From a virus: a DNA stretch of 53,037 nucleotides. The first letter of the stretch is position 1; each line of letters begins with the position of its first letter. Made by a program: the position numbers and the translations under genes. This document shows positions 1 through 53,037 of the stretch, in pieces. The notes beneath the pieces were generated by a model. That model made no database searches and was not told where the DNA came from. It saw only the letters and a program-made list of their open reading frames with translations. The DNA is taken from the IMG/VR virus record IMGVR_UViG_3300028840_001807, positions 1-53,037 of that record; one strand, given 5' to 3'.

Positions 1-38
1 AGGAGAATGAGTATGCTTACTTGAAGTATGAAGGTCAA
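1..38. repeat. Terminal direct repeat (left copy)
   Basis: These 38 bases are identical to 53000-53037. The same reading frame is open across the join, so this is the overlap of a circular assembly or of a terminally redundant, circularly permuted genome rather than a biological repeat. The unique length is about 52,999 bp. Confidence 0.95.
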
Positions 39-410
39 AAAGTCTCAAAAAATAAAAAGGCGTTGGATGTTATGGGTTATCGCAATGAGGGACATCCAGG
101 TGCGAACGCTCTTTTCTGGCCAGCAGAACTTGGATATGCGTGTCCGATTTGTGGCTATGACAATCTTGATAGGCTTCAATGGTCTGAATATGCAGGATTT
201 ATTTGGTGTCCAGAGTGTAATCTCGACATCCCTTCCTGTCTTTGTGTTAAGTTTCCAGAACCGAGACTTGAAGATGTTGAACCATTAAGCAAGAAAGAAC
301 AGGTAATCAGGGCGACAGAGATATTTCTGGCAACGATTGAGACTCAGGTTAAAAGAACATTGAAAAAAGAACGTGGTGAGAAGCATGGACGAAATGAAAG
401 ACAATTGTAA
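1..410 (+). CDS. Zinc-ribbon protein, 3' part of a gene crossing the contig join
   Basis: The frame is open from base 3 and continues the ATG at 52975, giving a 144-residue protein on the circle. An internal TTG at 21 is the only start visible if the window is read as linear. It carries CPICGYDN and WCPECNLDIPSCLC, two CxxC knuckles that should bind one zinc, followed by a charged helical tail. It overlaps the end of the upstream methyltransferase gene by 14 nt and the next small Cys gene by 26 nt, as expected in a tightly packed operon. I do not recognise a family beyond zinc ribbon. Confidence 0.8.
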   Translation, partial: ENEYAYLKYEGQKVSKNKKALDVMGYRNEGHPGANALFWPAELGYACPICGYDNLDRLQWSEYAGFIWCPECNLDIPSCLCVKFPEPRLEDVEPLSKKEQVIRATEIFLATIETQVKRTLKKERGEKHGRNERQL

Positions 411-498
411 GAACTACGACAGGACAAAACAAAGATGTAGGGAGTGTACAGACTACAAGCCATACTGGAATGATTGCTATGAGCCAACGGAGGAATGA
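385..498 (+). CDS. Cys-rich microprotein (37 aa)
   Basis: ATG GAC GAA ATG opens a 37-codon frame ending TGA at 496-498. It contains C-KNYDRTKQR-C-REC and a fourth Cys near the C-terminus, so it could bind one zinc. The start lies inside the end of the previous gene and follows a GGTGAG Shine-Dalgarno at 375-380. The stop is 2 nt before the next start. Its size makes it easy to miss, but the spacing and Cys pattern match its neighbours. Function unknown. Confidence 0.6.
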   Translation: MDEMKDNCKNYDRTKQRCRECTDYKPYWNDCYEPTEE

Positions 499-500
499 AC

Positions 501-725
501 ATGGTAGAAGTGACAGGAACGGTTGAAGTCGAATATGACGGTGAGATAACTATCAGCATGAACGAACTGGACAGGGACAAGGCAGAGGAATTACTACTGG
601 CCCTGATGAGTACATGGTTCATCCAGAAGGCAGACTTGGACAGAGTGCCAGAGGTGAAGATACCAGTAGTCTTTGCCTTCGAGACAGAGGTTACTCTGGA
701 ACACGAACCAATGGACTATCCGTGA
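501..725 (+). CDS. Hypothetical protein (74 aa)
   Basis: ATG at 501 is preferred over ATG at 495 because the GGAGG at 489-493 is then 7 nt upstream. The product is acidic, with two likely beta strands, a helix around DRDKAEELLLALM and a further strand pair (KIPVVFAF, VTLEHEP). No cysteines, no family recognised. It is part of the same operon. Confidence 0.65.
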   Translation: MVEVTGTVEVEYDGEITISMNELDRDKAEELLLALMSTWFIQKADLDRVPEVKIPVVFAFETEVTLEHEPMDYP

Positions 726-730
726 TCGAC

Positions 731-967
731 ATGAGAGAGTTAAAAGAACACGAACTGATGAAAAAGAAAAAGGGCAGACCACAATATTCTGGCTATCCCT
801 ATGTCGAGGCGTGTGAGAAATCTCTGTGCTTCAGATGTCGAAATGCAGATACTTGTCACAAGCCGGATACCAACAGGCCAAAGAATCTGTGGTTCAAACC
901 AATAGTTGAATGTACCAACTTCGATGAGGTTGAGGATGAAGAAGTGCTGGACGGTGTGATAGAATGA
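731..967 (+). CDS. Small Cys-rich protein (78 aa)
   Basis: Starts MRELKEHELMKKKKGRP, then CEKSLCFRCRNADTC and a later VECTNF. The tight CxxxxCxxCxxxxxC cluster suggests zinc or Fe-S binding. The ATG at 731 is chosen because the earlier in-frame start would overlap the previous gene by more than 100 nt. The stop overlaps the next ATG (ATGA). Confidence 0.65.
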   Translation: MRELKEHELMKKKKGRPQYSGYPYVEACEKSLCFRCRNADTCHKPDTNRPKNLWFKPIVECTNFDEVEDEEVLDGVIE

Positions 968-1431
968 CAGGAACAGAAGGATTGAATATGCTAATCAGCA
1001 AGAACTGGGAAACATTCAAGTCCCAGATTGTTGACGAGAATATTCAGGATGAGGATGAGAAGCTCGTGGACGCATTGAACAGGTTGTTCAAGAAGGCAGG
1101 AGTTGAAGCGTATGTCAAGTTCGAGGGCAGTACATTCGCCCACGATGAACCATACAGTCATTCGATTAGAATGAGGATTAACTTAAAGGGTTCATCAATG
1201 GTTGACATCGTGATAATGCTGAAGGAATTCTGTGAGAAGTACGAATTCTTCAAAGACCTTCACTACATACTGGACATAGGGCCGACACCGATATATCTTG
1301 AGGACAGGAAGAAATGGTATGCTGTCTGGTGTCAGATATCTGGATTCCTCACATACTACTTCTGCACAACAGATGAATACAACCAGATCACAGAGGCCAT
1401 AGCAAAGGACAATGGAGGCATGAGACGATGA
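964..1431 (+). CDS. Hypothetical protein (155 aa)
   Basis: ATG at 964 overlaps the preceding TGA and sits 5 nt after GGTGTGA. A second ATG at 988 is possible. Mixed alpha/beta composition, with a segment SSMVDIVIMLKEFCEKYEFF followed by strands, and no zinc motif. No family recognised. Confidence 0.65.
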   Translation: MTGTEGLNMLISKNWETFKSQIVDENIQDEDEKLVDALNRLFKKAGVEAYVKFEGSTFAHDEPYSHSIRMRINLKGSSMVDIVIMLKEFCEKYEFFKDLHYILDIGPTPIYLEDRKKWYAVWCQISGFLTYYFCTTDEYNQITEAIAKDNGGMRR

Positions 1432-1862
1432 TGTTGAAGGAAATCAAGTATGAGTTTCATAAATGCAGACAGTGTATCTACAAGGAGAACGTGCCAGGTG
1501 ACGCACATATTCAATGTTCATTCGACTGGATAACAGCGTTGAAAAACATGACAGTTCCATACTATCCAATCGGGACAAGACATGGTATCAAGCATGGATG
1601 GTACAACTTCCCATTCTGTTTCGACCCATTGTGGATGGCAATGCCATGTCCAGCATTTCACGATAAGGACTATGAAGGTGATGACACACCGCCAGTAATG
1701 AGAAGTGACGAATCTTTGAGAGTCGTCATGATGATAGAGTTCAGAAAGAAGGCGTTTGAGAGCAGGATCACGGAGGAACAGTTCAACGATTACATTCAAA
1801 AATATAACAGGGTAATGAGGGAACTGAAAGAAACAGACACGGAGGACTCTGACAAGTCCTAA
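1428..1862 (+). CDS. Four-Cys protein, paralogue of the gene at 7249
   Basis: The N-terminal half matches the protein encoded at 7249-7752. Both have CxxCxYK, then HIQC(S/A)(F/Y)DW, a G..GI..G.Y.FP segment, DP(L/I)WM and C.AF. The four shared cysteines probably bind a zinc. The C-terminal third here (residues about 85-144) is helical and charged and is not shared. ATG at 1428 overlaps the previous stop. It is the last gene before an AT-rich promoter region, so it probably ends the operon that begins at 42654. Function unknown. Confidence 0.75.
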   Translation: MMLKEIKYEFHKCRQCIYKENVPGDAHIQCSFDWITALKNMTVPYYPIGTRHGIKHGWYNFPFCFDPLWMAMPCPAFHDKDYEGDDTPPVMRSDESLRVVMMIEFRKKAFESRITEEQFNDYIQKYNRVMRELKETDTEDSDKS

Positions 1863-1914
1863 TATATAGAACAATTTGTATCTATATATACCTATATAAT
1901 ATATATAGGCACTC
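1862..1914 (+). promoter_or_regulatory. AT-rich operator-like block
   Basis: Runs of CTATATA, ACCTATATA and ATATATAGG lie directly upstream of a TATA box. Very similar runs (GACCTATATAGGG and TATATAG) lie in the same position before the promoter at 42580. The repeat of layout suggests a shared regulator-binding site, or simply easily melted promoter DNA. Confidence 0.45.
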
Positions 1915-1922
1915 TTTAAATA
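1915..1922 (+). promoter_or_regulatory. Archaeal TATA box (TTTAAATA)
   Basis: TTTAAATA predicts transcription starting near 1940-1947, about 40-45 nt before the ATG at 1986. The predicted 5' end coincides with a TCGCCC-TAGT-GGGCGA hairpin at 1941-1956. The identical box precedes the operons at 42654 and, on the other strand, 42345. Confidence 0.65.
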
Positions 1923-1940
1923 CTCATAACCCTTATAAGG

Positions 1941-1956
1941 TCGCCCTAGTGGGCGA
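1941..1956 (+). promoter_or_regulatory. 5' leader hairpin
   Basis: TCGCCC and GGGCGA pair over six perfect base pairs with a TAGT tetraloop. The hairpin lies at the predicted mRNA 5' end and 20 nt upstream of the AGGAGGT at 1973. It may protect the transcript end or tune translation. Confidence 0.45.
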
Positions 1957-1985
1957 GCGATTTAGAAAGTCAGGAGGTAAAGACA

Positions 1986-2345
1986 ATGGTCGAGATAACC
2001 AAGGTGAAGTATCGAAGGACAATAATACCAGATAACAAAGAACCGAACATGAGCATAAGAACGTATGAAAACGAGAGTTTTGAATTTGAGGCCATCCCTG
2101 AAGGTGACGAGACGACAAATGATGTCGTTGACGCTCTGGAAAGGGAAGTTCTGAAACAGCATGAACGATTAGAGGAAATCAGAAGGCTGCGACGGGACTC
2201 CGTTGACATAGAGGATGAGCTTGCGGATATCGAGTCCAAACTCAAGGCAGTTCAAGACGGCGACAAGGATGCCATGTGGGACGAAAAGAAGCTTACAAAG
2301 AGAAAGGTTGAATTATCAGAGCTTCTTGGTCGGCTGGGAAAGTAA
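1986..2345 (+). CDS. Coiled-coil protein (119 aa), first gene of an operon
   Basis: A strong Shine-Dalgarno AGGAGGT lies 6 nt before the ATG. The N-terminal 40 residues look beta-rich. Residues about 45-119 are a long charged helix with heptad spacing (VVDALEREVLKQHERLEEIR, DIEDELADIESKLKAV). It heads the operon leading to the recombination genes, so a DNA-transaction accessory role is possible, but this rests only on position. Confidence 0.7.
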   Translation: MVEITKVKYRRTIIPDNKEPNMSIRTYENESFEFEAIPEGDETTNDVVDALEREVLKQHERLEEIRRLRRDSVDIEDELADIESKLKAVQDGDKDAMWDEKKLTKRKVELSELLGRLGK

Positions 2346-2548
2346 TGGAACAGGACTCAGTGGAAACAACAGAACACTACGAGGCAAAGATCGAGATTGT
2401 CCGTAGTCAATCAAGTCCGAAAGTCGTTGTATCATTGAAACTCGTTGCCAGTCTGGACAAGTTCGACAAGATGCCAGAGATGATAGCCAAAGGAACGAAG
2501 GACATTTACGACCAGGCGAGTAAGCTTGGATTGTCATTGATGGCGTGA
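2345..2548 (+). CDS. Hypothetical protein (67 aa)
   Basis: ATG overlaps the preceding TAA (TAATG). The product has an N-terminal beta segment (HYEAKIEIVRSQ, KVVVSLKLVASL) and a C-terminal helix ending DIYDQASKLGLSLMA. No family recognised. Confidence 0.65.
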   Translation: MEQDSVETTEHYEAKIEIVRSQSSPKVVVSLKLVASLDKFDKMPEMIAKGTKDIYDQASKLGLSLMA

Positions 2549-2552
2549 TGTC

Positions 2553-2753
2553 ATGAAGTTTAGGATAGACTTCGGTAGCACATCTAACAGACCAGGCTCA
2601 AAACCATGCAAGTCGGCGTATAATCGTGGATTGTATTGGTTCGTAGAAATAAACACATTAGAGGAATTGCTGGCACTACAAAAAGAGGTCAATGAACAAA
2701 TCATATTGAGAGGTGATAACTCGATATTGATTTATGATACTTGGTTGGAGTGA
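2553..2753 (+). CDS. Hypothetical protein (66 aa)
   Basis: Starts 4 nt after the previous stop. Contains LYWFVEINTLEELLALQKEV, a strand-helix unit of the kind seen in small phage ferredoxin-like proteins, and ends in a predicted strand (SILIYDTWLE). No family recognised. Confidence 0.65.
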   Translation: MKFRIDFGSTSNRPGSKPCKSAYNRGLYWFVEINTLEELLALQKEVNEQIILRGDNSILIYDTWLE

Positions 2754-2758
2754 ACATC

Positions 2759-2947
2759 ATGGGGGATGAGATAGACGAACAACAGCGGATTGACGAAATC
2801 TTGAGAAATAAGAGGATGGCGAACATCCAGTCAATCCCATCACATCAATCTCCTTTCCGTTCTGGAACGGTACGTCGAAAGGAAACAACAAATATAGGAG
2901 GTAAAAGACATGGGAAAAGCAACAAAAGAGTCCGACATCGTCTGTGA
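2759..2947 (+). CDS. Possible small basic protein (62 aa)
   Basis: ATG at 2759 is followed by an acidic helix (GDEIDEQQRIDEILRNKR) and a basic tail. The last 38 nt overlap the next gene, which has its own strong ribosome site at 2895-2901. The first half looks like real coding sequence. The tail may be chance read-through. Confidence 0.45.
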   Translation: MGDEIDEQQRIDEILRNKRMANIQSIPSHQSPFRSGTVRRKETTNIGGKRHGKSNKRVRHRL

Positions 2948-3314
2948 TGTCGAGGGCCTCAAGGGTGACACCTTTGAGGGAACGATTGAGAGCGTCTCGG
3001 TGGAAACAAGGGAAATAACAATAGACGAGGGAAAGGACACCGAAAGGAAAGAGAAGCGGGACTACATACACATCGAACTTGAGGTTCCGTTCATGCAGGA
3101 CGACACCTTCAAGGTCGATCTGCCAGTAAGTGACCGGGCCGAGTCAGGCTGGGGATACTGGTTGAAGGCGTTGAAGGATGACTGCGGTATCGAGATTGAG
3201 AAACTCAAAGACCTTGAGGGACTCAAGCTTGAGTTCGAGAGACGCCCGATCGTTCTTGCTTCTGGCTTCCAGGCCAAGAAGGACTGCCCGATGCCTATCG
3301 CTGACCTCAGTTAG
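2910..3314 (+). CDS. Possible OB-fold / ssDNA-binding protein (134 aa)
   Basis: AGGAGGT precedes the ATG. The protein is acidic and beta-rich: GDTFEGTIESVSVETREITI, then a strand pair RDYIHIELEVPFM and a helical WGYWLKALKDDCGI segment. It lies directly before a Sak4-like ATPase, a position where many phages place a single-strand-binding protein, so that role is a reasonable inference. No defining motif is visible. A hairpin follows the stop. Confidence 0.5.
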   Translation: MGKATKESDIVCDVEGLKGDTFEGTIESVSVETREITIDEGKDTERKEKRDYIHIELEVPFMQDDTFKVDLPVSDRAESGWGYWLKALKDDCGIEIEKLKDLEGLKLEFERRPIVLASGFQAKKDCPMPIADLS

Positions 3315-3335
3315 ATAGGCCGGGTCACAAACATT

Positions 3336-3363
3336 GGAGAGAGAGGGTCAAACTTCTCTCTCC
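3336..3363 (+). terminator. Perfect 9-bp hairpin after the operon's first part
   Basis: GGAGAGAGA pairs with TCTCTCTCC across a 10-nt loop, 22 nt after a stop codon. No long T tract follows, so it could be a 3'-end stabiliser or processing site rather than an archaeal terminator. Confidence 0.4.
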
Positions 3364-3383
3364 ACCCAACATATCTTTATCAT

Positions 3384-3409
3384 GTCTGGACGGTTAAAAT
3401 CCGTCAGAC
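3384..3409 (+). promoter_or_regulatory. Leader hairpin with UUAAAAU loop
   Basis: GTCT-(G)-GACGG, loop TTAAAAT, CCGTC-AGAC: nine base pairs with one bulged G. It sits 5 nt before AGGAGGT of the Sak4-like gene. The same loop with flanking GG/CC occurs in the leader at 6631-6657, which argues for a shared cis element. Confidence 0.5.
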
Positions 3410-3427
3410 TTGCAGGAGGTAAAACTC

Positions 3428-4291
3428 ATGGCAGTGAAAAAGACAAAAAAATTGGACGAGGACAGAGATGATGACGCTCTTGAACGATTAGGCAAGAGTG
3501 AGAAAGGAGGAAAGGATATAAGTGCCACCATGTCCAAACTCGTCGATACTGCCGACAAGGTCGAATGGGAGGAATTGCCAGAACTGGACATTCCACCTAT
3601 GGCCGTTGAGTTCATAGGAGAACAAGGTTCAGGAAAGACACATTGTGGTCTTTCATTCCCAGAGCCAGCTCTCTGCGACACAGAGGGTAAGGGTTGGGTT
3701 GTTCTCAAGAAGTTCGGAAATAATCGTTGGTTCAGGGCAAGAACCTTCGGAGATGTTCTGGACTTTGTCAATACGATACTCAATGACGATTCGATCAAGA
3801 CGGCGGTATTCGACAGTTCAAGAGACATTGTGGACATGGCAGAGAGGTTCGTGCTGAAGGAACTTGGTAGAGACACGTTATTCTCGACCAAAGGCGCGGT
3901 ATTGTACTCTCATGTCTATGGAAAGATTGACTGGATAATCCAGACATTGAGGATGGCAGGAAAGAACGTGGTCTTTACATCCAGGCTCAAGGATGAGTAC
4001 ATAGATGACAGGAGAACTGGAAATCAGATCACAGACGGCTACAAGAAGGCAGGGTATCAGGTTGACCTTCAAATCCGTTTCACGACACGGATAAAGTGGA
4101 ACGATGAAACCCATGTAGTCATCCAGCCAGTTGGTTATGTATTGAAGGATGGGTTCATCAGGCGTGGTGTCTATGCACCATACATCAAGGACGCAACCTT
4201 CGATGGTATCTGTGAGAACCTGCTCGAACCAATCGAAAGCACAGACAAGTACATGACCAAGTTCCTCAAGGACTTGGGGTTGACGGAATGA
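3428..4291 (+). CDS. Sak4-like / RecA-fold recombination ATPase
   Basis: The Walker A motif GEQGSGKT follows an N-terminal charged stretch of about 60 residues. A Walker B-like strand TAVFDSSRD and a later VVFTSRLKDEY strand fit the compact RecA fold of the phage Sak4/AAA_24 proteins, which anneal or exchange single strands together with an SSB. The length (287 residues from this start) suits that family. ATG at 3428 is chosen for AGGAGGT at 3414-3420. The stop overlaps the next gene's ATG (ATGA). The upstream gene may be its SSB partner. Confidence in a RecA-type NTPase is high; Sak4 itself is less certain. Confidence 0.75.
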   Translation: MAVKKTKKLDEDRDDDALERLGKSEKGGKDISATMSKLVDTADKVEWEELPELDIPPMAVEFIGEQGSGKTHCGLSFPEPALCDTEGKGWVVLKKFGNNRWFRARTFGDVLDFVNTILNDDSIKTAVFDSSRDIVDMAERFVLKELGRDTLFSTKGAVLYSHVYGKIDWIIQTLRMAGKNVVFTSRLKDEYIDDRRTGNQITDGYKKAGYQVDLQIRFTTRIKWNDETHVVIQPVGYVLKDGFIRRGVYAPYIKDATFDGICENLLEPIESTDKYMTKFLKDLGLTE

Positions 4292-5217
4292 GCAAACAAA
4301 AGACACTCGTTCCAATAGACGCTCCGAAGCCAGGTGAGGAATTCATTCAGACAAAAGAGATAGACGACATCCAAGTGATGAAGTTCAGAAGGCAGAAACG
4401 AGACTTCAAACCGTACAAAATCAAGACAAGGGATGGTGGACAGCATTGGTTAAAGAAGGTCAGCCAGAACCCGAAGCACCTGATATTCGTAAACCATAAA
4501 CCAGTAGCAACCTGTTCTGTCAACTATACACCAGTAGCACACAGTAGGTTGAAGGATACTTGTCTGGAAACTCTCTCTCAACTGAAGTTGAAGCCGTTGG
4601 ACATTGAAATCAGGATACCAAAGACGTATCAATGGGTGATGACGGTAACTCTGGAAAGAGATTACAAGTTGCCCATAGGACACCTTCGACAGTTCGAGAA
4701 CTTCGATTGGGGCATTGCCCTGACGAATTCCTACGACTTGAGCATGGGCATCAACGCCATGATCTATGTCTATCGACAGATATGCAGTAACGGACTCTAC
4801 GGATACGACCCTATCGACAGGAAACGATTCATCCACATCGAGAGGGAACGTGACCAGGCAGTAATCAGGGAAAGGGTCAGGTCTTGCATTGAGGACACGG
4901 TCAACCATGTCAAGGACTACTTCAAGATACTTGAGGAGATGTCACAGAGAACACCAACGAGAGAACAGATGGCACTCATATTCAATCGATTGAACATCAG
5001 AAAGACGGAGTCTGTCTGGTTGAAGGATTTCGGTGTTGAGATAGAATGGGACAAGTCCGACATCGATACTGTCAATCTCGATGGCGACCTGGCGAACACA
5101 GAGTACGACCTACTCAACGCGATAACATCTATCTCTGGACGAGTTGAACAGGTATCCAGAATGTTCGAGCTTCAGTTTGGCATCATGGAAACGATACAGA
5201 GGGCAAGGAACGGATAA
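4288..5217 (+). CDS. DUF932-like phage protein
   Basis: The segment NSYDLSMGINAMIYVYRQI followed by CSNGLYGYDP is the signature of DUF932 (phage/plasmid-like) proteins: NSYD.S..., vyR..CsNG. The rest is alpha/beta, with a helical C-terminal third. DUF932 proteins are common in replication modules but their biochemical role is not settled. It sits between the Sak4-like and MCM-like ATPases, which suggests a role in recombination or replication initiation. Confidence 0.65.
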   Translation: MSKQKTLVPIDAPKPGEEFIQTKEIDDIQVMKFRRQKRDFKPYKIKTRDGGQHWLKKVSQNPKHLIFVNHKPVATCSVNYTPVAHSRLKDTCLETLSQLKLKPLDIEIRIPKTYQWVMTVTLERDYKLPIGHLRQFENFDWGIALTNSYDLSMGINAMIYVYRQICSNGLYGYDPIDRKRFIHIERERDQAVIRERVRSCIEDTVNHVKDYFKILEEMSQRTPTREQMALIFNRLNIRKTESVWLKDFGVEIEWDKSDIDTVNLDGDLANTEYDLLNAITSISGRVEQVSRMFELQFGIMETIQRARNG

Positions 5218-5218
5218 T

Positions 5219-6379
5219 ATGGCAACAAACACCACAGGATTATATGACGAGATAATAGCACATCTCAAGAGAAAAAAGAGGATGCTGTTCGTTGACGAAC
5301 TGGCCCCACCTGCGATATGTTCTGTTGGTGCTCTGATAGCCAACCTTCGACAGAAAGAGGAACCATTCCATTTCGTAGCCGGTGACAATGAGGACTTAGG
5401 TTTGAACCTAACCTATGTCGGCCCATCTGGACTGAGCAAGTCACACGCCATGAAACAGTTCATGAAAAAGGATGTTGGACTTTTACCTCATGCAGTAATA
5501 AAATCTGCGTTCAGAGGGAAAATAACCGAAGCTGGGTATATTGGAACAATCAAGGAAGGAGAACCAAAGTATGGTGACGCATACAGATTTGCCGAAGGCA
5601 TTCTGGGTTTCAACGAGATTACTAATCTATTCTTGGCGACACAACAGGAACATTCAGGAGAACTAATCAATCAAGTCATGGAAAGTCTAACAGAGAGACA
5701 GGTATCCAAATCCCTCGGAGGTGCTGAACCACTCGAATACGAGACATGGGTAACGATATGGGGTGGTGTCCAACCAAAGAGGTTTGACTTCTCACAGGGA
5801 CTTGCCAGAAGGTTTTTCTTTGTGGCAAGGAACTGGACATTTCAGGACTTGAAGGCATTGAAAGACAGGAGAAACGACAGGGGCCGTGAGAACCGTATCG
5901 ACATGAAAGAGGTCGAGTCTATCAGACGACAGATTGCCAAAGCTGTCAAGACATTCGCAGCCAACGACATTCAATGGGACGAGAAAATATACAAGTATCT
6001 TTACAACAACACGGAGTCACATCTCGATATGTATCTTGTCGAAAAGATACTAATCGGCAGAGAAGTCATAGACCAATGGGAGAACGATGTAGTTGTGATC
6101 CGTGACAACCAAACGAACAGAGGACTCGTTGACATGACAATCCGTATGCAAGAGATGGTGTCCGAAGGAAGCGACGTTTCTCTTATGATTAACGTACTGG
6201 AAAGCCACGATGGAGGGCCTATGCCAGTATCGGCACTATGGTCGGACTTCAGGCGTTTCTCATATCAACTCAACACATTCTTTCAACTACTGGACACCTG
6301 TAAGCGAATGAAAGTCGTCAAGGTCACACACAATAATGGACAGCAGATTGTGACTCTCAATAGGAGAAGGAAAAAATGA
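5219..6379 (+). CDS. AAA+ ATPase, MCM-like helicase candidate
   Basis: Walker A is a variant, GPSGLSKS, at about residue 70. A Walker B-like strand is ILGFNEIT. Between and after these the pattern follows MCM AAA+ domains: KITEAGYIGTI before Walker B, then LINQVMESLTERQVSKSL and a sensor stretch IWGGVQPKRFDFSQGLARRF with the arginines expected near the subunit interface. The length (386 residues) is about an MCM AAA+ core plus a C-terminal winged helix (MPVSALWSDFRRFSYQ..., ending basic). It is the best replicative helicase candidate in the genome. The acidic residue after Walker B is E rather than DE, so other AAA+ roles remain possible. Confidence 0.6.
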   Translation: MATNTTGLYDEIIAHLKRKKRMLFVDELAPPAICSVGALIANLRQKEEPFHFVAGDNEDLGLNLTYVGPSGLSKSHAMKQFMKKDVGLLPHAVIKSAFRGKITEAGYIGTIKEGEPKYGDAYRFAEGILGFNEITNLFLATQQEHSGELINQVMESLTERQVSKSLGGAEPLEYETWVTIWGGVQPKRFDFSQGLARRFFFVARNWTFQDLKALKDRRNDRGRENRIDMKEVESIRRQIAKAVKTFAANDIQWDEKIYKYLYNNTESHLDMYLVEKILIGREVIDQWENDVVVIRDNQTNRGLVDMTIRMQEMVSEGSDVSLMINVLESHDGGPMPVSALWSDFRRFSYQLNTFFQLLDTCKRMKVVKVTHNNGQQIVTLNRRRKK

Positions 6380-6501
6380 CGTTCACCTGTAAGACATGCG
6401 GATTGCGTGACCATAATACTGGCGTATGCAGTAGGTCTGGAAAAAAGGTCAAGGATACGAACTCATGCACAAAGCACACAAGAATAGAATACAAGCGATA
6501 A
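6376..6501 (+). CDS. Zinc-finger microprotein (41 aa)
   Basis: Starts ATGA overlapping the previous stop. MTFTCKTCGLRDHNTGVC plus NSCTKH gives a CxxC...C...C zinc motif. It is directly followed by a strong hairpin at 6504-6531 and so ends the operon. Confidence 0.65.
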   Translation: MTFTCKTCGLRDHNTGVCSRSGKKVKDTNSCTKHTRIEYKR

Positions 6502-6503
6502 TG

Positions 6504-6531
6504 ACTATATGTCAATCATAAGACATATAGT
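6504..6531 (+). terminator. Transcription terminator hairpin
   Basis: ACTATATGTC and GACATATAGT pair over 10 perfect base pairs across an 8-nt loop, 3 nt after the stop. A pyrimidine-rich TCCCTTTTA follows. The next promoter is 70 nt downstream, so this separates two transcription units. Confidence 0.6.
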
Positions 6532-6559
6532 TCCCTTTTACACAAATTCTTTCCATTGT

Positions 6560-6589
6560 TAAGTAAGTAAGTATAAGTAAGTAAGTAAG
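6560..6589 (+). repeat. TAAG tetranucleotide repeat
   Basis: Two blocks of (TAAG)n separated by TAT. The first 15 bases (TAAGTAAGTAAGTAT) occur again exactly at 33241-33255 on the other genome arm. It lies between a terminator and a TATA box. It may be a regulator site, and the shared 15-mer could matter for assembly. Confidence 0.7.
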
Positions 6590-6600
6590 AATAGAAAGAA

Positions 6601-6610
6601 TTTTATATAA
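6601..6610 (+). promoter_or_regulatory. Archaeal TATA box (TTTTATATAA)
   Basis: TTTTATATAA predicts a start near 6630, exactly where the 6631-6657 hairpin begins. It drives the ribbon-helix-helix-like gene and the genes behind it. Confidence 0.6.
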
Positions 6611-6630
6611 TCCCGATATACCCTTAAACT

Positions 6631-6657
6631 GTCAGAAAGGTTAAAATCCTTAATGAC
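6631..6657 (+). promoter_or_regulatory. 5' leader hairpin with UUAAAAU loop
   Basis: GTCA-GA-AAGG, loop TTAAAAT, CCTT-AA-TGAC: two 4-bp helices around a 2x2 internal loop. The loop is identical to that of the 3384-3409 hairpin. It lies at the predicted 5' end of the mRNA. Confidence 0.45.
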
Positions 6658-6684
6658 GGACAACTTTATAGGATGGTATGCACG

Positions 6685-7248
6685 ATGAGAACAGCTGATG
6701 AGGAAACTACGAGAGTGAATTACTCTATATTCAGAAGGCAGGACAAAGCACTTCGAGATTTGGATAAGAAAACTCCGGTCAAAGGTGGAATAAGCGGTCA
6801 TGTACGAATAGCGATTGATAACTATCTGGATATGTCGCCAGAGGAAAGGGAACGTGAAGTTCCAAAACATTTCCAGCACATAATCACATTGCTCGAATAC
6901 ATGAAAATGAAAATTGCCAAAGGCAAGAAAATGAGCGAGTGGAACATATCGAAGGGAGAGATGATGACTCTTGGCTTCGGGAAATACTGGTATGAATTCT
7001 CGGCAGTTGTCGAGATGATGGTTCACTCACTCGGGATGAAAAAGATTGACGTTCTGCATGAGAGCGTTGTTGCCGAATTGGAAGGATCACAAGACCGTGT
7101 AAGAAAGGAACGGCTCGGGTTCAAGATTGTATTCATGGTTCCAGTAACTCGAAACAGAATGTGCCAGATAAGAAATGCAATCGAGGATGACCTGAAACAC
7201 TTTGGCAGAGTGAAACCTCTCGTAAACGGTGAGAAGCTCGGTGAGTAG
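6685..7248 (+). CDS. Ribbon-helix-helix-like regulator (187 aa)
   Basis: ATG at 6685 is preferred (GGATGG 8 nt upstream); ATG at 6673 is the alternative. The first 45 residues, with TRVNYSIFRRQDKALRDLDK and GGISGHVRIAIDNYL, fit a strand followed by two helices, as in RHH or MetJ/Arc repressors. The remaining 140 residues are mixed and not recognised. Being first behind its own promoter with a structured leader fits a regulator. The RHH call is by pattern only. Confidence 0.5.
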   Translation: MRTADEETTRVNYSIFRRQDKALRDLDKKTPVKGGISGHVRIAIDNYLDMSPEEREREVPKHFQHIITLLEYMKMKIAKGKKMSEWNISKGEMMTLGFGKYWYEFSAVVEMMVHSLGMKKIDVLHESVVAELEGSQDRVRKERLGFKIVFMVPVTRNRMCQIRNAIEDDLKHFGRVKPLVNGEKLGE

Positions 7249-7752
7249 ATGTCAGAGTATATATCACCAGACGCAGACAAGTTACTGGCACTCGTCAAGA
7301 AAGTTGGTGGTGACAGGAATAGATGTAACCTTCCTATCAAGTTCGCAAATGTCGAGGATAAGGCCAGATGTTCGATATGCGTCTATAAAAGGTCGATACC
7401 AAACAACACTCATATCCAATGTGCGTATGACTGGTTGAAGGGTCTTGAGATGGGGAAGGTCAATATAATTCCACTTGGCAGTTCATCTGGAATAGGTCAG
7501 GGATTGTATATGTTTCCAGTCCTATATGACCCAATCTGGATGATGATTAAGTGTCAGGCGTTCAACACTGTCATGGATGAACAGATGACATTAGATGGCA
7601 GAAAAGACGCTATCGTTCCTATGATGGCAGTATTCCAACTCATAACGTGCTATTCATTGAAATCAAAGTCAGGAGGTATAGATAATGAAGGAACAGGAGA
7701 AGAAACCAAAGAAGTTGTCGAAACTTCAGAAGCAGGAACAGAAGTTGATTGA
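7249..7752 (+). CDS. Four-Cys protein, paralogue of the gene at 1428
   Basis: ATG follows the previous stop directly. Residues about 40-110 share with the 1428 gene product the pattern CxxCxYK, HIQCxxDW, GI.(H/Q)G.Y.FP, DP.WM and C.AF. The N-terminal 38 residues are extra. The last 68 nt overlap the next gene, which has its own strong ribosome site at 7671, so the C-terminus (Glu/Gly rich) may be under little constraint. Confidence 0.7.
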   Translation: MSEYISPDADKLLALVKKVGGDRNRCNLPIKFANVEDKARCSICVYKRSIPNNTHIQCAYDWLKGLEMGKVNIIPLGSSSGIGQGLYMFPVLYDPIWMMIKCQAFNTVMDEQMTLDGRKDAIVPMMAVFQLITCYSLKSKSGGIDNEGTGEETKEVVETSEAGTEVD

Positions 7753-8074
7753 TCAAGTCGATGACTTGGGCCTAATCAGACACGTTCATCACGAATACTT
7801 CGACGAGCCGAAAGAAGTGAGAGGAGAACATGGCCATATGTTCATCTCACATGAAACCTGTGTCGAACTCTACAATGCGAACAACTGGGTCAATATAATG
7901 AAGGGCAAGAGAGAAGGAACTGTTGACCAGTATCCAAGAGAACTGTTAGAGCCTGTTGGCATTGGATTTGCCAGATGTTCCGTGAAGGACAACTTCAACA
8001 GGAGAGTTGGTCGTGTAATTGCGACCAGTCGTGCGATAAGTTCATTCCTGAACTCAGAACATCTGAACAAGTGA
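7685..8074 (+). CDS. Hypothetical protein (129 aa)
   Basis: AGGAGGT lies 7 nt before the ATG although the start is well inside the previous gene. After a lysine-rich first 25 residues comes DDLGLIRHVHHEYFDEPKEV and a CVELYNANNW region. It ends in a helix that may bind nucleic acid (RRVGRVIATSRAISSFL). No family recognised. Confidence 0.65.
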   Translation: MKEQEKKPKKLSKLQKQEQKLIDQVDDLGLIRHVHHEYFDEPKEVRGEHGHMFISHETCVELYNANNWVNIMKGKREGTVDQYPRELLEPVGIGFARCSVKDNFNRRVGRVIATSRAISSFLNSEHLNK

Positions 8075-8078
8075 TAGG

Positions 8079-8243
8079 ATGGACGAGGTAAAGACGGGCA
8101 TTTGTCCAGTTCATCTGGCCTCATTGGTGAATGGACAATGCCCACTATGTCTTGGAACGAATAATGAGGCAATGGAAGGTGATGATAATGCACAAGAAAA
8201 TACCAGACGAATTCAAGTCAAAAAAGGAACTGGACAAAATTAG
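8079..8243 (+). CDS. Zinc-ribbon microprotein (54 aa)
   Basis: TGCICPVH-like and CPLC knuckles: GICPVHLASLVNGQCPLC fits a single zinc ribbon. ATG at 8079 follows GTGATAGG. The last 56 nt overlap the next gene, so its C-terminal tail is read in two frames. Confidence 0.6.
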   Translation: MDEVKTGICPVHLASLVNGQCPLCLGTNNEAMEGDDNAQENTRRIQVKKGTGQN

Positions 8244-8448
8244 AAGCCGTGTATGGTATCAGAGATACAAATCACTTGCGGAACTGCTCAAGAAAGGAAA
8301 CTGTGAGAACCCGGTTGAAGTCCTGAAGCAAGTGGACAAGACGATAAACGATGCCAGAGGATACGGATATGACCATGTTGCGTGTTCGGCCTGGGAATCG
8401 CTACAACAAGTCGTCGAGGACATGGGATGGGAATGGAAAGACAATTAG
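8188..8448 (+). CDS. Hypothetical helical protein (86 aa)
   Basis: ATG at 8188 is chosen for GGAAGGT 7 nt upstream. ATG at 8182 is an alternative. The protein is mostly helical: PDEFKSKKELDKIRSRVWYQ, VEVLKQVDKTINDARG and a Trp-rich end. No family recognised. Confidence 0.6.
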   Translation: MHKKIPDEFKSKKELDKIRSRVWYQRYKSLAELLKKGNCENPVEVLKQVDKTINDARGYGYDHVACSAWESLQQVVEDMGWEWKDN

Positions 8449-8837
8449 AACCTGTCCCAAAAATCCTCTATCATTGCACCAGACTTGACAAGGTCGATAC
8501 GATACTGAAGGAAGGTCTGAAGGTCAATACACCATTGAGTCCTGTCAACAAGAGAGTTTACAACAAGAAGGGCGTATATCTATCAACAGAGATGTTTGGA
8601 TGGATGTATTGGGCAACTGACGATCACACACATAGAGGAGCTGTAATCACAATCAATGTTGAAGGTCTGGAACTCATTGAGGACAGTGACCTTCTGGTAA
8701 TCAGCGAGGCAGACGGAGAGGTAAAGAACAGAAATCTCATGGACTACATTTGTCCTAACGATATTGAACCAGAGAGAATAATTGCTGTGTCCAGAGAGCA
8801 GGATGACAATAGTTTCGTAGAGGAGAGGATAAGATGA
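8427..8837 (+). CDS. ADP-ribosyltransferase-fold protein (KptA/DarT-like)
   Basis: The N-terminal half reads ILYHCTRLDKVDTILKEGL, then KGVYLSTEMFGWMYWATDD. This matches the Y-H-[CT]...I...GL / VY(L/F)S core shared by Tpt1/KptA RNA 2'-phosphotransferases, DarT and related ADP-ribosyltransferases, which bind NAD. The size (136 residues) is that of a minimal single domain. A later Glu in the IEPERIIAV strand could be the catalytic acid. It lies within 1.8 kb of two intron-containing tRNA genes, but archaeal splicing does not normally leave a 2'-phosphate, so a host-modification or defence role is as likely. The fold is likely; the substrate is unknown. Confidence 0.55.
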   Translation: MGMERQLEPVPKILYHCTRLDKVDTILKEGLKVNTPLSPVNKRVYNKKGVYLSTEMFGWMYWATDDHTHRGAVITINVEGLELIEDSDLLVISEADGEVKNRNLMDYICPNDIEPERIIAVSREQDDNSFVEERIR

Positions 8838-9088
8838 CAGATAGAATGGATGAATTCGTTGAAGTGTATCAACGAGTATTCGACAGGAGAAAGAGTGACG
8901 AAATGCCAAAGAAATCGACAGTACCAATGCTGTTCAAGGAAATGAAAAATAAACAGTGGATAGCGGTACTTGAGGACGCAAATTCACAAGAACCATTTGT
9001 TCTTGTTCAAGGCGTAGGCAACACTCCTCTGGCAGCGATTCACTCTCTTGAGAAGCAACTTGAGATATATATAAATGACCCTATATAA
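8834..9088 (+). CDS. Hypothetical protein (84 aa), HicB-like pattern
   Basis: ATGA overlaps the previous stop. Residues 40-80 form a strand-strand-helix unit (KQWIAVLEDANSQEPFVLVQ, GNTPLAAIHSLEKQLEIYI) like HicB-type partial RNase H folds. The match is by pattern only. It is the last gene before a new promoter. Confidence 0.5.
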   Translation: MTDRMDEFVEVYQRVFDRRKSDEMPKKSTVPMLFKEMKNKQWIAVLEDANSQEPFVLVQGVGNTPLAAIHSLEKQLEIYINDPI

Positions 9089-9107
9089 TCCAGCAGGAGC
9101 GAAACGC

Positions 9108-9115
9108 TTATATAG
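9108..9115 (+). promoter_or_regulatory. Archaeal TATA box (TTATATAG)
   Basis: CTTATATAGG lies 73 nt before the ATG at 9181. It is preceded by another CCCTATATAATCC run similar to those at 1880 and 42545. Confidence 0.55.
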
Positions 9116-9180
9116 GCACAAATCTATCACCATTCGGACATGAAGGGATATAAACCTACATGACCGTATAAGGTGATGTG

Positions 9181-10203
9181 ATGAAACAGAAATATGAGTC
9201 ATACAATATGACACAGCGACTTCTCGACCAGATTAAAGTTATCAACGGTGTTGTTGAGTCCTATGCCAAACAGGGCTATAAATTGACATTGAGGCAACTG
9301 TATTACCAGTTGGTTTCCAGAGGAATAATCCCAAACAAAGACACCGAATACAAGAAACTATCAGATTTACTCGTAAAGGCGAGGATGTCTGGTCTTGTCG
9401 ATTGGGACGCGATAGAGGACAGGACAAGGGTTCCGAAGCTCGATTACTCAGTTGACGACATTCCAGATGCCATTGACGATACCATCAGTCAGTACAAGTT
9501 AGAACGATTACAAGACCAGAAAGTGTATATCGAAGTCTGGTGCGAGAAGGACGCATTGAGCAACATCCTTCGGAGAATGACCAACAAATTCCATGTCAGG
9601 TTGATGATAAACAAAGGATACTCAAGTGCAAGTGCAATGTATCGTGCGGCCCAAAGGTTCAGGAGACACGGAACAGGAAAGAAAAAGATACTTCTGTATC
9701 TTGGTGACCATGACCCTTCGGGACTCGACATGATAAGGGACATAGGCGATAGATTGAATACATTCGGCGTAAGACTGGACACACCAGACGGTTATCCGAT
9801 TCACTTGGGTATTACAAGAGAACAGGTCGAGGAATACGAACCGCCTGAAAATCCAGCAAAGATTACTGACCCACGAGCCGAGTGGTACATCGAAGAACAT
9901 GGAGAAAGTTCATGGGAAGTCGATGCTCTCGAACCATCAGTCCTAAACGAGTTGATCGAGAACGAGATATTCGAGTGGATTGATGAGGACAGGTTCAGGA
10001 ACAAAGTCAAGCAAGAGAACGTTGACAAGTTGAAACTTGAAAATCTCAAGGACTTGATCGATGACCTCGATGTAAATATCGAAGTGTCATGTGTGAACTG
10101 TTCTGAACAAGTCCAGGCCGATGACGATGATACTATATACGACATGGATGATGACAAATGGTTCTGTGGTAATGAGTGTCACGATGAATACAATGCCGAG
10201 TAA
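9181..10203 (+). CDS. Toprim-domain protein with C-terminal zinc finger
   Basis: The central part has VYIEVWCEKDALSNIL (Toprim glutamate) and about 60 residues later ILLYLGDHDPSGLDM (DxD), the metal-binding set of topoisomerase VI A/Spo11 and primase Toprim folds. The N-terminal 90 residues contain LRQLYYQLVSRGIIPN, a winged-helix-like segment as in Top6A-related phage proteins. I do not see the active Tyr with confidence. The C-terminus adds CVNC and CGNEC knuckles (zinc). It may nick or manage DNA during replication. ATG at 9181 follows AAGGTGATGTG; the GTG just before is in frame. Confidence 0.65.
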   Translation: MKQKYESYNMTQRLLDQIKVINGVVESYAKQGYKLTLRQLYYQLVSRGIIPNKDTEYKKLSDLLVKARMSGLVDWDAIEDRTRVPKLDYSVDDIPDAIDDTISQYKLERLQDQKVYIEVWCEKDALSNILRRMTNKFHVRLMINKGYSSASAMYRAAQRFRRHGTGKKKILLYLGDHDPSGLDMIRDIGDRLNTFGVRLDTPDGYPIHLGITREQVEEYEPPENPAKITDPRAEWYIEEHGESSWEVDALEPSVLNELIENEIFEWIDEDRFRNKVKQENVDKLKLENLKDLIDDLDVNIEVSCVNCSEQVQADDDDTIYDMDDDKWFCGNECHDEYNAE

Positions 10204-10223
10204 TCGGCAACCTTTACCTTTAT

Positions 10224-10374
10224 GGGTCTGTGGCTCAGTTAGGCAGAGCGTCGGGCTTTTAAGGTCATGTGGCGAGGTTCACTATCTCCGTTCCAAGCTG
10301 AATGATGAGAAACTGATTGACCCACATGATTTGGAGATACCCGATGGTCGCAGGTTCAAATCCTGCCAGACTCG
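10224..10374 (+). tRNA. tRNA-Lys(UUU) with 77-nt intron
   Basis: Acceptor GGGTCTG pairs with CAGACTC (10367-10373), discriminator G. The D arm is GCTC/GAGC. The anticodon stem TCGGG/CCCGA has loop CTTTTAA. The T arm GCAGG-TTCAAAT-CCTGC is canonical. Anticodon TTT is at 10258-10260. The intron, 10262-10338, interrupts position 37/38. A bulge-helix-bulge is visible: CTTT (10256-10259) pairs with GGAG (10333-10336), flanked by 3-nt bulges TAA and ATA cut after their second base. The intron is closed by TCATGTGG/CCACATGA. CCA is not encoded. Confidence 0.93.
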
Positions 10375-10399
10375 TAATCATACGCAACAATAACTCAAG

Positions 10400-10536
10400 A
10401 GCGAGGTAGGGTAGTCTGGTAATCCCAATGGGCTCATGAGTCGGATGTGAAGTTTCTGCCCTGATCCTCCACTGATGACACCAGTCACCATGATTGAGAA
10501 ACCCATTAATCTGTGGTTCGAATCCACACCTCGCTA
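10400..10536 (+). tRNA. Initiator tRNA-Met(CAU) with 62-nt intron
   Basis: Acceptor AGCGAGG pairs with CCTCGCT (10529-10535), discriminator A. Its A1-U72 pair and the three G-C pairs (GGG/CCC) closing the anticodon loop CTCATGA are the marks of archaeal initiator rather than elongator tRNA-Met. T arm TGTGG-TTCGAAT-CCACA. Anticodon at 10435-10437. The intron, 10439-10500, again splits 37/38 with a bulge-helix-bulge: CTCA (10433-10436) pairs with TGAG (10495-10498), bulges TGA and AAA. The intron carries C/D-box-like motifs (see findings). Confidence 0.92.
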
Positions 10537-10538
10537 TC

Positions 10539-10696
10539 GGGTAACACCGACACATGGCAGGTAGCATGAAGTCCGGTCTATCTGAAGTCGCCGAATGCGT
10601 GTACTGGTGGCTATCGGGCGTGATGCCACATCTTCTTTGCTGGCTGGCATTAGAAACTCCAACAGAGCACGATACTACGGTTTGTCGGTGTTATCC
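10539..10696 (+). ncRNA. Unknown structured RNA closed by a 14-bp stem
   Basis: GGGTAACACCGACA (10539-10552) pairs with TGTCGGTGTTATCC (10683-10696), 14 bp with one G-U. Inside, GTAGCAT (10561-10567) can pair with ATACTAC (10672-10678), CCGGT with ACTGG (10573-10577/10603-10607), and TGATGCCA with TGGCATTA (10621-10628/10645-10652). No convincing reading frame. It begins 2 nt after the initiator tRNA and ends 1 nt before a C/D-box-like RNA, so it probably belongs to the same RNA precursor. I recognise no family. Confidence 0.65.
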
Positions 10697-10697
10697 A

Positions 10698-10808
10698 TAT
10701 CCGTCGATGATGAGTGCGACCAGAGTTGATCCATCAGATGCTTGAGAAAAGGGACTGCTGCACTGCCCTGTTGGGAGATGACATAGTTCCTCTAAACTGA
10801 GACGGATA
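10698..10808 (+). ncRNA. C/D-box-like small RNA
   Basis: TATCCGTC (10698-10705) pairs perfectly with GACGGATA (10801-10808). Box C (ATGATGA, 10707-10713) follows the 5' arm and box D (CTGA, 10797-10800) directly precedes the 3' arm, the arrangement that forms a kink-turn bound by L7Ae. Possible inner boxes are TTGA (10742-10745) as D' and GATGA (10777-10781) as C'. At 111 nt it is about twice the usual archaeal C/D sRNA length, so the inner part may be non-standard. It would guide 2'-O-methylation; the target is unknown. Confidence 0.6.
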
Positions 10809-10833
10809 ATCATTCGCATATGGATGTGATGTG

Positions 10834-11721
10834 ATGGCTGTAAAGAAAAAGCAAGATAAACTGGCCAAAGAGCCAGCAAGTGCCAATTTCAAGGCAAGGA
10901 TTGAGTGCAGTCTGCTTCGTGGAATTGCGTCAAGTATTTCCATGTTGACAGATGAGGCGAAGTTCAAGATTGGCAAGAAAAAGTGGGTTATACAGGTCGT
11001 TGATCCAGCACACATTGCCATGCTTGAATTGGAGATTGATGTCAGCAACTTCGAGGATTATATCTGCAAGAAAGAAGGTGTCGTAGGAGTTGACATAGAC
11101 AAATTGCATGACGCAATCAAGTACGTCAAGGACAGGGACATTGTCAGGATTGAAACCGACATTCTGAAAGTGACAAGAGAGAAAGAAGGTAAGGACGTTG
11201 TCGTGAACATCGACAGGATAAAGATTGACGATGGCCTATGTTCAAGACGTTTCAACCAACCAGACACGCTTGGAATGTCAGAACCGAAAGTTCCAAATCT
11301 GAATCTGAAGTCCAACTTCGAGATGACATGGGTAGATTTCGGTGACGCTTTGAAGCGTTTCCAGAAAATATCAGACCATGTCAAGATTGCGTGCTTCGAG
11401 GAAGGCATTGAACTGTCAGTCGAGGGCGACATCGACGAGTGCGTTGTCAAGAAGCCGAAAGACCTACTGGTATCATACGAGTTCGGCGGTGTCGAGGATG
11501 AAACAAGGAAAGACCATATCAGGTCATTGTACCCATTGGACTACATGACCAGTCCATTCAAGTCATCAAAGATGTCTGGCATGAGTCCGTTGTTCAAGCA
11601 CGAACGATGGCTCAACGTGTGCAAGTTCTCATTGAGTGATGACTATCCGATCAAGATTGAGGCCCAGAGGAACGGTGTCAGTATAACATATCTACTGGCC
11701 CCACGCATTGAGAGTGAATAA
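10834..11721 (+). CDS. PCNA-type sliding clamp (copy 1)
   Basis: After a lysine-rich lead of about 20 residues come VVDPAHIAMLELEI (as VDPANVAMV...L in archaeal PCNA), GVDIDKLHDAIKYVKDRDIV (the GVDL.kL..iL.r segment) and the C-terminal strand YLLAPRIESE, which is almost the canonical PCNA end. At 295 residues it is longer than the usual 245-250 because of the N-terminus and an insert near residue 230. It should form a ring that tethers polymerase or nuclease to DNA. It shares little with copy 2 at 14966. ATG at 10834 follows GTGATGTG. Confidence 0.85.
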   Translation: MAVKKKQDKLAKEPASANFKARIECSLLRGIASSISMLTDEAKFKIGKKKWVIQVVDPAHIAMLELEIDVSNFEDYICKKEGVVGVDIDKLHDAIKYVKDRDIVRIETDILKVTREKEGKDVVVNIDRIKIDDGLCSRRFNQPDTLGMSEPKVPNLNLKSNFEMTWVDFGDALKRFQKISDHVKIACFEEGIELSVEGDIDECVVKKPKDLLVSYEFGGVEDETRKDHIRSLYPLDYMTSPFKSSKMSGMSPLFKHERWLNVCKFSLSDDYPIKIEAQRNGVSITYLLAPRIESE

Positions 11722-11722
11722 A

Positions 11723-11866
11723 ATGGCAGACAAGGTGATATTCAGGACAGGCGTTTATAGGTGTCCGAAGTGCAACCATGAATGGTTGTCACAAGAGAGG
11801 CCAGATAAATGTCCTAACTGTGGCTTCAAAGAGTCAGGTGATAAACATGACAAGGCAAAAGTTTAG
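11723..11866 (+). CDS. Zinc-ribbon microprotein (47 aa)
   Basis: YRCPKCNHEWLSQ and DKCPNCGFKES are a complete two-knuckle zinc ribbon of the rubredoxin/TFIIB kind. It starts 1 nt after the PCNA stop and overlaps the next gene by 20 nt. Small ribbons beside replication genes may recruit partners; nothing more can be said. Confidence 0.75.
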   Translation: MADKVIFRTGVYRCPKCNHEWLSQERPDKCPNCGFKESGDKHDKAKV

Positions 11867-12692
11867 AGGGAACATCCTATACGAGCCATCTGGTCGGGCA
11901 TTGGAAACGGCCAGGTTCGTATTCGGCGGTGTGAAACCCATCATCGTGTGCAATCTGGCCAAGTCATGCTCTCATATGTGTTCATATTGTTACTGTCCAA
12001 CCGTATTGAAAATGACGAAGGAACAGTTTCATAAGAAAGTCGAACTCAAGAACAAGGTGCTTGAGAAGGTGGACAAGGACTTGGACAGGATAAAGTTGAG
12101 AGATGACTTCGACCCGAGATTCGTCTATCTGGGTTTCGTTGGCGATCCGTTCGTCAACGGAAGGCCAGACATTCAGGATATGACAACTCTTGTCATGGAG
12201 AGGTTGAGGCATGAGGGATACACGATATGCACTCTGACCAAAGGCTCATACATGACGGACAAGATACACTATACACCAGTGATACCAGATTGGTACGGTA
12301 TCTCACTAGTCAGTCTGGACGAAAAGTTCAGAAGGGAACATGAACCGGGTGCGACAAAGTTCTCTGACAGGCTTGCAGGAGCTCAGGCAATGTCTGATGA
12401 AGGTGCAAGGCTCTGGGTTTCGATGGAACCTTATCCAACACCCAATCTATCAGACCAGAACATCAACTACGTTCTCGAAATGATTGAAAGGGCGACCAAT
12501 GGTGAGATTGAAAAGTTGATATTCGGCAGGTGGAACTACGATACCAGAACAAGAGGGCAAGAGGCAGAGTTGTTCTATATAAAGACAGCAGAAACGGTTG
12601 TCGACTTCTGCAAGGAGAATGGTATCATAGTCAAGGTGAAAGACGACATCCTAAAGACAGTGGATGAAGGCGATCAACATAAACTTAGGTGA
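11847..12692 (+). CDS. Radical SAM protein, spore photoproduct lyase type
   Basis: CSHMCSYCYC is the CX3CX2C 4Fe-4S site, set in CNLAKSCSHMCSYCYCPT as in the SPL/Rv2578c branch. Later strands LGFVGDPFVNG, TICTLTKGS, GISLVSLDE and WVSMEPYP follow the TIM-barrel strands of that branch. The 281-residue length fits. Such proteins repair thymine spore photoproduct or have unknown SAM-radical roles. The C-terminus (GRWNYDTR, KDDILKTV) is in keeping with archaeal homologues. ATG at 11847 follows AGGTGATAAAC. A DNA-repair role is inferred from family and neighbours. Confidence 0.75.
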   Translation: MTRQKFRGNILYEPSGRALETARFVFGGVKPIIVCNLAKSCSHMCSYCYCPTVLKMTKEQFHKKVELKNKVLEKVDKDLDRIKLRDDFDPRFVYLGFVGDPFVNGRPDIQDMTTLVMERLRHEGYTICTLTKGSYMTDKIHYTPVIPDWYGISLVSLDEKFRREHEPGATKFSDRLAGAQAMSDEGARLWVSMEPYPTPNLSDQNINYVLEMIERATNGEIEKLIFGRWNYDTRTRGQEAELFYIKTAETVVDFCKENGIIVKVKDDILKTVDEGDQHKLR

Positions 12693-12696
12693 GAAT

Positions 12697-13362
12697 ATGA
12701 GTGAGACAATGAAATTGGATTTGAAACAATATATGCTTGAACACGTTTCCATCAAGGAGCTTGAAGGTTGCGGAGAGATAACGCAACGATTGGCACAGGT
12801 CATTCCAGAGAAATTCTGGATGCTTCGGCACATGAAAGACAGCAGAAAGAGTATCATGTTGTTGACGTTGCCATTTGACGACCAGATAAGAGTTCTCTCT
12901 TATTATCTGCTGACAACGATGAAAGTGAGAAATGAACAGATTAAACTTCTGGATGGCAACGCCCAGTATATCGAACAGTGTGAGGGAGCGATAGCTGTCC
13001 TGAAGGAGATAATCTCTGACCAGAGTGAGATACTTCAGGGCGACGAGATGTGGGAGGAATGTCCACGATGTGGTGACAATAACAGGTTCATCAAAAATGG
13101 TTTCTGTATCTCATGCAATGCCTACATTGACGATGAGATAGAGATTATCGGTGTTGACTTCGCCAAAGAAGGTACTGAGTCTTATTCTCCGTGTCCGAAG
13201 TGTGGTGAGGACAGGATAAGCAGGGGAACAGCGATATGGTGTCCACAGTGCGATACCACTGAGGATGAGGAGAGGAAACTGGACGACATGATCGAAATGC
13301 AGATTGAACAGAAACAAATAGAGGAACACGAGAAGGATGAACATGGCAGTCAAGAAAGTTAA
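12697..13362 (+). CDS. Double zinc-ribbon protein (221 aa)
   Basis: ATG at 12697 follows AGGTGAGA. The first 110 residues are helical. Two ribbons follow: CPRCGDNNRFIKNGFCISC and CPKCGEDRISRGTAIWCPQC, then an acidic helix rich in Glu/Gln. Probably an adaptor that touches nucleic acid or protein. No family recognised. Confidence 0.65.
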   Translation: MSETMKLDLKQYMLEHVSIKELEGCGEITQRLAQVIPEKFWMLRHMKDSRKSIMLLTLPFDDQIRVLSYYLLTTMKVRNEQIKLLDGNAQYIEQCEGAIAVLKEIISDQSEILQGDEMWEECPRCGDNNRFIKNGFCISCNAYIDDEIEIIGVDFAKEGTESYSPCPKCGEDRISRGTAIWCPQCDTTEDEERKLDDMIEMQIEQKQIEEHEKDEHGSQES

Positions 13363-13747
13363 GCCGAAATACGAAATCAAGTTCTCGTTCTGCCCAATAG
13401 ACAAGCACAAGGGAGAACTATGGGAGAAGTTGCAGGACAGGGACTTGGACGAACCGTGTGAGATTATCGACATCGACCTGGAATACTCTGATAACATCCT
13501 GTTAGGGTGGTGGAGAAAAGACACATTTGATGACTTCACAAAAGATGACATCAATCAACTCATAGCAAAGTTCAACAACGGACTTACCAATGTGCCAGGT
13601 ATCCTCTTGACATTCGATCACATGGACGGAGAGTTCACAACATTCAGGACTTGGTCAGCCAGAAAGGTACAATACTACATGATGTTACAGGACGATTGCG
13701 AAAAGCTGGCCATAAGAACGCCATTGAACCCAAAGAGCGTTGCATGA
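13343..13747 (+). CDS. Hypothetical protein (134 aa)
   Basis: The start lies inside the end of the previous gene after AAGGATGA. Mixed alpha/beta with acidic patches (DDFTKDDINQLIAKFNNGL, LLTFDHMDGEFTTFRTW). No family recognised. Confidence 0.6.
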   Translation: MAVKKVKPKYEIKFSFCPIDKHKGELWEKLQDRDLDEPCEIIDIDLEYSDNILLGWWRKDTFDDFTKDDINQLIAKFNNGLTNVPGILLTFDHMDGEFTTFRTWSARKVQYYMMLQDDCEKLAIRTPLNPKSVA

Positions 13748-13893
13748 TGATGAGATGTCATATATGTGGTGAGGAAATCGATGTAAAATCTCTCGAAGCA
13801 TATTTCGATGAGGTTCTTTACGCACACTTTGGACTGGTAATGACAAGCGAACAGGAATTAGATGAGGTAAAACATTCGAAGGTGATGAAATGA
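13744..13893 (+). CDS. Single-knuckle Cys microprotein (49 aa)
   Basis: Three tandem ATGs at 13744-13752, the first overlapping the previous stop. RCHICGEEIDVKSLEAYF gives one CxxC, with a single His (YAHFG) later. Ends ATGA into the next gene. Function unknown. Confidence 0.55.
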   Translation: MMMRCHICGEEIDVKSLEAYFDEVLYAHFGLVMTSEQELDEVKHSKVMK

Positions 13894-14120
13894 AATTGAC
13901 ATTGAGAGCAGGGCCGATATTCATAAAGACAGACAGTGTGATGTCAGCGATACTGATGATACCATTATTGCTCATTGGTTTCTACCTATTAAGCTGTCTG
14001 GCCCTTTATGCTTGGACAGAATTGACTGGAACTCTTGAATTCTCATGGATAAATGCGTTATGGACAATGATTATATTGGGTATCGTGTATTCGATATTCC
14101 ACCATGAGACAGGTGAGTAA
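13890..14120 (+). CDS. Two-span membrane protein (76 aa)
   Basis: Hydrophobic spans at about residues 18-42 (SAILMIPLLLIGFYLLSCLA...) and 53-70 (INALWTMIILGIVYSIF), separated by a short polar turn. This size and topology suit a holin or an accessory membrane protein, but it lies in the replication arm, so I would not call it a holin on this evidence. Confidence 0.6.
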   Translation: MKLTLRAGPIFIKTDSVMSAILMIPLLLIGFYLLSCLALYAWTELTGTLEFSWINALWTMIILGIVYSIFHHETGE

Positions 14121-14825
14121 TTGCAGACAGTGATCGTGAACCCAGACAAGTTGAAACAACCAAGACGGCCTGGAAGCGGTAAGCGTAAGCAACCGTCAAG
14201 AAAGTCGGCAAAGCATGGATACAAGTACGAGTCCGAAACATTGAAATCTCTGGAAAGACTTCAGTTGGACTATCCAGCGTTGTGGTACTATAAGATGGTA
14301 GATACTCACTCATACGACTGGATGAAATCAGTGTTGAGAGAACTTGAACAACTACTGGAACAGATGAATGACTTACCATACATAAGAAAACGGTTCCATG
14401 ACAAACTGGCGAGGATTAAGGAGATACTCAACGTCCTTCAAAAGTTTGTCGTGCCAAAAGTTCCAGCAGACATATTCGTTCTTTACAACATGAGGGCTCT
14501 TGTCATAGAGTGCAAGAGTTCTCAACGAAAGGGAGGGTTCGTTCCCTTCGAACCGTATGTAAGTGAACATCAGATCGATGCCGGTCGTCAGATCGAGGGA
14601 GCTGGTGTTCCTTACTATTTTTTCATTTGTGATAGAGTATATAAAGGAAAGAACAGGACGTTTATGATTAGATATCCAGACTTTATCAAGATGAGAAAAT
14701 GGTGTGACCGTGAGAATAGGAGAACCATTCCATGGTCACGCATGGAAAAATATGCAGAAGCGATTCTGCCAAAACAGAAAGGTCAAGTATTCGACTTACA
14801 GCCGATAATGAAACATCTGGAATGA
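14121..14825 (+). CDS. PD-(D/E)XK nuclease, Holliday junction resolvase-like
   Basis: GYKYESETLKSLERL gives the N-terminal Glu, PADIFVL the Asp and ALVIECKSSQRK the ExK of the Hjc/RecU-type nuclease core. The Arg/Lys-rich first 30 residues would bind DNA. The helical stretch between the Glu and the Asp (residues about 70-110) is an insert relative to Hjc, which is about 120-140 residues long. It likely resolves branched recombination or replication intermediates. The start is uncertain: TTG at 14121 follows the previous stop directly with AGGTGAG upstream; GTG at 14130 is an alternative. Confidence 0.65.
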   Translation: MQTVIVNPDKLKQPRRPGSGKRKQPSRKSAKHGYKYESETLKSLERLQLDYPALWYYKMVDTHSYDWMKSVLRELEQLLEQMNDLPYIRKRFHDKLARIKEILNVLQKFVVPKVPADIFVLYNMRALVIECKSSQRKGGFVPFEPYVSEHQIDAGRQIEGAGVPYYFFICDRVYKGKNRTFMIRYPDFIKMRKWCDRENRRTIPWSRMEKYAEAILPKQKGQVFDLQPIMKHLE

Positions 14826-14843
14826 CAGGAAATCGTATAGGTC

Positions 14844-14905
14844 AAGAAGAACTTGGGCTAGTTGTTAGAGTGCAACCCATCCCTTCTTATGGCTGGCACT
14901 TTTTT
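14844..14905 (+). terminator. Nested hairpin followed by a T6 tract
   Basis: AAGAAG/CTTCTT (14844-14849/14883-14888) encloses GGG...CCC and GTTG/CAAC pairings, followed by TTTTTT. This suits termination of the nuclease operon. The T tract overlaps the next TATA box. Confidence 0.45.
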
Positions 14906-14910
14906 AAATT
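14903..14910 (+). promoter_or_regulatory. Archaeal TATA box (TTTAAATT)
   Basis: TTTAAATT is 56 nt before the ATG of the second PCNA gene, predicting a start near 14930 and a short leader that includes GTGAGGAG. Confidence 0.55.
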
Positions 14911-14965
14911 GGCCTATGCGACCTGAATTCACAGCGATATAATGTCGTTGTGAGGAGCTGATGTT

Positions 14966-15760
14966 ATGGCTAAAAAGACAAAGACGCAGAAAAAGATTGA
15001 GGCCGAGATGAAACCTGGCAAGGTGTCATTCAAGACAACTTGCGGTCAGTTGAAAGCATTGACATCTCTCACAATGATCATCACAAAGAAAGCGGTGCTC
15101 GAATTCACACCGTCTGGACTTGAGGTGAGTGTTGTAGATGAGAAGGTAACTCATGCTGGACACATCACCCTTACTGCCGAAGGAATGGAAGGTTACGGAC
15201 TCGGAAAGAACAAGACCGAATTCCTTTGTGGTATCGATTTGAAACATCTGCATGAATTTCTCGGCAATCTCAATGTGAAAGATGAGGTAGAGTGTGACTT
15301 CGACGAGGAAAAGATGAGGGCAACATTCAAGTCTGGCAACCTGTCCAGAACGGTAGAACTGTTGTTCTCATACGATGACTGGAAAACATGGAGAAAGACC
15401 GACCTGAAAATACAGTATCAACACGAGTTCAAGGACATCGACAGCAAGGACATACTGATCGGTATGAAGGGAGTCGAGGATGTCAATGATGACGAGGTCA
15501 TCTTTGAGTCAAACAAGAGTGGCTTCTTGATAATGGCAGAGGATAGCGGTGACGACATCGAAGTTCCTTTCGGAAAGAAGGGAAAGACAAAGCGGATCAA
15601 GTCGAAGTTCAGAGTCGGCCCAGTCAAGGCGATTGTGAAAGAGATGAACGGAAAAGTGACAGTATCGATGGGCGAACACATCCCAATCGAGTTCTCATGG
15701 TTTCCAGCAGAGAACATGGGTGCAACCTTCATGGTGGCCCCATTGACAAAGGGTGATTGA
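14966..15760 (+). CDS. PCNA-type sliding clamp (copy 2)
   Basis: SFKTTCGQLKALTSLTMIITKKA is followed by EFTPSGLEVSVVDEKVTHAG, matching the archaeal PCNA pattern of a lead helix and then ...GL.v..vD..hv. FLCGIDLKHLHEFLGNL matches the GvdL..l.k.lk segment. The C-terminal half has the second repeat: SGFLIMAEDSGDDIEV, KAIVKEMNGKVTVSMGEHIPIEF and an end FMVAPLTKGD in place of YLLAPRIE. 264 residues, near standard. It has its own promoter, unlike copy 1. The two clamps could form a hetero-ring or serve different phases. Confidence 0.75.
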   Translation: MAKKTKTQKKIEAEMKPGKVSFKTTCGQLKALTSLTMIITKKAVLEFTPSGLEVSVVDEKVTHAGHITLTAEGMEGYGLGKNKTEFLCGIDLKHLHEFLGNLNVKDEVECDFDEEKMRATFKSGNLSRTVELLFSYDDWKTWRKTDLKIQYQHEFKDIDSKDILIGMKGVEDVNDDEVIFESNKSGFLIMAEDSGDDIEVPFGKKGKTKRIKSKFRVGPVKAIVKEMNGKVTVSMGEHIPIEFSWFPAENMGATFMVAPLTKGD

Positions 15761-15762
15761 AT

Positions 15763-15903
15763 ATGGAACATATTATTGTAAAAGTAAAACTGGCAGATTG
15801 GCAAGTGGAGAAACTAAAAAATGGCGGTTGTACAGTAATTGAGCAACGAGATATAATCGAGCAATCACAACCCAGTAAAGCCAAGAAGGAGGAGAGCGCA
15901 TGA
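15763..15903 (+). CDS. Hypothetical microprotein (46 aa)
   Basis: Begins 2 nt after the PCNA stop: MEHIIVKVKLADWQVEKLKN, then a polar tail rich in Gln, Lys and Glu. One strand plus one helix. It could be a clamp-binding peptide, but no PIP-box pattern is visible. Confidence 0.55.
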   Translation: MEHIIVKVKLADWQVEKLKNGGCTVIEQRDIIEQSQPSKAKKEESA

Positions 15904-15925
15904 TTTCGGATGGGGGTGATTGAAA

Positions 15926-16237
15926 GTGCCCAGTATGTCTGAATTTGTGGTAGTTGAATGTCCGAAACACGGGATGGAATTTCCAGAAAAAGAATGCTTT
16001 GCTTGTGAGGAATATAACCACACGCTGAAATCATGTGGGTATAATAAATCACCCAAGGAAGGTGTCAGAATGATAAAGAGACGTTTCCAATGCGAGTCCA
16101 GAACTTGCAGATTGGACATGAACGATGACAGTTTTCATGGATGTGTTGTTGAAGTCCCAGAGAACCATGTGGCAATACCAATAGTCTGTCCATTGTACGA
16201 GGGAAAGGTCATTCAAACATTTGTGGAGCTGAAGTGA
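15926..16237 (+). CDS. Cys-rich protein (103 aa)
   Basis: GTG at 15926 is 8 nt after GGGGGTG; TTG at 15920 and ATG at 15935 are alternatives. Contains ECPKHG and ECFACEEYNH, then CESRTCRLDM, HGCVVEV and PIVCPLY, so seven or more cysteines in two likely zinc sites. An internal ATG at 16070 has its own AAGGAAGGTG and would make the second half alone. Function unknown. Confidence 0.6.
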   Translation: MPSMSEFVVVECPKHGMEFPEKECFACEEYNHTLKSCGYNKSPKEGVRMIKRRFQCESRTCRLDMNDDSFHGCVVEVPENHVAIPIVCPLYEGKVIQTFVELK

Positions 16238-16443
16238 TGACATCAGAGCCACAGGAATTCATCAGGCCACAAAGGAAGGGACGAATGACAGGCGTTGATA
16301 TCCAAATAGACGGTGAGACTTGGACAGACACTCTACGAAAGGCAGAAATTCCTTTGGACACTCCTCTCGATGAACTTCGTATCAAACGGTATCCGTGTAA
16401 GGGTGGCAGAATAATCCTCAAGGTCAAAAGGATACAAGCGTAG
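16237..16443 (+). CDS. Hypothetical protein (68 aa)
   Basis: ATG overlaps the previous TGA. Contains VDIQIDGETWTDTLRKAEIP and ends in a strand (GGRIILKVKRIQA). Small beta-rich fold, no family recognised. The 55-nt gap after it holds no gene. Confidence 0.6.
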   Translation: MTSEPQEFIRPQRKGRMTGVDIQIDGETWTDTLRKAEIPLDTPLDELRIKRYPCKGGRIILKVKRIQA

Positions 16444-16498
16444 GCGTGAGCAGAGAAGCGCGTAGGAAGGCATATAAGAACGATTTTGTATAGGAGAC

Positions 16499-16738
16499 AT
16501 GATTATGAACGGTGAGAACATGAATGATGACGCATTCAAGATGACTATAATATTATCGAGAGAGAAGTGTTTGCCAGTCAGCTTGATACTGAAAGAGAAG
16601 TGTGACATCGAGAACATAATGATAGAGGAAGTGAAAGGCAAGAAAATTTGTGATCGATGTGGTGGCTCTGGCAATGAACTCTTGAGACATTATAAAAAAT
16701 GTGAGAATTGTTCAGGGACAGGAATGGTGAGCAAATGA
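16499..16738 (+). CDS. DnaJ-type zinc motif protein (79 aa)
   Basis: AGGAG precedes ATG at 16499 (ATG at 16505 possible). The C-terminus has CDRCGGSGNELLRHYKKCENCSGTG, two CxxCxGxG elements as in the DnaJ cysteine-rich domain, without any J domain. The N-terminal half is a strand-helix unit. It may bind unfolded protein or just zinc. Confidence 0.65.
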   Translation: MIMNGENMNDDAFKMTIILSREKCLPVSLILKEKCDIENIMIEEVKGKKICDRCGGSGNELLRHYKKCENCSGTGMVSK

Positions 16739-17034
16739 CGATATGTCCAGAATGTCTTGATGGACGGGACAACTACGGAAAGAAAGGCTATTGTGAGATA
16801 TGCAACAAGCGGATAACGAGAAAGATGAGGGTGAGGCCACCTCTGTTCGGCAGATTCCACAAGCACAAGTGGGAACTCATAGCCTCTGGCAATATCAAGA
16901 CACCTCAAGGCCATTTCACTATCGGCCTGTTCAAATGTAAAAAATGTCAGGCGAGGGATTGGAACTTGACCGGGTTCATAGAACAGGTAGAGAACTTCGA
17001 GAGGGCCCACAGCATAGCACAGAGCAAACGATAG
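16735..17034 (+). CDS. Zinc-binding protein (99 aa), last gene of the + arm
   Basis: ATGA overlap with the previous gene. ICPECLDG, YCEICNK and LFKCKKCQARDWN form three CxxC knuckles. A central HKHKWELIASG strand is flanked by Arg/Lys. It is the last + gene before the convergent point with the virion module. Confidence 0.65.
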   Translation: MTICPECLDGRDNYGKKGYCEICNKRITRKMRVRPPLFGRFHKHKWELIASGNIKTPQGHFTIGLFKCKKCQARDWNLTGFIEQVENFERAHSIAQSKR

Positions 17035-17109
17035 GGCTTTATCTCGGAACGAGACAGACTCTTGAACCTTTTCAGAAAACCCCTATCAGAAACACCCTTT
17101 AAGGCACTT
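17035..17109. terminator. Convergent intergenic region
   Basis: The two arms converge in these 75 bp. TCTCG-GAA-CGAGA (17046-17058 region) can form a 5-bp hairpin on either strand, and short T and A runs flank it (CCTTTTC, AGAAAACCCC). Termination of both arms is expected here. No gene seen. Confidence 0.4.
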
Positions 17110-18168
17110 TTACGACGATGAGGGCAATAGGAGGGCAACCTCTGTTCCGAAAACAGGAATGTCTTTCTCTATTCTGGTCGATATAGAAAATCCCTTTCCA
17201 AACCGTATGTCAATGTCTTGGGCTCTATGGAGTCCAGACACTATATTTTTTGAATTTTGGATTTCGACAATCGTGAGGCCAGGTACAGCGTCTATCATTT
17301 CAAGAGCCGTAATCTCCGTATTGATTGTTTTGAACTTGTTCTCCTCAACTTCTACTCTGGCTTTCTCATAACATTCGGCTGCACTCAACAGAGAGTCATC
17401 ATAGATCGGATTGCCAGCAAATGTCCCATCGACAGCCATTCTATGTGCTGAAGTGTATGTGGCTCTGACACCATCTTTACCAATGACAGTCTGCTTATTG
17501 ATCACACCATAGGTCTTTGCCTTCGGTTCTCCTTTTATGAGATTGTCACCACCAGTCAGAGTGAACCATGAATTTGCCTCTACAAGTTCAGGTTCTTTTC
17601 TGAAGAACAGCTTGTCGCCTTCCTCATAGAGAAAGTAGTACAACGGCCTCTTACCAAACTCTGAATCGTCATAAGCCATATCACGAAGTTGCTTTATGGC
17701 TGAATAGACAATTATTCCACGACCATATCTGAAATCATCTGGTACAAAAACAGATGGATTTGTTCCATTGAATCGTGTAGTGAATGAGATGTCAAGATTG
17801 TCGATAAGTGAATATATGGCCTGTGAGACTTCAAGACCATCCAGATTACTGTATTCATCTATTATGACAGAGTCCTTATTAGCTGAATAGAGCCGACCAT
17901 GAAGTGCCAGTTGTTTTGTCCTCTCTCCCAATTCAGATGTCACGAAACCAGTGAATGTTGGCTTGTCTGGAAGTTCATCAAGCCCGAGATAAATCTTTAT
18001 GACATCGAGAGATGAGAAGTACTCGAACAATCGGCCATTTGGATTTGGATAGACTAGTGAAGCTGTCCAGATTTCTCTCTGTTTCTTTATGGTTCCAGAG
18101 TTAGGGTTATCGAAGCCACTATCATTCACGGTGACTTCGATCTTGGGTTTTCTCAATAATCGTACCAT
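17110..18168 (-). CDS. Tail tip / baseplate hub-like protein
   Basis: Last gene of the virion operon, 352 residues. An N-terminal domain of about 90 residues holds strands such as YLGLDELPDKPTFTGFVTSE, typical of hub proteins that describe a local coordinate frame (gpD, gp44, VgrG N-region). A long beta domain follows, with FYLYEEGDKLFFRKEP and KAKTYGVINKQTVIG, again as in gp44/Mu-like hubs. Position behind the tape measure and distal tail genes supports a hub that caps the tail. ATG follows GAGGTG. Confidence 0.6.
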   Translation of the reverse strand: MVRLLRKPKIEVTVNDSGFDNPNSGTIKKQREIWTASLVYPNPNGRLFEYFSSLDVIKIYLGLDELPDKPTFTGFVTSELGERTKQLALHGRLYSANKDSVIIDEYSNLDGLEVSQAIYSLIDNLDISFTTRFNGTNPSVFVPDDFRYGRGIIVYSAIKQLRDMAYDDSEFGKRPLYYFLYEEGDKLFFRKEPELVEANSWFTLTGGDNLIKGEPKAKTYGVINKQTVIGKDGVRATYTSAHRMAVDGTFAGNPIYDDSLLSAAECYEKARVEVEENKFKTINTEITALEMIDAVPGLTIVEIQNSKNIVSGLHRAQDIDIRFGKGFSISTRIEKDIPVFGTEVALLLPSSS

Positions 18169-18177
18169 GTGAACACC

Positions 18178-20049
18178 TCACACTTCCGACCTCTCGAACA
18201 CCCTGAACCCAAACGACCAAGTCACATAGTTTCTCGTTGTCTGTGTAATGCGATATCCAGTAATCCTTCCATCAAGCCTAACGGTTATCCCATCCTTCTC
18301 GTCAATGATCTCAATTCTTGTGTATTCCTGAGTTTCCTGACGTTCTCTTATCTTGTCGATATCGTCTTTGAAGTCCTGTCTGGCAGATAGTCCATTGATT
18401 GTATAGACTCTGTTTCTTATTGCATATGGTAGGTCAATCTCTCCAACACCGTCCATGATTGATAGTTCTTCAGCGTCGGAAGCCCTGCTCTCCTCTCTCA
18501 TGCTAACAGTGGTGTTCGGCCCGAACTCCAAGAGCGTTGGATCTCCGCTTATGACTGTGACATCTTCTCCTTCTCCAACGCCCTGCGTATATGTCTCACC
18601 AGTATCGGTGAATATTCTCAACCTGATTTCCTGACTTGAAGTTGGAACGACATCGAATACAGGCCCCTCGTCAATATGCCATGAACCATTCACATAGTAG
18701 TCATACTGGCTTATCAAAGCATCGGAGGCCACTGGTTGAGATTTCGCTCCAATACATCTTACACTCTCACCAGATACAACTTCAAGAGGTCTGACGATTA
18801 GAATTGCCTCTGGCGTTGTATCATCCACCGTCTTTGTACAGACAGTATCGAGGTCTGACCAGTAACCATCGGAACTTTCAAGTCTGCCTTTTATGACTTT
18901 GGCCCCTGTTTCAGAATATCTGTGATATATTGTGAACGATGTCTTTTCAATATCGCTCTCTATCCAGTATCCATCAACTGCGTCACCCCATTCTACATAG
19001 GCTCTCTTGCATGGAATTGTTGAGTTCAATGTTATCGATACCAGTTCTCCGACATCAACATTCTCAGTTGCTTCTGAATGTGTGCAATCTGGTCTTATGA
19101 ATGTGACAACACCTGAATATGTGGCATCATCACCAGTATTCTCATTGTCCTCTGCCGTCACCATGTAGTAGTAGTTCTGATTTTCGGACAGAGCAGATGT
19201 GTCAATGTAGAAGTTTGTGGACGGGTCTGTTATCGTTGCTATCAGCGTGGCACTACTCGGAACTGTAAATGGTGTTGTCTTACGATAGACTTTGTAAGCT
19301 GTAAAGCCAGCATCACTAACCTTTCCCCAATCGAGTCTTGGTTGTTCTGGATTGTCTGGATTTGGTTTGATCGTCAGGAACGAGTCCTCATCTATGAACG
19401 CTTCCGGTGGATAGTCACGATAGATGATACGAAGTACTGGACGATATGATGGTGTAGCATTTTCTCTCGAACTGAATGATACGCCTTTGTTCTGAAGGTC
19501 AACGAGGTTACGAAGATAGAACGACTTCTTCTGTCCGAACCCGAGAACCTTCGTCAAGTCAAACTCGACCCATGAACCTATCGTTGGCCCTGCCTGAACG
19601 GACTCGATGGCGACAGCGTCCTCGGCTGCAAGAGAGTCGTGATCTGTGGAATTAGCCCAGATAAGAGCATCATCTCTCTTGTCCCAGTTACAGTATCCAG
19701 CACCACCAGTTTGTGTTCCTTCTTGCCACAAAGAGTCATCTTCCGACAGAGGAAATATACCAACACCAGTCGGCGTAGCACTTCCTGCTGTCTGAACTCT
19801 CAATCTCAATAGGATTTGCTGGATTTCATCTGCTTCTGGCAAGTCTCTGGAATATGGCATCGTGACTTCTATAATCGCCATCTCTCTGGAATACGGATCT
19901 GTGTCATACTCATTTACAGCCAGGAGAGAACTGTGACCATAGTTAGATGTTCTCATATCTTTATTTACCCACGAATCCTTTGATACACCGATCAGGTCAG
20001 AGTCGTAGTCCTGATAATCAACAGTCACAAGCTTGAATTTATATGCCAT
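18178..20049 (-). CDS. Distal tail protein with DNRLRE, FN3 and PKD-like domains
   Basis: Residues about 1-190 look like a DNRLRE domain (a beta sandwich around KDSWVNKDMRTSNYGHSSLL). Residues about 215-330 read as fibronectin III (PRLDWGKVSDAGFTAYKVYR, YYYMVTAEDNENTG). Two PKD/Ig-like segments follow, with SDGYWSDLDT and VSGESVRCIGAKSQP. The last 120 residues (YTINGLSARQDFKDDIDKI...) resemble distal tail proteins. It likely sits at the tail tip and contacts the host surface. ATG at 20049 follows GGAAGGGGTGG and is 1 nt from the tape measure stop. Confidence 0.6.
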   Translation of the reverse strand: MAYKFKLVTVDYQDYDSDLIGVSKDSWVNKDMRTSNYGHSSLLAVNEYDTDPYSREMAIIEVTMPYSRDLPEADEIQQILLRLRVQTAGSATPTGVGIFPLSEDDSLWQEGTQTGGAGYCNWDKRDDALIWANSTDHDSLAAEDAVAIESVQAGPTIGSWVEFDLTKVLGFGQKKSFYLRNLVDLQNKGVSFSSRENATPSYRPVLRIIYRDYPPEAFIDEDSFLTIKPNPDNPEQPRLDWGKVSDAGFTAYKVYRKTTPFTVPSSATLIATITDPSTNFYIDTSALSENQNYYYMVTAEDNENTGDDATYSGVVTFIRPDCTHSEATENVDVGELVSITLNSTIPCKRAYVEWGDAVDGYWIESDIEKTSFTIYHRYSETGAKVIKGRLESSDGYWSDLDTVCTKTVDDTTPEAILIVRPLEVVSGESVRCIGAKSQPVASDALISQYDYYVNGSWHIDEGPVFDVVPTSSQEIRLRIFTDTGETYTQGVGEGEDVTVISGDPTLLEFGPNTTVSMREESRASDAEELSIMDGVGEIDLPYAIRNRVYTINGLSARQDFKDDIDKIRERQETQEYTRIEIIDEKDGITVRLDGRITGYRITQTTRNYVTWSFGFRVFERSEV

Positions 20050-20050
20050 C

Positions 20051-21229
20051 TTATCCACCCCTTCCAGAATTTGACAGTATCTCCAATTCACTTGTCATGT
20101 AATCGACCATGTCCGTTGATACAACTGAATTCTCTGGAATGTTAAAGATGACCGTCATGTTCGAGCCGACACTTGAAGGTGTCATCATGCCAGCACGACC
20201 AAGAACCTCTCCTCTGTGAGCATAGATAAGACCAGTGTCCTCAACTGTTCGAGCATAACCTGGCGCGGTCTGACCTTTGAAAGCGATAGCACCGATACCT
20301 GCGACAGCTCCTGCAATAATTCCAATCATGGCCGCAACGTATGGGGCCGCACCTATTCCAAATGTGGCAGATCCGACCTTGGCCGCACCTTTGGCCACTT
20401 CTGCCGCCGTCTTAATCCAGTCCATGACAGCGGAAGCTTTGGTAATGGCCGTGTAGGCAATGATGGCTGCACCAAGACCTATGAGGACAACCCTCAACGC
20501 CCCACCTGCCTGAGTGAGTCCTTTCCACAACAGATAGACACCGCCGAGCATTATCATCCATTTAGCCATTGACAACATCAATGCCTTATTCTCCATGTTC
20601 ATGAACTGCATGGCTGCGGTCACGACTTGGATTGGGCCAAGCATGAACCTAACGGCTGTCGCTGCCTCTCTGAAAGAATTGGCCAGCATCTCATTCTCAC
20701 CAGACATCTTCGCCATAGTTTCGAGAGTCTGGGTCATTGTTATACCCATGACGAACATACCGATTGACGCTTGCATTAGTTCTCTGCGTCTTGATTTTTC
20801 GAGATTGAGAAGTTCTGCCTTTCTTATAGCATCTTGTTCCTCTTGGATGGCGAGTTCCTTTTCTGCCTGTAACATTTCTCTGGCCGCAAGAATAGAGTCC
20901 TCCATTGACATTCCATATTCTTGCTGTACCCACACAGCACGTTCAAGTTCGGCATTGTTTTGTTGAAGCTGATAAGAATTCTGTTCCCATTCTACTCGTT
21001 GTCTGGCAAGTTCAAAATTAGCGGTCTGGTCAACACCAATCATCTCCTTTGTGATCATGTTCTTGCGTTCCATTTCGATGATGGTTTTCTCACGCCTCAA
21101 CCCAGCTATCTTTTCTGCTTCAGTCTGTGTAAGCGTGTTCTGATAAACCTTCCTCAAATGGCTCTCAAGTCTTGCGATTTCTTTTTCACCAGTAACGGTG
21201 GCCTTCAGACCGAGATATATTTCTGCCAT
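20051..21229 (-). CDS. Tail tape measure protein (short)
   Basis: Residues 10-165 are a long charged coiled coil. Residues about 165-320 hold several hydrophobic helices (GMFVMGITMTQTLETM, MIMLGGVYLLWKG, VVLIGLGAAIIAYTAI, AAMIGIIAGAVAGIGAIAF). The C-terminus has GLIYAHRGEVLGRAG, the usual end of phage tape measures. It follows the frameshifted chaperone gene, the standard order. At 392 residues it is short; at about 0.15 nm per residue it implies a tail near 60 nm. Confidence 0.8.
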   Translation of the reverse strand: MAEIYLGLKATVTGEKEIARLESHLRKVYQNTLTQTEAEKIAGLRREKTIIEMERKNMITKEMIGVDQTANFELARQRVEWEQNSYQLQQNNAELERAVWVQQEYGMSMEDSILAAREMLQAEKELAIQEEQDAIRKAELLNLEKSRRRELMQASIGMFVMGITMTQTLETMAKMSGENEMLANSFREAATAVRFMLGPIQVVTAAMQFMNMENKALMLSMAKWMIMLGGVYLLWKGLTQAGGALRVVLIGLGAAIIAYTAITKASAVMDWIKTAAEVAKGAAKVGSATFGIGAAPYVAAMIGIIAGAVAGIGAIAFKGQTAPGYARTVEDTGLIYAHRGEVLGRAGMMTPSSVGSNMTVIFNIPENSVVSTDMVDYMTSELEILSNSGRGG

Positions 21230-21235
21230 TGTGCC

Positions 21236-21945
21236 TCACTTTTCATCGGGATGTTTTAATGAACTCTTATAGTATTCGCTGTATTTAGATTTGTCGAAGT
21301 CTGGTTTGTGTTCTGGGTCGAATAGTTCAGGGTATTGCTCTTTCATTGAGTCGAGCCATCCCTCGATTGCGAACAACCCTATCGGGTTGTCTGGATTTGC
21401 CATCCAGTCAATGTCGTAAGGATATGGGATATTGAGGCCAAGATTATTGGCATTGGATATTACGGTCAGGAAATCGTGGACTATTCCTGACCTACCACGT
21501 TTTTTGCTTCGTCCACTTCTCTCTGTGTCAATCCAGCAAATGTGCCAAGCCTGGAATTTACAAGATAGACAATACTATCCCATACACCTGCTGGCTTGGT
21601 CGCTTTCAGATTAACTACATCGATGTGGTCAAGTCCAAGTGCCTCTGCCACGACCAGTTCATTCTCGAATTCCTTTGCGGTCATCGGGTCTTTTGGAAAG
21701 CGTTCCTGTGCTATTGCAGTCAGGTCTGCCTTCTTACTGGCCGGGAATGTGGTTATGTCGAGTTTCAGACGGTATGGTTGTTCTTGTCCGTTCTCCTCTA
21801 CAACATAGTTCACATAGTCCGTGAAGCTTCCAAGCTGTTTCTGATTGCAGAAATCAGAAGTCAGCGTTACAGATTTCACTGGTAAGACACCAACGTGTGC
21901 CTTTTTCTTGTCCTCAGTTCCTTTTTCCTCATCTTTCTTTGCCAT
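21236..21945 (-). CDS. Tail assembly chaperone, -1 frameshift product (gpGT-like)
   Basis: The upstream frame (stop at 21481) contains GC-A-AAA-AAC (heptamer on plus bases 21499-21505). A -1 slip there joins codon 149 to a frame with no start of its own, which runs 87 residues to TGA at 21236-21238. The fused protein has 236 residues. The extension holds NLGLNIPYPYDIDWMANPD and ends SLKHPDEK. This is the lambda gpG/gpGT arrangement, in which the rare long form links tape measure and tail tube. A stem near the site was not worked out. Confidence 0.8.
21481..21945 (-). CDS. Tail assembly chaperone, short form (gpG-like)
   Basis: 154 residues. A charged N-terminus (AKKDEEKGTEDKKK) is followed by a beta region (GVLPVKSVTLTSDF, PYRLKLDITTF) and helices KEFENELVVAEALGLDHIDV. 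Position directly before the tape measure gene and the slippery heptamer near the stop identify it. ATG at 21945 lies in the cassette GAGGTGATGTGATG; the preceding GTG is in frame. Confidence 0.8.
   Translation of the reverse strand: MAKKDEEKGTEDKKKAHVGVLPVKSVTLTSDFCNQKQLGSFTDYVNYVVEENGQEQPYRLKLDITTFPASKKADLTAIAQERFPKDPMTAKEFENELVVAEALGLDHIDVVNLKATKPAGVWDSIVYLVNSRLGTFAGLTQREVDEAKNVVGQE
21499..21505 (-). promoter_or_regulatory. Slippery heptamer A AAA AAC
   Basis: On the - strand the codons are GCA AAA AAC. The tandem A-tRNA slip to AAA AAA leads straight into the downstream open frame (CGT GGT AGG TCA). The stop of the short form is 15 nt further. Confidence 0.8.
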
Positions 21946-21954
21946 CACATCACC

Positions 21955-22203
21955 TCATTCATCTGGGTGTTTCAATTTCGATCTGTCGGTTTCAAACCGA
22001 CGAGTCTCTCTCATATTGGCATCCTCGATCAATGACACATTGGTAGCATCTACCCACGAGTTTACTTCTCTGCCACTTTTCGAGTCTATACCATGAATGT
22101 GATATTTACCAGTACCTTGATCAAAAGTTACTTTACCGATTACGGTAATAGACTTATTGAACTGTATCTTGCACAGTTCCCCTTTAGGTCTTTTCGTTTC
22201 CAT
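21955..22203 (-). CDS. Hypothetical tail-module protein (82 aa)
   Basis: ATG at 22203 sits in GTGATGTGATGG; the longer open frame runs into a structured leader and is not used. Beta-rich: KIQFNKSITVIGKVTFDQG, YHIHGIDSKSGREVNSWVDA. The C-terminus SKLKHPDE matches the end of the frameshift product (SSLKHPDEK). It lies between tail tube candidate and chaperone, so a minor tail or second chaperone role is possible. Confidence 0.6.
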   Translation of the reverse strand: METKRPKGELCKIQFNKSITVIGKVTFDQGTGKYHIHGIDSKSGREVNSWVDATNVSLIEDANMRETRRFETDRSKLKHPDE

Positions 22204-22333
22204 CACATCACGTTTTTCGAGGAGGTCGAAGAGCCCATCCAGACGAACAAAATTCGTCAGGAGGTAAATCTGTCGAAAGGATGTAAAGCCCAGATGGGCT
22301 CTCACCGACCATAGTCGACTATTTTACATCTGA
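22204..22333 (-). ncRNA. Structured leader RNA between tail genes
   Basis: On the - strand GATGTAAA (22325-22332 region) pairs with TTTACATC (22278-22286 region), enclosing ATAG-TCGA-CTAT and AGCCC-ATCT-GGGCT (22287-22300). GAGCCCATC (22293-22301) can instead pair with GATGGGCTC (22231-22239), excluding the second hairpin. GACGAA-TTTTG-TTCGTC (22242-22258) and TTCGA-CCTCC-TCGAA near 22216-22230 follow. Alternative pairing suggests a regulatory leader or processing site. Confidence 0.5.
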
Positions 22334-23284
22334 TTAGGCAAGTGGTGGATTTTTCAATCCATAGTCGTAATCGAATATGGATATATCCACAGTTGTTATT
22401 CCCGGTGATACGACGATCTCCGAGATATTGTCGAAGTATTTCTCTCCGAGCAATGAGGCTTCTTGGGCCGTGAATACCTCGCTGAATGGCTGTCTGCACA
22501 CATTCAGGCCCTTCACGGTTATCGTGCCTGTTCCAGTGAGGTTATCGAGCAGGACATTGAGCCTTGTATGTTCTCTTGGTTGTGCTGATGGCGAATAGCT
22601 TCCAGGCCCAACACCAGTATCGTCATAGATTGTCTGCTGATTTGTCGGGAACACGAACTTTTTGAACCGTCTGAAATACCTTCTGGTGACAGGTACGGTC
22701 AGACGGATGGCAGAGTCATCTGACTCCTCAAGCGAGTCGAACAGGCAGAACATATGCTTGATTAACATATCGCACTTGACGGCGTTCATGTTCATCAGGA
22801 TATTTCCGTTAGCATCTCTTGGATTGCGGAGAACCCAGATATCGAACCAACGAAAATATCTGCCAGGTTCAAGACTCAGTCTGTCTGGATTCCACTTTCC
22901 GTCACAGGCCCCTTCGAGCCTGTTCTCTCCCTTTGGCTTGTCGAAAGACATATTGCCAGAGTACATTGAGTGACCCTTGACAAAGTCTTTCTCTCTTGCC
23001 GTGTCTTGAGAGTCGATCTTGTCCGGTTCATTCTTGAAGCCGAGTGCTGTCTGTCCGAATAAGATTTCAAAAGATGGTCGCCATGCTTTCGATTTCACGA
23101 AGGTTGGATCTGCCTCACATGGTACTGGAAGTCCATCGTCATCCCCCTGTTCCCAAGTCGGTTCTCCATCCCTGTTTATAGTTCCAAGAGGAGGGATGTT
23201 ACAAACGTCTGTTCCTACGTTGGGGAACCCAGTTTCAATGCTTTTTATCACGATGAGAGTGTCCTTCGTGTTCTCTAAATCCAT
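22334..23284 (-). CDS. Major tail (tube) protein candidate
   Basis: 316 residues with its own promoter, as expected for an abundant protein. Beta-rich, with WRPSFEILFGQTALGF, RYFRWFDIWVLRNPRD, and a C-terminal domain TGTGTITVKGLNVCRQ... typical of an added Ig-like fold. It follows the tail-completion gene and precedes the chaperone, the slot of the tube protein. ATG at 23284 follows AGGTGAG. The call rests mostly on order. Confidence 0.6.
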   Translation of the reverse strand: MDLENTKDTLIVIKSIETGFPNVGTDVCNIPPLGTINRDGEPTWEQGDDDGLPVPCEADPTFVKSKAWRPSFEILFGQTALGFKNEPDKIDSQDTAREKDFVKGHSMYSGNMSFDKPKGENRLEGACDGKWNPDRLSLEPGRYFRWFDIWVLRNPRDANGNILMNMNAVKCDMLIKHMFCLFDSLEESDDSAIRLTVPVTRRYFRRFKKFVFPTNQQTIYDDTGVGPGSYSPSAQPREHTRLNVLLDNLTGTGTITVKGLNVCRQPFSEVFTAQEASLLGEKYFDNISEIVVSPGITTVDISIFDYDYGLKNPPLA

Positions 23285-23316
23285 AAGACTCACCTACAAA
23301 CCAATATCGTTATTAC

Positions 23317-23324
23317 TATATAAA
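23317..23324 (-). promoter_or_regulatory. TATA box (TTTATATA, - strand)
   Basis: TTTATATA is 33-40 nt upstream of the tail tube candidate's ATG, giving a near-leaderless transcript with AGGTGAG inside it. Confidence 0.6.
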
Positions 23325-23333
23325 TATGTTTGC

Positions 23334-23936
23334 CTAATAAACATTTATGTCGCCAAGTACGTTTTTCACGATGAGAGATGAGATGAATTGTGGCGGTGGT
23401 GAAACAATCTCCAATTCCTTGAGCTTTCTCTCAACCGCTTCTTTCAGGACATCTTCTATTCTCCTTGAGGCAATGTTCATGAACGGTCTGGCAATAGTGA
23501 TTCCACTCTTACCATCATGTACATCACCGATATAGACTGGCTCTGTAAAGTTCGTGCCGATTCTGACCTCTTTTCCTCTTGTGATACTTACACTGCCAAG
23601 TGGTTGATTGAGAACTCCTTTATGAAGATCACCAGTTAGAATTCCAAGACCATGACTTATTCCACCATATCCTTCTATGATTATCCCTCTGTCAAAAGAA
23701 TACAATGGTTCTCCTTTCGACTTTTTGACTGCATATCCACCAATGTTGTCTGGTATTTCAGCAGACGGTTCACCAGTTTCTATGACTTCGGCTGCAACCT
23801 CTTTTACAGCATCGAACACATCATACAGGATTTCTGCCAGAAAATCGGTGAATCCGTCTTTTTGTAGATGTTCGAGATTTGACAGAGTCTCTACGAGATT
23901 TCTGGTTATGATGTCAAGATGTATTGAACTCATCAT
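23334..23936 (-). CDS. HK97 gp10-like tail completion protein
   Basis: 200 residues. The pattern TGDLHKGVLNQPLGSVSI, EVRIGTNFTEPVYIGDVHDG and TIARPFMN follows gp10-like proteins: G.L..S, v.iGt...YA..vh.G, aRPF. The N-terminal 60 residues are helical. Such proteins join the tail to the connector. ATG at 23936 follows GTGAGG; 23933 is an alternative. Confidence 0.65.
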   Translation of the reverse strand: MMSSIHLDIITRNLVETLSNLEHLQKDGFTDFLAEILYDVFDAVKEVAAEVIETGEPSAEIPDNIGGYAVKKSKGEPLYSFDRGIIIEGYGGISHGLGILTGDLHKGVLNQPLGSVSITRGKEVRIGTNFTEPVYIGDVHDGKSGITIARPFMNIASRRIEDVLKEAVERKLKELEIVSPPPQFISSLIVKNVLGDINVY

Positions 23937-23941
23937 ATACC

Positions 23942-24469
23942 TCACAGATATTCTTTCTGGAAAATGACATCAAAAGACACCTGTATGCACGAAAGACCTG
24001 GATTTCTGTTGTAATTCAGTATCCAAAGTTCACCAATCGGCATGATATTGTCAAACTTGATACCAGTGATGTCATTGTTGAAGTAGTCATAATTCTCCGA
24101 GACAATACGATAGATTATATCTCTGATGACAGTGATACCATCCTCTGCCCTCTTGTAATGTCTGCCAAAGTAGTCGAACTCGTTGTTATCGTGCATGAGT
24201 ATTTCCATCACGATCACTTTCTTTATGATGTCTGCTCTTGCACCTTCCTTCGAGACTGGTTGGCCCCATTTCGCTTCTCGCCATCTGCCCATGAACAGAC
24301 GAATTCCAGGCACTTTGCCATAGTCCTCTGGTGCTCGAAGTTTTATGATACGGATATCCTTTATAATCGTGTCGAGTTCATGGTTCTTGAACTTGTCCTC
24401 AAGCAAAGCTTTGAACAAGTCAAGTTCAGAATATCCAACATCAAATGCCTTTGATCGCTGTTGTGCCAT
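23942..24469 (-). CDS. Neck / tail terminator candidate (175 aa)
   Basis: ATG follows GAGGTGATTAA. Alpha/beta, with HELDTIIKDIRIIKLRAPED, a long helix ADIIKKVIVMEILMHDNNEF and C-terminal strands (LWILNYN, CIQVSFDVIF). It lies between connector and tail-completion genes, where tail terminators sit. No family motif is seen. Confidence 0.5.
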   Translation of the reverse strand: MAQQRSKAFDVGYSELDLFKALLEDKFKNHELDTIIKDIRIIKLRAPEDYGKVPGIRLFMGRWREAKWGQPVSKEGARADIIKKVIVMEILMHDNNEFDYFGRHYKRAEDGITVIRDIIYRIVSENYDYFNNDITGIKFDNIMPIGELWILNYNRNPGLSCIQVSFDVIFQKEYL

Positions 24470-24478
24470 TTAATCACC

Positions 24479-24739
24479 TCAAATTCGTGATACGCCTGTC
24501 GGAGGATCTGGTCTGACAATCGAGTACGACTCCTCGAATATGTCTACCTTACACGGATACCTTTCACCTGCAATACCGATCAAGAGATAATCACCGGGTT
24601 GTCCAGTGACTCTCCCTTCTGGTGTATCGACAAAGAATTTTGTGGACATCTTGAGTGCCTTTATAATTACTGGCTTCTTTTTCGCCCGAACATCGAAGGC
24701 AGACTCAGGTATCGTATTCCCGTTAATTCCTTCAGACAT
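24479..24739 (-). CDS. PGDYG-like phage protein (86 aa)
   Basis: GRVTGQPGDYLLIGIAGERY followed by PCKVDIFEESY matches the small phage protein with the motif PGD(Y/W)L..G..GE.YP...diF...Y (PGDYG family), function unknown. Residues AKKKPVIIKALKM form the preceding strand typical of it. ATG at 24739 lies in GGTGATGTGATG, and a TATA box is 31-38 nt upstream. Confidence 0.65.
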   Translation of the reverse strand: MSEGINGNTIPESAFDVRAKKKPVIIKALKMSTKFFVDTPEGRVTGQPGDYLLIGIAGERYPCKVDIFEESYSIVRPDPPTGVSRI

Positions 24740-24769
24740 CACATCACCGTATCATTATTCTTTATGTAG

Positions 24770-24777
24770 TATTTAAA
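24770..24777 (-). promoter_or_regulatory. TATA box (TTTAAATA, - strand)
   Basis: Upstream of the PGDYG-like gene. Together with the T9 tract at 24911-24919 it suggests that transcription of the connector gene ends and a new unit begins here. Confidence 0.6.
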
Positions 24778-24912
24778 TCATTCGAGCAAATACAGACCCA
24801 GACATATCAAAATGAAAGCAAGAAAGTCGAGAAATAGAAATATCTTGATTTGTCTCCTACGTCTCCTTATTCCAGCTTTGTAGCCATTCGGATCATCATC
24901 TGATGTTAACAA
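24778..24912 (-). CDS. Possible single-span membrane protein (44 aa)
   Basis: An open frame DDDPNGYKAGIRRRRRQIK is followed by a strong hydrophobic span FLFLDFLAFILICLGLYLLE. The Arg cluster before the span fits the positive-inside rule. The only start is TTG at 24912, just after a poly-T tract, and no ribosome site is visible, so expression is doubtful. Confidence 0.35.
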   Translation of the reverse strand: MLTSDDDPNGYKAGIRRRRRQIKIFLFLDFLAFILICLGLYLLE

Positions 24913-24925
24913 AAAAAAAGGGGGG
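24911..24925 (-). terminator. C6-T9 tract, archaeal intrinsic terminator
   Basis: On the - strand CCCCCC is followed by TTTTTTTTT, about 20 nt after the stop of the connector-like gene. A run of T is sufficient for archaeal RNA polymerase to terminate. Confidence 0.6.
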
Positions 24926-24940
24926 AGGTAATCGTGAAGG

Positions 24941-25633
24941 TTACTCTTGGACTAGTCTGAATGTGTACACCCCACTTTCAGAAATCTCCTGAATAGCAGA
25001 GTCCTCATATCCAGCCATCTTGAGCTTGACTTCATATGGGTCTTGTGTTTCTGTATCAATGGCCAGTAGTTCAATATCGACAATGCCATCTTTCCAAGTT
25101 GTACTCACCCATTCATTATTGACATAGACTCTTGCACCTGGCAGTTCATCATCTGTCGCGTCATCGATCGCTTTAATCTCAACCTGAATCGAAGGTGGAT
25201 AAGTCGTATCAGCCCGAGGTTTTGTATATGGATAGAACTGAGTCTTAATCCATGCTTCATTGATCTCATAGTCTCTCTTGTAATCGGCCATGACCTGTGC
25301 ATAGTTTGGTGTCCCACCCGGAATATTGAGCCTGTTTGCCTGTATCATCATCAGGACTCTGACGACAACTCTGAAAAGGACAACATCTTCCGCAATGGAT
25401 AATAGATTACTGGCTTGAGGATTGTTATCGAGGTCTGAACGTAGAATACCTACAAATGCGTAGAATTTGGCTTCCTCTTTGTCACACCACCGACTTATAA
25501 CATCGTCCATCGTGGCAAGGTCAAAGTGGGTCTGGGTATCCCTGTTCAGAATCTTTTGAAGCTCACGCTTAACGTCCTCTGGCGTACAGAGTTGTTTGCC
25601 TTCTCTATCTTCTGAGTCAGGAACTTCTCCCAT
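24941..25633 (-). CDS. Head-tail connector-like protein with a C-terminal beta domain
   Basis: Residues 15-115 are helical (CTPEDVKRELQKILNRDTQT, VLFRVVVRVLMMIQANRL), as in gp6-like connectors. Residues about 145-230 form a PEGA/CarboxypepD-like beta domain (IQVEIKAIDDATDDELPGAR, VYVNNEWVSTTWKDG, YEVKLKMAGYEDS). It probably lies at the neck with the beta domain exposed. ATG follows GTGAGGCA. Confidence 0.5.
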   Translation of the reverse strand: MGEVPDSEDREGKQLCTPEDVKRELQKILNRDTQTHFDLATMDDVISRWCDKEEAKFYAFVGILRSDLDNNPQASNLLSIAEDVVLFRVVVRVLMMIQANRLNIPGGTPNYAQVMADYKRDYEINEAWIKTQFYPYTKPRADTTYPPSIQVEIKAIDDATDDELPGARVYVNNEWVSTTWKDGIVDIELLAIDTETQDPYEVKLKMAGYEDSAIQEISESGVYTFRLVQE

Positions 25634-25641
25634 TGCCTCAC

Positions 25642-28479
25642 CTATGGATAATCGATGTACCGATCAACCTGTTTCCACTTCTTGCCATTCGCTATGAACG
25701 TGAACAGATATTTACCAGACGGAAGTCCACCAACATAGTGTCCGAATTGATTCGTGAAGTTATCGTATGGTGGATTGGGGCCAAGTATTGGGACGTTGAC
25801 ATCGACAGGGTCGTACAGGTACGCTTTGATACGACAGATTAGAGGCTGTCCAGCGTCATCCCTTATAGGCCCTGCCATTTCGTCTGTCCACTCGTGCTTG
25901 ATACCGAACTCGTCTATCCAACCATCATGGTCGAACACAATTGTACTTGGCGGTATGGCCCCACCTATCGCCTCGTTGATTTGTTTTTCAGAGGCAGGGC
26001 GTAGGCACAACTCGAAGTCGAATGGATAGTCTCTTGTCTGGCCATCAACTTCTACGCCGATAGTTCCAGACCTCTTGCCAGCAACTACATCAAGAGTGTA
26101 GTCGATGTATCCGATATATCTCCCTTCCGCAGCCTCCCACGCCATTGTCGATGTTTTCTCGACACCAACGAGGTCATGGACAATGCTGAACGATGGCAGA
26201 GAGTCGGCCTGGATGTTCGGCTGTCCATCCTTTCTACGAAGTGCTATGTGGAACATCATCCTCGTCAACTCGTAGATGGACTCTCCAACATCATGGTCTT
26301 TCGATGTCGGTGACATCGTGATTACATCATCGACAATGCCTGAATAGTATAACTGCTCCTCGTTTGGGCCATCCTTGTCAACGATGATGATACCGCCATC
26401 AGAACTGAACGTCTCACCAGTTCCAGGCACAAGTGGAAGTTCAGTTGCGCCAGTCAGGATTGGATTTTCACTGTCAATGATGGAATAGCCAGACTTGATG
26501 AAGCCTGGGTTTGCCCACGATATGACACCTTCAACATCATCCCTAATGGTTTCCACGATTGCCTGGTTCTCATCGATTTCAGATGTCAGATGACCTTCCA
26601 TAGATGTCAACTGTTCTGGAATTGTCGGGGATGGCGTTCCAGCACCAGTCTTGATATAGATTGCACCAGTATCAGCTTTGATTTCTGCCAGCTCGTCATC
26701 ATAGTCAGTTACCTCTGTCACACGGATTAGGACTCTCGGGTTGCCTCCCTCTACTGCGTCAACCTGAACGGCGACAGCACCAAGAGTATCGTCAAAGGCT
26801 ACATTGATGGTATGTTCATAATGTCCTGTTCCTATCTTTGTCATCGTTGTTGAAGCGAAGTAACTTCCACCGCTCACGTAGTCTCCCTTGATCGATGGGT
26901 CAGCGTCGAAGTCCTCCATGTTTCCAACAGAGTCATAGTTCAGGACAATGAACTTGTATGGCTTCGTTCCAGTATCAGGCCGGACTAGTCTCTCTGGCAC
27001 GATGAATACTGTTGTGATGTTGTTCTGGATTTGAATGATGGCATTGTAATTGGCCAGAAGTTGAGCATCGACAAGGTCGAACCTGTTGTTCATGTCTGTC
27101 ATCAAGTCGACTATCGGTGTTCCAATTATAGACTTGATATCAGTATCATGCGTGGCCAGATTGCCAGTCAGAGTTATTATGAGGGCTTCGTTGGCATCAA
27201 TCTCTGCCTTTATGTCAGTCCAAAGGTCTGTCGGTGGAAGTCCTATTCTGGACAGTATCGTGTTGATGTCAGTCTGGATATTGTCAATCTTTCCTTCATT
27301 AACATTGATCTCGGCAATGATGTTCGCTTCGGCGGTGTCCAGTTCTGCTTTTGTCGGTGGATCATAAGCTACAAGAGAAGCCGTTGCCTGTGTCTGAATG
27401 TCATTCAAATCGGCAGTATCGAATCCACCGTCAGAATCGGCAGTTCCTCTCAACTTCGCTTTTGATGGCAACTTGCCCTGAATTTCATTAGAGTCAACGA
27501 GGACATCTGACAGAACCTTTCCAGCATCCTGACCAGTGTATGGGCCTGGAACATCTTCAGACCAGACAGCACTTGCGATTGCACTCGGTGTCAATGCACT
27601 TCCTGCCGATGTGAACCTTGAGATTATCACGAATGGATCATCACCGGATGGTGTTGAGGAGAACGCTGTATCGACAGTGATGAACTTCGTTGCTGAAACG
27701 TAGTCCGAAATTCTCCTTGCCTGTCCTTTCAATGCACCATCCAGAAATAGAATCTGAAGGTCATTGTAGAAGTCATTGACTGCACTTGGAAGGTCTGTCT
27801 TGAATGTCAGAGATGTGTTGCTTCCATCTGTTACGACAATTCCATATTGCATGGAAGTTTCCTGTGGTGTATAGCGTTGGAGAACGTAGATATGATTTCC
27901 GTCGCCAGGTGTAGTATTGAATGGACGATCAACAGTAACAATCTTGTTCGTTCCATCATAGTCAACAATTCTCCTTACTTGAGTATCATTTGGGCCTGTG
28001 TTGAAAACGATCATCATATCAACGTAGAACCCATCTACACTTGATGGTAGATTTGTCTTGAACTGACTTGGAGAATTGCTTCCCCAAGTCTGAATCTGGC
28101 CACCGTACTTGCATGTCACATCGAACAGAACGTCAATGTTTGTTGAAATATCAGACAAACCATTCCACAAGTTGTTTGCGTAGAATTCCTCAGTCACATA
28201 CGCAGGAATCGTAGTCTCCTCGTAATACACAACGAAGATGTCATTTGAACTTCCAACACCAGTAGATGAGAAATTGAAGTAGTATAGACCGTTCCCGATC
28301 TCCGTCATGGCATTATCATATTTCGTTGCTTGCCATGTGGAACCAGTTCCGTTCCACCACTGACCATCGGAAGCTCTCCTGATGGAACAATCCACCGACT
28401 TTCCTGTTGCTGGACTACCATCAGCATTCAGTATAAGAACGGTCATCTGCTTCATTGCTTGTGTAGGTATTAGGCTCAT
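25642..28479 (-). CDS. Long tail fibre / adhesin (945 aa)
   Basis: Residues 1-90 resemble BppU-type N-domains (TVLILNADGSPATGKSVDC, IGNGLYYFNFSSTGVGSSND). Residues 136-205 and 223-292 are a tandem repeat (QFKTNLPSSVDGFYVDMMIVF / TFKTDLPSAVNDFYNDLQI, RR(I)xDY, (F/T)ITVD). Residues about 340-490 are trimeric coiled coil (AELDTAEANIIAEINVNEGK, TDIKAEIDANEALI). Later Ig-like domains and an end domain with WIDEFGIKHEWTDE and HYVGGLPSGKYLFTF follow. A fibre anchored by its N-terminus is the best reading. ATG follows TTAGGAGATG. Confidence 0.65.
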   Translation of the reverse strand: MSLIPTQAMKQMTVLILNADGSPATGKSVDCSIRRASDGQWWNGTGSTWQATKYDNAMTEIGNGLYYFNFSSTGVGSSNDIFVVYYEETTIPAYVTEEFYANNLWNGLSDISTNIDVLFDVTCKYGGQIQTWGSNSPSQFKTNLPSSVDGFYVDMMIVFNTGPNDTQVRRIVDYDGTNKIVTVDRPFNTTPGDGNHIYVLQRYTPQETSMQYGIVVTDGSNTSLTFKTDLPSAVNDFYNDLQILFLDGALKGQARRISDYVSATKFITVDTAFSSTPSGDDPFVIISRFTSAGSALTPSAIASAVWSEDVPGPYTGQDAGKVLSDVLVDSNEIQGKLPSKAKLRGTADSDGGFDTADLNDIQTQATASLVAYDPPTKAELDTAEANIIAEINVNEGKIDNIQTDINTILSRIGLPPTDLWTDIKAEIDANEALIITLTGNLATHDTDIKSIIGTPIVDLMTDMNNRFDLVDAQLLANYNAIIQIQNNITTVFIVPERLVRPDTGTKPYKFIVLNYDSVGNMEDFDADPSIKGDYVSGGSYFASTTMTKIGTGHYEHTINVAFDDTLGAVAVQVDAVEGGNPRVLIRVTEVTDYDDELAEIKADTGAIYIKTGAGTPSPTIPEQLTSMEGHLTSEIDENQAIVETIRDDVEGVISWANPGFIKSGYSIIDSENPILTGATELPLVPGTGETFSSDGGIIIVDKDGPNEEQLYYSGIVDDVITMSPTSKDHDVGESIYELTRMMFHIALRRKDGQPNIQADSLPSFSIVHDLVGVEKTSTMAWEAAEGRYIGYIDYTLDVVAGKRSGTIGVEVDGQTRDYPFDFELCLRPASEKQINEAIGGAIPPSTIVFDHDGWIDEFGIKHEWTDEMAGPIRDDAGQPLICRIKAYLYDPVDVNVPILGPNPPYDNFTNQFGHYVGGLPSGKYLFTFIANGKKWKQVDRYIDYP

Positions 28480-28490
28480 TATCTCATCTC

Positions 28491-29471
28491 CTAACTATAT
28501 GTCGCAGCACCCTTGATTTTAGTGCTGTCCCAGTCATATTTCAATTTGAATTCGGTCAAACTCATAGTGTGATTTCCAGACCCAGCTGGATTGTATGTCA
28601 CATTGTCCACATATGCCCACAACTCGACATGGTCATCTGCATTGAATGGGCCAAGATCGTCAGAAAGAACCAAGTCCAGAAAGTCGTTAGAATCCATTCT
28701 TGTATCGAACTCTGAACCTATCGGTGAACCGTTCTTGTATATCTTGGCTATTCCATTCGGGATGAACATTATCTCGAACATGAAATCGTATGATGAATAT
28801 TCCTGAGTTGATACTGGAGGTGTTCCAGTACAGAAGAACGAGAAGCTCTCGACATCTGCATTGCGATAGAACGTCCTGATATAGTTACTTGCGTCACCAT
28901 TATCATATTCGAGAAACACATAATAACCATTCGGAAGTTCATATCTTGGATATGAATTAGTGAACTCATACCAAGTGGCAGTTCCAGATATCGTGCTGAC
29001 ATCTATCGAACCAATCGTGTCCTTAATAGTTCCGGCTGGTTGATGAACACGAACATAAAGAGTCCCTGTCGGGTTTCCTATTTTCTGCAACTTGACCTTG
29101 ATTTTCCATATGGCAGAATTATTCAGACCGGGAGCACATTTCATACCGACCCATGCCTTTCCACCAGCTGGCCCTTCAGCCCCACCACCAATAGACTGTT
29201 GCTGAACGCCAGTCGTTTGAGATATATCATAGCTTCCAGCAACGAGATTTCCAAGAACACTTGCCCTCACTTCATCAAGTATCTCATTGTCAAGAGTGGC
29301 AATGCACTTCCCTTCTGAAGCCAGACTTCTTTGTAGGTCGATGGACAACTGCTTTGTATATGATGACTGATTAACAGCTTTTGGAACACCACTATGAGCA
29401 AGTCTATCAGTATCCGAAGCGATAATCGGATAGATATGCGTATGAATTTCAGGCTTCGCTGTTTTCGACAT
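28491..29471 (-). CDS. Tail fibre-associated protein (326 aa)
   Basis: The first 75 residues are helical with polar spacing. Then a Gly-rich hinge (SIGGGAEGPAGGKAWVG) leads to a beta sandwich of about 220 residues (IWKIKVKLQKIGNPTGTLYV, NGYYVFLEYDNGDASNYI, KLKYDWDSTKIKG) resembling a jelly-roll carbohydrate-binding or host-adhesion domain. It is placed between fibre genes. Identification is by composition. Confidence 0.5.
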   Translation of the reverse strand: MSKTAKPEIHTHIYPIIASDTDRLAHSGVPKAVNQSSYTKQLSIDLQRSLASEGKCIATLDNEILDEVRASVLGNLVAGSYDISQTTGVQQQSIGGGAEGPAGGKAWVGMKCAPGLNNSAIWKIKVKLQKIGNPTGTLYVRVHQPAGTIKDTIGSIDVSTISGTATWYEFTNSYPRYELPNGYYVFLEYDNGDASNYIRTFYRNADVESFSFFCTGTPPVSTQEYSSYDFMFEIMFIPNGIAKIYKNGSPIGSEFDTRMDSNDFLDLVLSDDLGPFNADDHVELWAYVDNVTYNPAGSGNHTMSLTEFKLKYDWDSTKIKGAATYS

Positions 29472-29480
29472 TGAATTTCC

Positions 29481-29762
29481 TCAGTTGGCGAGTTTATCCA
29501 TATACGAGTTGATCTCGTCCTTCACCCATAGGGCCCCAGAATGTGTGTAGATGTCGATTTTCTCACTGATCGCTTTCTTGATGATTTCGTTCTTGATACG
29601 TTTCTGAACCTTGCTGTCAACGTGTTTCCCGAGTTCAGTAAAAGCATTATCAACAAGATTACTGATGAAGGCTTTTATCTCCTTTTGATACTTGCGCCAG
29701 ATAATCCTCCATGCCTTGCGACACCATGCCACAAACCTGTCCCAGCGGGTTTTCTCAGTCAT
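29481..29762 (-). CDS. Small basic helical protein (93 aa)
   Basis: ATG at 29762 follows AAGGTGTGG. MTEKTRWDRFVAWCRKAWRI is amphipathic and Trp/Arg-rich. A helix follows (QKEIKAFISNLVDNAFTELG) and then basic heptads (QKRIKNEIIKKAISEKID). It could associate with membranes. A lysis role is conceivable but not supported further. It has its own TATA box. Confidence 0.55.
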   Translation of the reverse strand: MTEKTRWDRFVAWCRKAWRIIWRKYQKEIKAFISNLVDNAFTELGKHVDSKVQKRIKNEIIKKAISEKIDIYTHSGALWVKDEINSYMDKLAN

Positions 29763-29794
29763 CTTGAACACCACACCTTTTATTGTCGTTAGAC

Positions 29795-29802
29795 TATATA
29801 AA
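29795..29802 (-). promoter_or_regulatory. TATA box (TTTATATA, - strand)
   Basis: 33-40 nt upstream of the ATG at 29762, the same geometry as the box before the tail tube candidate. It marks a separate transcription unit for the fibre genes. Confidence 0.6.
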
Positions 29803-29803
29803 G

Positions 29804-30010
29804 TTAGTTATTCGAGTGATTTGTACGAAGCGACAGTTCATGTCCGTTTGGACATCGATACTTCGCTGTCGTGCCTTCAATACTCTCCTCAACAGGCTGT
29901 CCACAGACCAGGCAAACCCTCATGGATTCGCTGATCGTTATCATGCTTTCAGCCCATTCTTTCTCCCTTTCATAGTCTGCAACTATCTCTTTTGCGCTTT
30001 TGTCTTTCAT
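29804..30010 (-). CDS. Zinc-ribbon protein (68 aa)
   Basis: ATG at 30010 lies in AGGTGATGTGATG. A helical start (KSAKEIVADYEREKEWAESM) is followed by VCLVCGQPVEES and YRCPNGHELS, a CxxC...CxxxH ribbon. It is the last gene before a promoter. Confidence 0.65.
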   Translation of the reverse strand: MKDKSAKEIVADYEREKEWAESMITISESMRVCLVCGQPVEESIEGTTAKYRCPNGHELSLRTNHSNN

Positions 30011-30022
30011 CACATCACCTGA

Positions 30023-30190
30023 TTATACTATACCAATGAAGTTCAGTAATTGACCAGTGGCCAGGAATATGTTGGCAACGACCAATGCCCAGATTAACTT
30101 CGTCAATCTCTTTTCTCTCTTTTCGGAGAGATCGAGAGTTGTATTCCACATGGTCATGGTCTGTTTATTGTTATCATTCCAGACTTCCAT
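30023..30190 (-). CDS. Single-span membrane protein (55 aa), holin-like
   Basis: KREKRLTKLIWALVVANIFL carries a basic turn into a 20-residue hydrophobic span near the C-terminus. ATG at 30190 has no good ribosome site. The frame is open 20 codons further up, behind AAGGGGGT, where only ATT or TTG could start. The pair with the coiled-coil gene just upstream resembles small membrane/spacer gene pairs near phage fibres. Holin is one possibility. Confidence 0.45.
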   Translation of the reverse strand: MEVWNDNNKQTMTMWNTTLDLSEKREKRLTKLIWALVVANIFLATGQLLNFIGIV

Positions 30191-30198
30191 TGCTGTGT

Positions 30199-30363
30199 TC
30201 AACCTGACGAGTTCCTCTGCAACACTCGTGCCAATACCCCCTTCTTACCGTTTCCATTGAGTTTATTGTATCTTTGTTCGACCTTTTCCATAACTTCTGA
30301 CTGTAATACGAGATTTTCCTCTGCCTTCTCTCTCTGGGCCTTTAGTTCATCGACTGCCGTCAT
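30199..30363 (-). CDS. Coiled-coil microprotein (54 aa)
   Basis: Starts 3 nt after the previous stop. AVDELKAQREKAEENLVLQS and VMEKVEQRYNKLNG form one continuous helix. Its 3' end overlaps the possible long form of the membrane protein downstream. Confidence 0.5.
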   Translation of the reverse strand: MTAVDELKAQREKAEENLVLQSEVMEKVEQRYNKLNGNGKKGVLARVLQRNSSG

Positions 30364-30366
30364 GGA

Positions 30367-30468
30367 CTACTCCTCGAACTCTACGTCAGTCGAACCGCAC
30401 TGGTCACAAGATGTTTCTGAGCCTGTCGCCGTATATCTTACTTGACAATTCAGACAGTGTAGCTTCAT
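30367..30468 (-). CDS. Zinc-ribbon microprotein (33 aa)
   Basis: GGAGGT lies 6 nt before the ATG. MKLHCLNCQVRYTATGSETS then CDQCG: a minimal zinc ribbon. ATGA overlap with the gene upstream. Very small but with ideal initiation signals. Confidence 0.65.
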   Translation of the reverse strand: MKLHCLNCQVRYTATGSETSCDQCGSTDVEFEE

Positions 30469-30767
30469 TGAGTTACCTCCCAGAAATATGACTTGCCGTT
30501 TGTGTTCAGATATGTGTTCTGGACAGTAAAGCCAGTATCGGTTCTCACGATAGCGTCAACGAGTTCATAGCGTTTCATCACGAACACGCCGGACACCTCG
30601 ACCTCTCTATATGCAAAAACAGATGAATTGATAAGTTCGGCATAGTTGCCGTCCTCATCGAATATCTTGACTCTCTTTGGGTAGAAGTTACATTCGATGT
30701 TCTGGCTCGATTCTCCATCACCTGTGTACTCACCAGAGAACACAGCACCTACTGGCGTTCCTACCAT
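30465..30767 (-). CDS. Virion-associated beta protein (100 aa)
   Basis: ATG at 30767 follows GGGGGTG and overlaps the fibre gene's end by 7 nt. Almost all beta: NIECNFYPKRVKIFDEDGNY, VSGVFVMKRYELVDAIVR, TGFTVQNTYLNTNG. Short beta proteins next to a beta-helix fibre often cap or decorate it. No family recognised. Confidence 0.55.
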   Translation of the reverse strand: MVGTPVGAVFSGEYTGDGESSQNIECNFYPKRVKIFDEDGNYAELINSSVFAYREVEVSGVFVMKRYELVDAIVRTDTGFTVQNTYLNTNGKSYFWEVTQ

Positions 30768-31963
30768 TCTACAACACCCCCGCAACAGTGAACCTCGTTA
30801 CCTCCTCCACCGCTTGCTTTCTGTATCTGAACCTCAAATATGTGTTCAGCGGTTGGAAGGTTGGAAAGTGAACCCATGTCCTGTTTCGAGAAGTTTGGTT
30901 CTGCACCTGGATCAACATTACTTATAGAACAGATAACAGCATCTCCATTGTCGGCATCGACTATTCTTGCATTGAGTGTCGTAGAACCAAATCCAGCACG
31001 AGCCAGTAACAGTTTGATATTTGTTGGCGTTCCCATTTCTGTTGTTCCTCTGAATATGAACCTGAAGAAAGTTACCCAACTAGTGCTTGTAGAATACAGT
31101 TGAGTTCCACCAATGTTCTGAACTTTCTGTTTTTGCGGGTCTGCAAGTTCTCCACTCAACCCATCAACATTCATCTCTGCTGAACCGCCATCTTCGATGT
31201 CATCTGGTAGAGTATATCCACCAGGGACATTCTGCCATGAACAAGAACCATCTCCATCCTCTCTCAAGAACTTGACAGCACCAGTTTCACCAGTGGACTT
31301 TATCTCAGTTCCTTCATGGGTGTGTGGTGAGCCATTAATCTTGAACGTTTCACCAGACTGAAGGTTTATGCTACCAGATTTCTGTATAACGACATTTTTG
31401 ACTGGCGTTCCGAAGTTTCTGATATATAGATTTCCAGCAGAGTCATCGAATAGAAGTCCCGCCCAACTTGATGGAAGTCTTGAAGCACTGTAAACACATC
31501 TTGAGTTCATGAACACAGCAGAACCACAACCAGAAAGGTCACTATCTCCAAAGTCGCATTCCTCCATGTGAAGTGTGCCAAGGCCAGATATGTCCTCAGT
31601 CTGAACATTATCAAGAAACAAGTGACCATCAAACGCCGTAATCTCTGGTATCCACGTATATCTTGTTCCAGTAAGTCCACCAATTCCTGTAATCGAGAAC
31701 CTCCCCTCGCTGAAAGCGATAGACCCTTCGCTTCTGTAATCAGCACCATCAATGATTATAGCGAACTGGTATAGTAATGGGTCTGGTAGAGCATTACCAA
31801 CAGCAATCGCCTTTCCTATTGTCTGGAATGGTTTATATGGTGAACCATCATTATCATCATCATTTCCACGTTCCTTTGACACATAGAAAACAACAGGACA
31901 TTTATCAAAGTCAACGACTTCATTGATTATTGTCCTACATCCCGGTGGAAATTCTGTCGGCAT
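30761..31963 (-). CDS. Receptor-binding fibre with beta-helix domain (400 aa)
   Basis: FYVSKERGNDDDNDGSPYKP then FQTIGKAI is the opening of right-handed beta-helix (DUF1565/pectate-lyase-like) domains. Short strand repeats follow (FLDNVQTEDISGLGTLHMEE). Residues about 215-290 contain HTHEGTEIKS, a His motif common in tail fibres. The last 110 residues form a beta sandwich. Likely a host-binding adhesin. ATG follows AGGTGATAA. Confidence 0.65.
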   Translation of the reverse strand: MPTEFPPGCRTIINEVVDFDKCPVVFYVSKERGNDDDNDGSPYKPFQTIGKAIAVGNALPDPLLYQFAIIIDGADYRSEGSIAFSEGRFSITGIGGLTGTRYTWIPEITAFDGHLFLDNVQTEDISGLGTLHMEECDFGDSDLSGCGSAVFMNSRCVYSASRLPSSWAGLLFDDSAGNLYIRNFGTPVKNVVIQKSGSINLQSGETFKINGSPHTHEGTEIKSTGETGAVKFLREDGDGSCSWQNVPGGYTLPDDIEDGGSAEMNVDGLSGELADPQKQKVQNIGGTQLYSTSTSWVTFFRFIFRGTTEMGTPTNIKLLLARAGFGSTTLNARIVDADNGDAVICSISNVDPGAEPNFSKQDMGSLSNLPTAEHIFEVQIQKASGGGGNEVHCCGGVVEW

Positions 31964-31971
31964 TTTATCAC

Positions 31972-32334
31972 CTAATCCTTGAACGGCCCATAGTGTCCAG
32001 CTATCGCACTGGTTACGGTTTTCGTTCCTGTATCAGTGTTAGTGATTTTGATTTTCAGGAAGTCTGCGAATGGAATGACATCGATGGTATGCTGTCCAAC
32101 ATCGAGATATCCAGCAAGTGTCCCAACAAGATCGCTTCCATTCTCATCCCTGTAAAACAGAAGTTCGAGTTCTCCCTTGTCCTCTGCTATATCATGCGTG
32201 ATCAGGCCGACAATCCTCTTGATGTGTGAGATAGGAGTGAGTTCAGTCTCAAGAGAAGCACTTGCCTCAATGTCCTCCTCAAAGACATCCATGACCTTGT
32301 CGAAAGCTAATCCGACACCAACTTGTCTTTCCAT
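31972..32334 (-). CDS. Virion-associated hypothetical protein (120 aa)
   Basis: ATG at 32334 follows GGAGGTG; the longer open frame would overlap the upstream zinc gene. Starts MERQVGVGLAFDKVMDVFEE and ends IKITNTDTGTKTVTSAIAGH, beta-rich. Lies between fibre genes. No family recognised. Confidence 0.55.
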   Translation of the reverse strand: MERQVGVGLAFDKVMDVFEEDIEASASLETELTPISHIKRIVGLITHDIAEDKGELELLFYRDENGSDLVGTLAGYLDVGQHTIDVIPFADFLKIKITNTDTGTKTVTSAIAGHYGPFKD

Positions 32335-32335
32335 C

Positions 32336-32521
32336 CTACTCACCTCCGCAGTCGTAATCATGCCAGCCATCCACCCCGTCAGAAATGAAGGCTTCTGGCA
32401 GGTAGTAGTGAACGATGTTCTCACCGCTTCCAGTTGTTATATGCTTGTGCGGTATCTCACCCTGACAGTTCTTGCACGTTGGCACTTCGTGAATGTTCCA
32501 GTTAGATGGATAGTCTGGCAT
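32336..32521 (-). CDS. Zinc-binding microprotein (61 aa)
   Basis: PTCKNCQGEIPHKH is followed by HYYLPEAF and HDYDC, giving Cys/His ligands for one zinc. ATGA overlap with the upstream gene. Confidence 0.6.
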   Translation of the reverse strand: MPDYPSNWNIHEVPTCKNCQGEIPHKHITTGSGENIVHYYLPEAFISDGVDGWHDYDCGGE

Positions 32522-33195
32522 CAGTTCACCCCCTCAAGAAAGAGATAATAAGTCATTATCCCTCCTGTGTTATTCGTGATGATGAACTCGCACCACGAGG
32601 CCATTGCTGGGATGTCGATCATCATGTCCTGATTGGACAAGTCCAGCTTGATTATTCTTGTCTTTCTGACGTACTGTGTCATTCCGTTGTAGAAGTATAT
32701 GTCCTTCCACCTTATAGTCAGAGTCGCACCAGGAACTTCAGCATCGTGTCCAAGTCTGCCCTGAATTCTCCTGAACTTGTGATTCTGTATGCTGTCAATC
32801 TGGGCATAGTTTCCATCGTCAATCTGTGCGAAGTTTGGCATACCGTGAATGAATTCTGAGTGCATAGCACCTATTCCGACCTCAAGACCCCTTCTCGGAA
32901 CGTATGGCGCATAGTATGGATAACATATCTGATCCTCACCAAGAAATGGAAGTGGCTTTGCTGGATTACTATCTGGCGCAGATGGTTCGGCACACATGAT
33001 CATTGCGCCAAGACCAAGTTGACCATCCTCCTCCAAGTTTCCGACGAATGCCCTGTCATCTGAATTGTGATCCTTGATTTCAACCGCACCTATTTCGAGG
33101 TCACTGACTTCGAGATTGGCATCTACCTTGAGTCTGCCTCCCTCAAACTCGATTTTCTCAAGCCTGTCAACGATGATGTCCAGATATTCCACCAT
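32521..33195 (-). CDS. Virion structural protein (224 aa)
   Basis: ATG at 33195 follows AAGGAGAATG; the upstream part of the open frame belongs to the intergenic hairpin. After a short helix (DIIVDRLEKIEF), strands such as LKVDANLEVSDLEIGAVEIK and a C-terminal sandwich (RIIKLDLSNQDMMIDI, CEFIITNNTGGIMTYY) suggest a head fibre, spike or adsorption protein. It is first in the adhesin cassette behind the capsid gene. Confidence 0.55.
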   Translation of the reverse strand: MVEYLDIIVDRLEKIEFEGGRLKVDANLEVSDLEIGAVEIKDHNSDDRAFVGNLEEDGQLGLGAMIMCAEPSAPDSNPAKPLPFLGEDQICYPYYAPYVPRRGLEVGIGAMHSEFIHGMPNFAQIDDGNYAQIDSIQNHKFRRIQGRLGHDAEVPGATLTIRWKDIYFYNGMTQYVRKTRIIKLDLSNQDMMIDIPAMASWCEFIITNNTGGIMTYYLFLEGVN

Positions 33196-33233
33196 TTTCT
33201 CATTCTCCTTATACGTTTTTTCATATTTTCTTT

Positions 33234-33287
33234 CCCAAAATAAGTAAGTAAGTATCAATACTTACTTATTAATGGAAAGATTTTGGG
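33234..33287 (-). terminator. Large hairpin between capsid and fibre genes
   Basis: CCCAAAAT (33234-33241) pairs with ATTTTGGG (33280-33287), and inside it AAGTAAGTAT (33246-33255) pairs with ATACTTACTT (33258-33267). The left inner arm is part of the TAAG repeat shared with 6560-6574. It follows the small gene behind the capsid protein and probably ends or attenuates the capsid transcript. Confidence 0.5.
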
Positions 33288-33333
33288 GGGAAGGGCGTAA
33301 GGACAGAGTCATCTGCCCTTCCCATTTCCAAGC

Positions 33334-33522
33334 CTACTTGTCCTCTTTCTTGGACTTGTCCTCTTTCTTTTCCTTCGGAGCCTCTGCCTTGTTCGTTGGT
33401 GTGGCCTGAGTGCCTCTCTCGATCCGCATGAACGGTTTGGACTTTTTCTCATGGCGGGTAAGAGCCTCGACACCCATGTATGTGTGTTGATAGGCAACAT
33501 GGCTCGGTTTCTTTTTGCTCAT
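33334..33522 (-). CDS. Small Lys-rich protein behind the capsid gene (62 aa)
   Basis: ATG at 33522 follows GGAGGTCATGTG. MSKKKPSHVAYQHTYMGVEA is followed by a Pro/Lys/Glu tail (KEKKEDKSKKEDK). No fold is obvious. It could be a head decoration or a disordered adaptor. Confidence 0.6.
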   Translation of the reverse strand: MSKKKPSHVAYQHTYMGVEALTRHEKKSKPFMRIERGTQATPTNKAEAPKEKKEDKSKKEDK

Positions 33523-33589
33523 CACATGACCTCCCTGATTTCAGGTTCATTCACTTTGACTGGCAATAAAGATAAAAGGCTTACACCGA

Positions 33590-34660
33590 TTACTCAGTGT
33601 AAGCGTTTATCTGTCCGTTGATGAGTATCCTCATCCAACGGGGCCTGATGACGGCGGGATAGGATTTCTCCCATGCCTGAACCCAGACATCGTCTGGCCT
33701 CTTCTGGAGCTTGTCGGTTCTTGTGTTCATTTTCCTCTTGTAAACCATTGTGCCGAACTTGGGCCCTTTCAGAAGTGCAATCGGGACGTTGTCATAGGTT
33801 GTGTCAGTGGTCAGGACATCCATTCCGGCTGCCTTTCCAATCTGACCGTTCATGATCCGCTGATCACCCATTGCCGAAGCGTGGATGAAGCGGTCATCCT
33901 TCAGGAGCATCCCCTCGGTTTCCTCGTCAACGACGACAGTATCGAAGGAGATGAACTCCTTCCTCCCAGCTGTCCGAAGGTTAACGAGGTCGTTGTACGA
34001 GACTACTCCCTCATCAACTGCCAGAACGTATTGTCTTTCGTCGCACCAGACGTATGTAATGGTCGAAGCACCGGGATCACCGCTGAACACTATGTGTCCA
34101 GTACGGTAATCCAGATTGTCCCACGTAACTGGGTTGGTCGTTGTGATCGAGACTACACCGAGAATAGCCTCGTCTGGGCCACCAGAGTTTGTTCCGTGAG
34201 ACAAGTCGAATTCGGTTGCTCCACCGGCGATCGCTTCGTCCTCGACAAGAGCCGCATTGAGAATTTCGTTCCAGGCTCTTGCGTCTGCCTTGATGGCCAT
34301 TGCGTCTGCAATGCCTTCGAGTTGCTCTTTGATCAAGTCAAAGTCAGCGTCATCGATTGCCTGTCCTGTGATCTCATCCCCACCACCGAAGTAAGTGGGT
34401 GTGACATCGAAGTTGTCCCATCTGGGTGAGACAGAAATATCTGGAACGTCATTGCCCTCGTCGAAGTCCTCTGCCACCATCCTGTTGACCTCGCGCCTCA
34501 AGGTCAGCTTGTCGTGTCCCTTCTGAACGGTTTTCTCACCGAGCAGTTGAAGCGAGACCATCTTGGGCATGGCGAGTTTGTTGATGATCTTGTCCAACTG
34601 AGGCTTGATACCGCTATCCAGAACATCTGTGCTGTCCGTGAACTCATCATATTCTTTCAT
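33590..34660 (-). CDS. Major capsid protein, HK97 fold
   Basis: 356 residues. An N-terminal helix leads to DKIINKLAMPKMVSLQLLGE, then NVPDISVSPRWDNFDV and a spine helix DDADFDLIKEQLEGIADAMA followed by ARAWNEILNAAL. EFISFDTVVVDEETEGMLLK and PIALLKGPKFGTMVYKRK are P- and A-domain strands of HK97-type capsids (phage P22/N4gp56-like coat sequences). It lies behind the scaffold-like gene with a hairpin (TTAACCG...CGGTTAA) in between. ATG at 34660 follows TTGAGGTG. Confidence 0.75.
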   Translation of the reverse strand: MKEYDEFTDSTDVLDSGIKPQLDKIINKLAMPKMVSLQLLGEKTVQKGHDKLTLRREVNRMVAEDFDEGNDVPDISVSPRWDNFDVTPTYFGGGDEITGQAIDDADFDLIKEQLEGIADAMAIKADARAWNEILNAALVEDEAIAGGATEFDLSHGTNSGGPDEAILGVVSITTTNPVTWDNLDYRTGHIVFSGDPGASTITYVWCDERQYVLAVDEGVVSYNDLVNLRTAGRKEFISFDTVVVDEETEGMLLKDDRFIHASAMGDQRIMNGQIGKAAGMDVLTTDTTYDNVPIALLKGPKFGTMVYKRKMNTRTDKLQKRPDDVWVQAWEKSYPAVIRPRWMRILINGQINAYTE

Positions 34661-34703
34661 GTTTTTCACCTCAATGTTTCCGTTACCTTAACCGTCAGGG
34701 CGG

Positions 34704-35264
34704 TTAAAGTTTCCCTGCCTCCCGAGACTTTTTCATGTCGACCATGACACGCCTGATGTCATCGTCAACCCCACTGTGTTCAGCTTCCTCTTTGGTGGAC
34801 TTTTCCTCAGTCTCTACGGACTTGGCCTTGGCAGAGTCCTTCTCGTCTTTTTTCTCCTCCTCCTTCTCCTCGTCCTTCTTCTCCTCGTCAGGCTTCTCTG
34901 GTTCCTCGTCTGGTTTCTTCTCCTCTTGTGACTTCTCCACATCGGCTAACTTGGATTCGAGAGCGGCGACCTTGTCTTTAAGGTCATGGTTCTCTTTCTC
35001 AAGAGTAACCACACGTTCAAAAGCACCCGCCAGTTTTGAATAGTCATAGGTACTCGTCTTACCGATCAGACCTCCCTTCGGGTCGTCTATCTTGAAGTTC
35101 TCCATGTAGCCCTTCGGGAAAACAGTCAGACCGGACTCTGTGAAGAACACCCCGCCGATTTCAGAAGGCTCAAACGACTGAACCGTGAGTTCAGCCTTCG
35201 CCTCCTGCTTCGGCTCAGTCTGTTCCTCAAGTTCCTCAACAACAATTTTGTCTTTCTGTTCCAT
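34704..35264 (-). CDS. Acidic scaffolding-like protein (186 aa)
   Basis: Residues 75-115 form a coiled coil (VTLEKENHDLKDKVAALESK). Residues 115-155 are almost only Glu, Lys, Asp and Pro, so disordered. The C-terminal helix VDDIRRVMVDMKKSREAGKL would be the capsid-binding end. The gene stands between the maturation protein and the capsid gene, the usual place of scaffolds. ATG follows GGAGGAATT. Confidence 0.65.
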   Translation of the reverse strand: MEQKDKIVVEELEEQTEPKQEAKAELTVQSFEPSEIGGVFFTESGLTVFPKGYMENFKIDDPKGGLIGKTSTYDYSKLAGAFERVVTLEKENHDLKDKVAALESKLADVEKSQEEKKPDEEPEKPDEEKKDEEKEEEKKDEKDSAKAKSVETEEKSTKEEAEHSGVDDDIRRVMVDMKKSREAGKL

Positions 35265-35319
35265 AGGAATTCCTCCGAATTGACGGTTGTATTCCGTGAC
35301 GGTGATATGTAAGTTCGAG

Positions 35320-35327
35320 TATTTATA
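35320..35327 (-). promoter_or_regulatory. Capsid-operon TATA box (TATAAATA, - strand)
   Basis: TATAAATA lies upstream of the scaffold-like gene. A perfect palindrome CTATCGATAG (35335-35345 region) sits where a BRE or operator would be. It gives the capsid genes their own strong transcription. Confidence 0.6.
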
Positions 35328-35350
35328 TTTTTACCTATCGATAGATTAAG

Positions 35351-38335
35351 TTACTTGCAGACTCGTTTTCTGGTCTTTGGATCTGTGTAACACCGTTCAT
35401 GGATATCGGCTGCTGGTAGTTGAGGAGAAGTCGTCAATGCACCGCCAACGGCATCTATGTCATAGGCCCATTTCTTTCCGTCAGAACGGACTTCGAATTC
35501 CCTGAACAGTTCGGCAGAGATGTTATTGATGTTCTCATTTAATATTTCATTGACAGCGACAGGGTGAGTGATTATGGCTTTGTACATGACCGCACCCTTT
35601 CCGTGATCGTGGTTGATTGGGTCTATCCATGTGACATCGGCATCCCACCAGAGGTCAGATAGAATTCCAGCCTTCAGGTATTCTGTCTTGTCGTGATAGA
35701 AGTTGAAATAAACGAGAGACTCGCCTACTCTTGGCTTCAGCTTCATTTTCATTAGTTCAGGGTCATCGTAGTTCATTTCTTTGTGTTCGCCTCTGTGAAA
35801 AAAGACACCAGAAATCTCAACGGAGAATGGGTTGTCATCGTATCTCTTGACATTGTCCATCGAGAAATAGACATCGATCAATGACGAATGCTCTGACTCC
35901 TGTTTAGGTTTTTTTTTATCGGATTGTCTTTCGAGGATTGAACGTAGATTGGCAACTATCTGATCTCTCTGCTCTCTTGGAATTGGATTTCCATCCTTGA
36001 GTTTGACATGGGAGACTCTGGCTATCGCATTGCGAAGGTGAGGCAGGTCGATGTTGCCTCTCTCGTCTTTGTATGGAAGGTGTCGGAGAGTTCGGGGAAC
36101 GGTCTTGCCCTGTTCGTCCTTCTTTCCACCAGACTCGACTAGTGCGAAGGCAGAGTCGGGAAGGTCGTTGATGTATTTGGTATCCCAGACTTCATGGAGT
36201 CTGAATACAACGCCTTTGTGAGAGTGATCACCAGCTGAGGAACGGATATGGCTTCCAGTTGAACCAGATAGTCTGGCATGGAATTCAACGCTCTCCATGA
36301 GCTCGTTCTCGTCCTTTGCCTCTGTAATCTCGATCAATTTCATGTGTTCTGTCATGCCAACTACGTACTCAAGTGCCTGAAGTCTCTCATGCAGAGGTTT
36401 GTCCTTGACACATTGACCATCAATCCATCTCAAATCGAACACGGTTGAATACATTCCAGTGTCATTGGACTTGATCTTTCGGCCAAGATACTTGATGACA
36501 GGTTCCTCACCATAGAACTTTCCTTTGCGGTATCCTTGCGCCCAACCAGTGATGAAAGCGTCGATTGTGAAGTTATGTTCTATTCCTGCCAGTTCTTTTA
36601 TCAAGACTGGGAACTTGACAGAGCAATCTACTTCGTTCTCTCCGTCTATCGCATGGATGGTGACTTCATCCCCTCTCTTTCTGATGACGCAATGCAGACC
36701 ATCTGGCATTTCGTGGACTATGGCCGGGAACGTGAACGATTTGTTTATCTCGTTAATCAGGGTATCTGGCGTGTAGATGTTGTTATCGTATTCCTCTATT
36801 TCAAATTCGTCAATGGAATAGACACCTTCATGTTTCATCGGGAAGTTCGATACGAGTGGCCAGTTAGCGGTTGTCTTTTTGTCGCCTTTCTTGAGTGATG
36901 GGATGGAACGAGGTGAAGTTACCTTCTGGACATGGAATCCAGCAGACTTCATTTTCTTGATCCATTCAGGCTCGTCGCCTATGGAACAGATGAACTTGCC
37001 TTTGATATCCGACAGTATGTCGATGAATTCATCGAGGTCAACCTGTCCGATCTTGAATGACGCAGCCCTCTTGTCGCCAGACTGGTAATAGGGCGGGTCG
37101 ATGTAAAAGAACGTGTCTTGGCCATCATGTCTTTCTATCGAGTCCCTGAAGTCCTCTCTGGTTATCTCCGCGTTCTTCATTCTATCACGGATACGTTCAA
37201 AACGCTTTGGCTGATTGAGAGTGCAAGTGTGACCTTCGTCAGAGCTGTCGAATGACTTGCCCATCGAACCGAATGAGAATGTGGTCTTGTACAAGAACCA
37301 GTGAAGCCAATCCACCTTTGACGATGGTGCTGTCATGTTAACGATTTTCTTGTGGTATTTGGCAGAGCCAGTCCAGTTCTTCTTGACAAGTGTTCTGATT
37401 TCGGCATCGGTGATCGTTTTGAGAGATTTCAATGCCCTGACGTATTCTGGGTTGAGGTCGTTCAGGATTTCGGGGCCATCGGTTGGGTTCTTGGAAAAGA
37501 ATATCGTTGCCGAACCGCAGAACGGTTCAACGAACTTCGAGTGCTTCGGAATGAGTGAGATAATGCGTCTGGCTTGGAGCATTTGACCTGCTGGATGTCC
37601 AAAGGCTCTGGCAACAGCGAATTCATCGTATTCCATGTCTTTTCTCTGGCCAGGAACGGCAGAGCCAGACTTCTCCTTTCCAATGCCAGGTCTATCAAGC
37701 CGTCTCATATCTCCACCACATTCAGGGCATTTAATCTCCTCACAGTGTTTATCAGAGTCCATGATATATTCACAGGTAAGACATTCGCATTTGTACATCT
37801 CGAAGTCTTTCGGTGGGCCAGGTTGGGGTGGAATTCCGACAGGTGGTTCTTGAGGCGGTATCTTAACACCTCTGAGTGGCCTACGGAATTCGTGAGTGTG
37901 TCCATCAGTCTCTTGAATCTCCCACTCGACTATCTTGTGCCTATGGCCCAAGTCCTTTGAAGTCCATCCGTTGCCTTCGTCATCAACTTCAATCGCATGG
38001 TCATGTCCTACTTTCACTGTCGTTCTAATCTCCTCAAAGACTTCATGAGCCTCAAAATACGGATGTCTGCCCTGTTCTACAAGTGAAGTGTTGCCGACGT
38101 AGTTTGAAATGTATTTCTCATCGACAGACTTCACCTTCACCCATGCATTATCCTTCACTTTGTGTTCTCTGTTCCAGATAGACCAGGCTACGGCTTCAGG
38201 AGATCTGACCTTGCGCTTCTCTCTCTTTATAGCGTCACGGATCTCGGCCCACCTGTTCGCTTGGGCGAGTGTCAGAGGAATTCCTCTGTGCTTCTTTATG
38301 CTATCAGGCACTTCTGTCAAATTTGACCAGGGCAT
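35351..38335 (-). CDS. Multidomain capsid maturation protein with embedded DNA adenine methylase
   Basis: 994 residues. Residues 1-60 have a phage-type N-domain (IPLTLAQANRWAEI, SPEAVAWSIWN). Residues 180-206 are a zinc ribbon. Residues 240-480 are a D12-class N6-adenine methylase (VEPFCGSAT motif, DPPY at 413-416). Residues 500-690 look like a DNA-ligase adenylation domain (VFDLRWIDGQ, PLHERLQAL) in which the catalytic KxDG reads MPDG, so it should be dead. Residues 724-800 match DUF6582-type segments (LPDSAFALVE, LRHLPYKDERGNIDLPHLRN). Residues 806-994 resemble prohead protease ends (GGALTTSPQLPAA). It starts right at the portal stop. Confidence 0.65.
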   Translation of the reverse strand: MPWSNLTEVPDSIKKHRGIPLTLAQANRWAEIRDAIKREKRKVRSPEAVAWSIWNREHKVKDNAWVKVKSVDEKYISNYVGNTSLVEQGRHPYFEAHEVFEEIRTTVKVGHDHAIEVDDEGNGWTSKDLGHRHKIVEWEIQETDGHTHEFRRPLRGVKIPPQEPPVGIPPQPGPPKDFEMYKCECLTCEYIMDSDKHCEEIKCPECGGDMRRLDRPGIGKEKSGSAVPGQRKDMEYDEFAVARAFGHPAGQMLQARRIISLIPKHSKFVEPFCGSATIFFSKNPTDGPEILNDLNPEYVRALKSLKTITDAEIRTLVKKNWTGSAKYHKKIVNMTAPSSKVDWLHWFLYKTTFSFGSMGKSFDSSDEGHTCTLNQPKRFERIRDRMKNAEITREDFRDSIERHDGQDTFFYIDPPYYQSGDKRAASFKIGQVDLDEFIDILSDIKGKFICSIGDEPEWIKKMKSAGFHVQKVTSPRSIPSLKKGDKKTTANWPLVSNFPMKHEGVYSIDEFEIEEYDNNIYTPDTLINEINKSFTFPAIVHEMPDGLHCVIRKRGDEVTIHAIDGENEVDCSVKFPVLIKELAGIEHNFTIDAFITGWAQGYRKGKFYGEEPVIKYLGRKIKSNDTGMYSTVFDLRWIDGQCVKDKPLHERLQALEYVVGMTEHMKLIEITEAKDENELMESVEFHARLSGSTGSHIRSSAGDHSHKGVVFRLHEVWDTKYINDLPDSAFALVESGGKKDEQGKTVPRTLRHLPYKDERGNIDLPHLRNAIARVSHVKLKDGNPIPREQRDQIVANLRSILERQSDKKKPKQESEHSSLIDVYFSMDNVKRYDDNPFSVEISGVFFHRGEHKEMNYDDPELMKMKLKPRVGESLVYFNFYHDKTEYLKAGILSDLWWDADVTWIDPINHDHGKGAVMYKAIITHPVAVNEILNENINNISAELFREFEVRSDGKKWAYDIDAVGGALTTSPQLPAADIHERCYTDPKTRKRVCK

Positions 38336-39619
38336 CTATTCATCCTCCTGTTCGGGTACTTTTGGAAGTCTCGTAGGTGGTGGAGATGAACGAACGATGT
38401 TCAACGCCTCGTCCACGAGTTTTTGAATTTCAGGGTCAGTAGGATTTATCAATCCATCGACCTGTCCAAGCCGTCTTATCCGCATGACAAATTCCTTTGC
38501 GGCCTTCTCCGAGAGTTTACCATATGTGACCTTGAGTCCTTTCCAATCTATCTCTGCCGATTTGTTGTCTCTGCTCTCATTCCAGTTGATCACGTTCTTG
38601 ACGATTTTCTCGATTTTCATCTTGCGCTGGAACGCTCTGAACTTGATTTCGAACCAGTCCAAGAGATACTCAAGAGTCGCTCTGTTCTCTCCGTCACCTG
38701 ATTGAAGGAGAAGGGCTACTGGCGTTTGAAGGACTGCGGCCTGAAGCTTTGTAGTATAGATTAATTGATTAATGATTGTGTCTTTAATCTCTATCATTGG
38801 TGGCCATTGGACATTCATTTCAGAGGCAGGGACTACAACGAAGTCCATGTCTGGATCAGCGAGGTCTTGTGCAAGTCGGATTGCTTTTGATTCGAGTTGG
38901 GCTGTTGCTGGATTGAGAACAGTTCCATAGTTGACGATCGGCTTTTTCCATGCCATATCGTATGCTGTCTGTACTCTGGCCTGTTCCAAGTTCTCTTTCA
39001 GGGTCGAGTCCCTGTAAGCCTGTTCGACCATTCCAAGCCCGAGCTGAGTGTGAGTCACCTGAACCCATGGTCGCCAAGACATCTCCAAGTCTGGAATGTA
39101 TTGAGCCTTCTGACCGCCTCTCGTTTCAAGTTCGTATGCCTTTGGTCTGCCGAGTCTATTCACAACCACAACATCGGAGCCAGGATATTTCTTGAGAAAT
39201 CCGTTCATAATCTTTGCGTCAACGGTTAGAAAATCAGTGATGTGCTTTTTCTTTCCAAAGATATGTTCAAGCCACCAGTTACCGAATATACAAGTATGAA
39301 GTGGAAATTTCTCAACGGACTCCTCGTACAATGTCGTGTCCATGAACAACTCATCGATGAGGGCCTGGGTTTTCTCCTTGTCTGCATAGACTTTGTATCC
39401 AGCGTCCTCTATCAACATCTGCCATCCTATAATTCCTCCACCGAGGATAGGCTCGTCATAAAACATATTTTCCAGAAAGATTGGATCGACACGATCAGTA
39501 TCGAGTTTAGAAGTCGGTGAAGTCTCAGTCTTTGCTTTCACCTTGCCACCGCGTGGCTCAAGTTCGTAATGAGCTTCCTGTTTTCCGAGACTTCGTATCT
39601 TGTCAATTATACTTGGCAT
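38336..39619 (-). CDS. Portal protein
   Basis: 427 residues between TerL and the maturation protein. GGGIIGWQMLIEDAGYKVYA, FGNWWLEHIFGKKKH and PWVQVTHTQLGLGMVEQAYR follow DUF935/SPP1-type portals. The helical stem region LTGLIYTTKLQAAVLQ-like segment and the C-terminal crown LVDEALNIVRSSPPP fit. It forms the dodecameric DNA channel at the capsid vertex. Confidence 0.75.
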   Translation of the reverse strand: MPSIIDKIRSLGKQEAHYELEPRGGKVKAKTETSPTSKLDTDRVDPIFLENMFYDEPILGGGIIGWQMLIEDAGYKVYADKEKTQALIDELFMDTTLYEESVEKFPLHTCIFGNWWLEHIFGKKKHITDFLTVDAKIMNGFLKKYPGSDVVVVNRLGRPKAYELETRGGQKAQYIPDLEMSWRPWVQVTHTQLGLGMVEQAYRDSTLKENLEQARVQTAYDMAWKKPIVNYGTVLNPATAQLESKAIRLAQDLADPDMDFVVVPASEMNVQWPPMIEIKDTIINQLIYTTKLQAAVLQTPVALLLQSGDGENRATLEYLLDWFEIKFRAFQRKMKIEKIVKNVINWNESRDNKSAEIDWKGLKVTYGKLSEKAAKEFVMRIRRLGQVDGLINPTDPEIQKLVDEALNIVRSSPPPTRLPKVPEQEDE

Positions 39620-39623
39620 CTGT

Positions 39624-41138
39624 TCATCTCCCTTTAGGCCGGGTAAAGCCCTTCGGTTTTGTTGTTCGAGGCCGATTGATTTTTCTTGGAACGATAGGTT
39701 TCAGTTCTCCCGGTTCCAGAGAGTCTTGTGGCCTCGTACAGAGGGCAAACCATGTCAGGGCGAGTGAGTCACCATAGTCGTCATGCTTGTTTCGTTGGTT
39801 TGGGGCTGCGACTTTAAATAGATTTCCAACCCATTTGGCCGTCAACGAGGTCATCTGATCCTCGAAGCGATAGCGTTCAACCCTGTCCACAGCTGGATAG
39901 GTGAAAGACTGGTTGACGATGGCCTTTCTCAATTCCTGCCACATGAATGACTGGATGTTCTTTTCCATCGGCACTCGTGCGACAGGGATGTGTTCAGGTA
40001 GGAAATCACTTATTCCTTCGCCGTGTAAAGTGTCTATGTTGACAACAAAGATATTGGGAAAGCCCTTTAAAATACTTTCGATGTCTGTTGCTTGAGTCTT
40101 GTAATCGTCACCTCTCCATTCTGCCCAGAGGTTGATGTGAGGCTTTCCGATCATGCTCATTATTGTCATCACTGTTGAATCATTTACTCTGGCTGGGTCA
40201 ATCCCAACGACTACTGGCTCATCATTCTGAAGTATCAGGTTGCCATTCTGAAGTTCAACTAGTTCCTCAATGGTGCAGAAGTTGGACGATACTGACACCC
40301 ATTCGAGCTCGTACTGAGTTTTGAAGTAGTCGGACTCTCGCCCATGCTTGTTCATTTCTTTCGTGACATAGATTTCATAATCTTTTGCGTACTTGTCCGT
40401 TGCCTCTCTAACGACATCTCGCCAATTGCTTACATAGATATTCGGGCCAGCACGACTTGAGATGTTGTAGAAGTGACCGAGTCGTTCAGGTGTTGGATTT
40501 CCAGTAAGGATACGAGTTCCGTTTGTTGCGGCGCACATCGGATAGATGGAATTGAGAAGTCTGGTGTCTGTGATGTTCTGCGCTTCTTCACAATAAGCGA
40601 GATCCAATGTCAATCGTTCTATCATGGCATTGATGGACGCTGTTTCACAATATATACGTGTGCCATTTGACAGCCATAGTTCTTCGGAATTGTTCTTTAT
40701 GGTCTTGATACCGAGATGGTCGTGCATGAAATGAGTGTCATGGAAGAACTTGTACATATTGAAGGCGTGGATGGCTTGAGAGTGTTTGGGGCCGAATATG
40801 CCTGCCTGAAAGCCGTCCTTCATCGGCTTGTATATTGTCGGAAGGGATGAAATGAAATGAAGTCCAGCACCAGGAAGTCCAGTGGTCTTTCCAGACTGTC
40901 TTGACAACATGACCACTATCTCAAGCCCGAGCCTGTTCACGACTGATTCTACAACTCTCCATGCTGGTCGAATTTGATATGGTCTGAGTTTGATACGTCT
41001 CCTGCCAGTATATCCACCATAGATACATGAGGCAAGAGTGAAGTTGTACAAATCCTCTGGCTTCAGTTCCTCAACGATGAACGGCTCACCAGTGGAACAC
41101 TTGTCGGCCATGTCCTGAAAGACTTCCTTATCTCCCAT
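39624..41138 (-). CDS. Terminase large subunit
   Basis: 504 residues. Walker A is VVMLSRQSGKTTG, Walker B is LDLAYCEEAQN, and coupling motif candidates lie in TRILTGNPTPER. The C-terminal RNase H-fold nuclease has VVGIDPAR, IFVVNIDTLHGEG and KHDDYGDSLAL as its three acidic stations. It packages DNA into the prohead. The basic C-terminal tail (KINRPRTTKPKGFTRPKGR) may bind portal or DNA. Confidence 0.9.
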   Translation of the reverse strand: MGDKEVFQDMADKCSTGEPFIVEELKPEDLYNFTLASCIYGGYTGRRRIKLRPYQIRPAWRVVESVVNRLGLEIVVMLSRQSGKTTGLPGAGLHFISSLPTIYKPMKDGFQAGIFGPKHSQAIHAFNMYKFFHDTHFMHDHLGIKTIKNNSEELWLSNGTRIYCETASINAMIERLTLDLAYCEEAQNITDTRLLNSIYPMCAATNGTRILTGNPTPERLGHFYNISSRAGPNIYVSNWRDVVREATDKYAKDYEIYVTKEMNKHGRESDYFKTQYELEWVSVSSNFCTIEELVELQNGNLILQNDEPVVVGIDPARVNDSTVMTIMSMIGKPHINLWAEWRGDDYKTQATDIESILKGFPNIFVVNIDTLHGEGISDFLPEHIPVARVPMEKNIQSFMWQELRKAIVNQSFTYPAVDRVERYRFEDQMTSLTAKWVGNLFKVAAPNQRNKHDDYGDSLALTWFALCTRPQDSLEPGELKPIVPRKINRPRTTKPKGFTRPKGR

Positions 41139-41139
41139 G

Positions 41140-41730
41140 TCACACCTTCACTAGTTCTTTCTCTTTCTTTTCGAGTTCGGCCTTGAGTTTCTCATCTTCT
41201 TTGTCCTTTTCCTTCTCTCTGGCGAATATCTTGTCGAGCGTTTTCCTTCTGTCCTCAACCTCTCTGTCATGAGACTTTTCAGAGGCCCAACCCATGAACC
41301 TTCCGAAAGCTACCATCTGGCCACCATTGATGGCAGTAATGGCCTGGTAGTTTTTCATCAGGGTGTTGAGGGTATCTCCCTTCGTTCCAATAGTTGAGAA
41401 ATCTCGTCTGGACAGTTCACGTTCCATCCTGTTGAGAAGTAATCTATTGAAGCGTAACTGGTCTTTCATTGCTTGATAGACCTTCCATTGCTCGTCGAAG
41501 TCCTTGACCTGATCCGCAAGTTCAAAGAAACAGAGTCCACCTGGTGCTTTTTCGGCATAGGCGCAAGTGTTGATTGGACAGTCCTTGCACTTCATAAGAG
41601 CATATTCAGTCTCCCTGTTCAACTGCTCTCGATGTTTGTGACAGTATCCAGAGGAGTCATCAGTACGAAGTCTGCACCGTTCTCCTGTGTCATCTTTAAT
41701 TCCAGCACATTGAACCTTGTTCTTATCCAT
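41140..41730 (-). CDS. Terminase small subunit-like protein with zinc site
   Basis: 196 residues directly before TerL. The N-terminus has CAGIKDDTGERCRL and GYCHKHREQ, then KDCPINTCAYAEKAPGGLC, so two metal sites. A long helical middle and a Lys/Glu coiled-coil end (REKEKDKEDEKLKAELEKKE) follow. Small terminases bind the packaging site, often with a helix-turn-helix; here zinc fingers may do this. The call rests on position and helical core. Confidence 0.6.
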   Translation of the reverse strand: MDKNKVQCAGIKDDTGERCRLRTDDSSGYCHKHREQLNRETEYALMKCKDCPINTCAYAEKAPGGLCFFELADQVKDFDEQWKVYQAMKDQLRFNRLLLNRMERELSRRDFSTIGTKGDTLNTLMKNYQAITAINGGQMVAFGRFMGWASEKSHDREVEDRRKTLDKIFAREKEKDKEDEKLKAELEKKEKELVKV

Positions 41731-41742
41731 AGGAACACCTCA

Positions 41743-41886
41743 CTATTCCTCTGGCGATAAGTCAAGACAATCCTCGCAAGTGACTTCTTCCCAGTTGTCG
41801 GTCAAGTCATCCTCAACGACTTCAGCTTCGGTATCACAAGCATAAAGACTTGTCCCGCCAGCTATAATCCTCTTGTGTTTCACCAT
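41743..41886 (-). CDS. Cys-rich microprotein (47 aa)
   Basis: VKHKRIIAGGTSLYAC, then WEEVTCEDCLDLSPEE. Shares the VTC(x)(x)C(L/I) end with the gene just upstream, suggesting a duplicated small zinc protein. TAATG overlap with it. Confidence 0.6.
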   Translation of the reverse strand: MVKHKRIIAGGTSLYACDTEAEVVEDDLTDNWEEVTCEDCLDLSPEE

Positions 41887-42086
41887 TATAACGCACCTTC
41901 CTTTTTCAGTAATCTGATACAGTTCTTACAGGTCACATCCTCTATTCGTTTAGCGATTTTCTCTGGTGTAGTTGAACTTGAACCAATGCATATATAGACA
42001 GGTTCTCTTGGTTCACTTCCCCCATAGGTTGTTGTCCAGTGTAGAATATGAGGGTTCTTGATCGAATGGGCGTATCTACTCGGCAT
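41886..42086 (-). CDS. Cys-rich microprotein (66 aa)
   Basis: ATG at 42086 follows GGGGGATTGCTG, inside the end of the preceding gene. REPVYICIGSSS and EDVTCKNCIRLLKKEG form a CxxC-type site similar to the neighbour at 41743. Confidence 0.6.
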   Translation of the reverse strand: MPSRYAHSIKNPHILHWTTTYGGSEPREPVYICIGSSSTTPEKIAKRIEDVTCKNCIRLLKKEGAL

Positions 42087-42345
42087 CAGCAATCCCCCAT
42101 GTCATGAACCATCCTTCCTTACTGCCGATGTCCTCAACGTGTTCCCTGAGTGCAATGTCGAAAGCACTGCCTCTCGATTGATTGTGAACGTCCAGTATCT
42201 TGTCGTGAAGCTCCTCTCGTTCAGAATCCATGTAACCCAAAGACACACCGATAGGCATCTCCTTACCTTTCTCGATCATGTGCCTGACCTTCTCAATGTA
42301 TTCAGCCAGTACCTCATCATCAACGTCGATATCGGCTATCTTCAT
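42076..42345 (-). CDS. Hypothetical protein (89 aa), first gene of the virion arm
   Basis: ATG at 42345 lies in AAGGTGATGTGATG, 35 nt behind a TATA box. MKIADIDVDDEVLAEYIEKV is a strand then a helix; the rest is helical and acidic. First-gene position suggests a regulator or an early packaging factor. No family recognised. Confidence 0.6.
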   Translation of the reverse strand: MKIADIDVDDEVLAEYIEKVRHMIEKGKEMPIGVSLGYMDSEREELHDKILDVHNQSRGSAFDIALREHVEDIGSKEGWFMTWGIADAE

Positions 42346-42379
42346 CACATCACCTTGAGGTACATTATGGAATGTCAAG

Positions 42380-42387
42380 TATTTAAA
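42380..42387 (-). promoter_or_regulatory. Main TATA box of the virion arm (TTTAAATA, - strand)
   Basis: 35-42 nt upstream of the first - strand ATG. It forms a divergent pair with the + strand box at 42580. Confidence 0.65.
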
Positions 42388-42579
42388 GTTGATTATGGAA
42401 GGATACATTGACCAAAAATTGTAGATGTATTCGTTTATATGGATTTTTATATTCGGAATTTTATAAATCTATTCGTTTAAAATCATATATATAAAAGATC
42501 AAATATATATTAAGGCCATAATAATAAATATATATTCTATATAGACCTATATAGGGATATATATTATATATAGAAAAGA
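42388..42579. promoter_or_regulatory. AT-rich divergent control region
   Basis: About 190 bp with no gene. TATTCG occurs at 42428, 42450 and 42470, the outer two as TATTCGTTTA, spaced about two helical turns. Further right are long ATATAT runs and GACCTATATAGGG (42544-42556), a near palindrome also seen near 1890. Candidate operator or replication origin; sequence alone does not decide. Confidence 0.5.
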
Positions 42580-42587
42580 TTTAAATA
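42580..42587 (+). promoter_or_regulatory. Main TATA box of the + arm (TTTAAATA)
   Basis: GATTTAAATACTTATATGCC predicts a start near 42612, with AGGAGGT at 42640 and ATG at 42654. Layout identical to the 1915 promoter. Confidence 0.65.
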
Positions 42588-42653
42588 CTTATATGCCTTT
42601 CTTACTGGTGGAGATAAAAAATATCTCTGACAAAAAAATCAGGAGGTAAAAAA

Positions 42654-42893
42654 ATGGATGATATAGATAATATCTTATCTCTAAACCTTCCATCCGAAAA
42701 CTCGAACGCTGGACGATGGAAGGGGGGGAGATATGATACCAGTAAGAAAGAAGAAATGCAGAAATGGAACAACCTTAAGAATATGGTAAGGTATCAAGGA
42801 GACAATAACGTTGAGGTAAAAAATCGACTTGACAATCTCGCCTCTGCAATCGACCAAGGAATACTGGAAATAAGAAAAGTCAAGACGAAGTAG
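42654..42893 (+). CDS. Small basic protein (79 aa), first gene of the + arm
   Basis: AGGAGGT precedes the ATG. The protein has an acidic start (DDIDNILSLNLPSE), a central basic helix (DTSKKEEMQKWNNLKNMV) and a C-terminal helix. First position behind the divergent region suggests a regulator, but no DNA-binding fold is evident. Confidence 0.6.
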   Translation: MDDIDNILSLNLPSENSNAGRWKGGRYDTSKKEEMQKWNNLKNMVRYQGDNNVEVKNRLDNLASAIDQGILEIRKVKTK

Positions 42894-43019
42894 TTTTGAT
42901 TTTTCTCTCTTTATTTTTTTTACCTATTGATTAAAATCTATGATTAAAAATATTAATGGATGGATGGATGTATGACTAAATATATTGATGGAGAATTATA
43001 TAATCTTATCTATCTGACA

Positions 43020-43027
43020 TTTAAATC
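43020..43027 (+). promoter_or_regulatory. Possible TATA box (TTTAAATC)
   Basis: 42-49 nt before ATG 43069 and its AGGAGGG. It supports the shorter start of the next gene. The 75 bp before it hold no other gene. Confidence 0.4.
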
Positions 43028-43068
43028 GATGACGAGAGATACAAATAGATTAGGAGGGTATTATTACA

Positions 43069-43307
43069 TGGGACGGGATTCAGCGCGACTTCAGGAGGAA
43101 ATGGAAATAAGTGTGATAATTGGGACAAGAGAGAGAATGGCCAGAAAAGAGGATAACTCTTTCAGGAAGTCAATAAACTTCGGCAAGGTAACGTCAACGA
43201 TCTTGTCCGACTGTAATCGGTGTGGACATGAGAATAACCTGACAAAGAGTAAGTCAGTATTCTGTTCAAAATGTGGAGCACTATTGACCAATAGGAGATA
43301 TGGATAG
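43069..43307 (+). CDS. RHH-like N-terminus with zinc ribbon (79 aa)
   Basis: ATG at 43069 follows AGGAGGG; the frame is open back to ATG 42972, which would add 32 residues. LQEEMEISVIIGTRERMARK could be a strand-helix of a ribbon-helix-helix. CNRCGHENNLTKSKSVFCSKC is a complete zinc ribbon. A small transcription factor is plausible. Confidence 0.55.
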
Positions 43308-43496
43308 AGTCAAAAACCCACAGATGGTATCCTAAATCATGGGAAAACTACGACAAGTGTCGATGTATTCAGATTATTCAATTTACTGATTGTCGAGTCT
43401 GGACACAAAATGACGATATACAATTCGGCAATAGTCGTATCAATTCAATGTTAAATACTTGGAACTTTTTTAAGTATAGACATACATCCCAACCCA

Positions 43497-43597
43497 GATA
43501 CCATGATGGAGGGATTAAGCGGTCAGAGGATTGAAACATATCATCTGTATCAGAATGACCTTCTGATTTTTCCGCTTCTCGTATCTGTCATGGTATC
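43497..43597 (+). promoter_or_regulatory. Nested hairpin overlapping a start codon
   Basis: GATACCATGA (43497-43506) pairs with TCATGGTATC (43588-43597) over 10 perfect base pairs. Inside it AAGCGG pairs with CCGCTT (43517-43522/43572-43577) and ATCAGAA-TGACC-TTCTGAT forms a hairpin (43549-43567). The outer stem contains the ATG of the next entry. A TATA-like TTTAAGTA (43469-43476) places the transcript start near this stem. Confidence 0.5.
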
Positions 43598-43649
43598 TAT
43601 CTTTATGGGGATTGATTGGTTAAAGTCCAATAATCTCAGTGAGGGATAA
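43503..43649 (+). CDS. Possible single-span membrane protein (48 aa)
   Basis: A frame from ATG 43503 encodes a polar start (GLSGQRIETYHLYQNDL) and a hydrophobic span LIFPLLVSVMVSIFMG, ending TAA one nt before the next ATG. No ribosome site is present, so it would be leaderless. The whole 5' part lies in the strong inverted repeat, so a non-coding reading is also possible. The 195 bp upstream (43308-43502) hold only the TATA-like boxes. Confidence 0.4.
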   Translation: MMEGLSGQRIETYHLYQNDLLIFPLLVSVMVSIFMGIDWLKSNNLSEG

Positions 43650-43650
43650 T

Positions 43651-43794
43651 ATGGAAGCAAGACAACTACCGATATACGAGATAGACGGTGTGCAATGGTT
43701 CAGGGATAAAAGACTTGGAGAATACAGACAGGTCAGAAATCCACACGAGCGAATGACTCTCGATGAGGGAGATAGAAAGGTGAACAACTCATAA
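43651..43794 (+). CDS. Hypothetical microprotein (47 aa)
   Basis: ATG after GAGGGATAAT. MEARQLPIYEIDGVQWFRDK then a charged end. No motif recognised. Confidence 0.5.
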   Translation: MEARQLPIYEIDGVQWFRDKRLGEYRQVRNPHERMTLDEGDRKVNNS

Positions 43795-43825
43795 GCGGAT
43801 CGACACTAATCAGGAGGATATGAAC

Positions 43826-44194
43826 ATGGTGAAAGACACGCAAACTCTTTTCGAGAAGGAAAGGGGTGGGTTAACAAAGAATGCATGGAGTCAGCGCAAG
43901 AAAAAATACAGACTCAACGGATTGAGACAGGGAGACTGGCATATAATCAGACCGAATGATTTGTCAATAGACCATGTCCGAACAGGGATGACAATCCAGA
44001 ATACCCAACACGAACATCTGATATATCGTATAGTCAGGACGAGAGGAATAACAGGAAGGCCACTAACTGTCAGAAAGGGTTTCAATCAGGGACGCAGATG
44101 TATTCTGGTCATCGAGACAAAGGATATCGGAACGGAGAAACCGCCATCAAAGGAACTGATGGACTTGTCCCGGTTCAGGTTGGTGATACCGTGA
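43826..44194 (+). CDS. Hypothetical basic protein (122 aa)
   Basis: ATG at 43826 is 8 nt after CAGGAGG. Basic: NAWSQRKKKYRLNGLRQGDW, then a beta barrel-like stretch (IYRIVRTRGITGRPLTVRKG, RRCILVIETKDI). It could bind nucleic acid. No family recognised. Confidence 0.6.
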   Translation: MVKDTQTLFEKERGGLTKNAWSQRKKKYRLNGLRQGDWHIIRPNDLSIDHVRTGMTIQNTQHEHLIYRIVRTRGITGRPLTVRKGFNQGRRCILVIETKDIGTEKPPSKELMDLSRFRLVIP

Positions 44195-44313
44195 CTTCGA
44201 TATGGTGGAATACGGACATGGGAGAACCAGACCAAGTTACGATAGAATTTCATCAGGTGATTGTGGTCGTGAACGGAACACGGAGAATATACTCGCTCAA
44301 GGATGTGATTTGA
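44191..44313 (+). CDS. Hypothetical microprotein (40 aa)
   Basis: GTG at 44191 overlaps the previous TGA and follows GGTTGGTGAT. All beta: QVTIEFHQVIVVVNGTRRIY. A longer frame from 44098 would overlap its neighbour by 97 nt and is less likely. Confidence 0.5.
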   Translation: MTSIWWNTDMGEPDQVTIEFHQVIVVVNGTRRIYSLKDVI

Positions 44314-44498
44314 TGGTCGATGTCAGATGTATCGGGGATTGCCAGAACTGTCATCTCCCGGTCTGCGTTGAGGCAGAGGACAGAATCGTTCTCGATGAAG
44401 TGAGCAGAAAGCCCGAGATCACGGTCAGGGAATGGAAACCAACGAGAACGCAACATCCAGTATCTCGTCAGAAGGCGGTGAATAGATGGTCTATGTAA
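44313..44498 (+). CDS. Cys-rich microprotein (61 aa)
   Basis: DVRCIGDCQNCHLPVCVEAE packs four cysteines in 13 residues, as in a metal-binding loop (zinc or Fe-S). The rest is basic and Pro-rich. TGATG overlap with the previous gene. Confidence 0.6.
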   Translation: MVDVRCIGDCQNCHLPVCVEAEDRIVLDEVSRKPEITVREWKPTRTQHPVSRQKAVNRWSM

Positions 44499-44695
44499 AT
44501 CCAAACTTCAGAACCAAGAAGGAACTCAAACAGGCAGTAGAGAGCGGTGACAATGTCAGGGCATATCAACCTGGGCCATTCGGTTCAGATGTGAAAGACG
44601 GAAAGCATTGTGCTGAAGGCCCGCACTATCCAGAACCGCATAGGTGGTATGCAACCATCGAGGTCAAGGATGGGAAAGTCGTGAAGGTGAAGTAA
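44486..44695 (+). CDS. Hypothetical protein (69 aa)
   Basis: ATG at 44486 inside the previous gene. VYVNPNFRTKKELKQAVESG then GDNVRAYQPGPFG, CAEGPHYPEPHRWYATIEVK. Resembles small phage proteins with a KxLK.A...G..V....PG pattern, function unknown. Confidence 0.6.
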   Translation: MVYVNPNFRTKKELKQAVESGDNVRAYQPGPFGSDVKDGKHCAEGPHYPEPHRWYATIEVKDGKVVKVK

Positions 44696-45292
44696 ATGTC
44701 AGGACATGAGAAAATGGAAATAGAGGTGTTGTGTTATAATGGACATCTATCCTATCTGTCGCCAGCAGACTTGGATTACAATGACAAGACAGCGGTTATG
44801 AAATTCGTGAATTCGCAGACTTGTCCGATTAGGGACTGCAACTCGAAGATATACAGTTACGATGTTCAGGAACGAGAGGAACATCTGCCAGAACAGGAAC
44901 TTCAGGACAAGGCAATCAAAGTTCACGAGTGGATGATGGAAAAGGACAGTCCAGAACAAGTCTGCATGATGAAAAGTCGGATGCTCGAAATCAGACAATG
45001 CTATAACGGATGTAGAAAATGCCTATTCCCACCGAGATATTTCATCACATTGAATGGAAAACAGGAATATTTCTGTGAGAAACACGGAGATTTCAAGACT
45101 CTCGAAGCGGTGTCCGATGATGGTGAGGTCGGAGAGTATTTGGCAGAGGAAATCGAATGTATCGAGTGCGATGGCAGAGGACTCGTTGATTACGGTGTCG
45201 GAGAAGGAGAGGCAACCTGTGTCCAATGCAACGGTTCAGGATGGATGAAAAACGACAAGTATCAGGAGGTCATCAATGTCAACAGAGATTGA
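44696..45292 (+). CDS. Multi-zinc protein with DnaJ-type CxxCxGxG (198 aa)
   Basis: Follows the previous stop directly. Cys pairs: SQTCPIRDCNSK; CYNGCRKCLFPPRYF with CEKHGDF; and CIECDGRGLVDYG...CVQCNGSGW, the last as in the DnaJ cysteine-rich domain. Probably three zincs. Middle is helical. No J domain and no known family. Confidence 0.65.
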   Translation: MSGHEKMEIEVLCYNGHLSYLSPADLDYNDKTAVMKFVNSQTCPIRDCNSKIYSYDVQEREEHLPEQELQDKAIKVHEWMMEKDSPEQVCMMKSRMLEIRQCYNGCRKCLFPPRYFITLNGKQEYFCEKHGDFKTLEAVSDDGEVGEYLAEEIECIECDGRGLVDYGVGEGEATCVQCNGSGWMKNDKYQEVINVNRD

Positions 45293-45422
45293 ACATCTCA
45301 TGCAACAGGCCGTAGAGGATGGAGTCATAGTCTGTGGTGGATGTGGCAAAATCCTCGAACCCGACGCGGAGAAGTGCGGGTGTGGATGGTTAAATCCATT
45401 GAGAGACTTGGGGTTCATCTGA
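45276..45422 (+). CDS. Zinc-ribbon microprotein (48 aa)
   Basis: AGGAGGT precedes the ATG. VIVCGGCGKILEPDAEKCGC: CxxC...CxC. It overlaps both neighbours by a few bases. Confidence 0.65.
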   Translation: MSTEIEHLMQQAVEDGVIVCGGCGKILEPDAEKCGCGWLNPLRDLGFI

Positions 45423-45541
45423 TGGCCAACTACAAAGTTGGAACTAATTGCAGTCTGACAAAAAAGAAATGCAAACATCTTGTTTGTGAACTGTGTCCAG
45501 TATATGACCGGGAAGTTGTCAATAGACGCAGAGGGAGATAA
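45422..45541 (+). CDS. Cys-rich microprotein (39 aa)
   Basis: TGATG start. NCSLTKKKCKHLVCELCPVY has four cysteines, then a basic tail VNRRRGR. Likely zinc-binding, possibly nucleic-acid contacting. Confidence 0.6.
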   Translation: MANYKVGTNCSLTKKKCKHLVCELCPVYDREVVNRRRGR

Positions 45542-45786
45542 TGGCGACCTGTGACAAGTGCGGTCAGAGTGGTATCAAACCTGGCAAGATGAAGCGTCAT
45601 CAGGCGTTGCATTGTAAAGGTCGTCAGAGAAAGAAACCAAAAAATAAGAAACGTCAAGGAACAGGATTATTACCAGACGAATTAATCAGGAGAAAAGAGG
45701 GTGGGACGATAGTGCTGACAGGAGGAGATGCTGTTCAGCGCGAGATCGTCAAGAAGTCATTGGAGAAAGGTGAATTGGATGAATGA
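45541..45786 (+). CDS. C2H2-like zinc finger protein (81 aa)
   Basis: TAATG start. MATCDKCGQSGIKPGKMKRH then QALHC: a CxxC...HxxxHC finger. A Lys/Arg stretch (GRQRKKPKNKKRQG) follows. DNA or RNA binding is likely by composition. Confidence 0.65.
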   Translation: MATCDKCGQSGIKPGKMKRHQALHCKGRQRKKPKNKKRQGTGLLPDELIRRKEGGTIVLTGGDAVQREIVKKSLEKGELDE

Positions 45787-46492
45787 ACAAAAGATTGGAA
45801 CTGAAACGATGGATTGTCCTGTATGCCAGCGGGATAGAGAGTTTGAAGTGTTCGAGTCAATCGGCACATTTCTGGGCGAGAAGTATGTCCATACAAAAAA
45901 GTCATGCTCTCATTGTGGGACATCGAGCAGATATTCAAGTCATTGGGGAAAAGGAGCAGAGTGTTGGGTCGTTGGGACTTGTACGATTTGTGGAAAGAGT
46001 GCAGCCTACAACACGCCATACATTCGTTCAGATAACGGAGAGTTAATCTGCAATCGATGTGGGGATGAAGGAAAGCCGGAGGACGTTGTCCTAATCGGTG
46101 TCGACCAACATCTAAAGAATGGGAATTACGTGTTCAAGGGTCGGGTAACAGCATATATCCTGAATAGGAATGTCATTTGGATCAAACCAGACGGTTCATT
46201 CGATTCGATGTGGACTCACGGTGGAACTCATGCTTTCAGACTCAGAGACGAGGAGAAAAGCATGGACTTGCTCGAAGTGTTCGACCTGATGAGCATGGTC
46301 GCCTATGATGGACACTATCGATGTTCAACGTGCAATCAGGACTTTGAGGGTGAGCCAGCCGGGTATCCTCTGTTCGCAGGTATCAACTGTGAGACTTGCT
46401 GGCAGAAACATCTTGGACATCTACAAAAACAACGGAAGGAAGGGAAAGTCTGTCGGATGTGCGGTCAGCCATACGGGGCGTGTTGCTGTTGA
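45779..46492 (+). CDS. Multi-zinc protein (237 aa)
   Basis: ATG at 45779 follows AAAGGTGAATT. Cys pairs: DCPVCQRD, SCSHCGTSS, TCTICGKSA with ICNRCGDE, RCSTCNQDF with CETCWQK, and an end VCRMCGQPYGACCC. A central strand region GNYVFKGRVTAYILNRNVIW separates them. Probably four zincs. No family recognised. Confidence 0.65.
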   Translation: MNEQKIGTETMDCPVCQRDREFEVFESIGTFLGEKYVHTKKSCSHCGTSSRYSSHWGKGAECWVVGTCTICGKSAAYNTPYIRSDNGELICNRCGDEGKPEDVVLIGVDQHLKNGNYVFKGRVTAYILNRNVIWIKPDGSFDSMWTHGGTHAFRLRDEEKSMDLLEVFDLMSMVAYDGHYRCSTCNQDFEGEPAGYPLFAGINCETCWQKHLGHLQKQRKEGKVCRMCGQPYGACCC

Positions 46493-46653
46493 TAGAAATC
46501 AAGTTATGTTCAACTTGCGAAAGGATGTTCAGGCCAAAACCTGGCGTGGATATCATCATCGTTGACAGGATTACAGAGTGCTTCATGGCAAGTCCAGAGG
46601 CACTCAGCATGGAGAAAGTATCAAGAGTCTTGGAGTTGAGAGTTCATGGATGA
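46489..46653 (+). CDS. Hypothetical protein (54 aa)
   Basis: Start uncertain: TTG at 46489 overlaps the previous TGA; GTG 46480 is an alternative. IEIKLCSTCERMFRPKPGVD carries one CxxC; DRITECFMASPEALSMEKVS is a helix. Continuous with the operon. Confidence 0.5.
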   Translation: MIEIKLCSTCERMFRPKPGVDIIIVDRITECFMASPEALSMEKVSRVLELRVHG

Positions 46654-47077
46654 AGTCAAGAAACAGATGATAGATGATGCCAAGAGGCAGATCAACAAGC
46701 AGTTCGAGGGCGACCATGTCAACATTGACATAATCAACATCTATGACGATGCCTCTGGACTATCTGGATTGAGGCACATGAGATGTTCATGTTGTTCAAG
46801 TGAGGTGTTCGATGACACATTGAGGGATAACATCCAAAAGTATTTCGCTCTGGACGACCAGAAAGAGATAGCACTTCACTTCGTAAGGTGTCTAATCAGA
46901 TACTATGACTTGGTGGAGATCGAGTCGATGAGCAAGGAAACGAGAGAACATCTTCATAAGGTGTTGGAATATCTCTGGAAAGACGAACAGAGGCACTATG
47001 AGGAATGTGACGAGGAGGGCCGGGACAATCATATCTTTGTCAGTATGAAAGCGGTCAATGACTGGATATCACAATGA
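46646..47077 (+). CDS. Hypothetical helical protein with CSCC (143 aa)
   Basis: ATG overlaps the previous gene. MDEVKKQMIDDAKRQINKQF then HMRCSCCSSEVF and a long helical part (KEIALHFVRCLIRYYDLVEI). No family recognised. Confidence 0.6.
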   Translation: MDEVKKQMIDDAKRQINKQFEGDHVNIDIINIYDDASGLSGLRHMRCSCCSSEVFDDTLRDNIQKYFALDDQKEIALHFVRCLIRYYDLVEIESMSKETREHLHKVLEYLWKDEQRHYEECDEEGRDNHIFVSMKAVNDWISQ

Positions 47078-47089
47078 GGGGTGCAGGGG

Positions 47090-47335
47090 ATGGAGAACTT
47101 GAAACTGGAAATGGATGTCAAGATGAACAGGACAATCGTCAGGAAAATATCTCAAGGTGGAAGTGCAACCCTTACAGCAACGAGAACGATTAGAGTGCCA
47201 AGAGAGACTGTCGAGGCTACATTGACATCGGGAGAAAAGGTTAAGATTGACATCGGCGGTTATGAAAGACCAGTCGAAGTGAAGTTCCATTTCGTTAGGG
47301 ACAAGTCCAGAGGAGGTAGTCATCATGGAAAATAA
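47090..47335 (+). CDS. Hypothetical beta protein (81 aa)
   Basis: ATG at 47090 is 6 nt after GAGGGGTG. Alternating strands: MNRTIVRKISQGGSATLTAT, TIRVPRETVEATLTSGEKVK. The C-terminus is basic (KSRGGSHHGK). OB or Sm-like by length, unproven. Confidence 0.55.
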   Translation: MENLKLEMDVKMNRTIVRKISQGGSATLTATRTIRVPRETVEATLTSGEKVKIDIGGYERPVEVKFHFVRDKSRGGSHHGK

Positions 47336-47600
47336 GTGTTCAGTGTGTAGAAAGCCAGTTGAGATTACCCATGACAAGACGAATGTATGTTCAGAGTGCG
47401 GAAAGGCATTCTGTGAAGATCACAATACTGTTGGCAATCAATGGAACGGAAAGGATAGAGAAACAGAACATCTGGCAACGCAATGTGAGGATTGTGCGAT
47501 TGCATGGATTTCAGGTCAGGCAGACTATTTGAAAGACTTCTATGACGATAGACATCTTGGAGTCAGGGTCAACGTAGATGAGTTAGACGAATTCAGGTGA
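47325..47600 (+). CDS. Zinc-finger protein (91 aa)
   Basis: AGGAGGT precedes the ATG. CSVCRKPVEITHDKTNVCSEC, then FCEDHNT and QCEDC: an AN1/B-box-like cross-brace pattern of CxxC...CxxC...CxxH...CxxC. Likely two zincs. May act as a protein-interaction module. Confidence 0.65.
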   Translation: MENKCSVCRKPVEITHDKTNVCSECGKAFCEDHNTVGNQWNGKDRETEHLATQCEDCAIAWISGQADYLKDFYDDRHLGVRVNVDELDEFR

Positions 47601-47604
47601 TTAA

Positions 47605-47697
47605 GTGAGCGAGGAATTAGAACGGATCAACGCCGAACTTGATGAAATCAATCGGCGGTTAGAACGATGTAGGGTGAGATGGTATGACAGACGATGA
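47605..47697 (+). CDS. Possible helical micropeptide (30 aa)
   Basis: GTG at 47605 follows CAGGTGATT. A single helix with heptads: EELERINAELDEINRRLERC. Very short; kept because it fills the only gap between two genes and has a ribosome site. Confidence 0.4.
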   Translation: MSEELERINAELDEINRRLERCRVRWYDRR

Positions 47698-47953
47698 GAT
47701 ACTGACATCAGATCTCGGTGGAGAACTCGGAGACATGATTGACCGTTTAAGCGGTCACGACTTCGATTGCACTTGCAGTCATTCATTCGAGTTAGGCCGT
47801 GATACTGACTTCGTTGGATACATACATGACGGCGGTCTGGCAGACAAGGTCGGTGTAAAATACTGGCTATACACTGTCTGTCCAGATTGCGGTTATCAGT
47901 GGGCATGGCACAAGATTGAAGCGATACTGGTAAGGGCCGGGGTCTTGAAGTGA
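47684..47953 (+). CDS. Zinc-binding protein (89 aa)
   Basis: FDCTCSHSFELGRDTDFVGY and TVCPDCGYQWAW. Two CxC/CxxC sites and a Trp-rich strand. ATG at 47684 follows GGGTGAGATGGT. Confidence 0.65.
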   Translation: MTDDEILTSDLGGELGDMIDRLSGHDFDCTCSHSFELGRDTDFVGYIHDGGLADKVGVKYWLYTVCPDCGYQWAWHKIEAILVRAGVLK

Positions 47954-48087
47954 GCGAAAGAACCTGTCCTCTCAAAAAGAGGTCATGTGAACACAATCAC
48001 ATGAACCAATGCACTCTGGATGAAGAACCAGAGTTCGACACACAGAATGGGAAAAAGATTTGCAGGTCATACGCCATTAAGGTGTAA
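47950..48087 (+). CDS. Cys-rich microprotein (45 aa)
   Basis: GTGA start overlaps the previous stop. RTCPLKKRSCEHNHMNQC plus KKICRSY: four cysteines and His. Too short for a family call. Confidence 0.55.
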   Translation: MSERTCPLKKRSCEHNHMNQCTLDEEPEFDTQNGKKICRSYAIKV

Positions 48088-48089
48088 TC

Positions 48090-48377
48090 ATGGAACCACA
48101 TAGACCAGTAGTTACAAACAAAGCAAGGCGTTGGAAATCATATTACCTGTTCAACGGACTGGTCAAGGACTTACAACTTGAGGGACTTCAGGAACAGCAC
48201 ATCATCCGTGTCTGCGTTCATGTGTACAAGCGGATAGCGGAAAGAAAGATGTTCGGCAATCAGTATTCGATTGACAGGGCATGGGACGCTATGAACATTG
48301 CCCTACTGGACAATCTGAAGTGCGACATCAAGTTGATAGAGGCGACGATGAAGGAAATGACAGGAAACTCAGGATGA
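48090..48377 (+). CDS. Hypothetical helical protein (95 aa)
   Basis: Begins 2 nt after the previous stop behind AAGGTGTAATC. Helical throughout: YLFNGLVKDLQLEGLQEQHI, VCVHVYKRIAERKMFG, AWDAMNIALLDNLK. No family recognised. Directly followed by a structured RNA element. Confidence 0.6.
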   Translation: MEPHRPVVTNKARRWKSYYLFNGLVKDLQLEGLQEQHIIRVCVHVYKRIAERKMFGNQYSIDRAWDAMNIALLDNLKCDIKLIEATMKEMTGNSG

Positions 48378-48379
48378 AC

Positions 48380-48480
48380 TCTTCCCCACTGGGATTGACT
48401 TCGGTCAATCCTTCGGAGCGTGGGATTATCTCTCTCCAACCCGAGAACTTCACTTGGCGTTGTTCTCGAACCCACGCTCC
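48380..48480 (+). ncRNA. Structured RNA element with UUCG hairpin
   Basis: GGATTGAC-TTCG-GTCAATCC (48394-48413) is an 8-bp stem with the extra-stable C(UUCG)G loop. Next, GGAGCGTGGG (48415-48424) pairs with CCCACGCTCC (48471-48480), 10 perfect base pairs, enclosing CGAGAAC/GTTCTCG (48441-48447/48461-48467). UUCG reads correctly only on the + strand. No convincing gene in 48378-48500. It may end the upstream transcript, be a regulator, or be a free RNA. Confidence 0.6.
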
Positions 48481-48500
48481 ATTATTTATTTAATGTCTTA

Positions 48501-48638
48501 ATGAGTGCGATAAATAGAGTAAATCTGGTCAGACTGGATATGGACAGAAAAACGATCGTCCATGTTCGACATGGCGTAAATCACTCTTGTTGGTTTCAAT
48601 ACCAACCGCACTCTCCTAATCATAAGGTGAGAGCATGA
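48501..48638 (+). CDS. Hypothetical microprotein (45 aa)
   Basis: ATG 48501 without a good ribosome site. INRVNLVRLDMDRKTIVHVR then HGVNHSCWFQYQ, beta-like. Ends ATGA into the next gene, which supports it. Confidence 0.5.
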   Translation: MSAINRVNLVRLDMDRKTIVHVRHGVNHSCWFQYQPHSPNHKVRA

Positions 48639-48775
48639 GAACAAGACGATTCACAATGGAAGTTACAGATACTCTGAACTTTCAGTTCGGAGGCATAACA
48701 CCAGATGCTATCCAGAACCATATGATGAGTTTAGCACCTGGGATTTATGTGAATGTGATGGAGGTGAATGAATGA
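48635..48775 (+). CDS. Hypothetical microprotein (46 aa)
   Basis: AAGGTGAG precedes the ATG. RRFTMEVTDTLNFQFGGITP is a strand pair, then a helix DAIQNHMMSLAPG and a strand IYVNVMEV: a small ferredoxin-like half. ATGA overlap downstream. Confidence 0.55.
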   Translation: MRTRRFTMEVTDTLNFQFGGITPDAIQNHMMSLAPGIYVNVMEVNE

Positions 48776-49164
48776 CATTGACAGAGCAAGAAGTGCGTGA
48801 ACTGGAAAGCGAACTTGGTGGCTTCATAGGAACGGAACAGTATTACAGGGTTCTACCGTTCAGTCCGATTGTCTGTACCGATGGTGTCCAGTATCTACAA
48901 CTGAAGAGCCAATGCAACTGGCTTCTGGTCGATATAATCTCGTATCAGACAGACCCGAGAATAGCGAGTCAGAAGTTCCAGCTCTGGATACTAAAGGTCG
49001 ATTTGGAAAAGCAGACAGCGGTACTGACAATGCAGAGCGATTCAGACCGCCCGGTTCTGGTCAGGAAGGAATACCAGTTTACAGACTTTCCACTGGCAGA
49101 GATGAAGTTGTATTACATCGATGACGGAACGTACAAGGTCATTCTCTTGCCATCAGAGTATTGA
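48772..49164 (+). CDS. DUF6876-like protein (130 aa)
   Basis: GGFIGTEQYYRVLPFSPIVC then TDGVQYLQL and NWLLVDIISYQ follow the DUF6876 pattern: F.GTE.YYR, yTDGv.yla, WLld.i.s.q. The second half (SQKFQLWILKVDLEKQTAVL) is also as expected. The family occurs in plasmids and phages; function unknown. Confidence 0.65.
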   Translation: MTLTEQEVRELESELGGFIGTEQYYRVLPFSPIVCTDGVQYLQLKSQCNWLLVDIISYQTDPRIASQKFQLWILKVDLEKQTAVLTMQSDSDRPVLVRKEYQFTDFPLAEMKLYYIDDGTYKVILLPSEY

Positions 49165-49173
49165 GGTGAGAAC

Positions 49174-49533
49174 ATGGAACAGGGAGAAAGTCGTGAGATG
49201 ACGAAAGATGAAGCGGTCGCTTATATAGGCAAACAGGCTGTTCAAATCAACGACCTTGAAGGTCAGATTAAATTGCTGGCAGGACACATCGAGAAGGATT
49301 ATCCAGAGTCAATAGTCGATGGCGAGATGGTCGTTGAGACAGCAGTCAAGATAATGAAAGACCAGAAAGACGAAATCAGAAAGTTAAACGAAGGCATGGG
49401 TCAGATGGACATCTACATCCAGAAGTTAGAGAGAAGGGTTACTCAACTTGAGGAAGCCAGTTTGAAGTGTCCAGAGTGTGGCAATGTAATCTATTCAACA
49501 AGCGATCATCATGAGGATTGTTCGAGAGGATAA
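49174..49533 (+). CDS. Coiled-coil protein with zinc ribbon (119 aa)
   Basis: GAGGTGAGA precedes the ATG. Residues 15-95 are coiled coil (AVQINDLEGQIKLLAGHIEK, MGQMDIYIQKLERRVTQLEE). CPECGNVIYSTSDHHEDC ends it with CxxC...HxxxC. Possible DNA or protein adaptor. Confidence 0.65.
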   Translation: MEQGESREMTKDEAVAYIGKQAVQINDLEGQIKLLAGHIEKDYPESIVDGEMVVETAVKIMKDQKDEIRKLNEGMGQMDIYIQKLERRVTQLEEASLKCPECGNVIYSTSDHHEDCSRG

Positions 49534-49537
49534 AGTC

Positions 49538-49981
49538 ATGAAGTCGGAGAAGGATGAGTTCATAGACCACATGACCTACGTCTTTTCAGCACCCATCATC
49601 CAGCATCCTATGTGGCCAATCCCAGACAAGATAAAGGATGAGGCGACATTATATCGACTGGCAGAAGTCCAGACTATCAAAAATAAGATGGCAACTGGGT
49701 GGGAAGTGATGGGGTATCTATCCACTCAATCACTAGTCGGCCCACTCGACCATCATTGGTATCAGATTTATATGTATTTGTTCAGAAAATATATGCCAGA
49801 ACAGGCAAAGATGATTGACATCGAGGAAATAGAACTTGGAATAATGGAACAACAAATGTTGGAGAGAATTCAGCGGTGGATGTTCAAACAGCAGTGGGAT
49901 CACATCAAGGTCAAGAGAAAAGAGTCGGAAGCGGAGAAACAAAAGACTCTTGACATAGTATTCGAGGAAGTGAAAGCATGA
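49538..49981 (+). CDS. Hypothetical helical protein (147 aa)
   Basis: ATG at 49538 follows GAGAGGATAA. YVFSAPIIQHPMWPIPDKIK and HHWYQIYMYLFRKYMPEQAK are Trp/Tyr-rich helices; the C-terminus is charged. No family recognised. Confidence 0.6.
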   Translation: MKSEKDEFIDHMTYVFSAPIIQHPMWPIPDKIKDEATLYRLAEVQTIKNKMATGWEVMGYLSTQSLVGPLDHHWYQIYMYLFRKYMPEQAKMIDIEEIELGIMEQQMLERIQRWMFKQQWDHIKVKRKESEAEKQKTLDIVFEEVKA

Positions 49982-50607
49982 ATGAAACCAAAGAAGGATT
50001 GTCGACCATTATCGTGGTCGGACAGGCGAATGGAAAGTATGTCAACGAGGCTGTGACAAAGGAATTCGAGGGCAAGGTATTGATAACGGCGAGGCCCGAT
50101 GGTGCAGTCATCGTTCATAATCTTTCGGCAGGTGTACGACCCATCTGTTACATAGATGGTGGGGCCGAAGTATCGATAGCGAGGAATGTCATAGACGCAG
50201 AGATTGAAGTGTTCTGCAAAACGGAAAGCGGTGAGAACTTGACACTCTCATTCACTGAGGTCATGGCAATACAGGGAATTCCAGACAAGGAATGTGATAG
50301 TCTTGCTCTGGCAATCCTGAAGTGCGTGTTCGATATGGGTGGGAACTATGGAAGGACGACAATAGCAAGAGTATTGACCGGGTCAGTATCCAAGAAGGTG
50401 CTGACGATCAACGTATCGAAGTTGAGTCATTATGGTGTGGCCAAGAGTCACAACATGAAAGAAGTCCTGACATTGATTGACTGGCTCATCGAGGAGAACT
50501 ACATTGCCTACGCAGAGGACACGGAATTTCCGGTTCTCGTCATCACATCGAAGGGACTCGATATACTGGCAGGTGGAGATGAGCTTCCAGTGGAAGTGAA
50601 GGCGTGA
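49978..50607 (+). CDS. NucS N-domain fused to RQC winged helix (209 aa)
   Basis: Residues 30-75 hold GKVLITARPDGAVIVHNLSA then GVRPICYIDGGAEV, the strand pattern of the NucS/EndoMS N-terminal DNA-binding domain (RPDG...VH...G..P). Residues about 105-205 match the RecQ C-terminal RQC domain: GNYGRTTIARVLTGSVSKKV, LSHYGVAKSHNMKEVLTLID, FPVLVITSKGLDIL. The NucS nuclease domain and RecQ helicase domain are both absent. It should bind branched or ssDNA. Confidence 0.65.
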   Translation: MNETKEGLSTIIVVGQANGKYVNEAVTKEFEGKVLITARPDGAVIVHNLSAGVRPICYIDGGAEVSIARNVIDAEIEVFCKTESGENLTLSFTEVMAIQGIPDKECDSLALAILKCVFDMGGNYGRTTIARVLTGSVSKKVLTINVSKLSHYGVAKSHNMKEVLTLIDWLIEENYIAYAEDTEFPVLVITSKGLDILAGGDELPVEVKA

Positions 50608-51008
50608 TCGACTGCAAGGTGACATTATATCAGCCAGGAACAGAAACGAGGTATCTGCTCGTTCATGGTCTGGTTGATGACCCAGAGGATGCCAGAACGA
50701 TAGGATGTCAGGTCGGCTCACTATTTCTGGCATGGGAAGGTCACGGGGCCTATTACTTCTCCGAAGGAACAGTCCCGACATATCTGGCAGAGAAGTTCAG
50801 GATACAGAACTTCATGCTGGATGCAATCGCACTAGTCCAGTTCGTCAGAACGAGGCTCGGAATTCCATTGATGCTCGGGCCTCATGTCCATGATACCATG
50901 TGGTGTATCTGTCCGATATGCAAGTTGCCATATCAACACAAGAACGCTGAAAGCAGATGTTACTGCTATGGAGTCGGATACCATGAAACTGTACTCTCTG
51001 ATGATTAA
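50604..51008 (+). CDS. Zinc-containing hypothetical protein (134 aa)
   Basis: GTGA start over the previous stop. An alpha/beta N-part (RYLLVHGLVDDPEDARTIGC, SLFLAWEGHGAYYFSEG) leads to WCICPICKLPYQHKN and RCYCYGV. Two or more metal ligands. No family recognised. Confidence 0.6.
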   Translation: MIDCKVTLYQPGTETRYLLVHGLVDDPEDARTIGCQVGSLFLAWEGHGAYYFSEGTVPTYLAEKFRIQNFMLDAIALVQFVRTRLGIPLMLGPHVHDTMWCICPICKLPYQHKNAESRCYCYGVGYHETVLSDD

Positions 51009-51159
51009 CGGTGAGTATTACATCTGGAAAGAGGGAAAGCTCAAGGACAAAGTCAGATTGCTGACAGGAGAGGAGATAAGGCCGATCGTGAGAAAGCTTC
51101 TCAACGAGAAATCAAGGAACGAGATAGGTGATGTATTCACCGTGAGAAGGGTGAGATAG
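50983..51159 (+). CDS. Hypothetical protein (58 aa)
   Basis: ATG at 50983 follows GGAG; ATG 50968 is an alternative. KLYSLMINGEYYIWKEGKLK then a basic helix (EIRPIVRKLLNEKSRNEIGD). No family recognised. Confidence 0.55.
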   Translation: MKLYSLMINGEYYIWKEGKLKDKVRLLTGEEIRPIVRKLLNEKSRNEIGDVFTVRRVR

Positions 51160-51269
51160 TGAGAAAGAAAAGATTTGGATGTTGCCAGTTACCAGATGAT
51201 TATATGCACAACTGGTTGACGGCAATAAGAAGGAGAGATGACAATGGTAGTGAAATGTCCAATTTGTGA
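51159..51269 (+). CDS. Possible microprotein (36 aa)
   Basis: GTG overlaps the previous TAG and follows AAGGGTGAG. RKKRFGCCQLPDDYMHNWLT then basic residues. Overlaps the next gene by 26 nt. Low certainty. Confidence 0.4.
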   Translation: MRKKRFGCCQLPDDYMHNWLTAIRRRDDNGSEMSNL

Positions 51270-51621
51270 GAAAGGCGTAACTGACTATGAGGTATGTCAG
51301 AGGTGTGGTGGCAAAGGATATTTGCTCAACCATTGGAGAACTCGTGATGGCACGATTCTGTCCATTCCAGATATGGACAATAAACACATTCTGAACTGTA
51401 TAAGGATGCTGGAACGGAATGTAGGCAACTTCAGGCTCTATTACGAAATGTCCTATGTAATCAATTTGCCAAGACCGAGAACAGACCATGTACAGGACGC
51501 AATAGATTCTGAACTTGATTACATGGTGAGAATGGACAACCAGACATGGTTGGAACAGTACCACGAGACGTACAAAGAATTGGTCAAAGAGGCCAGAGAC
51601 AGAGGAATTCTCAATGAGTAA
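51244..51621 (+). CDS. Protein with CxxC and CxxCxGxG (125 aa)
   Basis: ATG at 51244 is 9 nt after AAGGAGAG; 51238 is an alternative. VVKCPICEKGVTDYEVCQRC then GGKGYL is a DnaJ-like zinc pair. The rest is helical (NKHILNCIRMLERNVGNFRL). Third gene of this type in the genome. Confidence 0.6.
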   Translation: MVVKCPICEKGVTDYEVCQRCGGKGYLLNHWRTRDGTILSIPDMDNKHILNCIRMLERNVGNFRLYYEMSYVINLPRPRTDHVQDAIDSELDYMVRMDNQTWLEQYHETYKELVKEARDRGILNE

Positions 51622-51826
51622 GACAGACATGATAATCATTCACGACGCATTGTGTTTCGTGATGAAGCCAGAGGTCGAGGAAGCCTTTGACAAGTTCATC
51701 AAACGGAACATGAGAAAGAACCCAGAGGTCTGTGATGAATGGAACAGCGGAAAGAAAGCTGGTGGAGGACATGAACTAATCGGCAGGATAGTCGATATCA
51801 TCAGCGACTTGGGGGAGTCAGAGTGA
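51614..51826 (+). CDS. Hypothetical helical protein (70 aa)
   Basis: ATGA-type overlap with its neighbours. EVEEAFDKFIKRNMRKNPEV then HELIGRIVDIISDLGESE. Helical, no motif. Confidence 0.6.
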   Translation: MSKTDMIIIHDALCFVMKPEVEEAFDKFIKRNMRKNPEVCDEWNSGKKAGGGHELIGRIVDIISDLGESE

Positions 51827-52401
51827 AGCGTGTATTCGAGATGAAGGGCATAATATATTCGGACAACAAGGTTCAGATTAAAGGTCTGATGAAAACCTAC
51901 GGTCTGAAGTGGGTAGGCAGTCAGTTCAATGCAATCTGGAAGTCCGATGACGAAACCATCAAGGCAGAGTTCCAGCGGGATAACGGTGTGACAACCCATG
52001 CGACATTGACGTATTGGGGGCCAGGAGATACAGAGTTCATCGACCAGTTCACGAAGTATCTGTTACATCTTGGAGCTGAAGGTCATGACGAGGATCACAA
52101 TCAACAGAATGCCGATATCGAGAAGCTGATAGACGCGGAGATGAAAACCTGGGACTTGGTTCATAAACCAAACGTAGAGGCCATGAGGAAACCGAGTCAT
52201 GTAGGAATACATCATGGCGCACCTGAAAGTTTCATCGAGGCAGCACTCAGGGACTATGAAAAGAAGCGTCTAATCAAGGTTCAAGAGGTCAGGGAACAGG
52301 TGATGAAAGATCACGGTCTGACCGATAAGAAAGAGGACAAGAAAGAAGCGACAAAAGAGGAAAAGGAACAGATGTCCATCGATGACATACTGGCGTTGTG
52401 A
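51823..52401 (+). CDS. Hypothetical protein (192 aa)
   Basis: GTG over the previous TGA. N-terminal alpha/beta domain (GIIYSDNKVQIKGLMKTYGL, TTHATLTYWGPGDTEFIDQF). Residues 95-150 include MKTWDLVHKPNVEAMRKPSH. The C-terminus is charged coiled coil (KKEDKKEATKEEKEQMSIDD). No family recognised. Confidence 0.6.
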   Translation: MKRVFEMKGIIYSDNKVQIKGLMKTYGLKWVGSQFNAIWKSDDETIKAEFQRDNGVTTHATLTYWGPGDTEFIDQFTKYLLHLGAEGHDEDHNQQNADIEKLIDAEMKTWDLVHKPNVEAMRKPSHVGIHHGAPESFIEAALRDYEKKRLIKVQEVREQVMKDHGLTDKKEDKKEATKEEKEQMSIDDILAL

Positions 52402-52988
52402 TTGCATTGATTGACATAGAAGCGTTGAGGAACAATTCTCTGGCATGGCTTCAACGTGGAGAGGCAGAGCATTACGAACTCAGCAGGGAGGAACGTCGTA
52501 AGGAAATGACATGGTACAACGAACAAGTCCAGAAGTATGACGCAGACATGAAATGGGCGTTATATTGCTATCCGAACAAGACCGAATATCTTGAACGAGC
52601 AATCAAGTTTCTGGAACTCAATGAAGATGATGTCTTATTAGACATTGGGGCCGGTGATGGTCGTCTTTCATTGATGGCCATTCAGCAGTTCAATATCAAA
52701 CAGGCAATCGCAATCGAGTGGTGCGATAAGTGGGTTCAGGCAACCAACGAGTATGTCAGCGAACATGGAGGATTTCCAGAGAATATGACATATAAACAGG
52801 GAACATATCAGGATTTCGAGTTTCCAGAAAGCGTGACCAAATGCGTCTTTCTGGCACATCATAATGGAGAGATTACGAAGTTGAATATCCTAAAGAAGTT
52901 GTCCAGAACGAATTGTACTCTATTCGTTCACAACTTCATGAAACAAGGAGAATTAATCGGAGAGGTGTTGAAGCATGGAAAAAGATAG
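52398..52988 (+). CDS. Class I SAM-dependent methyltransferase (196 aa)
   Basis: GTG over the previous TGA. Motif I is VLLDIGAGDGRLSL; the acidic end of strand 2 is AIAIEWCDKW; strand 4 is CVFLAHHNGE in the position of the catalytic motif. YPNKTEYLERAIKFLELNED before motif I is as in protein or small-molecule methyltransferases. No target-recognition domain and no DPPY motif, so DNA is an unlikely substrate. Confidence 0.7.
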   Translation: MIALIDIEALRNNSLAWLQRGEAEHYELSREERRKEMTWYNEQVQKYDADMKWALYCYPNKTEYLERAIKFLELNEDDVLLDIGAGDGRLSLMAIQQFNIKQAIAIEWCDKWVQATNEYVSEHGGFPENMTYKQGTYQDFEFPESVTKCVFLAHHNGEITKLNILKKLSRTNCTLFVHNFMKQGELIGEVLKHGKR

Positions 52989-53037
52989 GGAAACAGTCAA
53001 GGAGAATGAGTATGCTTACTTGAAGTATGAAGGTCAA
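52975..53037 (+). CDS. 5' part of the zinc-ribbon gene that crosses the join
   Basis: ATG at 52975 starts a frame (MEKDRETVKENEYAYLKYEG) that continues at base 39 on the circle and stops at 410. See the entry at 1-410. Confidence 0.75.
   Translation, partial: MEKDRETVKENEYAYLKYEGQ
53000..53037. repeat. Terminal direct repeat (right copy)
   Basis: Identical to bases 1-38, without a mismatch. Confidence 0.95.

Follow-up and report, generated by a model that had tools for sequence, protein, structure and literature searches.

tRNA genes are already known in archaeal viruses, and the locus considered here raises the question of whether such a virus may also carry an intact initiator tRNA whose gene is interrupted by an intron. 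The window analyzed is a 53,037-base IMG/VR virus record. Searching it against Rfam returned, above cut-off (29 bits for the tRNA model), two tRNA genes only, at 10224-10374 and 10400-10536, both on the plus strand and both interrupted. The second match extends exactly from 10400 to 10536 (48.0 bits; E value of 2.9e-7 for the window). ARAGORN in its default mode reported no tRNA in the window, and its miss of the gene at 10400-10536 is expected from the length of the intron. The features on which the analysis relies are as follows.

9178..10203, plus strand: phage-type DNA topoisomerase (PHROG 6247, E value of 6e-87)
10224..10374, plus strand: tRNA-Lys(TTT) gene with intron (Rfam tRNA, 55.2 bits)
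10262..10338, plus strand: 77-nt intron at 37/38 of the tRNA-Lys gene (central helix CTTT/GGAG; loop after splicing CTTTTAA)
10400..10536, plus strand: predicted initiator tRNA-Met(CAT) gene with intron (Rfam tRNA, initiator model, class scores of the spliced form)
10438..10438, plus strand: base 37 of the mature tRNA as predicted, a G where the archaeal initiators used for comparison have A
10439..10500, plus strand: 62-nt intron of the predicted initiator gene at 37/38 (CTCA at 10433-10436 with TGAG at 10495-10498; bulges at 10437-10439, TG^A, and 10499-10501, AA^A)
10831..11721, plus strand: PCNA sliding clamp, downstream of the tRNA pair (structure and phage-relative matches)
33590..34669, minus strand: probable major head protein (PHROG 1650 and others; weak, E value of about 1e-6)
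39624..41138, minus strand: terminase large subunit (PHROG 2, E value of 1.5e-23)

The terminase, the weak match to a major head protein, and the phage-type topoisomerase together indicate a tailed virus (Caudoviricetes). The tRNA pair begins 20 nt past the topoisomerase stop codon, and about 290 bases in which no plus-strand open reading frame is listed lie between it and the PCNA gene. The best solved relatives of the PCNA are 3hi8 and 1rwz, entries from Haloferax and Archaeoglobus, respectively; among phages, its relatives belong to haloviruses and to a virus of Methanomicrobiales. The combination of an archaeal-type PCNA with two archaeal-type introns makes an archaeal host likely, and this host is probably a member of the Halobacteriota. 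Searching genomes for the D-arm sequence of the predicted initiator returned only two archaeal genomes with an identical D arm. Virus relatives were sought through three genes: the PCNA scan found none, the terminase scans yielded nothing beyond one contig of 7.25 kb, which lacks the tRNA region, and the loci reached through the topoisomerase shared no other gene with the window, so that no relative carrying the tRNA region emerged from these scans.

Two other elements of the window were observed in passing. The noncoding stretch at 10539-10696, between the predicted initiator gene and that of PCNA, can be closed by a 14-nt stem that is 93% complementary (GGGTAACACCGACA / TGTCGGTGTTATCC); it has a folding z-score of -2.7, matches no Rfam family, and may be an unknown structured RNA. 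A 994-aa open reading frame at 35351-38335 contains a stretch of D12-class adenine methyltransferase and also matches, weakly, a domain of ATP-dependent DNA ligases.

Archaeal initiators are defined by an A1-U72 pair and by three G-C pairs at 29-41, 30-40, and 31-39 of the anticodon stem (PMC6412873). The gene at 10400-10536 reads, 5' to 3', AGCGAGG TA GGGTAGTCTGGTAATCCC A ATGGG CTCATG^ / 62-nt intron / ^A CCCAT TAATC TGTGG TTCGAAT CCACA CCTCGCT A. In common with cellular archaeal initiator tRNA-Met, the encoded tRNA has A1, U72, G29-C41, G30-C40, G31-C39 (stem ATGGG/CCCAT), and A73, and all of its 20 stem pairs are Watson-Crick. The initiator covariance model scored the unspliced gene at 70.6 bits; the elongator Met and Ile2 models were silent at the locus, but the intron exceeds the span of these models and their silence carries no weight. 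Since intron length limits detection by full-length covariance models, the class assignment rests on the spliced form, which scored 54.9 bits against the initiator profile versus 7.1 bits for elongator Met and 8.5 bits for Ile2, with small reference sets of mostly Methanobacteria (seven initiators of archaeal type, plus three elongator Met and four Ile2 tRNAs, the last two sets from Methanobacteria only). Identity of the spliced form to the nearest reference was 77% for initiators, 59% for elongator Met, and 52% for Ile2, and the values for nearest cellular archaeal initiators lay at 77 to 79%. The anticodon CAT, common to the three classes, would fit equally an elongator tRNA-Met or a tRNA-Ile2 whose CAU is made to read AUA, but the class scores of the spliced form, the A1-U72 pair, and the GGG/CCC stem leave such an assignment with hardly any credibility. 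Judged from these sequence features, the tRNA is an archaeal-type initiator.

Comparison with the Methanobrevibacter initiator revealed an identical D-arm sequence and 21 differences, 14 of which are located in stems and correspond to seven double changes that keep the pairing, with no single change. Compensation of all seven changed stem pairs, with none broken, argues for selection and against decay. Unlike cellular archaeal initiators, the tRNA of the window is virus-borne, and is interrupted by a 62-nt intron; it also has A26, a variable loop that is altered, and G37 in place of A37.

The canonical archaeal tRNA intron is recognized by a strict motif consisting of a 4-bp helix between two 3-nt bulges (PMC4090602). 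The core of the motif in the predicted initiator gene is an exact 3-4-3 arrangement, in which the CTCA/TGAG central helix sits directly inside the ATGGG/CCCAT anticodon stem and is flanked by the bulges TG^A and AA^A. In shuffled introns, this helix occurred in register at a frequency of 0.006 (0.6%). Its inner helix, however, is weak, and the energy of the splice motif exceeds the free-folding minimum by 1.6 kcal/mol; the corresponding value for the genuine intron of the Methanobrevibacter elongator tRNA-Met is 2.1 kcal/mol, a comparison by which the motif of the viral intron would appear normal in this respect and no worse. That elongator gene (L104) resembles the gene of the window in the 37/38 site and in the pairing of CTCA with the 3' end of the intron, and differs in its elongator body, A37, and an intron of 37 nt. 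In the Methanobacteria sampled, the initiator gene is uninterrupted, unlike that of the window. The structure thus supports assignment of the 62-nt element as a canonical archaeal bulge-helix-bulge intron, which is predicted to be spliced. The possibility that the introns harbor a box C/D RNA was also considered, and was rejected: RTGATGA is mildly enriched across the window (59 occurrences versus 44.5 expected), and inspection by eye found no C/D layout.

The tRNA-Lys(TTT) gene lies upstream, such that two separate intron-bearing tRNA genes stand side by side. Its splice motif comprises the bulges TA^A and AT^A and a helix, CTTT/GGAG, that contains two wobble pairs and arises by chance in 3.6% of shuffles. 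Lysine accounts for 7.2% of the codons of the virus (348 AAA and 494 AAG), and this use of both lysine codons does not by itself argue clearly for codon compensation.

The strict splice register places a G immediately 3' of the CAU anticodon, so that the A37 typical of archaeal initiators would be absent; PMC6412873 does not list A37 among the defining features. The identical register yields A37 for the Methanobrevibacter elongator tRNA-Met and for the viral tRNA-Lys. Intron-free initiators with A37 were detected in 59 of 60 Methanobacteria genomes with a pattern that itself required A37, and archaeal tRNAs reading codons that start with A prefer a modified A37 (PMC7668247). An alternative splice at 36/37 that would give A37 is incompatible with the strict 3-4-3 register and is conceivable at most. 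G37 could reflect drift, adaptation, or an unusual splice; it may weaken decoding, and to that extent it could count against the explanation that we favor. Among 31 other viral contigs with initiator-type tRNAs, the CTCATGA loop with G37 was shared by one (L094), whose initiator-like tRNA (1936-2010) is located within an array of more than 20 tRNAs.

These results bear out what was observed in the sequence-only reading of the locus and support part of its interpretation; that reading had proposed an initiator tRNA at exactly 10400-10536 with an A1-U72 pair, a GGG/CCC anticodon stem, and a 37/38 intron. All of these elements are present, and the comparison with archaeal initiator and elongator Met sets that it had suggested gave the highest score to the initiator class. 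The viral context, now documented by the terminase and the archaeal-type PCNA, and the archaeal type of the intron also stood. Its description of a clean bulge-helix-bulge was accurate for the core of the motif and needs qualifying for the weak inner helix; it had overlooked both the G37 left by strict splicing and the neighboring tRNA-Lys gene.

How unusual such a gene is among viruses was addressed with two sequence patterns applied to IMG/VR. The pattern for the 5' half of A1-type initiators matched 31 contigs, and a simple script recovered a complete CAT tRNA in 30 of them; the tRNA of the remaining contig (L098) failed the script and is visibly an uninterrupted CAT tRNA. These tRNAs resemble that of the window in being virus-borne and in having a CAT anticodon and a GGG/CCC stem. 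Many of them display the bacterial mismatch at 1-72, and those of four contigs look archaeal (L005, L006, L007, and L086), including that of a 154.7-kb virus contig (L007), which has the A1-U72 pair. Virus-borne initiator tRNAs are therefore of an already known kind and are not rare, although they look uncommon in archaeal viruses. Introns were found in none of the 31 matches. The splice-motif pattern, used for a second intron-bearing CAT tRNA in IMG/VR, returned two loci, neither of which is a tRNA. The 5'-half pattern recognizes only genes that start with AGC and have GGG ahead of the loop, and either pattern passes over sequences that do not fit it; among the IMG/VR contigs searched with the two, an intron inside a viral initiator tRNA was seen only here. 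The view that a viral initiator tRNA is unusual in itself thus goes too far, whereas its intron-bearing form was not encountered elsewhere. Archaeal 37/38 introns do occur in other virus-borne tRNAs, namely, the tRNA-Ala(TGC) of HGTV-1 and the tRNA-Thr(TGT) of the 154.7-kb contig, the latter with a textbook splice motif, but both are elongators. The sole Met tRNA annotated in the region of HGTV-1 that was read is not an A1-U72 initiator.

Two further observations were made on the matched contigs. Four viral CAT tRNAs with a GGG/CCC stem (L074 at 3897, L082, L091 at 3974, and L096) have a long variable arm, a shape that normally characterizes tRNAs for Leu and Ser, and all are 85 to 87 nt in length. 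In another contig (L086, 1726-4457), an initiator-type tRNA, small open reading frames, and an HNH-endonuclease-like open reading frame lie between what appear to be two halves of a terminase gene.

We consider it probable (roughly 0.7) that the window derives from an archaeal tailed virus that encodes a structurally intact initiator tRNA-Met with a tRNA-Lys(TTT) beside it, both interrupted by canonical 37/38 introns, processed by the host, and sustaining translation. According to this proposal, the tRNA pair would be transcribed together with the neighboring replication genes, the introns would be removed by the tRNA splicing endonuclease and ligase of the host, host enzymes would add CCA and methionine, and host aIF2 would carry the viral tRNA to initiation. 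The presumed benefit, which is a hypothesis, is that initiation and lysine decoding could be sustained in cells where host tRNAs run short or fall to cleavage by the tRNases of the host. It is unlikely that the gene is instead a passively captured host tRNA, such as a copy or scar of an attachment site with no function for the virus. Two of the archaeal-looking viral initiator tRNAs (L005 and L006) belong to contigs with integrase genes and lie near them, like attachment sites, and G37 could be early drift; the gene of the window, however, is complete, paired, and embedded in a cluster of replication genes, no integrase was found among the window genes searched (a subset of the open reading frames), and the fully compensated stem pairs argue for selection.

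Cleavage by tRNases offers a more specific role, since initiator tRNA (by VapC) and tRNA-Lys(TTT) (by PrrC) are known targets (PMC10264068); PMC4105405 likewise describes action of VapC on initiator tRNA. The two tRNAs of the window are these two classic targets, and G37 falls within the loop in which phage tRNAs tend to carry changes predicted to confer insensitivity to tRNases (PMC10264068). The pair might thus be a resistant replacement, in which G37 would block a VapC-type toxin and the tRNA-Lys would counter a PrrC-type nuclease. This version is possible but rather doubtful, as the Lys loop CTTTTAA is the same as the common form and as G37 is so thinly spread among the other viral contigs. 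As a rule, moreover, tRNA-fMet is avoided by phages if the tRNase acts directly on its anticodon (PMC10264068), which cuts against simple replacement. An elaboration in which the loop with the anticodon would stay concealed by the intron up to splicing, and cleavage would be blocked by G37, such that initiation survives a shut-off by an archaeal host aimed at the initiator (and Lys) tRNA, is more speculative still. The sequence-only reading had proposed that the viral tRNA shifts initiation toward viral mRNAs with GTG and TTG starts. The sole point in its favor is that mechanical calls of open reading frames include such starts; the anticodon is an ordinary CAU, nothing in the sequence is selective for viral mRNAs, and G37 could alter the stringency of start-codon selection in either direction. 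We regard this proposal as very improbable.

There are precedents for initiator tRNAs carried by viruses and, separately, for introns in viral tRNAs; their combination was seen only here among the viruses searched. If the favored reading is true, this virus would rely on the tRNA splicing enzymes of its host to produce the tRNA that reads the start codon. The locus makes testable the idea that the tRNAs of archaeal viruses serve initiation in addition to decoding. It also makes testable the idea that anticodon-loop changes in viral tRNAs may serve to escape archaeal host tRNases, as proposed for phages.

Follow-up and report, generated by a model that had tools for sequence, protein, structure and literature searches.

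A stem-closed 158-nt orphan RNA candidate between an initiator-type tRNA and a box C/D-type RNA in a virus of a probable archaeal host

The virus record IMGVR_UViG_3300028840_001807 comprises 53,037 bases, and the window analyzed here is the whole record. Between a gene for a Top6A-like topoisomerase and a gene for PCNA lies an island of RNA units in the order tRNA-Lys, tRNA-Met, a 158-nt orphan RNA candidate (hereafter X), and a box C/D-type RNA, laid out as follows:

9178-10203, Top6A-like topoisomerase gene (PHROG 6247)
10223-10375, plus strand, tRNA-Lys(UUU) with a 77-nt intron (RF00005, 55.2 bits; ARAGORN with introns)
10400-10536, plus strand, tRNA-Met(CAU), initiator-type, with a 62-nt intron (RF00005, 48 bits; ARAGORN with introns)
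10539-10696, plus strand, X, 158-nt orphan RNA candidate (terminal stem, flush placement, G+C, no Rfam match)
10539-10552, plus strand, 5' arm of the 14-bp terminal stem of X, GGGTAACACCGACA (pair probabilities)
10553-10682, plus strand, interior of X (taken alone, folds no better than chance, z +0.33)
10683-10696, plus strand, 3' arm of the 14-bp terminal stem of X, TGTCGGTGTTATCC (pair probabilities)
10698-10808, plus strand, box C/D-type RNA (8-bp terminal stem, C box, D box)
10831-11721, PCNA gene (Pfam)

The two RNA genes flanking X are each independently supported, tRNA-Met by Rfam and ARAGORN and the C/D-type RNA by an architecture scan. tRNA-Met carries A1-U72 and a GGG/CCC anticodon stem, which are marks of archaeal initiators, and so reads from its sequence as an archaeal initiator-type tRNA. 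Intron-containing initiators with the same layout occur in Thermoplasmata, Lokiarchaeota, Altiarchaeota, Micrarchaeota, and others, although no intron-bearing archaeal initiator compared with the viral tRNA was similar enough to identify a host. When 2.9 million viral contigs were scanned for the pattern of such initiators, the one match was due to chance and consisted of two adjacent intronless tRNAs in a contig unrelated to the window. Initiator-tRNA patterns led to no relative of the window. In the C/D-type RNA, an 8-bp stem borders a perfect C box (ATGATGA, 10707-10713) at a distance of 1 nt, and the D box (CTGA) lies at 10797-10800; this combination of terminal stem, C box, and D box occurs nowhere else in the window and in none of 60 shuffled windows, making 10698-10808 a convincing candidate for a box C/D-type RNA. 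At 111 nt it is long for archaea, with 12 nt from the C box to a TTGA D'-like box. Matches of the guide next to box D in Thermoplasmata genomes were no commoner than those of a reversed control, and no target was identified. Within the literature searched, the coverage of which is incomplete, we found no description of an intron-containing initiator tRNA or a C/D-type RNA in an archaeal virus.

The host is most likely archaeal, because the PCNA is 22-27% identical to PCNAs of haloarchaeal and methanogen viruses and because the window shows Shine-Dalgarno sites and a TATA-like box of archaeal type; the virus itself is most probably an unclassified, tailed archaeal virus. A terminase search for relatives recovered a single near relative of the virus (L056, terminase 83% identical), which is 7 kb long and stops short of the RNA island. 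Among 341 genomes from the phylum of locus L085 (Thermoplasmata) and 295 from that of L089 (Methanosarcinales), terminase identity reached only 22-24%. Relatives of the Top6A-like protein were found at 54 loci, none of which has another gene in common with the window, and relatives of the island sought via PCNA and radical SAM yielded no homologue of X. Elsewhere in the window, 35351-38335 encodes a fusion of a D12-type DNA adenine methyltransferase domain with a weakly matched ATP-dependent DNA ligase domain, the relative of which in L056 is 60% identical, and the small protein encoded at 49978-50607 contains an RQC domain (E 2.5e-18) that is not surrounded by a full RecQ helicase. An A+T-rich stretch (42412-42959, G+C 0.285) separates divergent gene blocks and contains AGGAGGT ahead of a small frame as well as, near 42585, a TTTAAATA box; lying close to a turn of the cumulative GC skew, it is possibly a promoter or origin region.

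The ends of X pair in a terminal stem of 14 bp (GGGUAACACCGACA/UGUCGGUGUUAUCC), with 13 Watson-Crick pairs and one G-U. Pair probabilities are 0.98-1.0 for 13 of the 14 pairs and 0.74 for the innermost, and the stem is retained when X is folded in 611 nt of context. The coordinates (10539-10696, 158 nt) and the 14-bp stem given in the initial annotation are both exact, and when the 164-nt stretch around X was dinucleotide-shuffled 2000 times, a stem this good arose only once. Over a whole shuffled 53-kb window, however, about 0.95 stems of such quality and span are expected, and three are observed, so that placement and not the stem alone carries the argument for X. Two further long, near-perfect stems, of similar span, are located in the second low-coding region (43496-43598 and 42597-42750), and the latter encloses a Shine-Dalgarno sequence or ribosome-binding site, a start codon, and a small reading frame. 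Both the expected and observed numbers and the frame-bearing stem at 42597-42750 lend themselves to the explanation that X is a functionless chance inverted repeat in a spacer, which we nonetheless consider quite improbable given the local rarity of the stem, its flush fit with both neighbors, and the raised G+C content of X.

Placement is tight on both sides, as had been noted from the sequence at the outset: 2 nt separate X from the end of tRNA-Met (10536), and 1 nt separates it from the stem of the C/D-type RNA (start 10698). No archaeal TATA-like stretch was found about 26 nt upstream of X, and a promoter does not fit into the 2-nt gap; X would accordingly have to be transcribed together with its neighbors, as part of a longer transcript. 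X is therefore positioned like the RNA unit of a tRNA-sRNA polycistron, directly behind a tRNA and with no space for a promoter of its own. Each of the 32 spacers in the window that measure 40 nt or more has a lower G+C content than X (0.525), and X falls within the top 2.6% of the window in this respect.

The interior of X does not share the distinction of its ends. Folded alone, 10553-10682 gave a z of +0.33, with 125 of 200 shuffles at least as good, and the z of -2.78 for X as a whole is due to the terminal stem. The three internal helices proposed in the initial annotation are hence not supported, since comparable helices would arise in any sequence of such length and base composition. 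That annotation had also described X as having no reading frame, which is literally incorrect, as an ATG frame at 10554-10745 codes for 63 aa and runs into the C/D-type RNA, but which holds for coding signal: every segment of 63 codons taken from the virus genes scores higher in codon usage than the frame, and on this basis the frame was rejected as a protein.

That the terminal stem alone is non-random in X, and borders both neighbors at 1-2 nt, is also what would be expected if X were a spacer hairpin that serves only in processing, its helix separating the tRNA-Met and C/D RNA folds or marking a cleavage site while its loop is degraded. This is the main rival to a separate RNA unit, and we regard it as unlikely. 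An insulating helix needs no G+C-rich interior of 130 nt (0.523), and this interior is unlike the other spacers of the window; in addition, a scan for bulge-helix-bulge sites at the borders of X gave nothing convincing, its candidates being short and many.

X could not be assigned to a known family. The Rfam search that had been named as a check on the initial annotation matched no known class, either at gathering score or at E up to 5 (RNase P, SRP, and 5S included), and the statement that X matches no family stands at the available sensitivity, with no Rfam, H/ACA, C/D, or tRNA match. The C box RUGAUGA and D box CUGA are absent beside the terminal stem of X, the window scan having found this layout only at 10698-10808. 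A simple motif scan for H/ACA units (a hairpin with pocket and kink-turn, with an ANA box 14-16 nt from the pocket), in which 4% of shuffles gave a unit, found none in X and its flanks. No tRNA, with or without introns, was detected in X by Rfam or by ARAGORN with introns, the only ones in the area being those at 10223-10375 and 10400-10536, and a tRNA with other introns or a permuted tRNA was rejected because X has no T-arm. A faint by-eye likeness to RNase P RNA (AUGAAGUCC, ACAGAGCAC) was dropped, since the two segments would not pair and Rfam was silent. A reading of X as antisense to viral genes was likewise rejected, the longest exact complement (11 nt) being no better than the longest sense match (11 nt).

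X might belong to one of the known archaeal RNA classes (H/ACA guide, RNase P RNA, or SRP RNA) but have diverged so far that such models miss it, and an H/ACA box sRNA of 159 nt does exist in Nanoarchaeum equitans (PMC3491384), while the island itself holds another guide-type RNA. Nevertheless, we deem this highly improbable, considering the lack of Rfam matches at E up to 5, of C/D boxes beside the stem, and of any H/ACA unit with kink-turn in X, even though 4% of shuffles produced one, as well as a 14-bp stem closing the whole RNA, which fits none of these classes.

Searches for homologues returned no second X. Searches of phage and plasmid DNA gave nothing or chance matches, the inverted-repeat pair of X had five matches in 2.9 million viral contigs (IMG/VR), all by chance, and neither a further copy in the window nor the repeat pair in 168 genomes of the phylum of L089 was found. 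A covariance model of X had no match in about 1,000 archaeal genomes, comprising the genomes of 12 loci and sets from the phyla of L085 (Thermoplasmata, 341), L089 (Methanosarcinales, 295), L088 (Lokiarchaeota, 195), L092 (Micrarchaeota, 146), and L098 (Altiarchaeota, 29); a model built from one sequence is weak and strict filters were applied to the large sets, and the lack of matches is therefore no proof of absence.

These results bear on the second rival, in which X is a MITE-like inverted-repeat element inserted at the junction of a tRNA-Met/C-D dicistron, with the stem as its terminal inverted repeat and TATC as the target duplication. The inverted ends of 14 bp have a single mismatch as DNA, the G+C content of X is unlike that of the spacers, and TATC is found at both 10535-10538 and 10698-10701, a repeat of at least 4 arising in 1.9% of random placements. 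Excision of X together with one TATC would bring the C/D stem TATCCGTC right up against the tRNA, as in a tight dicistron. However, the TATC repeat is 1 nt off on one side, and an element of this kind would be expected in several copies, whereas no other was found in the window, in viral contigs beyond chance matches, or in the 168 genomes, nor by the covariance model in the archaeal sets. We consider such an insertion improbable.

The explanation we favor, tentatively and at slightly less than an even chance, is that X is an extra RNA unit of a polycistronic tRNA-sRNA transcript in an archaeal tailed virus, protected by its stem and acting in trans. The stem with its significance, the placement, the composition, and the lack of coding signal are observed properties of X, from which we infer transcription, processing, stability, and a role in trans. 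Flush placement, the lack of promoter room, and raised G+C fit a unit of a processed RNA precursor, as the initial annotation had proposed, although the internal fold on which that proposal also relied is no better than chance. In N. equitans, the 5' end of a C/D sRNA located directly downstream of tRNA-Val is produced when RNase Z processes the 3' end of that tRNA (PMC3491384); by the same logic, RNase Z acting behind the viral tRNA-Met would expose X. One transcript would run through all units of the island, from which the tRNAs would be excised by RNase P and RNase Z and their introns removed by the splicing endonuclease. The RNase Z cut behind tRNA-Met would produce the 5' end of X, and the C/D unit, bound by its own protein complex, would define the other border. 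The blunt 14-bp stem joining the ends would then block exonucleases, allowing an RNA of about 158-160 nt to accumulate, which might act in trans as a noncoding RNA of the virus, perhaps by binding protein or RNA as a decoy or by serving as an unconventional guide; a decoy or guide is the most likely kind of role on inference only.

Counting against a separate RNA unit, the interior folds like shuffled sequence, X is a single sequence for which no homologues were found, about one stem of such quality is expected in each shuffled window, and the C/D guide gave no target matches beyond the reversed control. Overall, X has a real and well-placed terminal stem, and an extra RNA unit is plausible. 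We think it unlikely, on present evidence, that X represents a new class of stable viral noncoding RNA, freed from a tRNA/C-D polycistron by host tRNA-processing enzymes and acting during infection on RNA modification or translation in the host. Should X prove to be a stable RNA, this orphan would share one precursor with intron-containing tRNAs and a C/D-type guide, and an archaeal virus would be using host RNase Z to release these several kinds of RNA, offering a route to testing how archaeal viruses reshape host translation.

MITE-type non-autonomous elements are small and non-coding with inverted ends, features that X shares, but X is present as a single copy and its target duplication is imperfect. 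Phage tRNA clusters may carry extra noncoding RNAs such as GOLLD RNA, and X similarly is a candidate viral noncoding RNA adjoining tRNA genes, although it is much smaller than GOLLD, has no Rfam match, and is probably associated with an archaeal host. X resembles the archaeal H/ACA box sRNA of N. equitans (PMC3491384) in length, but is closed as a whole by its stem, with no ACA-bounded hairpins with kink-turn found. As in the tRNA-sRNA dicistron of the same archaeon (PMC3491384), a candidate sRNA unit lies directly behind a tRNA, with a 5' end presumably from RNase Z, in a neighborhood with a C/D-type RNA and an intron-containing tRNA-Met. Unlike the N. equitans sRNA, X is viral, lacks C/D boxes by its stem, is much longer (158 nt), and has a 14-bp closing stem, and the precursor here would consist of four units between two protein genes rather than a dicistron. 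The principle of the tRNA-sRNA polycistron is already known from the Nanoarchaeum dicistrons, and X itself is an orphan.
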